Source: a virus. From it: DNA of 23,086 bases. The stretch lies in IMG/VR virus record IMGVR_UViG_3300027659_000217, positions 1 to 23,086 of that record. The stretch is one strand, 5' to 3'. Below, one piece after another: positions 1-23,086 of the stretch. Each line of letters starts with the position of its first letter. Within the stretch, counting starts at the first letter, position 1. The position numbers were made by a program, and so were the translations under genes. The notes below the pieces were generated by a model that made no database searches, was not told where the DNA came from, and was given only the letters and a program-made list of their open reading frames with translations.

Positions 1-20
1 TTACTTCAATTAATTGTTAA

Positions 21-94
21 TGGAGCGGGGTAGGAGAATCGAACTCCTCGCTTTAGCTTGGAAGGCTAAGGTATTACCACTATACGAACCCCGC
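21..94 (-). tRNA. tRNA-Gly (anticodon TCC)
   Basis: The reverse complement folds as a full cloverleaf. The acceptor stem GCGGGGT pairs with ACCCCGC, the anticodon loop CTTCCAA carries TCC, the T arm is intact, and CCA is encoded at 23-21. It is the last of three tRNAs (Asn, Leu, Gly) that probably share a transcript with the 59-aa gene upstream. The discriminator base reads T. Nothing recognisable lies between it and the window edge. Confidence 0.95.
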
Positions 95-111
95 ATATCT
101 TTACTTATACT

Positions 112-188
112 TGGTGCCCCAGGGGAGACTCGAACTCCCAAAATTTGGCTTCTAAGACCAACACGTATACCAATTCCGTCACCAGGGC
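112..188 (-). tRNA. tRNA-Leu (anticodon TAG), short variable arm
   Basis: The acceptor GCCCTGG pairs with CTGGGGC, allowing G-U pairs. The anticodon stem-loop is TTGGT-CTTAGAA-GCCAA with anticodon TAG. The T arm is GGGAG-TTCGAGT-CTCCC and CCA is encoded. The D arm (GACGGAATTGGTATACG) looks leucine-type. Only five bases (ATTTT) separate the anticodon and T stems, whereas bacterial tRNA-Leu normally has a long class II variable arm. Identity is assigned from the anticodon and D arm. Confidence 0.9.
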
Positions 189-194
189 AAAATC

Positions 195-270
195 TGGCTC
201 CCCAGGGTGGGATCGAACCACCGACACGTTGATTAACAGTCAACTGCAACTACCGCTGTGCTACTGGGGA
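195..270 (-). tRNA. tRNA-Asn (anticodon GTT)
   Basis: The acceptor TCCCCAG pairs with CTGGGGA, the anticodon loop CTGTTAA carries GTT, the T arm is GGTGG-TTCGATC-CCACC, and CCA is encoded at 197-195. It is first in the three-tRNA cluster, 10 nt downstream of the stop codon of the 59-aa gene, so it is probably co-transcribed and processed from that message. Confidence 0.95.
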
Positions 271-280
271 ATATAACTAT

Positions 281-460
281 TTACTCTTGTCCACTATCCT
301 TAGTTCTCTTCTGTGAATTTCTAGATTGCATTTCACCGCTGACCTGTGCATCAATCATTGCACGTTTAAATCCATTACGATCTTCCTGTGATCGGAATCG
401 ACCTGTTGCCAACATTGTTTTTACAGTTTTACTAAGTTTAAATGTCGAAGTTGTTTTCAT
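281..460 (-). CDS. small conserved-looking protein, 59 aa, tRNA cluster leader gene
   Basis: A 59-codon reading frame runs from ATG at 460 to TAA at 283-281. AGGA lies about 8 nt before the start, and a near-perfect sigma70-type promoter (481-509) lies just upstream. The product begins MKTTSTFKLSKTVKTML and ends in a polar tail (KRTKDSGQE). It is basic, predicted soluble, with no membrane segment or known motif; the middle (RSQEDRNGFKRAMIDAQ) looks helical. Its function is unknown. Position and promoter suggest an early gene sharing a transcript with tRNA-Asn, tRNA-Leu and tRNA-Gly. The start is well supported by the ribosome binding site and by the promoter lying immediately outside the frame. 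Confidence 0.75.
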   Translation of the reverse strand: MKTTSTFKLSKTVKTMLATGRFRSQEDRNGFKRAMIDAQVSGEMQSRNSQKRTKDSGQE

Positions 461-480
461 ATTTTTTCCTAACTGTTACA

Positions 481-509
481 AGTATATATTCAACATATAT
501 ATTTGTCAA
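481..509 (-). promoter_or_regulatory. sigma70-type early promoter for the 59-aa gene and tRNAs
   Basis: On the minus strand, TTGACA (509-504) is followed after exactly 17 bp by TATACT (486-481). Transcription would start near 474, about 14 nt before the 59-aa start codon. The match to the bacterial housekeeping consensus is 11 of 12 bases. Confidence 0.8.
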
Positions 510-535
510 TGCCTTATGGTGGTCAAAATCTAGTT

Positions 536-804
536 TGACGCAGGCTCGTCAGGGGAGACACTGCATTTTCATCCAAAAGTATTCTGTAACACACTATTTG
601 TTAATCTTGCCCGAGCCCGTGTGCTCGGGAACCAAAGGATAGTGTGTTATAGAATACCCTGCGTTACCGCAGGATATGACAGGGTCGATACCCTGCCCTG
701 ATTCTTACTCCCCACGTTATCGCCGTGGGTTTCATGCTTCAGTACGCCCGTTTGCCAGTGTTTATAGTGCCTAGCGTGGACCTCGTTTCCACCTTTTTAC
801 ACTG
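536..804. ncRNA. candidate multi-helix structured RNA region
   Basis: This non-coding stretch is dense in complementary segments. Hairpins are 536-540/547-551, 610-616/623-629 (7 bp), 658-663/668-673, 680-685/690-695, 711-716/724-729 and 776-780/788-792. A 19-bp helix pairs 579-597 with 639-657 and carries the 610-629 hairpin in its loop. A closing helix 549-554/696-701 would join three of these arms in one junction with almost no unpaired bases between them. Helix 756-761/799-804 forms a second domain. Strand evidence conflicts: position 586/650 is G-U on plus but C-A on minus, while the 664-667 loop is a GNRA loop (GTAA) only on minus. It lies 6 nt beyond the 53-aa gene's stop codon. I cannot assign it to a known family. 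Confidence 0.55.
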
Positions 805-810
805 CTAAAA

Positions 811-972
811 TTATGCGTAAGTTCGACTGTCAACTCGTTTGCGAGTTTCAAAGTTTAGCCTAGCACGTTCTAACTTATCCCGAATCAACTTGTTACGCTG
901 TTCAGGTGTCAGAGTGTACTCTGTCGTAAACCTTACCTCACGCATTCGTCGTTTTAAATCTATCTTCCTCAT
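811..972 (-). CDS. small basic protein, 53 aa, downstream of the structured leader
   Basis: The frame runs from ATG at 972 to TAA at 813-811 and is preceded by the strongest Shine-Dalgarno in the region (AAAGGAG, about 4 nt before ATG). The 53-aa product begins MRKIDLKRRMREV and is rich in Arg, Lys and Glu. The segment TLTPEQRNKLIRDKLERARL is probably helical. No family is recognised; charge and size would suit a nucleic-acid- or host-protein-binding early protein, which is inference only. The gene starts 18 nt beyond the T-run of a Rho-independent terminator, so its expression should depend on read-through of that terminator. A structured RNA region begins just past its stop codon. Confidence 0.75.
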   Translation of the reverse strand: MRKIDLKRRMREVRFTTEYTLTPEQRNKLIRDKLERARLNFETRKRVDSRTYA

Positions 973-990
973 AATCTCCTTTACATAAAC

Positions 991-1019
991 AAAAACCCCA
1001 GGGTTTTTAATCCTGGGGT
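991..1019 (-). terminator. Rho-independent terminator (possible attenuator)
   Basis: On the minus strand, ACCCCAGG (1019-1012) pairs with CCTGGGGT (1002-995) around a 9-nt A-rich loop. A TTTTT run follows at 995-991. It lies after the structured leader and 18 nt before the 53-aa gene. An upstream GGGGTCC at 1073-1067 can instead pair with GGACCCC at 1021-1015, which would break this stem. Confidence 0.85.
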
Positions 1020-1046
1020 CCTTTAGAGTTTTTTGTAGTGTTGTTT

Positions 1047-1187
1047 TTACGCTACAAGATCCTCCTGGACCCCGGTCACCTCTGGTGTACGATCATTACT
1101 TAGGCTAATCGCAGACCAATAGGTGGGCATAAAGCCTGCCTGTTTGGCTATGCAATGTTGCGATAATAATGATCTTGTGTTTTTCAT
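1047..1187 (-). CDS. possible 46-aa leader peptide overlapping the structured leader
   Basis: An open frame of 46 codons (ATG at 1187, TAA at 1049-1047) covers most of the structured leader. It begins MKNTRSLLSQHC and ends TGVQEDLVA. There is no Shine-Dalgarno, and the start lies about 4 nt after the expected transcription start, so translation would be nearly leaderless. Several late genes in this window also appear leaderless, so it cannot be dismissed. A translated leader peptide could itself work the downstream attenuator. The long nested helices across the same bases argue equally for RNA function. Treat it as a low-confidence gene. Confidence 0.3.
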   Translation of the reverse strand: MKNTRSLLSQHCIAKQAGFMPTYWSAISLSNDRTPEVTGVQEDLVA

Positions 1188-1197
1188 AACAGTTTCT

Positions 1198-1226
1198 ATT
1201 GTAATTTATTTAGTCTTTGTTGTCAA
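1198..1226 (-). promoter_or_regulatory. sigma70-type promoter for the structured leader
   Basis: On the minus strand, TTGACA (1226-1221) is followed after 17 bp by TACAAT (1203-1198). Transcription should start near 1191. The spacer contains GACTAAATA, also found just after the -35 box of the gp32 promoter. Confidence 0.8.
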
Positions 1227-1248
1227 CTACTTTTGATTAATTTAAAAT

Positions 1249-1256
1249 TATTTATA
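1249..1256 (-). promoter_or_regulatory. T4-type late promoter octamer, exact TATAAATA
   Basis: The minus strand reads TATAAATA, the exact T4 late promoter consensus. It lies between tRNA-Leu(TAA) and the leader RNA promoter. It would give the leader RNA a second, late transcription start near 1243. Confidence 0.6.
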
Positions 1257-1271
1257 CTTTTGTTTTAATTT

Positions 1272-1358
1272 TGGTGCCTGGAACCGGAATCGAACCGGTA
1301 CGCCGATTAAAGCGAGAGATTTTAAGTCTCTTGTGTCTACCTATTTCACCATCCAGGC
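1272..1358 (-). tRNA. tRNA-Leu (anticodon TAA)
   Basis: The acceptor GCCTGGA pairs with TCCAGGC. The anticodon stem-loop is AGAGA-CTTAAAA-TCTCT. A class II variable arm (CGC...GCG) is present, the T arm is intact, and CCA is encoded at 1274-1272. The long variable arm is normal for tRNA-Leu and contrasts with the short one of tRNA-Leu(TAG) at 112-188. It has its own consensus promoter at 1368-1396. Confidence 0.95.
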
Positions 1359-1367
1359 AATGTTTGT

Positions 1368-1396
1368 ATTATACGGCCTTAATAATTTCTTGTCAA
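1368..1396 (-). promoter_or_regulatory. perfect-consensus sigma70 promoter for tRNA-Leu(TAA)
   Basis: The minus strand carries TTGACA (1396-1391), 17 bp, then TATAAT (1373-1368): a full 12/12 match with ideal spacing. The expected start near 1361 is 3 nt before the mature tRNA 5' end. The -35 box lies inside the last codons of the 83-aa gene. Confidence 0.85.
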
Positions 1397-1630
1397 CGCC
1401 ATATAGCTCATCCACTGCAAAAAAGCATTATACACTGTTTCTGCTTCTTTGTCATCAATCGGAACTTTAGTTCCTCTGACATAAAATCCATCTTTTGCCA
1501 CACGAAGCATTTCTTCATTGCCGCCGCCATTTAGTACAATACTATTTAGGGGTGTAATTTTGCGAATCGAAATCAGTGGAATAAGCTTGTCGTCAGGTAT
1601 TGCACTGTACGGTAAATCGCTGATTCTCAT
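1379..1630 (-). CDS. conserved-looking protein of unknown function, 83 aa
   Basis: An 83-aa soluble protein beginning MRISDLPYSAIPDDKLIPL. Its ATG directly follows the TAA of the 68-aa gene upstream, with AGGAAC about 10 nt before the start, so the pair should be translationally coupled. No membrane segment, signal peptide or recognised motif is present. Motifs such as PLISIRKITPLNSIVLNGGG look beta-rich and the C-terminus (KEAETVYNAFLQWM) helical. It follows tRNA-Met/Ile and the 68-aa gene in one transcript. Its last codons overlap the -35 box of the tRNA-Leu(TAA) promoter. I recall similar short proteins in marine T4-like phages but cannot name a family. Confidence 0.75.
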   Translation of the reverse strand: MRISDLPYSAIPDDKLIPLISIRKITPLNSIVLNGGGNEEMLRVAKDGFYVRGTKVPIDDKEAETVYNAFLQWMSYMALTRNY

Positions 1631-1837
1631 TTAACTTGTTCCTATAAGTTTCCAAAGAATGTCTGCGGCTTCATCATTTAAAATGAATTGTGCTTTAACC
1701 ATTTCTTCATCAGGGTTTTTACTGTCTGCCCATTTGGTTGTAAACTTTAATTCGTATTGCTGATTATTCAATGCCTCTATGGGCCTGAATTCTGCATACA
1801 GTTGAAAGCCACCAGTGTCTTGAATTAGTTTTTTCAT
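1631..1837 (-). CDS. conserved-looking protein of unknown function, 68 aa
   Basis: A 68-aa acidic soluble protein starting MKKLIQDTGGFQLYAEF. A longer frame exists, but it runs into the tRNA-Met/Ile gene (1848-1925), so the first ATG after the tRNA CCA end is chosen. No clear Shine-Dalgarno precedes it; only 10 nt separate the start from the tRNA 3' end, so translation may begin after tRNA processing. The C-terminal DEAADILWKLIG segment looks helical. The function is unknown. It is followed without a gap by the 83-aa gene. Confidence 0.7.
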   Translation of the reverse strand: MKKLIQDTGGFQLYAEFRPIEALNNQQYELKFTTKWADSKNPDEEMVKAQFILNDEAADILWKLIGTS

Positions 1838-1847
1838 ATTTAAAATT

Positions 1848-1925
1848 TGGTGGGCCCCCCGTGAGTCGAACACGGCACCAACGGATTATGAGTCCGTTGC
1901 TCTAACCAACATGAGCTAGAGGCCC
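1848..1925 (-). tRNA. tRNA with CAT anticodon (elongator Met or Ile2)
   Basis: The acceptor GGGCCTC pairs with GGGGCCC, the anticodon stem-loop is ACGGA-CTCATAA-TCCGT, the T arm is intact and CCA is encoded (1850-1848). The D arm CTAGCTCA...TTGGTTAGAGC fits either elongator tRNA-Met or the lysidine-modified tRNA-Ile that reads ATA. An initiator is unlikely, because the usual GGG-CCC pairs of the initiator anticodon stem are absent. An ATA-reading tRNA would suit an AT-rich genome, but the sequence does not decide it. Confidence 0.9.
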
Positions 1926-1934
1926 TATGAAACA

Positions 1935-1963
1935 ATTATATGATAATTAAGATTTAATGTCAA
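1935..1963 (-). promoter_or_regulatory. perfect-consensus sigma70 promoter for tRNA-Met/Ile
   Basis: The minus strand carries TTGACA (1963-1958), 17 bp, then TATAAT (1940-1935), identical to consensus with ideal spacing. The start near 1928 is about 3 nt before the tRNA 5' end. The same transcript would carry the 68-aa and 83-aa genes. Confidence 0.85.
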
Positions 1964-1966
1964 CTA

Positions 1967-3187
1967 TTATCTGCGAGCACGTGGTGCAGATATTTCACGA
2001 CTAGCCATTGACTTGACCCGAGTTGGTCGTAATCCAGTAACACCATGTGTGGTGTCAGCTACAGCAGCCGGATCCTTAACTTTAGATTGTTTTGGTTTAG
2101 CCGTTGGAATGACGCCAGCAGCTTGGCCTGCTGCTTTAAGAGCACCACTGCTAATTGTAACTTTCATACAATTACTCTGTGTGTCGGTCCAACTTGGAAA
2201 ACTTACACTGAGTTGATCAGCTATTGCAGCCACGTCGTCGCCACTGTTTACATATAAAAATCCAGTAACAGCACTGTCCATAATTATGATGCCATCAAAA
2301 TCTTTATCAGCTTTATAAACTTCGAAACTAGTTTTTAGCATTTCTTTTTTTAATTCTGAACCATTTATAGTACCATTAGGTCCTACAATTTTGTTAACCA
2401 TCGAAGTCACATTAACACTGGGATAGTGCATTTCTAACATTGCTTTTAGTGCAGCTTTAACTTTTTTACTGTCATTTCCAAAAAATGCACTAAATGATGC
2501 CATGTTTAATTTTGGGTTGAATGTTTCTGCTATCTGTGCATTGTCTGTAGGTATTTCTGCGCCTGGTTCAATTTTTTTAATTACAGGAGCGTATTCACGT
2601 GCAAATCTGCCTACAATGGCTTGACTACCAGCTGGCCCCAATCGTCCGTTTTGACCAGCTTTTAATTCAATTTTAGTCCCATCTATGTCTAAATCCCCAG
2701 GCGCACCTCGGCGGTTAACTCCAGGACTAATAATGTCCAACATATATTCGCCTTTACCCACATCGCCTTTTTCGCCGATTTTACCAGATATTTTTTCAAA
2801 TATATCCACTTTGATAGCATCAAACGTTTTTCTAAATTCACTATCGATAAGTTCAGCATAACTATGTAACTTACGAGGGGTTAATAATTTCTTTTCATCT
2901 AGAATACCGTCTGTGCTTAATTTTTTTAAGAATTTTTTAACTTCGGCATCTGTTAAATTGGCGCCAGCTAATGCTTCTAAGAATACATTGTTGACAATGC
3001 CTTTATAGTTTCTTAATGTAGTAAATTTTTCTACATCTTTTTTAATACCATACTTATTAGTAAACTTTAAAATATCTGTTAAATCATCTTCGTCGGGTAT
3101 CTTAGATACACGCTTAGTGATTTCAGAACGTAGTTCTTCTGGATCTTCGTCTACTATGCTTATAAATTTTCTAATGTCGTTTGTCAT
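1967..3187 (-). CDS. virion-associated candidate with PD-(D/E)XK nuclease-like motif, 406 aa
   Basis: A 406-aa protein. The N-terminal 130 residues are helical and charged (DEDPEELRSEITKR). A central block fits the PD-(D/E)XK nuclease signature: Glu147 in GKGEYML, Asp165 in APGDLDI, and Glu174-x-Lys176 in TKIELKAG, followed by a Gly-rich GQNGRLGPAG segment. The C-terminal 60 residues are basic and Pro/Ala-rich, ending ISAPRARR. By family knowledge such a fold could cut or bind DNA; activity here is inferred from the motif only. A late-type octamer 7 nt before the ATG, with no Shine-Dalgarno, indicates late expression, so a packaged or DNA-processing virion protein is plausible. It is divergent from the small plus-strand operon. 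Confidence 0.8.
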   Translation of the reverse strand: MTNDIRKFISIVDEDPEELRSEITKRVSKIPDEDDLTDILKFTNKYGIKKDVEKFTTLRNYKGIVNNVFLEALAGANLTDAEVKKFLKKLSTDGILDEKKLLTPRKLHSYAELIDSEFRKTFDAIKVDIFEKISGKIGEKGDVGKGEYMLDIISPGVNRRGAPGDLDIDGTKIELKAGQNGRLGPAGSQAIVGRFAREYAPVIKKIEPGAEIPTDNAQIAETFNPKLNMASFSAFFGNDSKKVKAALKAMLEMHYPSVNVTSMVNKIVGPNGTINGSELKKEMLKTSFEVYKADKDFDGIIIMDSAVTGFLYVNSGDDVAAIADQLSVSFPSWTDTQSNCMKVTISSGALKAAGQAAGVIPTAKPKQSKVKDPAAVADTTHGVTGLRPTRVKSMASREISAPRARR

Positions 3188-3194
3188 GATACTA

Positions 3195-3202
3195 TATTTA
3201 TT
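3195..3202 (-). promoter_or_regulatory. T4-type late promoter octamer (AATAAATA)
   Basis: The minus strand reads AATAAATA, 7/8 to the T4 late consensus, 7 nt upstream of the ATG of the 406-aa gene. By the T4 rule (octamer at -13 to -6) the message would start 1-2 nt before the ATG. Confidence 0.65.
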
Positions 3203-3206
3203 TTAA

Positions 3207-3264
3207 ATCTAATATTAGATAACTTGTTGCAATGCAACATAAATATCAGTAGAAACACTGATAT
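3207..3264. promoter_or_regulatory. three consecutive dyads in a divergent promoter region
   Basis: Three perfect inverted repeats follow one another: ATCTAAT/ATTAGAT (3207-3220, no loop), TGTTGCA-a-TGCAACA (3225-3239), and ATATCAGT-6 nt-ACTGATAT (3243-3264). They fill the gap between the late gene on minus and the micro-operon on plus. The last one runs into the plus-strand -10 box. They could be operators or RNA hairpins. Confidence 0.6.
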
Positions 3265-3267
3265 AAT
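3259..3267 (+). promoter_or_regulatory. extended -10 promoter for the plus-strand micro-operon
   Basis: The plus strand reads TGATATAAT, an extended -10 (TGn followed by TATAAT). No good -35 box is at the ideal distance (ATAAAT at 3239-3244), which is usual for extended -10 promoters. The start would be near 3274, just before the first gene of the pair. Confidence 0.55.
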
Positions 3268-3283
3268 ATTTAAGGAAAAAGAA

Positions 3284-3442
3284 ATGTTTATTTTAAATTG
3301 GCTAGACAAAGTTTTTGCTAGAACCAGTTACCAGGACAATGTAGAAGCTTATATTTGTCAAAAACAGCCAAAAAATGCTGCCGACGTTGAACATGCTATA
3401 AAAGAATACAACTACAGATTTTTACAAAGGAATTGGCAATGA
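3284..3442 (+). CDS. small protein, 52 aa, first gene of plus-strand pair
   Basis: The frame starts at ATG 3284 with AAGGA 7 nt upstream. A longer in-frame start at 3224 would put the dyads and the -10 box inside the gene and is rejected. The product begins MFILNWLDKVFARTSYQD and contains NVEAYICQKQPKNAADVEH followed by a Tyr/Arg-rich helix. The layout (aromatic N-terminus, then DVE/DLE-type helix) resembles short bacterial DUF3563-like proteins, a weak comparison from memory. The stop codon overlaps the next start (ATGA), so the two are translationally coupled. It is one of few plus-strand genes here and is probably early. Confidence 0.7.
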   Translation: MFILNWLDKVFARTSYQDNVEAYICQKQPKNAADVEHAIKEYNYRFLQRNWQ

Positions 3443-3564
3443 AAAAATTATTAAAAACAATTAGTTCTCTATTAAGCAGTATAGCCGAAGCTAGAGCAGC
3501 TTCAAGTTTAGCTAGAATGCACAAATATGAAGCAGCAACTAATGTTATAATTGGAAAAAAATAA
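3439..3564 (+). CDS. small protein, 41 aa, second gene of plus-strand pair
   Basis: The ATG at 3439 overlaps the stop of the previous gene by 4 nt and has AAGGA 7 nt upstream; TAA is at 3562-3564. The 41-aa product begins MKKLLKTISSLLSSIAEARA. It is one amphipathic helix followed by SLARMHKYEAATNVIIGKK. It could associate with a membrane or partner protein, but there is no clear transmembrane segment. The motif AR(A/M)..YEAA resembles very short bacterial YjiS-type proteins, a weak comparison. It ends one base before the convergent cytidylyltransferase-cupin gene, and no terminator is visible between them. Confidence 0.65.
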   Translation: MKKLLKTISSLLSSIAEARAASSLARMHKYEAATNVIIGKK

Positions 3565-3565
3565 A

Positions 3566-4327
3566 TTACTGGCGCTGAATATCTTCTTCAATACAGTTTT
3601 CTCCGTATTGAATTTCAATTAGCTTAAGTGGCTGATCGGTCTCATTGCATAACATGTGCCACTCATTGGGTTCTATGAATGTGCTTTCATGTGCGATTAA
3701 TGAGCATTTAAGGTCATGATCTGTACTAGAATCCAATGTATATACAGATGCTTGCCCTTCCGCCACAAACCAAAATTCTGCACGTTGTTTGTGTCTTTGC
3801 ATACTAAGGCAAGTTTTAGGGGCTACAGTTAGTTCTTTTAATTTAACGCCCGGGCCGCATGTATGCAAAATTCTATAATATCCCCAGGCCCGAGATGTTT
3901 TAGGAGCTTTCCATTCTTCAAGAATCCAGCTTGAAGAATTTAATTTGTTTTCGCCACCTACGCCGAATACGAATTCTAAGTTATTGTCCTGACAGGCCAT
4001 TTCTGGAATATTATCTTTAGTTCTATCCCCGCCGTTAGCAAAAATAATTTTAGCATCGGGGTACACTGATCTTACTCTTAAAATTGCATCTATACTAGAT
4101 CCATCATTGTCTTCGAATTCGTAGACAAAGTCTACCATCTTTAAATTGTCAATGATAGCGGCTCGCTCTGCCCATGGCATAAATGCCCGGCCCTTTTTTC
4201 TCTGCAACCAAGCATCGCTGTTAACACCAACAATTAAAATGTCGCCCAATGATTTAGCAGCTTTAAAATATTCGATATGTCCGGAATGTACGGGGTCGAA
4301 CCCGCCTGTTACTAATACAATATTCAT
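3566..4327 (-). CDS. cytidylyltransferase-cupin fusion protein, 253 aa
   Basis: This protein is a two-domain fusion. Residues 1 to about 135 are a nucleotidyltransferase of the cytidylyltransferase type: GGFDPVHSGH has the HxGH active-site motif at 14-17, with VGVNSD and WAERAAIIDNL as in glycerol-3-phosphate or sugar-phosphate cytidylyltransferases. Residues about 145-253 form a cupin like the C-terminal domain of type II mannose-6-phosphate isomerases (RAWGYYRIL, LSMQRHKQRAEFWFV, FIEPNEWHML), with His/Glu that could bind metal. The probable role is making an activated sugar or polyol for a surface polysaccharide or a host-derived modification; the substrate is not readable. It is last in the gp32-uvsX operon, 8 nt after the 150-aa gene. 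It is not a core T4 gene and is likely an acquired metabolic gene. Confidence 0.85.
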   Translation of the reverse strand: MNIVLVTGGFDPVHSGHIEYFKAAKSLGDILIVGVNSDAWLQRKKGRAFMPWAERAAIIDNLKMVDFVYEFEDNDGSSIDAILRVRSVYPDAKIIFANGGDRTKDNIPEMACQDNNLEFVFGVGGENKLNSSSWILEEWKAPKTSRAWGYYRILHTCGPGVKLKELTVAPKTCLSMQRHKQRAEFWFVAEGQASVYTLDSSTDHDLKCSLIAHESTFIEPNEWHMLCNETDQPLKLIEIQYGENCIEEDIQRQ

Positions 4328-4335
4328 ACTGTTAC

Positions 4336-4788
4336 TTATAAAGTAATATCTTCCATACCCGCAGTTCTGAGTCTGCTGACATGCCCTAGCATAAAGTTTT
4401 TACTTTCCAAACCTTTCATAAGCCCTAACCATTTGTTACGGACTAAAGCAACTTCATTGATAATGGTTTCGAAATCGATTACTTCATCTTCCCCGTCTAC
4501 ATATTTCTCAGCATCTCGGCTGGTCAATGCTCGAGGATAATTTTCTAAATATTTTTGAAAATGTTTTTTTCTAATTTTTCTTAATTGTAGATTAAGATAC
4601 TGTAGTACTGCTTCAATTTCCTGTAACTGATTAAACCTTTGTTCTGTAATACCGGGTAATGAAGAAACATTTTTTTCTAAGTTACCCTTAATATTACATT
4701 CAAATTTAGCCTGTATCAACTCATCTTCATAATAATTTATGAAGGCGGGAATATTGCCCATGTCAGACACTACTTTGTTATACCACAT
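4336..4788 (-). CDS. conserved recombination-operon protein, 150 aa, unknown function
   Basis: A 150-aa soluble, mostly helical protein. The middle (residues about 55-90, EIEAVLQYLNLQLRKIRKKH) is coiled-coil-like. It continues with a conserved-looking RALTSRDAEKYVDGEDE block and ends NFMLGHVSRLRTAGMEDITL. The start overlaps the stop of the 76-aa gene (TAATG). T4 encodes a small helical recombination mediator, UvsY, and this gene's size and position near uvsX make that a possible role. I see no specific UvsY motif, so this is only a suggestion. I recall similar proteins annotated as hypothetical in T4-like cyanophages. Confidence 0.75.
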   Translation of the reverse strand: MWYNKVVSDMGNIPAFINYYEDELIQAKFECNIKGNLEKNVSSLPGITEQRFNQLQEIEAVLQYLNLQLRKIRKKHFQKYLENYPRALTSRDAEKYVDGEDEVIDFETIINEVALVRNKWLGLMKGLESKNFMLGHVSRLRTAGMEDITL

Positions 4789-5018
4789 TATTCTTCGTAA
4801 TCTTCGTCGAGATCGTCTTCTTCATAATTTCCAGCATACTCATCAAAACTACGCTTGGTATAACTGTCTGTACCACTAAATTCTTTTAATTCGTTGTCCC
4901 CGATCATATCCACCAGAATACTCATTAAATTATCACTGGCTTCTTGTCTATCTTTTTGTGCTATATATTGTTTAAGAGTTTGATACGTTTCTACCAAAAC
5001 ATCAACTTCTATACTCAT
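4788..5018 (-). CDS. small acidic protein, 76 aa, unknown function
   Basis: A 76-aa protein beginning MSIEVDVLVETYQTLKQYI. A helical N-terminal half with KDRQEASDNLMSILVDMI is followed by a strongly acidic C-terminus (YEEDDLDEDYEE). The acidic tail could mimic DNA or bind a basic partner, which is inference. The start has AAGGAT upstream and overlaps the stop of the oxygenase gene; its own stop overlaps the next start. It is tightly coupled inside the recombination operon, so a role with the neighbouring 150-aa protein or UvsX is likely. Confidence 0.75.
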   Translation of the reverse strand: MSIEVDVLVETYQTLKQYIAQKDRQEASDNLMSILVDMIGDNELKEFSGTDSYTKRSFDEYAGNYEEDDLDEDYEE

Positions 5019-5593
5019 ACTTTATCCTTTGTTTCAAATATTAATCCTGGATGCTCTTCAAACCATTTACAAACTACATCATAATCACTATTGAAATGTA
5101 TACTTAATGTCCACCTATGGCCATTGTTTTCTATTCCGTGTAGTTTTTGTGTATCTAGCAACCACGCTGTATTTAATTGACTAGGGTATACTTCTTTAAT
5201 ATTATCATATTCAACCCACGTATGTGCAGCTAAATCTGAATTCTTAAAAATATAATTTAAAGAAGTTTGCAGGTGAGGTAAATCTATGTGTCCTGCACCT
5301 GCACCATGCAAATAACTAATTGCACCTTCGTCGGGTTTCAATTCAGCCATTGTGTTAAGTAAGTCGTCGATCCAAGGCATTGTTTTATTAATAATAGGAC
5401 TTGCTACTCTAAACCAAGATTCGCTAGTTTTATGTTGACTAATAGTGCCCAACGACTTTAAATCATAATGTTCCGATTTTCCGTAATCAGACAAAGACCC
5501 AGCTGATTTTAATGATAACAATTTTTGTGTTGCCAATATAGTTTTATCCCAATCATGATTTATGATTATATCAATTGGCTTACAAAATTGCAT
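5015..5593 (-). CDS. 2-oxoglutarate/Fe(II)-dependent oxygenase-like protein, 192 aa
   Basis: The 192-aa protein has the facial-triad layout of 2OG-Fe(II) oxygenases: His102-x-Asp104 in GHIDLPH, a distal His152 in DTQKLHGIE, and Arg160 eight residues later in GHRWTLSIHF, where 2-oxoglutarate would bind. The spacing and the core-strand WTLSIHF fit the prolyl-hydroxylase-like branch. It would hydroxylate an unknown substrate (protein, nucleotide or lipid). Such enzymes are common accessory genes in marine T4-like phages. It starts 2 nt after the uvsX stop and overlaps the next gene, so it is co-expressed with recombination genes. The gene for the 76-aa protein follows. The assignment rests on motifs only. 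Confidence 0.75.
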   Translation of the reverse strand: MQFCKPIDIIINHDWDKTILATQKLLSLKSAGSLSDYGKSEHYDLKSLGTISQHKTSESWFRVASPIINKTMPWIDDLLNTMAELKPDEGAISYLHGAGAGHIDLPHLQTSLNYIFKNSDLAAHTWVEYDNIKEVYPSQLNTAWLLDTQKLHGIENNGHRWTLSIHFNSDYDVVCKWFEEHPGLIFETKDKV

Positions 5594-5594
5594 A

Positions 5595-6665
5595 TCACTC
5601 TTCTGCTGTATCTATTTCTGTGTGCTTAGTGGTAGTTCGATGAGGATGTTCGATATAATCTTTCATTACTCGATCAAGGCTAGTATCCTCATTTCGTTCC
5701 CAAGCTTTACGAAACTGTTTAATAACAGTACCATCTACTAGAGTATATTTAAGACTATTGCCTTCTTTTTGCAACAACCCCTTTGCTTCAAACATGTCAA
5801 CCAATCCGCTGTAGGGATTCATCCCAGTTTCATAGGGAATCTTAACTTGAACACTTTCGAAAGGTTTTGCATATCGTGTCTTCATAATTTTACATGCAGC
5901 ACGAATACCTTTGACTTCTGAAATCTTATTGCCATCTTCGTCTTCTTTTAACTTTAACTTACGCATAGCAACTACGATAGAACTTGCGTAGATAAAGCCT
6001 TGACCGCCACTAATCTTATCGTCGGGATCAAACATGTCTTGACTTGCGTATGTGTGATTAGTACAAACTAGACCTAAGTTTAAATCACCGAACATGTTTA
6101 CACAGTTACGTACCAATGCTGTTAGAGCTTTGGGCTTACGGCCCATGTCTCCTTTTAGATCACCAGCTTCAAATTGGTTAACATCAGTTGGTGTTAAAAG
6201 CATACCCAGTGAGTCTAGTACAAATAATACTTTAGGGCGAGAATCTTCTGGCAGTGTTTTATACTCTTTAACAAACTCGCTGATCATTTTAGCAACATCA
6301 TCGATCATGGCCATGTTAAGTTTAAGAAGTTTATCTTCTGCGGTATCGACACCCAGTGCATGAAGCCAAGCTTCGTCAAGTGCGTTCTCAGTGTCAATAA
6401 GGATAACGTAAATACCTTGTTGTTGAGCATTCTTAACAAGATTTCCAGAACAAATAAAACTTTTACCTGCTCCAGACTCTCCTGCAAATACAGTAACTTT
6501 ACCCATCGGGATTCCTTTATTAAAATCCCCGCTAATCAGATAATTTAATGCATAGTTGTTGGTCGAAATCCATGTATCTGGATCTCTGAATCCCATACTA
6601 ATGCCGTCGATACTTTTGGTGATACTTTTTCTAAATTTTGATAAATCAAATGGTTTATTTGCCAT
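5595..6665 (-). CDS. uvsX: UvsX, RecA-like recombinase
   Basis: UvsX forms ATP-dependent filaments on ssDNA and drives strand exchange for recombination-dependent replication and repair. The 356-aa protein has a Walker A GESGAGKS at 62-69, the RecA-type catalytic Glu in DTENALD (Glu93), and Walker B KVLFVLD at 145-151. A loop-rich DNA-binding region (QFEAGDLKGDMGRKPKAL, about 164-181) and the signature ISGGQGFIYASS at about 218-229 follow. Length is close to T4 UvsX (about 390). AAGGA precedes the ATG, and the start lies just after the stop of the 271-aa gene. It stands with gp32 in one operon, its known functional partner. Confidence 0.95.
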   Translation of the reverse strand: MANKPFDLSKFRKSITKSIDGISMGFRDPDTWISTNNYALNYLISGDFNKGIPMGKVTVFAGESGAGKSFICSGNLVKNAQQQGIYVILIDTENALDEAWLHALGVDTAEDKLLKLNMAMIDDVAKMISEFVKEYKTLPEDSRPKVLFVLDSLGMLLTPTDVNQFEAGDLKGDMGRKPKALTALVRNCVNMFGDLNLGLVCTNHTYASQDMFDPDDKISGGQGFIYASSIVVAMRKLKLKEDEDGNKISEVKGIRAACKIMKTRYAKPFESVQVKIPYETGMNPYSGLVDMFEAKGLLQKEGNSLKYTLVDGTVIKQFRKAWERNEDTSLDRVMKDYIEHPHRTTTKHTEIDTAEE

Positions 6666-6667
6666 AA

Positions 6668-7483
6668 TTATTCCTTAATTTGTATTTCTTTAATAAAATT
6701 ATACTTTCGTATTTTACTTAAACTATCCTCTAAATTCAAGACTTTACCTAACACTATTTTTCCGTGTCCTAGATTTTTATCATATGGATCCAAATTATGT
6801 TTTGTCATCCAATCTATGAACCCTTTGTGTTTAGAGACCGAGAATTCGTCAAATGCCAACGAGGCTTCTCCACTATAAAAGTGTAAATTTTTTGTCATAT
6901 CATAATCTATAGGCAACTCGTCTGTGTATAAGTCAACATAAGTTTTTCCTAATTCTGCATAGTGCAGATACAAAGATCCCGGTTCTACTTCAAATTCAAA
7001 ATTATCGTAATCTGTTTTGTCTAACGGTATTCTACGATATTGATCTTTATTAAAACTGAAGTAAAGAGTTTTCCAAAAAATTTTTTTTTCGATTTTATGA
7101 ATATAAAAATTTACATTTCTGATAGCATTTTTTAATTCTTGATTGGCAATAGAAAATAATCGAGATGGTTTTTCAAATTCACCGCTAAGTTGTTCAAATT
7201 TAAGATGCAGATAATTAAAATAACTCTGTGGTTGATCTAATAAGTTTAATCTTATCTCGATAAAATTTTTAAGATATTTGTTAATTATTATCGAAGATTG
7301 GATAACTTCTTTTATTGCATCATCAATTGATTGAAAATTAGCAAATGCTTCGTTCTGATTGATATTACAATTGTCTAGGCACCAACGTAATTCTTTGATC
7401 CATTTACGGACAAAGTTATTATCGTTGAGTAAGATGTCAAAAGACGCCTCTCCCGAGGCGCCTAGTACAACTGTAAGTTTCAT
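6668..7483 (-). CDS. protein of unknown function, 271 aa, between gp32 and uvsX
   Basis: A 271-aa soluble protein beginning MKLTVVLGASGEASFDILL. Residues about 25-150 are helix-rich (DAIKEVIQSSIIINKYLKNF; KNAIRNVNFYIHKIEKKIFWK). The C-terminal third is more beta-like, with many aromatic residues (FEVEPGSLYLHYAELGKTYVD). The AT-rich, Lys/Asn/Ile-heavy composition differs from uvsX. The start overlaps the gp32 stop by one base (TAATG). The position invites comparison with the T4 helicase loader gp59, which binds gp32, but I see no supporting motif and the length is greater. The function is unknown; a role at the replication fork is inferred from context. Confidence 0.8.
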   Translation of the reverse strand: MKLTVVLGASGEASFDILLNDNNFVRKWIKELRWCLDNCNINQNEAFANFQSIDDAIKEVIQSSIIINKYLKNFIEIRLNLLDQPQSYFNYLHLKFEQLSGEFEKPSRLFSIANQELKNAIRNVNFYIHKIEKKIFWKTLYFSFNKDQYRRIPLDKTDYDNFEFEVEPGSLYLHYAELGKTYVDLYTDELPIDYDMTKNLHFYSGEASLAFDEFSVSKHKGFIDWMTKHNLDPYDKNLGHGKIVLGKVLNLEDSLSKIRKYNFIKEIQIKE

Positions 7484-8478
7484 TACTTTTGACGATTACG
7501 AATCATTGCCAAAATATCTTCGGCACGTTGACTAGCAGGTTTGGCTGCTGTGACTGGTGCAGTGACTTCTGGTTCGTCTACCTCAAATGGAGGATCGTCG
7601 TGTGTTGCCACAGGTGCTGGGCGAGATACTGCCACAGGTTTCGAAACTGGAGTAGATTCGTCGTCGGACTGTTTGCTGCCAGCTGTACTAGCCATTCCAG
7701 CTGGTTTGTAATAAGCACTCCACTTATCAGCATCAAATGGTTCACCGTTTACACTGGCTTCAAACATTTCTTTGATGATTTTTAGCTCTGCATCAGATGG
7801 CTTTTTAGGCAAAAAGTCATTCAGATTGTACAATCCAAATTTTTCAATGGCTTGCAGTTCTGCAGAAGTCAGTGCCGATTCTTTACGTGCCCAAGTGCTA
7901 GTATTGTAGTCAGCATATCCGCCTTTACTGGTTTTCTTAATACTGAAATCCAGTCCAGCTTCGTAGTCAGTTGGCAAGTTTTCCAACTCAGGATCCATCA
8001 AAGCATTTTTAATGAGATTAAAAATCTGAGGACTGATAATGAATCGACGAATCGGATTGTCTGTGGGTTTGTCATCAGTGAGAGGATTTTCGTGTACAAA
8101 TCCTTGCATGATATAACTGCGTTTTTTCCAGTACTTACGACCCATTTCTTCAAGGCTCTTGTCCTTGAACCATGTACGAACTTCTGCAAGGACCGGACAT
8201 GCCTCGCCCCACATTTCCACGCATGGTACTTGTACAAAAGTGGGCTTGCTATCAACTTGACCTTTTACACCAGCAAAAGGAAGTTTAATCATAAGTCGTT
8301 CGACCCAGAAAAAATCATTTTTTGTATTTGCGTCTGGAAGGAAACGTACACGAGCTGTAGTACCTTCTGGGATATTCCAATGGGCATAAATGCCATTGTC
8401 ACCGCCTGATTGGCCGCCTTGTCCCTTGTTTTCTTGTGCTTGAAGTTTTGCACGAATTTCTGCTAAAGATGTTGCCAT
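7483..8478 (-). CDS. gp32: gp32, single-stranded DNA-binding protein
   Basis: gp32 coats ssDNA and organises replication, recombination and repair. The 331-aa protein has the T4-like order. The short N-terminal region (residues 1-20, LAEIRAKLQAQ) would serve cooperative binding. The core OB fold has TTARVRFLPD, FFWVERLMIKLPF and MGRKYWKKRSYIMQGFV. The acidic, Pro/Ala-rich C-terminal tail, used by partner proteins, spans about 265-331. T4 gp32 holds zinc with one His and three Cys; here only Cys86 and Cys94 stand in the matching segment (PCVEMWGEACP), so zinc may be bound differently or be absent. Strong GGAG ribosome binding site and two sigma70-type promoters upstream. First gene of the operon. 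Confidence 0.93.
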   Translation of the reverse strand: MATSLAEIRAKLQAQENKGQGGQSGGDNGIYAHWNIPEGTTARVRFLPDANTKNDFFWVERLMIKLPFAGVKGQVDSKPTFVQVPCVEMWGEACPVLAEVRTWFKDKSLEEMGRKYWKKRSYIMQGFVHENPLTDDKPTDNPIRRFIISPQIFNLIKNALMDPELENLPTDYEAGLDFSIKKTSKGGYADYNTSTWARKESALTSAELQAIEKFGLYNLNDFLPKKPSDAELKIIKEMFEASVNGEPFDADKWSAYYKPAGMASTAGSKQSDDESTPVSKPVAVSRPAPVATHDDPPFEVDEPEVTAPVTAAKPASQRAEDILAMIRNRQK

Positions 8479-8539
8479 AATGTTCTCCTATAAATTTAAG
8501 ATGGTCTTTGTTGTGCCTAGATATATAATGCACCGTTGC

Positions 8540-8569
8540 AGTATATAACAATTGTATTTAGTCTGTCAA
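8540..8569 (-). promoter_or_regulatory. gp32 promoter P2 with a dyad centred on the -35 box
   Basis: The minus strand carries TTGACA (8569-8564), 18 bp, then TATACT (8545-8540). The -35 box is exactly the centre of a perfect inverted repeat, TTTAGTC at 8557-8563 and GACTAAA at 8570-8576, suggesting a repressor operator. The expected start is near 8533, giving a leader of about 55 nt. Confidence 0.75.
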
Positions 8570-8603
8570 GACTAAAAGTGAAATTTTTGTTTAGCACAAT
8601 TAA

Positions 8604-8632
8604 AGTATAACTGTACTAGAGATAGAATTCAA
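8604..8632 (-). promoter_or_regulatory. gp32 promoter P1 (upstream)
   Basis: The minus strand carries TTGAAT (8632-8627), 17 bp, then TATACT (8609-8604), directly after the stop of the 484-aa gene. It would give a tandem start near 8597, upstream of P2. The rest of the 155-nt gap (8479-8633) holds the gp32 leader and no further gene. Confidence 0.6.
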
Positions 8633-8633
8633 G

Positions 8634-10088
8634 TTATTTGGTAATGCCGGCTAATTGTTTGAGAAGATTAGTTCCCAACTCTTCCATTACACCATTACTG
8701 TAACTGCCAATTTCTCTATCTGCTGTGGTACTGCCGTATTTTCCGTATCCGTACCCGTATACGCCCATGCGGGGAAATTTGAAATCTGGATTCCAAGCTG
8801 CGATTATATCTTTTGCTCGTTCGACTTCTTCTTTGCTTTCGAAGTAATAAACACTGTTTTGGAATTTGAATTCAAATCCGTTATTTTTCAATAAATTATC
8901 TAAATTAGAATCAATGATATCGTTATCAAATTGATCTTCATCATCCCGTGGATTGCTCAATTGGTTTGCAAATGGGCTGGGATTCTCATCTTCTTCCTCG
9001 ATGTCCTGGCCCTTATGAGCATGTTTTTTATTTTGAACATCGATGGGATTAGTTTCTAGTGTTTCCAACATTTCGTTGGCCCACGACTCAAATTCTTCTC
9101 CGACACGATTTTTATATTTGCTATAAGCTTTATACACAACTGGTAGAGCATCCATAAGTCTATCATCGAAAATTTTTCTTGTGAAACGTTCTCTCAGTGA
9201 GTTCAAGTCAATTTCATCTTCGTCAATAATTTCAGGTTGCCATAATGCTTTGTATTGGTCGTATCCACGTTGGCTGCGAAGTGAATGCAAGTCTCTGTGC
9301 AATCTACCATAATGATCTATTGCACTGTTGACCATTTGTGTAGTTTCTATGTCTTCAAAAGTTCGGCCGCGCATATTTCTTGTAAATGTTTTAAGTGCAT
9401 TCATTTCACTTAAAATTTTATTAATATGTTTTCCGAAATCATCATTGAGTTGGCCGCCGTTTTTGACATGTCTTGCCAAGGCACGTGCGCCATTTATTGT
9501 AGTGCCTTCGGGACAACGATAACGTTCTCCCAAGGAATTTTCGATGTAGAACGATTCGACATTTCGACTTCTTGCACCAGGAATAGTTTCATCTACAATA
9601 GGTTTACTATGACGAACAATTAGTTTTACGTTTTCAAGTTTCTGGTAACTACTTCTTCTTGTTCCGTAAAGTTTACTTTCTGTTACCTTAATATCGTCTT
9701 TATCTAATATTTCTGCATTTTTATTTGCGTGTTTCAGATCTCTAAGATTAAGGCCGCTTTTTGCGATATCCCTGACATCAAAGCTTAACATATTTCTTTT
9801 TGCAAACAATCTCAATGACTTTAAAAAGTTATACCATACTGCTTTTTCTTCTGGTGACATTTCACTGTCGATATCTTTGTCAAAGAATACTTTTAAGTTG
9901 TTTGAATCAACCAAACTTATAGTAATATTGCCTAAATTTCTGTCGTTAATGACATAATCAAAATTAAAAAACCTAGCCTTTGTGGGATCTAACGTAGCTT
10001 TGGCATTTTCGTCGCCAATGTTTACCGCGTCGAATCGACTGCGAATTTTATCAAATAAGTTTTCAGCTACTTTTTCAATTTCTATCAT
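8634..10088 (-). CDS. conserved late protein of unknown function, 484 aa
   Basis: A 484-aa protein, mixed alpha/beta at the N-terminus (ARFFNFDYVINDRNLGNITI), then a basic central block (RNVESFYIENSLGERYRCPE, followed by GARALARHVKNGG) and long charged helices. A flexible acidic linker (about 350-395) leads to a C-terminal domain with YYFESKEEVERAKDIIAAW and a Gly/Tyr-rich YGYGYGKYGS tract. No enzyme motif is recognised. A late-type octamer 7 nt before the ATG, with no Shine-Dalgarno, marks it as late, so a virion or assembly protein is likely. It starts 14 nt after the gp17 stop. I recall similar proteins as hypotheticals in marine T4-like phages. Confidence 0.8.
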   Translation of the reverse strand: MIEIEKVAENLFDKIRSRFDAVNIGDENAKATLDPTKARFFNFDYVINDRNLGNITISLVDSNNLKVFFDKDIDSEMSPEEKAVWYNFLKSLRLFAKRNMLSFDVRDIAKSGLNLRDLKHANKNAEILDKDDIKVTESKLYGTRRSSYQKLENVKLIVRHSKPIVDETIPGARSRNVESFYIENSLGERYRCPEGTTINGARALARHVKNGGQLNDDFGKHINKILSEMNALKTFTRNMRGRTFEDIETTQMVNSAIDHYGRLHRDLHSLRSQRGYDQYKALWQPEIIDEDEIDLNSLRERFTRKIFDDRLMDALPVVYKAYSKYKNRVGEEFESWANEMLETLETNPIDVQNKKHAHKGQDIEEEDENPSPFANQLSNPRDDEDQFDNDIIDSNLDNLLKNNGFEFKFQNSVYYFESKEEVERAKDIIAAWNPDFKFPRMGVYGYGYGKYGSTTADREIGSYSNGVMEELGTNLLKQLAGITK

Positions 10089-10095
10089 AGTATTA

Positions 10096-10103
10096 TATTT
10101 ATC
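10096..10103 (-). promoter_or_regulatory. T4-type late promoter octamer (GATAAATA)
   Basis: The minus strand reads GATAAATA, overlapping the gp17 stop codon and lying 7 nt upstream of the ATG at 10088. The message would start within 1-2 nt of the ATG. Confidence 0.65.
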
Positions 10104-11667
10104 AAATCATTATGAAGGGCATGGGCATCAAAATTTCATCGCTGGAATCTTTGAGCTTTTCATCTAAGTTGGGATCAAATTCTCGCAAGAACATTGACAT
10201 TCGAACAGCTAACAACATAGACATTACTAAATCGTCTGTTTCTCCTATTTTGGCTGCATACCCGCTGCCTGCTGCTATAAAAGTTTTTAACTCACTTACT
10301 AGTGCTTTGCTTGCAATGTGCAATTTTCGAGTTTCTATTAGATTTTTAAATTTAGAACAAGCAGATAATTTTGATTTATTAGTTGTTGTGAATCCTTTTC
10401 TATAAGTTCTATTCGATCCTACTTTTTTTGGCTCACTTAAAAATATACCTTTTATATTTTCTTCTCCGTATTCGCTAATTGCTACCAGTGCTGCTTCACC
10501 GAGGGTATTGTTTTCTACACTGTAATAAACATCATTATTTGATTTTGTAGTTTCCGCTAATGTCTTTGTTATCTCAGATAATATCTTTACCTGTGTTTGC
10601 ACTGATGTTTTATTATGCTGCCATTCTGCTATTTGTTTCATGCTGGGCATTTCTAATACTTGGATAGCAGCAGGGTCTCCTCCTGTACCTAAACTAGGAT
10701 CTAGTGCAACTATGTAAACATTTCCTTGTTCTGGTTTTTTATACCAGCGAACCTGTCCTTGTTTAATCAACGGATCTATTCCCGACATTTCAGTTAAAAA
10801 GATAGGGTTAATCAGTGTTTCGTCGTGAATAATAAATTCGCATTCCATTTCTCGACGAAAACGTTCTTCTCCTAATTGAGCACGCATTTCTGCTGCCCAT
10901 TTTTCATCCCTGTCAGGATGCTCTTGCCATTTACTTCTATATGCCCTAAATCCGTTAACACCTAACTCTGTTTCATTACCATATTCGTCAATGCGTTTAT
11001 TTGCTTGACGCCAAATTTGTGCAAACTGATCTTCATCACTGTTTGGTGTGCTGGTTATAATGCACTTACCGCCTGTTGCCAGTGTTGGACTAATCGACGT
11101 CCAGAATTCACTGGCAATACTGGGTCGCACAAACGCAAACTCATCGCAATACAATAAGGATATACTCATACCACGACCAGTATTTTCTGTTGTGGTAGCA
11201 CTTACTATTCGACTACCGTTGTCAAAATCTATGCTGCCCTTATTATAACTAGTTACACCTGCTCGAATATAATCCGGAACACTTTCGTATGCATATCGGA
11301 TACGCTGCATAATTTCCTGAGATCCAGTATATTTGTGAGCTGCAACAAGAACAGTGCTGTCAGGCACAAACATAGCATACCATAGCAGATATCCCGCGGC
11401 TGTTGTTGACTTGCCCGTCTGTCGAGGCATCAATGATATTGAATATCTGTAATTATGATACGTTTCTACTAGTCTAGATTGATACTCAAATGGTTGATAT
11501 CGTAATCTTCCTTTGGTAGGATGCTGAATATAAAAATAGTTTTCTAAAAAATATTGAGGACCATTTATCGGATCTGCACATTTAATGACCTCATGAATCT
11601 GTTCCTCAGTAAACGACTGTTTAACATTTGGTTTTTTAACGAGAACAGATTCTAGTGGTTTAGACAT
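10102..11667 (-). CDS. gp17: gp17, large terminase subunit
   Basis: The terminase motor cuts concatemeric DNA and pumps it into the prohead through the portal. The 521-aa protein has an N-terminal ATPase with Walker A PRQTGKST (81-88) and Walker B LLYCDE (171-176), plus a coupling motif TSTPNS (206-210). The C-terminal RNase H-like nuclease has Asp323 in VALDPSLG, Glu385 in YYSVEN and Asp478/479 in GETDDLVM. It is shorter than T4 gp17 (610) but complete. A late-type octamer at 11703-11710 would give a 30-40 nt leader. The small terminase is about 5 kb away rather than adjacent, and an HNH gene is divergent from it. Confidence 0.95.
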   Translation of the reverse strand: MSKPLESVLVKKPNVKQSFTEEQIHEVIKCADPINGPQYFLENYFYIQHPTKGRLRYQPFEYQSRLVETYHNYRYSISLMPRQTGKSTTAAGYLLWYAMFVPDSTVLVAAHKYTGSQEIMQRIRYAYESVPDYIRAGVTSYNKGSIDFDNGSRIVSATTTENTGRGMSISLLYCDEFAFVRPSIASEFWTSISPTLATGGKCIITSTPNSDEDQFAQIWRQANKRIDEYGNETELGVNGFRAYRSKWQEHPDRDEKWAAEMRAQLGEERFRREMECEFIIHDETLINPIFLTEMSGIDPLIKQGQVRWYKKPEQGNVYIVALDPSLGTGGDPAAIQVLEMPSMKQIAEWQHNKTSVQTQVKILSEITKTLAETTKSNNDVYYSVENNTLGEAALVAISEYGEENIKGIFLSEPKKVGSNRTYRKGFTTTNKSKLSACSKFKNLIETRKLHIASKALVSELKTFIAAGSGYAAKIGETDDLVMSMLLAVRMSMFLREFDPNLDEKLKDSSDEILMPMPFIMI

Positions 11668-11672
11668 TTCGA

Positions 11673-11701
11673 TTGCAAAAATAGATTAAATATGTTATAC
11701 T
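11673..11701 (+). promoter_or_regulatory. sigma70-type promoter for the HNH gene
   Basis: The plus strand carries TTGCAA (11673-11678), 17 bp, then TATACT (11696-11701). The start would be near 11708, inside the late octamer that drives gp17 on the other strand. Confidence 0.7.
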
Positions 11702-11702
11702 A

Positions 11703-11710
11703 TATTTATG
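11703..11710 (-). promoter_or_regulatory. T4-type late promoter octamer (CATAAATA) for gp17
   Basis: The minus strand reads CATAAATA, 35 nt before the gp17 ATG. It abuts the -10 box of the plus-strand HNH promoter, so the two promoters face each other with overlapping footprints. Confidence 0.6.
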
Positions 11711-11732
11711 GTATTAACTTTGTGAGTTCAAA

Positions 11733-12257
11733 ATGTCTGACGTACTGCTGTTGAACAGCGATTACAATCCAATTTCAGTTTTACCTCTAAGTGTTATCGG
11801 TTGGCAACATGCTGTCAAACTATATTTCTTGGAGCGCATCACTGTGGTTGAAGAATATGAAAACTGGGTAATTCGTAGTGAAAATTTCAGCATGAATGTG
11901 CCCTGTGTTGCAGTTACCAAAGAATACTTCCACTTTAAAAAGTCAGCGAAGTTTTCCCGTAGTAACATGTTCTTGCGAGATATGTACCAATGCCAGTACT
12001 GTGGCGAAGTTTTCGAGCATAAAGAACTTACTCTGGATCACGTAATCCCACGTGCTCAAGGAGGTAAGACTACCTGGGAAAACAGTGTAACAGCCTGTAA
12101 AAATTGTAATCACAAAAAAGGACACAAGCTGATTAAACCACTACGCACACCATATAAGCCAGATCACTTCCAATTAATTAAAAAATGGAAGGAACGGTCT
12201 GTACAAGTGCGACACGAGAGTTGGTATCAATATTTGGGCATTAAGCCAAAGTCTTAG
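11733..12257 (+). CDS. HNH endonuclease, 174 aa
   Basis: HNH proteins cut DNA with a His-metal finger. The 174-aa protein has an N-terminal domain (VLLLNSDYNPISVLPLS) common to free-standing bacterial and phage HNH proteins. The HNH core has Cys87-x2-Cys90, LDHVIPRAQGG with Asp102-His103, Asn117 in WENSV, and Cys122-x2-Cys125 followed by NHKKGH. All key residues are intact. It lies on the opposite strand to its neighbours with its own sigma70-type promoter, and its stop overlaps that of the convergent 69-aa gene by 3 nt. HNH proteins beside terminases can assist packaging in other phages; a homing or host-DNA-degrading role is equally possible. No intron is seen. Confidence 0.9.
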   Translation: MSDVLLLNSDYNPISVLPLSVIGWQHAVKLYFLERITVVEEYENWVIRSENFSMNVPCVAVTKEYFHFKKSAKFSRSNMFLRDMYQCQYCGEVFEHKELTLDHVIPRAQGGKTTWENSVTACKNCNHKKGHKLIKPLRTPYKPDHFQLIKKWKERSVQVRHESWYQYLGIKPKS

Positions 12258-12463
12258 ATAGGTTTTTCGCCAGTAAGATAAGGCTTACTGAACCAAAGTT
12301 TAAACCAAGCATCGGTGCCCGGTTTGATGTCATGTTTATGCATCAGCTGGGCTTTTTCATTTCCCGTGACGCTGATGTTACTGCCGGGATAACCTTGATA
12401 TGCGGTCCAATTTGGTCTGTTAGTTATACCAGCTAGAAGTTTTAATTCTTGAAGCGGATCCAT
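12254..12463 (-). CDS. small conserved protein, 69 aa, unknown function
   Basis: A 69-aa protein beginning MDPLQELKLLAGI and ending in a compact motif, KPGTDAWFKLWFSKPYLTGEKP, that I recall from hypothetical proteins in T4-like cyanophages. No signal peptide, membrane segment or enzyme motif. The start overlaps the stop of the 127-aa gene (TAATG), so it is translated with it. The 3' end overlaps the convergent HNH gene. Position at the end of the late block suggests a structural or assembly role, unproven. Confidence 0.75.
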   Translation of the reverse strand: MDPLQELKLLAGITNRPNWTAYQGYPGSNISVTGNEKAQLMHKHDIKPGTDAWFKLWFSKPYLTGEKPI

Positions 12464-12846
12464 TATACACCAAATTTATTTTTCTTTGGTTTAGCTACGG
12501 GACTTACTTTATTAGTGCTTTTTAATTCTTGACTTTTCAAATCGCCATTGTTTAAATCTTGGTAATGACTGCCCACTGCATCAAACGCATGTACTAACAT
12601 CCTTTGTTCTTCTGGGGTATACGGAAAAGCTAAATTATTTCTGCCTGCCCAAGATTCTGAATCAACTGTGGGTGCCAGTGGGTCGATTCCGTCGGCTGCG
12701 GCCACAGCCATCATAACACGATTTAACTCATATACTCTGTCAGCAAACTTCTCATCTCGAAATTTATCGAGACCCACTGTTGCTTGTTGGAGTCGCGAAG
12801 GAAGTTTTCCCTCTTTGTCTTCTAAGATTATATCTTTTATTTTCAT
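12463..12846 (-). CDS. conserved protein with capsid-targeting-like N-terminus, 127 aa
   Basis: A 127-aa protein. The N-terminus MKIKDIILE/D resembles T4 capsid-targeting sequences, which are cut by the prohead protease after (I/L)-x-E. The body (LPSRLQQATVGLDKF; YELNRVMMAVAAADG; SWAGRNNLAFPYTPEEQRML) and the tail (SQELKSTNKVSPVAKPKKNK) match hypothetical proteins I recall from T4-like cyanophages. The ATG follows the stop of the 342-aa gene directly, and the next gene overlaps its stop, so it is part of the late operon. It could be an internal head protein; the function is unknown. Confidence 0.78.
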   Translation of the reverse strand: MKIKDIILEDKEGKLPSRLQQATVGLDKFRDEKFADRVYELNRVMMAVAAADGIDPLAPTVDSESWAGRNNLAFPYTPEEQRMLVHAFDAVGSHYQDLNNGDLKSQELKSTNKVSPVAKPKKNKFGV

Positions 12847-13875
12847 TTACCAAGCCCTGCAAGACCAATAACGTGCTTTCCATCTCGGCCCTGGGTTAGC
12901 GCAGTTATGTCTGGCTCTAAAGCTCTTACGGCGTTTAGGATTAGATTTTTTAATTTTCATCTTTTTATCGCCAAAGTTTACCTTAACGACATTCCCTTTC
13001 GGACCGCGAACATATACTTTAGATTTTTTAACATCGCCTTGCATGGGCTTACCCAACGACACTTCACGACCCTGATATTTTGCCTCATTATAAACTTGAT
13101 CAGGGTCATCGGTTAAGTATTCTTCTGCCAATTGATCAGCAATTATATCAATAATTTGTTCAAAGTCATCATCCGGGTGTAGTCTAAAATCTATCGAAGC
13201 ATTATCGTACATATCTTGCAATTTTTCCGATACATATGCTTCTTCTGCACCTTGGGGATTAGTTAACACTTGATAAATGTCTTTATCTCCTGATGCTAGA
13301 TCTCTGAAAATCATATCTACTTCGGCCATTCTACTTTCTTCGATGTCAGTTTTATCATCAGCAGGATTTTTTGTTAAAAGTATTTTTCCCTGTAATTCTG
13401 GTCGATTTTTTATAATAGCTAAAGCGTAATTATTGGCTCCGTTCTTCCAATCAAAAACTTTAGGCTGGCCTTTTTGCGAATAAATTTTTCCATCAATCTT
13501 AATGTACCAAGGCCCGCGATCTCTATCCATTTGTTGTTGGCGAAGTTTGCGTTCAAAGTCGGGATCATCTTCGTGGCCTAGCTCATGTTGAAGTTCTTGA
13601 CGTTTAAATTCACGTTTGCTCAGATCCATTTGGCGTTGTTGATCTCTTTCATAGTCCATGGGATTATAATAATTTGCCTCATTTAAATTAACTGATTCAA
13701 ATAATGCTCCACTAACATTTAATAGTGCCATAGCTTTTTCATCAGCTTCTACAATGACGCCATCTGGCATGAAACCAACAATACCAGTTTCAATTACTAA
13801 ATTGCCTAACTCAATATCAAAACTATCTCCTAGTTTAATAATATTTTGTTCGATGATGACATCACGTATTTTCAT
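12847..13875 (-). CDS. putative internal head protein with Cys-containing C-terminal motif, 342 aa
   Basis: A 342-aa charged protein. The N-terminus MKIRDVIIE/Q looks like a capsid-targeting sequence, and further (I/L)-x-E/(A,S)-type sites occur at VIVE/A (43/44), LFE/S (59/60) and LNE/A (65/66). The middle is a charged helix (YERDQQRQMDLSKREFKRQE). A predicted globular part follows, with WYIKIDGKIYSQKGQPKVFD. The C-terminal 45 residues are highly basic with a characteristic RRKSFRARHNC...YWSCR motif, two Cys and one His, possibly metal- or DNA-binding, which I recall at the C-termini of several cyanophage proteins. The start overlaps the previous stop (ATGA). It was probably packaged with DNA or part of the core. 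Confidence 0.75.
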   Translation of the reverse strand: MKIRDVIIEQNIIKLGDSFDIELGNLVIETGIVGFMPDGVIVEADEKAMALLNVSGALFESVNLNEANYYNPMDYERDQQRQMDLSKREFKRQELQHELGHEDDPDFERKLRQQQMDRDRGPWYIKIDGKIYSQKGQPKVFDWKNGANNYALAIIKNRPELQGKILLTKNPADDKTDIEESRMAEVDMIFRDLASGDKDIYQVLTNPQGAEEAYVSEKLQDMYDNASIDFRLHPDDDFEQIIDIIADQLAEEYLTDDPDQVYNEAKYQGREVSLGKPMQGDVKKSKVYVRGPKGNVVKVNFGDKKMKIKKSNPKRRKSFRARHNCANPGPRWKARYWSCRAW

Positions 13876-16274
13876 TTTTTTACCTTAATAGTTTCGTATT
13901 CTTTAATCAACTTTAAACTCATGCTTTCTTTCATAGCTTGAGGATTGTCACCAAATTGATAACCATGGGGAGTCATTTTCTTTTCTTTACCAGCCACATC
14001 CCCATCTCCGCCTTTTGTTTGTGCCTGCACGGGCATAACATGTTCGTCTGGAGTAGTGCTTGCATGATAACGTTCGTCCTTGGCTTCTTTAGTAGCTATA
14101 GGATCTTTTTCTCCAGGAGGAGCAGGCATCATTGAACCTAATTTTTTGGCTTGATCTACACTGGTAGCAGTGCTTGGATTTGGAACTACTTTTAAATTTT
14201 CTTTAGTAGCGATAGGATCTTTTTCTCCAGCTGGAGCAGGCATCATTGACCCTAATTTTTTGGCTTGATCTGCACTGCTAGCAGTGCTTGGATTTGGAAC
14301 TACTTTTAAATTTTCCTCGACGTCTTCTTCGCCTATTTTATATGCTAGATTAGGTTCTTTTCCATTTTGTTGTGGGAATTGGGCGCCAATTTTTTTTGCC
14401 TGTTCAATACTAGATGCCCCAGCTGGGTTTGCACGAACTTCTAAATTTTCCTCAACTTCTTCATCGTCGTCTGTACTAACAACCAGTACACCTTCTGGTT
14501 CGGTCCGATCAGCTTCGTGATTTCCGCCCATACCTGCTAATTTTAACATTTGCATTAGTTCTGTTGCAGAATTTCCGTCAGCAGTAATAGTGACACTCTT
14601 AGTACCATCGCTGCTCATATTGGTACTGACATTCATTCGACCTTCTTGTTCATGTTGTCCCATCATGCCGTTGCCCATTGCACTCATACCGCATTCATCT
14701 AATTGGGTGTCTTCTAATATTTTAATGCCAGCAATGCGAAGCATTTGTAATAGTTCTTCACCTTCTTTAACAGGATAAGTTTTGCCACCTACCTTAATAG
14801 TTTCGCCAGGTTGCACACCGTCAGCTTTGGCTTTTGCAACTGCGCCGCCAAATGCATTACCTTCTTCCATATCAGCTTCGTCTACTGGAACTGGAACTGG
14901 TACTCCTTTTTCACCTGATTTAGGTGGTGTACTGGTCCATACCCCGCCTTTAATAGACCCCATTGGAGGTTCTGATTTCGATGGTGCTGGCTTCGACGGT
15001 GTTTTAGGAGCAGGGGATACGCTTCCTCCGTCTATGTTTTGCGGAACCGGTACGTTAGGTTGTCCTTTTTTTGGAGGATTACTTGTCCATACTCCACCTT
15101 GAATACTACCTTCAATAATATCTCTGAATGTTTCAACAATCATTTTATTAATAGTAGTAGAATCTTTCGACACACTTTCAAATTGTGATTTCTTAGGACG
15201 ACCGCGACTGCGCTTTACTTGCTCACCATCGCTGCCTGTTTCTGTTTCACCAGTTTTACGATCGTACCGGCGTGTATGCTTTATACCGCTGGCAGTTTTT
15301 TCAATTTCACCTTTAGCACCTTGACGTTTTTCGCCTGTCTTCATATCATTACTACGATTGGCAACAGCCTTCATCATATCGTCCCAACCTTCAACGATTT
15401 GTTCTTTGGTAAAGCCTGCTTCCATCATGGCTTTTATTGCTTCTTCTACTTTGCCTTTATTATGTGCTTTCCAAGCAGCACCATATGCTTTACTTTTTTC
15501 TGTCTTAGTTACTTTACCGTCTTTGGCATAACCTTTTTTGATATGCTTGACCATACGCTCTGCTTTAGCTCCTGGCGGTGCAACTTCTTGTACTTTCTTA
15601 GACTTAGCATCTTTAGCAGCTTTTTTCATTGGCTCATCTTTGTTGCCATCTTTGTCTAAGTCGATATAGTCTGGTTTAGCAGCTTCGTCCATCTTGTCGT
15701 GTTTAGCACGAATCTTAGCCATTGTTTCTTTGCTGGCACCATCGCGGCCTGCTTTTTGAAGGGCTTTCATTCCTTGCTCGCCGTATTTCTTTTTGCCTAA
15801 ATAAGCTTGTAGACCCGATTCTTCAACTTCGCCTTCTGACATATCTTTTTTATTTTCAGCCGAATCATTGTCTGCTTTTAGTTTTACATCTGAAGGAGTT
15901 AACTTTTTACTTGGGTCCAATGTAACAGATAATCTTTTTCCTTGTGGTGCAGTGGCTTTAAAACCAGTAGCAGTTGATTGTACATGACCCGACTGCTCGC
16001 CTAATTTCTTACCAGCAGCAGCAGCTTTTTGAAATTTTTCTTTACCGTACTTCTTACGACCGATACTGGCAGCAACTGCTTCTGGATTGTCTGCTCCACC
16101 TTTTTTAACAGCGGCCACCGTCTTTTTAAAGCCCATGTACTTTTCTGATAGTACTTGATCCATATTTTCTTGTAATCGTGTCTTGGCCTTAGGCTGTGTT
16201 TGTGTAGCAGGCTGTTGTGGCTCTTGAGCTACTTTATTAAAATTATTTAGAATAGTATAAATGTTATTGCTCAT
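13872..16274 (-). CDS. large low-complexity repeat protein, 800 aa, putative internal/scaffold protein
   Basis: An 800-aa hydrophilic protein with little predicted globular fold. The N-terminal third is Lys/Ala-rich with two related motifs (IGRKKYGKEKFQKA at 71-84; LGKKKYGEQGMKAL at 159-172) and an EF-hand-like DLDKDGNKDE at 205-214. The middle repeats GGVWTSxPPKxG twice. The C-terminal part has an almost exact 38-aa tandem repeat (14087-14314 in DNA) containing NLKVVPNPST, with a third diverged copy upstream of it in the protein. Sites such as LQE/N and LSE/K could be prohead protease targets. It is probably a packaged internal or core protein; function unproven. It starts just after the preceding gene and overlaps the next (ATGA). 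Confidence 0.75.
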   Translation of the reverse strand: MSNNIYTILNNFNKVAQEPQQPATQTQPKAKTRLQENMDQVLSEKYMGFKKTVAAVKKGGADNPEAVAASIGRKKYGKEKFQKAAAAGKKLGEQSGHVQSTATGFKATAPQGKRLSVTLDPSKKLTPSDVKLKADNDSAENKKDMSEGEVEESGLQAYLGKKKYGEQGMKALQKAGRDGASKETMAKIRAKHDKMDEAAKPDYIDLDKDGNKDEPMKKAAKDAKSKKVQEVAPPGAKAERMVKHIKKGYAKDGKVTKTEKSKAYGAAWKAHNKGKVEEAIKAMMEAGFTKEQIVEGWDDMMKAVANRSNDMKTGEKRQGAKGEIEKTASGIKHTRRYDRKTGETETGSDGEQVKRSRGRPKKSQFESVSKDSTTINKMIVETFRDIIEGSIQGGVWTSNPPKKGQPNVPVPQNIDGGSVSPAPKTPSKPAPSKSEPPMGSIKGGVWTSTPPKSGEKGVPVPVPVDEADMEEGNAFGGAVAKAKADGVQPGETIKVGGKTYPVKEGEELLQMLRIAGIKILEDTQLDECGMSAMGNGMMGQHEQEGRMNVSTNMSSDGTKSVTITADGNSATELMQMLKLAGMGGNHEADRTEPEGVLVVSTDDDEEVEENLEVRANPAGASSIEQAKKIGAQFPQQNGKEPNLAYKIGEEDVEENLKVVPNPSTASSADQAKKLGSMMPAPAGEKDPIATKENLKVVPNPSTATSVDQAKKLGSMMPAPPGEKDPIATKEAKDERYHASTTPDEHVMPVQAQTKGGDGDVAGKEKKMTPHGYQFGDNPQAMKESMSLKLIKEYETIKVKK
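14087..14314. repeat. two tandem 114-bp direct repeats
   Basis: Copies 14087-14200 and 14201-14314 are in register, differ at only a handful of bases, and keep the reading frame (38 codons each). They encode the segment NLKVVPNPSTA..., QAKKLGSMMPAP.GEKDPIATKE. Near-identity implies recent duplication or gene conversion. A diverged relative lies at about 14335-14455. Confidence 0.85.
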
Positions 16275-16276
16275 GA

Positions 16277-16921
16277 TTATTTTCCGTTTCCTGCTTTCAT
16301 ACCACGTGGGTTAATTATTTTATTTTTGTGTGTACCGATTGGACTTGCGCTGCCTTGCGGCAATTCGTTGGTTGTTTTTGCTACAGGTGTTTTGCCTCCA
16401 GCAGTTTCGGGATATTGGTATTTTCTAGTTTCTTCTAATTCTTTAATTAAATTAGGTATACGTGCATCACCTACTAAAGCTTCCCCATCTTTGCCGGGGC
16501 GCTCTCTTTCCATGTTATCTTGTAATAACACAGATTCTCCTGGTTTACCGCCAATGTTACTTTGCTCTAACCCTTCTTTGGCAGCTTCATACGGACTATT
16601 TTTAGGAGTAACTTTAATACAAGATAAATTGATTCCTGCACGTTCTGCAATTAATACTTTGACTTGTTCGTCATTACAAGGATAGTGAAAACTTGCATCC
16701 ATGATATGAATTTCAACAGGTCCCATATTAGGAAATTCTGGATTTTCTTGAATTGGCAAACGCTTAGGTTTGGTGATAGAATCTAATTTATATGCCTCTA
16801 AAACAGTTTTAATTTTTCCTATCAGATCGTCTGGAAGTTCGCAGGCCAATCTGATTCTGAAATCAAACGTTTTATGACTTTCTGTGAGATAAGCTTTAAA
16901 CGATTTCATTTTAATTCCCAT
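16277..16921 (-). CDS. putative internal head protein, about 214 aa, capsid-targeting-like N-terminus
   Basis: A longer frame starts at 16948, but the late octamer (16929-16936) lies inside it. The first ATG after the octamer, 7 nt downstream at 16921, is therefore preferred and fits the leaderless pattern. A further ATG at 16909 begins MKSFKAYLTE/S, strikingly like the T4 internal-protein leader MKTYQEFIAE/A that is cut by the prohead protease. The body has FDFRIRLACELPDDLIGKI and KRLPIQENPEFPNMGPVEIH, mixed alpha/beta, then a Pro/Gly-rich tail (QGSASPIGTHKNKI). The function is unknown; packaging into the head is inferred. It lies directly after the small terminase gene. Confidence 0.75.
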   Translation of the reverse strand: MGIKMKSFKAYLTESHKTFDFRIRLACELPDDLIGKIKTVLEAYKLDSITKPKRLPIQENPEFPNMGPVEIHIMDASFHYPCNDEQVKVLIAERAGINLSCIKVTPKNSPYEAAKEGLEQSNIGGKPGESVLLQDNMERERPGKDGEALVGDARIPNLIKELEETRKYQYPETAGGKTPVAKTTNELPQGSASPIGTHKNKIINPRGMKAGNGK

Positions 16922-16928
16922 TATACGA

Positions 16929-16936
16929 TATTTATT
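16929..16936 (-). promoter_or_regulatory. T4-type late promoter octamer (AATAAATA)
   Basis: The minus strand reads AATAAATA just after the gp16 stop, 7 nt before the ATG at 16921. It would drive the internal-protein operon downstream. Confidence 0.65.
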
Positions 16937-16951
16937 AAAATTTGGCAATTA

Positions 16952-17437
16952 TTACTTGGGTTTGTTTAATATCTGGGCCAGTAAAGCATTTCGATCTAAT
17001 ACTACACCTTGCCCTTCAATTGGTTCACCCACAGCACCATCTTGTTTTAATTGATGGTCCAACCTCATTTTTTTAAGTTGCAAATCGACCATTTTTAATT
17101 TTTTATCCAATTTGGCCTGTTTTGCTGTAATTGCATGACCTAGTAACACTCCAGCTGTTTGAAACACCTGCCCACTGAATCTTGCTTCCATGTTCATCCC
17201 TAAATCCATTAGATCATTGAACTTGTCTTTAGCAAGAGTGGCCAGCTCATCCATTTCTTGATCACTGGCATCTAATCCTTTAACATGTGGCAATGCTTCA
17301 TCTATTTTGTCGATGGCTTTGTCAATATCTGCAAATACTGCTTTTTTTTCTTCAAGAGCAGCCGAAGCTTGTTCCTGAGTTAAATCTTCGGGAATGTTAT
17401 CTGGCAGATTGAATAATTCTTCTAATTTTCGTGTCAT
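16952..17437 (-). CDS. gp16: gp16, small terminase subunit
   Basis: The small terminase forms a ring that recognises or stimulates DNA packaging by gp17. The 161-aa protein is almost all helical, as in T4 gp16 (164 aa). The N-terminal motif LEELFNLPD matches cyanophage small terminases. A long helical hairpin (FSGQVFQTAGVLLGHAITAKQAKLDKK, residues about 88-114, continued as a coiled coil by LKMVDLQLKKMRLDHQL) fits the oligomerisation core. A short C-terminal tail (LAQILNKPK) would contact the motor. A late octamer 8 nt before the ATG gives a near-leaderless message. Unlike T4, the large-subunit gene is not adjacent but about 5.3 kb downstream. Confidence 0.8.
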   Translation of the reverse strand: MTRKLEELFNLPDNIPEDLTQEQASAALEEKKAVFADIDKAIDKIDEALPHVKGLDASDQEMDELATLAKDKFNDLMDLGMNMEARFSGQVFQTAGVLLGHAITAKQAKLDKKLKMVDLQLKKMRLDHQLKQDGAVGEPIEGQGVVLDRNALLAQILNKPK

Positions 17438-17440
17438 AGT

Positions 17441-17456
17441 AACGGTATTTACCGTT
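17441..17456. promoter_or_regulatory. late promoter inside a perfect inverted repeat
   Basis: The sequence AACGGTATTTACCGTT is an inverted repeat (AACGGT/ACCGTT around ATTT). The minus strand contains the late octamer GGTAAATA at 17453-17446, 8 nt before the gp16 ATG, and it overlaps the 3' end of gene 4. It may also act as a weak hairpin at the end of the gene 4 message. Confidence 0.5.
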
Positions 17457-17883
17457 TTTTACTACCAGCAAAAATATCGGTTTCGTTGACTACTCTGAAT
17501 GTTAACCCTTGTGCGGCACAGAATTTTCTTGCGGCGTCCCATTTATACATATTAAGAGCCACTGCTGCTTTATCTCTTATACTCTTTGCAGCTTCCATTG
17601 TTGTTTCCTTAGTTGGCTTAACTTCAATTACTTCACCATGTCTTTTACCGTTTTTATCAACATAAATGATTAAAAAATCAGGAACATAAATTGTATTTTT
17701 TCCAGTAAATGGATTTTTATAATTAACATGGATAGCTTCGCTGGCCCATTGTACTACTGCGGGATTGTTATCACAAAATCTCATAAAAGCAAATTCCCAA
17801 CTTGACCTATATGTTGGCTCTCGCTTTCCAACATATTTGGCAGGATTTTGTACTGTGTATTTTCCCTGACTATACTTGCTCAT
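17449..17883 (-). CDS. gp4: gp4, head completion protein
   Basis: T4 gp4 acts late in head maturation, stabilising the DNA-filled head before tail joining. The 144-aa protein aligns by eye with T4 gp4 (about 150 aa) along most of its length: KYSQGKYTVQNPAKYVGK, YRSSWEFAFMRFCDN, the NPFTGKNTIYVPDF segment, and KRDK-like SIRDKAAVALNMYKWDAA. It carries a PD-(D/E)XK-type layout, with Pro68-Asp69 and Glu87-x-Lys89 (VIEVKP), and Glu30 upstream. The family is therefore nuclease-fold, although cutting is not established here. The start overlaps the preceding stop (ATGA). The late octamer for gp16 lies within its 3' end. Confidence 0.92.
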   Translation of the reverse strand: MSKYSQGKYTVQNPAKYVGKREPTYRSSWEFAFMRFCDNNPAVVQWASEAIHVNYKNPFTGKNTIYVPDFLIIYVDKNGKRHGEVIEVKPTKETTMEAAKSIRDKAAVALNMYKWDAARKFCAAQGLTFRVVNETDIFAGSKKR

Positions 17884-18290
17884 GACACAATAGATCTAGT
17901 TACATAAGAATTTGTTGTCGGTTGCTGCTTTATACCAAGATAGCTGGTGTTGACTCTAGAAACATTTAGATATAAAGCCAATGCCGCCGATAAGTCCGCC
18001 GAGGACATACTTTGAAAAGAATTAAGAACTGTTAACGGATCTTCTCTCTGTGCCTGTGCAGTTTCTATTACTGCTTGCACCAGTATTTTCGCACTTTCAA
18101 TATTATCGGTCTGCTGTTGAAAATAACTCAATATAGCATCATTGATATTTTGATTTAATTCCAAAGAAGGGTCAAAATAATTGTTAAAATATTTTGTAGT
18201 TTTAGTCAATCCCGAACTATTAAGATTTGTCGGGCCCGACACTTGTAATTGACTTAATTGATCCATACTGTTATTATCCAAAGAAATCAC
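17880..18290 (-). CDS. virion-associated protein of unknown function, 136 aa
   Basis: A protein of up to 136 aa, soluble and helical (NQNINDAILSYFQQQTDNIESAKILVQAVIETAQAQRED), with Ser/Gln/Asn-rich ends. The frame begins at GTG (18290), overlapping the end of the 821-aa gene by 17 nt; an in-frame ATG at 18269 (MDQLSQLQV) lies just past that stop and is an equally likely start. No Shine-Dalgarno decides between them. The position between a tail-type protein and head-completion gp4 suggests a structural or connector role. It does not resemble T4 gp53, which neighbours gene 4 in T4. Unknown function. Confidence 0.72.
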   Translation of the reverse strand: MISLDNNSMDQLSQLQVSGPTNLNSSGLTKTTKYFNNYFDPSLELNQNINDAILSYFQQQTDNIESAKILVQAVIETAQAQREDPLTVLNSFQSMSSADLSAALALYLNVSRVNTSYLGIKQQPTTNSYVTRSIVS

Positions 18291-20739
18291 CTAAACTTTT
18301 TTGATATTCCAAAATATCTAAATCACTGGGGCCGCTTAAATCGACACCATTTGCCACGTCTTGTGCCACTATATCATTTACGCCATCAATTGCTAATTTA
18401 TTCATTTCATTCCATTGATCTTCTGTGAGTGCTGCAGGTTGAAGCGACGGGTCTCCATAGTACACATATTCTCCCGAACCAGTGTATATTGGATTTCCGC
18501 TACCATCTGTCCATATACCACCATACGGTGCCTCCACAGCAGCCGAGTCTATATTTTGTCCTGGCGGCTTGTTGAAGAAGCTTAATAGGCCAGTGTCATT
18601 TGATCCTGGGGTCACTGTTTCTTTACCGTCTGTACTAATAGCGCGAACCGTTCCATCTTTATACACAAACAATGAAGACCCGTCATCAAATATTTGTTTA
18701 GATACAGTATTATCCAATGGTTTAGTTGCATCGTATCCGCCTGATCCGGTCCATGTACTTGCAACGTTTCTAATTTGTCCTGATGCGGGGTCAAATCCTT
18801 GTGTTATTGCGCCTGTTGCTTTATTAATTACAACTTGTAATCCGTTATTAACCGCACGACCCACGGCTGCCCCTGTTGCTGTAGCCACTGCGCCAGACAC
18901 AACCCGACCAATAACAGAATTTCCTAGACCGGTTTTGTTCAATGCATTATTTAAGCTCAGACCTGCATATAATCCTACACCAGCGCCAGTTGCCCCTGCA
19001 AGAGTATTAGTAAATAGTGCAGTTGTGCTATTTCCCACAGTGTATATTAACCCAGTTGTAGGATCTGTTCTATATTGAACACTGTTTGCCGGTGATACAA
19101 CTCCCTGTGCTGCTAGAGTTCGCGAGTCAATTGGATTTGTATTAATATTTTGATTTGGTAATCCTATGACGTTATTACTGTTTGAACCTGGAATAACTTG
19201 TAAAGTGTTACCTGTTACTGAATCATATCTGACTTGTGTTCCGTCGCGGTATTGATTAACAATAATTTCTTGACCTGATGGATCTGTAACTGTTTGTGCA
19301 TACAATAAATTTTCACTTAAGTTGCTGGGATTATAGCTGCCTGACTGTGTGCCAGATACCTGTATCCTGGATATTGGATTACCTTGACTATCGTAATAAA
19401 CAGCAGTAGAAGTTCCGGTAATTGGCTGCAATGAAGAAGAATTTACAATCACTCGACCTGTATTGTCTACCACGTCTGTTACAGCAGTACCGCCGACAGT
19501 TGGGGGGAATATGCCACTTACTGCGCTATCGATTCCTCGATTTATTTGAGAACTTACATAGTTTATTCCGCCATTTACTGCATTAACAGCAGCTCCTGTT
19601 ATTGCACCAACAGCACTGCCTGCTATAGTTGCGCCAAAATTAGGCACAGTGCTAGCATAAGGATAATTTCCTATTGCTCCGCCAGATACGACTCCTGACC
19701 CGTTAATACCAGCTGGGCCGCCACCTAATGTAGGAAATATATAATTCAATCCTTGATTAACTGCACTGTTAAGAATACCAACACCCGCTGAGCCCAAAGT
19801 TGTTCCAACCACTGTTTTAAGATTTACATTTTTTAAATTATTATATAATCTAAACATAGACAATAGACTAGACAACGGACCGCCAGCACCATTTGATCCA
19901 TCTGGTTTTCTAAGATCTTTGGGAACTGAATCAACTACACCTAAAAATCCTGCATCTGTGTAGATATTAGTTACACTAGTGCTAATTGGGCTACTAGCAT
20001 TATCATAATGCAATAACGAAAAACCGTCTACGCTAACTGGGTTTACGAACCCTGTAAAATATTTGACTGTTTCATACGTCACCGTCATTTTGTTTTCCAT
20101 TAAACTTCTATCATTTGAAGAATCATGTTCACCGTGTTGCCAACCTGTTATGATAGGATTGATTAAAAGGTACTCAGTAAATCGTTTATTGTGTAAACTA
20201 AAAATTCTGATATTTTTTATAAAATTCGGTACCGAACTGTTTCTTGGGCTATACCCCCACCCAATTTTGCTTCTTGGCACGTACTTCGCTGGTCGGGAAT
20301 AATCATTTACACCATAATCACTGTCTCTATAGTAATACGTATAATAATCATTCCAAAAATTTGTAATTACATCTGCTGCATCATCATGAAAAGTAAAGTT
20401 AACTGGTTCATATTGAATATTAGTTTGTACAATATTTTTTCTATTATATGCATTCAGAGTCTTAGTACCTATGCTAAATTTTGGTAATTCAACTCTTTTA
20501 ACTAACATCCCAGTTTCTAAATTTTGGAATCTATCAGCAAAACTTAAAACTCCCCCAAGAAACCCACTACCCAACTGAGTTTGACTTGGATCTATATTAA
20601 TTACAACATAATATAAAAAACTTTGTTTGGGTGCTAATCTATATGTATCTGTAACAAACAATTTAGTTGCATGATCATACGGATGTGTGAACGTCCCTTT
20701 AGCTAAAGGTTTTAAATCAGCGTTATATAGTGAGGCCAT
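18274..20739 (-). CDS. large virion protein with tail-tube-like N-terminal domain, 821 aa
   Basis: An 821-aa protein with no close T4 equivalent that I recognise. Residues about 79-135 (LVKRVELPKFSIGTKTLNAY, NRKNIVQTNIQYEPVNFTFHDD) read like the tail-tube fold shared by T4 gp19, gp48 and gp54, so it may be a tube-associated or baseplate-cap protein. Residues about 270-430 and 570-640 are Gly/Ala/Val/Ser-rich with GAVTGAAVNAVNGG- and GAVATATGAAVGRAV-type stretches, hydrophobic enough to be membrane-active. The last 100 residues contain WTDGSGNPIYTGSG and acidic segments. A late octamer lies 5 nt before ATG and right after the gp19 terminator. The position after gp18-gp19 supports a tail role. 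Confidence 0.78.
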   Translation of the reverse strand: MASLYNADLKPLAKGTFTHPYDHATKLFVTDTYRLAPKQSFLYYVVINIDPSQTQLGSGFLGGVLSFADRFQNLETGMLVKRVELPKFSIGTKTLNAYNRKNIVQTNIQYEPVNFTFHDDAADVITNFWNDYYTYYYRDSDYGVNDYSRPAKYVPRSKIGWGYSPRNSSVPNFIKNIRIFSLHNKRFTEYLLINPIITGWQHGEHDSSNDRSLMENKMTVTYETVKYFTGFVNPVSVDGFSLLHYDNASSPISTSVTNIYTDAGFLGVVDSVPKDLRKPDGSNGAGGPLSSLLSMFRLYNNLKNVNLKTVVGTTLGSAGVGILNSAVNQGLNYIFPTLGGGPAGINGSGVVSGGAIGNYPYASTVPNFGATIAGSAVGAITGAAVNAVNGGINYVSSQINRGIDSAVSGIFPPTVGGTAVTDVVDNTGRVIVNSSSLQPITGTSTAVYYDSQGNPISRIQVSGTQSGSYNPSNLSENLLYAQTVTDPSGQEIIVNQYRDGTQVRYDSVTGNTLQVIPGSNSNNVIGLPNQNINTNPIDSRTLAAQGVVSPANSVQYRTDPTTGLIYTVGNSTTALFTNTLAGATGAGVGLYAGLSLNNALNKTGLGNSVIGRVVSGAVATATGAAVGRAVNNGLQVVINKATGAITQGFDPASGQIRNVASTWTGSGGYDATKPLDNTVSKQIFDDGSSLFVYKDGTVRAISTDGKETVTPGSNDTGLLSFFNKPPGQNIDSAAVEAPYGGIWTDGSGNPIYTGSGEYVYYGDPSLQPAALTEDQWNEMNKLAIDGVNDIVAQDVANGVDLSGPSDLDILEYQKSLGDFFG

Positions 20740-20744
20740 ACTAA

Positions 20745-20752
20745 TATTTATT
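20745..20752 (-). promoter_or_regulatory. T4-type late promoter octamer (AATAAATA)
   Basis: The minus strand reads AATAAATA, only 5 nt before the ATG at 20739. By the T4 rule the first base of the message is the A of the start codon. It sits directly behind the gp19 terminator. Confidence 0.7.
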
Positions 20753-20756
20753 CAAT

Positions 20757-20781
20757 AAAAAAGCTCGCCGAAGCGAGCTTT
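20757..20781 (-). terminator. Rho-independent terminator after gp19
   Basis: The minus strand forms AAAGCTCGC-TTCG-GCGAGCTTT: a 9-bp stem with a UUCG tetraloop, followed by a T run (62-57). It ends the gp18-gp19 transcript 20 nt past the gp19 stop codon. The plus strand lacks an equivalent T run. Confidence 0.9.
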
Positions 20782-20800
20782 GTGTGTAAAGTATTTCTTT

Positions 20801-21418
20801 TTATCCTGTGATAGCAGCAGTGTTAAACTGTGTTATACCAGGAGTGCCCACTCCGCCACCTGTTGTTTGTATAGCATTATCGTAACGTATACTCATAGTT
20901 ATAGTAACCATGTCATTGCTACCATAATCAACGTCATTATAATTTACATCTGTTAAGAAACATCCGTATAGCTGCCATGTTTCTAGCACTATTGGCTCAA
21001 CTGTACCGTTTGCACCATCTAACATTTCTAGTGTAGTCATGAACTTGTAATCAATTCCAGAACTTGCACTTGCTTGTTCCATAAAGTCGAATTGCTTCTG
21101 TAACTGTTCCCCCACTAGTCTAGAAACATTGCCGCCGGCATCATCACGCAATGATACCGCAACTGCATTCCAAGTTGGGCGACCAGCCAAATAAACTCGG
21201 CTGTTGTACACAGGAACTTCAATTGGATCAAATGTTACTTGCGGACGAGCAAACGTCATAATTTGTTTTGTTAATTCTGTCTTAGGATTACTTACACCAA
21301 AATTATCAAATGTAGCTCTGAATCTAAATTTAAGTTTTGGCATTAATAAGCCTTGGTTGGTAGCACTTTGGTTACCACCCAATGGGACTGTGAATCTTGT
21401 TAACGATGAAACTGCCAT
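20801..21418 (-). CDS. gp19: gp19, tail tube protein
   Basis: gp19 hexamers stack to form the inner tube through which DNA leaves the particle. The 205-aa protein is somewhat longer than T4 gp19 (163). It has the typical beta-rich segments KLKFRFRATFDNFG, PIEVPVYNSRVYLAGRPTW and VAVSLRDDAGGNVSRLV near the N-terminal half, then the second-half motif WQLYGCFLTDVNYNDVDYGS and VTITMSIRYDNAIQT. GGAG lies about 8 nt before the ATG, which is 1 nt after the gp18 stop. A strong terminator follows the gene. Confidence 0.9.
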   Translation of the reverse strand: MAVSSLTRFTVPLGGNQSATNQGLLMPKLKFRFRATFDNFGVSNPKTELTKQIMTFARPQVTFDPIEVPVYNSRVYLAGRPTWNAVAVSLRDDAGGNVSRLVGEQLQKQFDFMEQASASSGIDYKFMTTLEMLDGANGTVEPIVLETWQLYGCFLTDVNYNDVDYGSNDMVTITMSIRYDNAIQTTGGGVGTPGITQFNTAAITG

Positions 21419-21419
21419 A

Positions 21420-23086
21420 TTATGCTCCTGTTCCTACTGCTGATGCACTTGCTAAATTACCATCCTGTATTTCGCCAGGATTCTTAAGTCTGATAGGAAT
21501 GTAAATAAATTCAACATCTTTAGTTGGTTGAACTGCTACATCTACATACAACTCATTTCTGGCAATACGCTCAGGCGTGTTGTTTGTTGTGTCACATACT
21601 ACTAAGTAGTCCGTTACACCTCGTTTTGCTACTAAATCGTTTAGTAAACTGTTTACTACTGCAAGAATTGCATTTCTTGTAATAGGATCGTTTGGTTCAA
21701 ACACAAACGGTCTACTAATAGTATTTAAAGTCTGTCTTAGATAATTTACAAGACGTGCAACATTAATTCTGTCCAGTGCGCTAGGAGTAGAACTCAGTGT
21801 CTTTTGTCCATAAATCAATAATCCATTTCCTGGAAGGAAAGTAAGTGGATTAATTTTATTAGTGTAAAGCACATCTCTTAATCCCTGTGTCACACCTATA
21901 TTAATAAATTGACCACTTGCACTATCAATGTATCCTATAGCATTAAGGTTATCAATTAAACCCCTGCGTGTTCCAGCTGGTGCTAACCAAGGATAACTAA
22001 TGTTATCACTCTTAATAATTGCTCTTATAACAGCATGACTTGCTGGCACTACCACTGGATTACCACTTAAATCGTTGGTTTGTCCTTGCGGATAATAAAT
22101 TCCAACATAAGGATTGATTGTAACTAAACCACCTTCGCCGGTTGTTGTTACTCCCTCGGAATTTTGTGCCCAAGCTTGAATTGATGTTCCTGTTCCTTGT
22201 AGACGTAATGGAGTATCTCCAATTATGAATGCTGTATTATCACGATCTTCGTTCAGCGCAGTCATGTTTTGAATTAATTCTGGATACCCTGGGCATGAAA
22301 TTAAATTGAAGTTATTAGCATCTTCTCTCAGTGCTGTGCTACTGTCAATAGCAGATTTTAAAGCTGCAACTACTACCCCACGCGGAGCTTTTCTACCAAA
22401 ATTTGGAACTCCGCTAGAATCGAATCCACTTACTGTTACCCATGCATCTTTTTGAGTAGGCAAGGATTCATTTGGATACGAAGTACTATTAAAATAGTTT
22501 ACTCTATATTCTTTTACATTATATCCGCTAGCCCTTGTATTGAATATCAGCATGCCACGTGGATATAATGTAGCATCTGGTGCATCTAAATCAACGTAGT
22601 TGCTGTTAGATAACGCTGCGATAGTTGGAATAGCATCCAATGACGGACTTGTAGTCCCACTTGTTGCCCAACGAGCATCTGCAAAAATAATTCCGTTTTG
22701 ACTAACTGAATCTGTATTATCTAATAATACCCACTGATCAACCCCGGTTACATTTTGCCATCTATAAATTTTTGGATAATTTTCTAAATCACCTGTGTCC
22801 AACCACAAATCACCGTACACTAACGCTGTGTTGTCATCTTGCCTAGTCGGAGCCTCTGTAGAAAGTATAGGCCCTGTTGAGTTTGTTTGAGTTAGATTAT
22901 ACCCTCGAATATCTGAACTTAATGTTCTGTATCCTACCCAAGCAGATCCATTGCTTACCATGATATCTGCTCTGGTTGGAGTATTGTAGTACCATAATGA
23001 ATTATTGACTGGTGCTACATAAGGTTGAGTAGCACTGGCTGTATAAGTTACATCTTCCAACGGTTTCCAATTTGTGCCTACTAATG
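21420..23086 (-). CDS. gp18: gp18, tail sheath protein (5' end outside window)
   Basis: gp18 forms the contractile sheath around the tail tube. About 555 C-terminal codons are visible; the frame stays open through the window edge (…LVGTNWKPLEDVTYT), so the in-frame TTG at 23060 is not the start. The C-terminal part carries family hallmarks: YGQKTLSSTPSALDRINVARL, the VNYLRQTLNTISRPFVFEPND segment, and the final AVQPTKDVEFIYIPIRLKNPG. The upstream part is beta-rich with repeated W/Y-containing segments (NSLWYYNTPTRADIMVSNGS; YGDLWLDTGDLENYPKIYRW), probably surface-exposed insertions. It is followed by gp19 after 1 nt; the GGAG for gp19 lies inside its last codons. Confidence 0.93.
   Translation of the reverse strand, partial: LVGTNWKPLEDVTYTASATQPYVAPVNNSLWYYNTPTRADIMVSNGSAWVGYRTLSSDIRGYNLTQTNSTGPILSTEAPTRQDDNTALVYGDLWLDTGDLENYPKIYRWQNVTGVDQWVLLDNTDSVSQNGIIFADARWATSGTTSPSLDAIPTIAALSNSNYVDLDAPDATLYPRGMLIFNTRASGYNVKEYRVNYFNSTSYPNESLPTQKDAWVTVSGFDSSGVPNFGRKAPRGVVVAALKSAIDSSTALREDANNFNLISCPGYPELIQNMTALNEDRDNTAFIIGDTPLRLQGTGTSIQAWAQNSEGVTTTGEGGLVTINPYVGIYYPQGQTNDLSGNPVVVPASHAVIRAIIKSDNISYPWLAPAGTRRGLIDNLNAIGYIDSASGQFINIGVTQGLRDVLYTNKINPLTFLPGNGLLIYGQKTLSSTPSALDRINVARLVNYLRQTLNTISRPFVFEPNDPITRNAILAVVNSLLNDLVAKRGVTDYLVVCDTTNNTPERIARNELYVDVAVQPTKDVEFIYIPIRLKNPGEIQDGNLASASAVGTGA

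What the first reader, a model, noticed from the sequence alone, without database searches (positions are those of the whole stretch)
536..804. Junction-type large structured RNA beside the tRNAs
A 19-bp helix with a capping hairpin, two more hairpins and a closing helix 549-554/696-701 fit together as a multi-arm junction with nearly contiguous (stackable) arms; a second domain closes with 756-761/799-804. Large structured phage RNAs (for example GOLLD and ROOL) are often found near phage tRNA genes. No protein frame explains it. Strand is unresolved: a G-U favours plus, a GNRA loop favours minus.
Basis: partly seen in the sequence, partly recalled or inferred. Interest (0 to 1): 0.75.

Follow-up and report, generated by a model that had tools for sequence, protein, structure and literature searches.

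The report
New structured RNA heading phage tRNA arrays
Beside the phage tRNA genes lies a compact, elaborately folded RNA, conserved in more than a hundred uncultured phage contigs and missing from the RNA family database, that sits at the start of tRNA gene arrays behind a switch that can stop transcription.

Summary
The RNA is encoded on the minus strand (about 804 to 576, plus a module to 512). A DNA pattern from its core hits 115 viral contigs; all 12 hits in 84,980 prokaryote genomes are chance. On 62 distinct sequences a nested 38-pair structure is 96.9% paired, 31 of 38 pairs change on both sides, and no shuffle matches that. A pseudoknot has permutation z 14.9. Helices P6 and P7 share four nucleotides and both pairings covary, so they look like alternatives. 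No Rfam 15 family matches, GOLLD and ROOL included. Nine searched isolates (eight jumbo phages and T4) lack it.

104 of 116 contigs have tRNAs downstream on the same strand, median about 20, up to 41. Upstream lies a conserved operon head: a sigma70-type promoter, a short, often leaderless reading frame with a Trp codon (58 of 58), and a covarying antiterminator/terminator.

Best reading: a new class of structured RNA, transcribed as the first segment of an attenuated phage tRNA operon. Whether it acts in cis on that transcript or as a released RNA is open.

The parts
1198..1226 (-). sigma70-type promoter, TTGACA (1226-1221), 17 nt, TACAAT (1203-1198)
   Evidence: Sequence; similar promoters upstream of the RNA in 56 of 71 distinct loci against 5 of 71 on the reverse strand
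1047..1187 (-). leader reading frame, 46 aa, with one Trp (TYWSAISLSNDRTPE); ATG about 10 nt after the -10 box, so nearly leaderless
   Evidence: Leader frames in other loci: all 58 found contain Trp, 55 exactly one; 35 start 6-11 nt after the -10 box
1067..1073 (-). antiterminator 5' strand GGGGTCC, pairs with 1021-1015
   Evidence: Own pairing beats swapped pairing at z 13.8 over 73 loci
990..1021 (-). intrinsic terminator ACCCCAGG/CCTGGGGT plus T-run; its 5' arm overlaps GGACCCC of the antiterminator
   Evidence: Terminator-like hairpin upstream of the RNA in 74 of 74 loci, at the leader position in nearly all; strict terminators 60 upstream against 1 in 246 kb downstream
811..972 (-). small conserved reading frame, 53 aa, between terminator and RNA (absent where the terminator abuts the RNA)
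   Evidence: 23 loci found with this protein alone; 22 of 22 with enough sequence carry the RNA directly after it
576..804 (-). structured RNA core (P1, P2, pseudoknot, P4-P7 with cap)
   Evidence: Covariance model R1 186 bits; covariation
766..803 (-). P1: 5' strand AGTGT 803-799 pairs with GCACT 770-766
   Evidence: mostly conserved sequence, some covariation (AATG/CATT, ACGTGTG/CGCACGT)
776..792 (-). P2 hairpin GTGGA/TCCAC with 7-nt loop AACGAGG
   Evidence: Inner three pairs 100% paired in A1, six pair types at the innermost pair
754..775 (-). pseudoknot helix GCTAG (775-771) with CTGGC (758-754)
   Evidence: Permutation z 14.9 over 78 distinct sequences
743..753 (-). near-invariant single-stranded AAACGGGCGTA
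   Evidence: Invariant or nearly invariant columns of A1; part of the search pattern, so partly built in
698..742 (-). P4 domain: CTGA/TCAG outer helix, inner hairpin 729-711 with 7-nt loop, GAA...AGTA internal loop resembling loop E
   Evidence: P4 100% paired with both-side changes; the loop E likeness is by eye only
678..697 (-). P5 hairpin
   Evidence: 97% paired, 7 of 7 pairs with both-side changes
654..677 (-). P6 hairpin, GUAA loop; its last four nt (657-654) also pair with 582-579
   Evidence: 98.9% paired; alternative pairing also covaries
579..657 (-). P7 long helix (657-639 with 597-579) enclosing the variable cap 638-598
   Evidence: Helix in most of 96 unique homologs, cap 4-82 nt; 96.7% paired
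512..575 (-). 3' module P8: outer helix, GGATGA, hairpin with loop CCCTGAC, second hairpin
   Evidence: Similar modules after P7 in other clades, for example L117, L135, L178; no covariation test run on it; fold in the window z -2.2 only
21..270 (-). downstream tRNAs Asn, Leu, Gly of the array (contig ends here)
   Evidence: ARAGORN, Rfam

Best explanation
It is a new class of structured RNA of about 190-290 nt that forms the first untranslated segment of a phage tRNA operon, on the minus strand. RNA polymerase starts at a host-type promoter, makes a short, nearly leaderless leader frame with a Trp codon, and meets a terminator whose 5' arm can be captured by an upstream antiterminator. Read-through gives the structured RNA and then the tRNA array. 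Shown: fold, strand, position, and the covarying terminator/antiterminator. Inferred: a ribosome that reaches the leader stop hides the antiterminator and transcription ends; a ribosome stalled earlier, plausibly at Trp, lets transcription continue. Inferred: RNase P cleavage at the first tRNA frees or trims the RNA's 3' end, since P7 often abuts that tRNA. Inferred and least certain: the RNA works mainly in cis, as a head element that keeps the long untranslated transcript from being ended by Rho or degraded, as leader RNAs of rRNA operons and the EAR or put elements do (comparison from general knowledge).
For: Covariation: 38 pairs, 96.9% paired, 31 with both-side changes, 0 of 500 shuffles, slid versions 32-50%; pseudoknot z 14.9. 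Strand: 186 against 27 bits. Position: 104 of 116 contigs have tRNAs downstream on the same strand, 1487 tRNAs same strand against 0 opposite; no tRNA upstream in 56 of 90 with at least 2 kb held, and the first tRNA starts within -1 to +12 nt of P7's end in 22 of 88. Independent retrieval: loci found only by the 53-aa protein carry the RNA in 22 of 22, twelve of them as a divergent subtype. Attenuator. One copy per contig in 13 contigs up to 354 kb. In loci such as L166, L196 and L218 the terminator directly abuts P1, leaving little room for a separate promoter.
Against: No expression data. Only one strict intrinsic terminator lies in 246 kb of downstream array, so a put- or EAR-type element would have to act on Rho or decay. 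In the window's clade a good promoter (TTGACA 509-504, 17 nt, TATACT 486-481) lies between the RNA and the next gene and tRNAs, so those tRNAs need not depend on read-through. The variable, swapped caps and the shared P6/P7 strand fit a freestanding RNA or switch as well. The search pattern was built from the core, so core conservation is partly selected.
Confidence: 0.5

Rival explanations
1. Freestanding trans-acting RNA. The RNA is co-transcribed with the tRNAs, cut out by RNase P and other nucleases, and accumulates as a stable particle, alone or with protein, doing a job during infection like that still sought for GOLLD and ROOL; the cap is an exchangeable specificity domain.
For: Near-invariant unpaired core sequences and a pseudoknot typical of tertiary folds; caps differ strongly between otherwise similar RNAs and carry a recurring 7-nt-loop UGA hairpin in 33 of 83 against 3.7 expected; 3' end abuts a tRNA in 22 of 88. 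GOLLD and ROOL are also found near tRNA islands and have variable linkers (PMC12286853).
Against: Mostly at the 5' head of the array, same strand, right after the terminator, which a trans role does not require; no transcript data.
Confidence: 0.33
2. Processing leader. P7 is a long double-stranded stem for RNase III, and the P6/P7 strand exchange opens or closes the 5' leader of the first tRNA for RNase P.
For: P7 is 15-27 bp with conserved sequence, and four nt shared with P6 covary with both partners; in several loci P7 abuts or overlaps the first tRNA by up to 2 nt.
Against: Compact subtypes lack P5 and P6, and many loci have 60-700 nt between P7 and the first tRNA; it does not explain the invariant core.
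Confidence: 0.12
3. Chance folding or a degraded coding or mobile sequence.
For: None beyond the lack of known homologs.
Against: Covariation in 62 distinct sequences, conserved position, independent retrieval.
Confidence: 0.01

Closest known systems
GOLLD RNA (RF02032)
   Same: Structured RNA of phages and prophages, often beside tRNA islands; has a variable linker region that sometimes holds tRNAs (PMC12286853)
   Different: GOLLD members often exceed 800 nt (model 416 positions); no match; this RNA is 190-290 nt with a different fold and sits at the array head behind an attenuator
ROOL RNA (RF03087)
   Same: Phage or prophage RNA near tRNA islands, pseudoknotted, function unknown
   Different: Model 574 positions; no match in the window; different architecture
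T4 stable RNAs rnaC and rnaD
   Same: Small stable RNAs in a phage tRNA cluster
   Different: In T4 they lie at the far 3' end of the array; model R1 finds nothing in T4
Ribosome-dependent transcription attenuators, for example leaderless trpL of Sinorhizobium meliloti (PMC7298713)
   Same: Leader frame starting at or near the transcript start, Trp codon, antiterminator/terminator switch
   Different: One Trp codon instead of several consecutive ones, a 40-60 aa leader, and it guards a structured RNA plus tRNA array instead of biosynthesis genes
Cis-acting antitermination RNAs (HK022 put, Bacillus EAR)
   Same: Structured element near the head of a long transcript (comparison from general knowledge)
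   Different: No Rfam likeness found; antitermination not shown; almost no intrinsic terminators downstream

Membership tests
GOLLD | match to the Rfam covariance model RF02032 | tested here: not met
   no match in the window even at E 10; ten homologous loci likewise gave no GOLLD match
GOLLD | large size (often above 800 nt) with conserved 3' and variable 5' region | tested here: not met
   Homologs 184-286 nt from P1 to P7
GOLLD | location near phage tRNA genes | tested here: met
ROOL | match to the Rfam model RF03087 | tested here: not met
   Searches show no match; no control genome rang, so that call alone is weak
GOLLD or ROOL | assembly into RNA-only oligomeric cages | not testable with these tools
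   Needs cryo-EM or native gels
Ribosome-dependent transcription attenuator (upstream part) | translated leader frame between promoter and terminator | tested here: inconclusive
   Frame in 58 of 70 leaders, all with Trp, stop 17-33 nt before the terminator arm; translation itself not shown
Ribosome-dependent transcription attenuator (upstream part) | mutually exclusive antiterminator and terminator | tested here: met
   Own against swapped pairing z 13.8
Ribosome-dependent transcription attenuator (upstream part) | run of several codons for the regulating amino acid | tested here: not met
   55 of 58 have exactly one Trp
Ribosome-dependent transcription attenuator (upstream part) | read-through that responds to leader translation | not testable with these tools
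   Needs a reporter assay
put or EAR antitermination RNA | binds RNA polymerase and suppresses downstream termination | not testable with these tools
   Only position is compatible; downstream intrinsic terminators nearly absent

The most novel reading that the evidence does not exclude
A new structural class of phage RNA that heads tRNA arrays and acts on its own transcript or on the translation machinery, under control of a nearly leaderless Trp leader-peptide attenuator: a phage tRNA operon that senses host translation and carries its own RNA machine with an exchangeable cap.
Probability: 0.5. Interest if true: 0.9.

Novelty: categorically new. Interest (0 to 1): 0.82.

Why it matters
Large phages carry dozens of tRNA genes, and how these untranslated arrays are switched on and kept transcribed is little studied. 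Here a covariation-supported RNA class and a covarying attenuator with a Trp-containing leader frame sit together at the head of such arrays in about a hundred uncultured phage contigs. That gives a directly testable model of phage tRNA operon control, and a third phage RNA class, beside GOLLD and ROOL, tied to tRNA genes. It was not found in the cultured phages tested, so it would be missed by work on those isolates.

Tried and rejected

GOLLD, ROOL, tmRNA or any Rfam family: no relevant match. One weak tmRNA hit in L129 overlies the tRNA-Tyr next to the RNA.

tRNA-like cap: a T-arm hairpin appears in only two genuine caps (L129, L217); the L142 and L216 cases are real downstream tRNAs in caps my script misread. 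The tRNA-looking cap of L106 has no tRNA match. Dropped as a general feature.

Intrinsic terminators inside the array as targets of antitermination: only 1 in 246 kb, so a put-like role against intrinsic terminators is not supported.

Cellular genomes: 12 pattern hits in 84,980 species genomes all lack the rest of the fold.

Isolates: blastn with consensus queries gave nothing convincing in 50,697 phage records; model R1 found nothing in eight jumbo isolates and T4, with stricter filters.

P1 by permutation is not significant (z 1.5) because AGTG/CACT is nearly fixed; it rests on individual covariants.

About nine of the unique hits have a truncated, odd or undetected P7 in my script (for example L139, L142, L171, L175, L183, L188, L216).

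Paper searches for this RNA or for attenuation of phage tRNA operons found nothing. A large published catalogue of candidate viral RNAs that I recall was not found in the library, so an unnamed prior listing is possible.

Full report
Setting. The window is a 23 kb fragment of a large tailed phage (tail sheath, tail tube, terminase, UvsX, UvsY and single-strand binding protein). Its closest isolates by UvsX and terminase are jumbo phages such as Atu_ph07, Phosso and the PA5oct group. Five tRNA genes lie at the low end, all on minus. No Rfam family other than tRNA is found, and a permissive search of the region gives only noise.

Observation. Both strands fold better than shuffles (z -5.0 plus, -6.1 minus), largely because of the 19-bp helix. 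Fold energy alone does not settle strand or structure, so I looked for homologs.

Homologs. A neighbouring protein and UvsX brought in related viral loci, of which about a dozen align across the region. A DNA pattern from the shared core matched 115 viral stretches and 12 stretches in 257 billion bases of prokaryote genomes; the latter lack every other part of the fold and serve as the chance background. The viral hits long enough to use reduce to 96 unique and 78 distinct (<90% identical) sequences. As an independent check, the 53-aa protein upstream, used alone, found 23 loci; all 22 with enough sequence carry the RNA directly after it, twelve of them as a divergent subtype scoring 48-67 bits. 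Of six UvsX-retrieved loci with three or more tRNAs, four carry it, one as a divergent form.

Structure. In a 62-sequence alignment a nested structure of 38 pairs is 96.9% paired; 31 pairs change on both sides, no shuffle of 500 reaches any of the five measures, and sliding the partners drops pairing to 32-50%. A pseudoknot lies upstream: P1 (AGTG/CACT, mostly fixed) encloses hairpin P2 with its constant AACGAG loop and the 5' strand of a second helix whose 3' strand lies just before AAACGGGCG. That helix is rewritten from clade to clade (GCTAG/CTAGC, GTGATT/AATCAC, TAAAGT/ACTTTA and so on), with a permutation z of 14.9. Four nucleotides at the 3' side of P6 also pair with the end of P7. Both pairings covary on the same columns (triples ATA/GCG and TGC/GCG/ATA), so they are alternatives, consistent with strand exchange. 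Compact members lack P5 and P6.

Strand. Model R1 gives 186 bits on minus and 27 on plus for the window. About 164 paired cells are G-U in the minus reading. All tRNAs near the RNA are on its strand: 1487 against 0.

Position. 104 of 116 contigs have tRNAs downstream on the same strand, 103 of them with the next tRNA within 1 kb; most of the others end soon after the RNA. Where at least 4 kb is held, the median downstream count is 18-20 tRNAs, up to 41. In 56 of 90 contigs with at least 2 kb upstream no tRNA precedes it; where tRNAs do precede it, the nearest lies 446 nt or more away. In the window the promoter, leader and terminator lie between. In 22 of 88 the first tRNA starts at -1 to +12 of P7's end. 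Thirteen large contigs up to 354 kb hold one copy each (the weak reverse-strand hits are P7 read backwards).

Upstream switch. A terminator-like hairpin lies before the RNA in 74 of 74 loci with enough sequence, either directly before P1 or about 150-330 nt away with the 53-aa type frame between. With strict criteria 60 terminators lie upstream and only 1 in 246 kb downstream. A strand 26-53 nt upstream pairs with the terminator's 5' arm and covaries with it (own score 20.2, swapped 15.6, z 13.8; shuffled 12.8). A sigma70-like promoter is found in 56 of 71 loci against 5 of 71 on the reverse strand. Between promoter and terminator 58 of 70 leaders have an open frame with a nearly constant stop position; every one contains Trp, 55 exactly one, and 35 start 6-11 nt after the -10 box, so they would be nearly leaderless. 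The frames were picked by script and translation is not shown. A leaderless Trp leader frame has a precedent in S. meliloti trpL (PMC7298713).

Interpretation. Shown: a new structured RNA class on minus, its fold, its tie to tRNA arrays, and a conserved terminator/antiterminator ahead of it. Inferred: co-transcription, translation-dependent read-through, RNase P release. Open: what the RNA does. I favour a cis role on the long untranslated transcript because of its nearly constant head position and strand, but a released trans-acting RNA is almost as likely. In the window's own clade a second promoter (509-481) can serve the tRNAs without it.

Known relatives. GOLLD and ROOL share the habitat (phages, tRNA islands; PMC12286853) but not sequence, size or fold. 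T4 rnaC and rnaD lie at the other end of the T4 array and do not match. Library searches found no description; most subscription papers and preprints are not held, so novelty is relative to these sources.

Noticed in passing
window 1226-990, minus: Leader-peptide attenuator ahead of the RNA and tRNA array: promoter, nearly leaderless frame with one Trp and a conserved NDRTPE-like stretch, antiterminator and terminator, conserved across loci. Possibly a finding in its own right.
   Followed up: yes
window 509-481, minus: Consensus-like promoter TTGACA, 17 nt, TATACT between the structured RNA and the next gene, which could drive the 59-aa frame (460-281) and the tRNAs independently.
   Followed up: no
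window 460-281, minus: 59-aa frame (MKTTSTFKLSKTVKTMLATGRF...) between RNA and tRNAs; a similar frame follows the RNA in L205. No PHROG match.
   Followed up: no
window 811-972, minus: 53-aa frame with weak match to phrog_20536 (unknown function), present between terminator and RNA in many loci and absent in those where the terminator abuts the RNA.
   Followed up: partly
window 11733-12257, plus: HNH-type endonuclease frame, the only evident gene on plus, next to the terminase; looks like a homing endonuclease insertion.
   Followed up: no
L055 10160-10345: Divergent relative with AACGCG instead of AACGAG in the P2 loop and no P5/P6, behind the same kind of attenuator (leader with QYW) and in front of 18 tRNAs.
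   Followed up: partly
L127 about 1040-1220, minus: A second copy of the P7 5' arm (GCCATATTAAAACACATTG) appears downstream of the first cap, hinting at duplicated cap modules.
   Followed up: no
RNA core, window 753-743: The near-invariant ACGGGCGG is complementary to the universal 16S rRNA stretch CCGCCCGT near the decoding site (from memory). It could be chance, and the fourth base of AAANGGGCGG varies.
   Followed up: no
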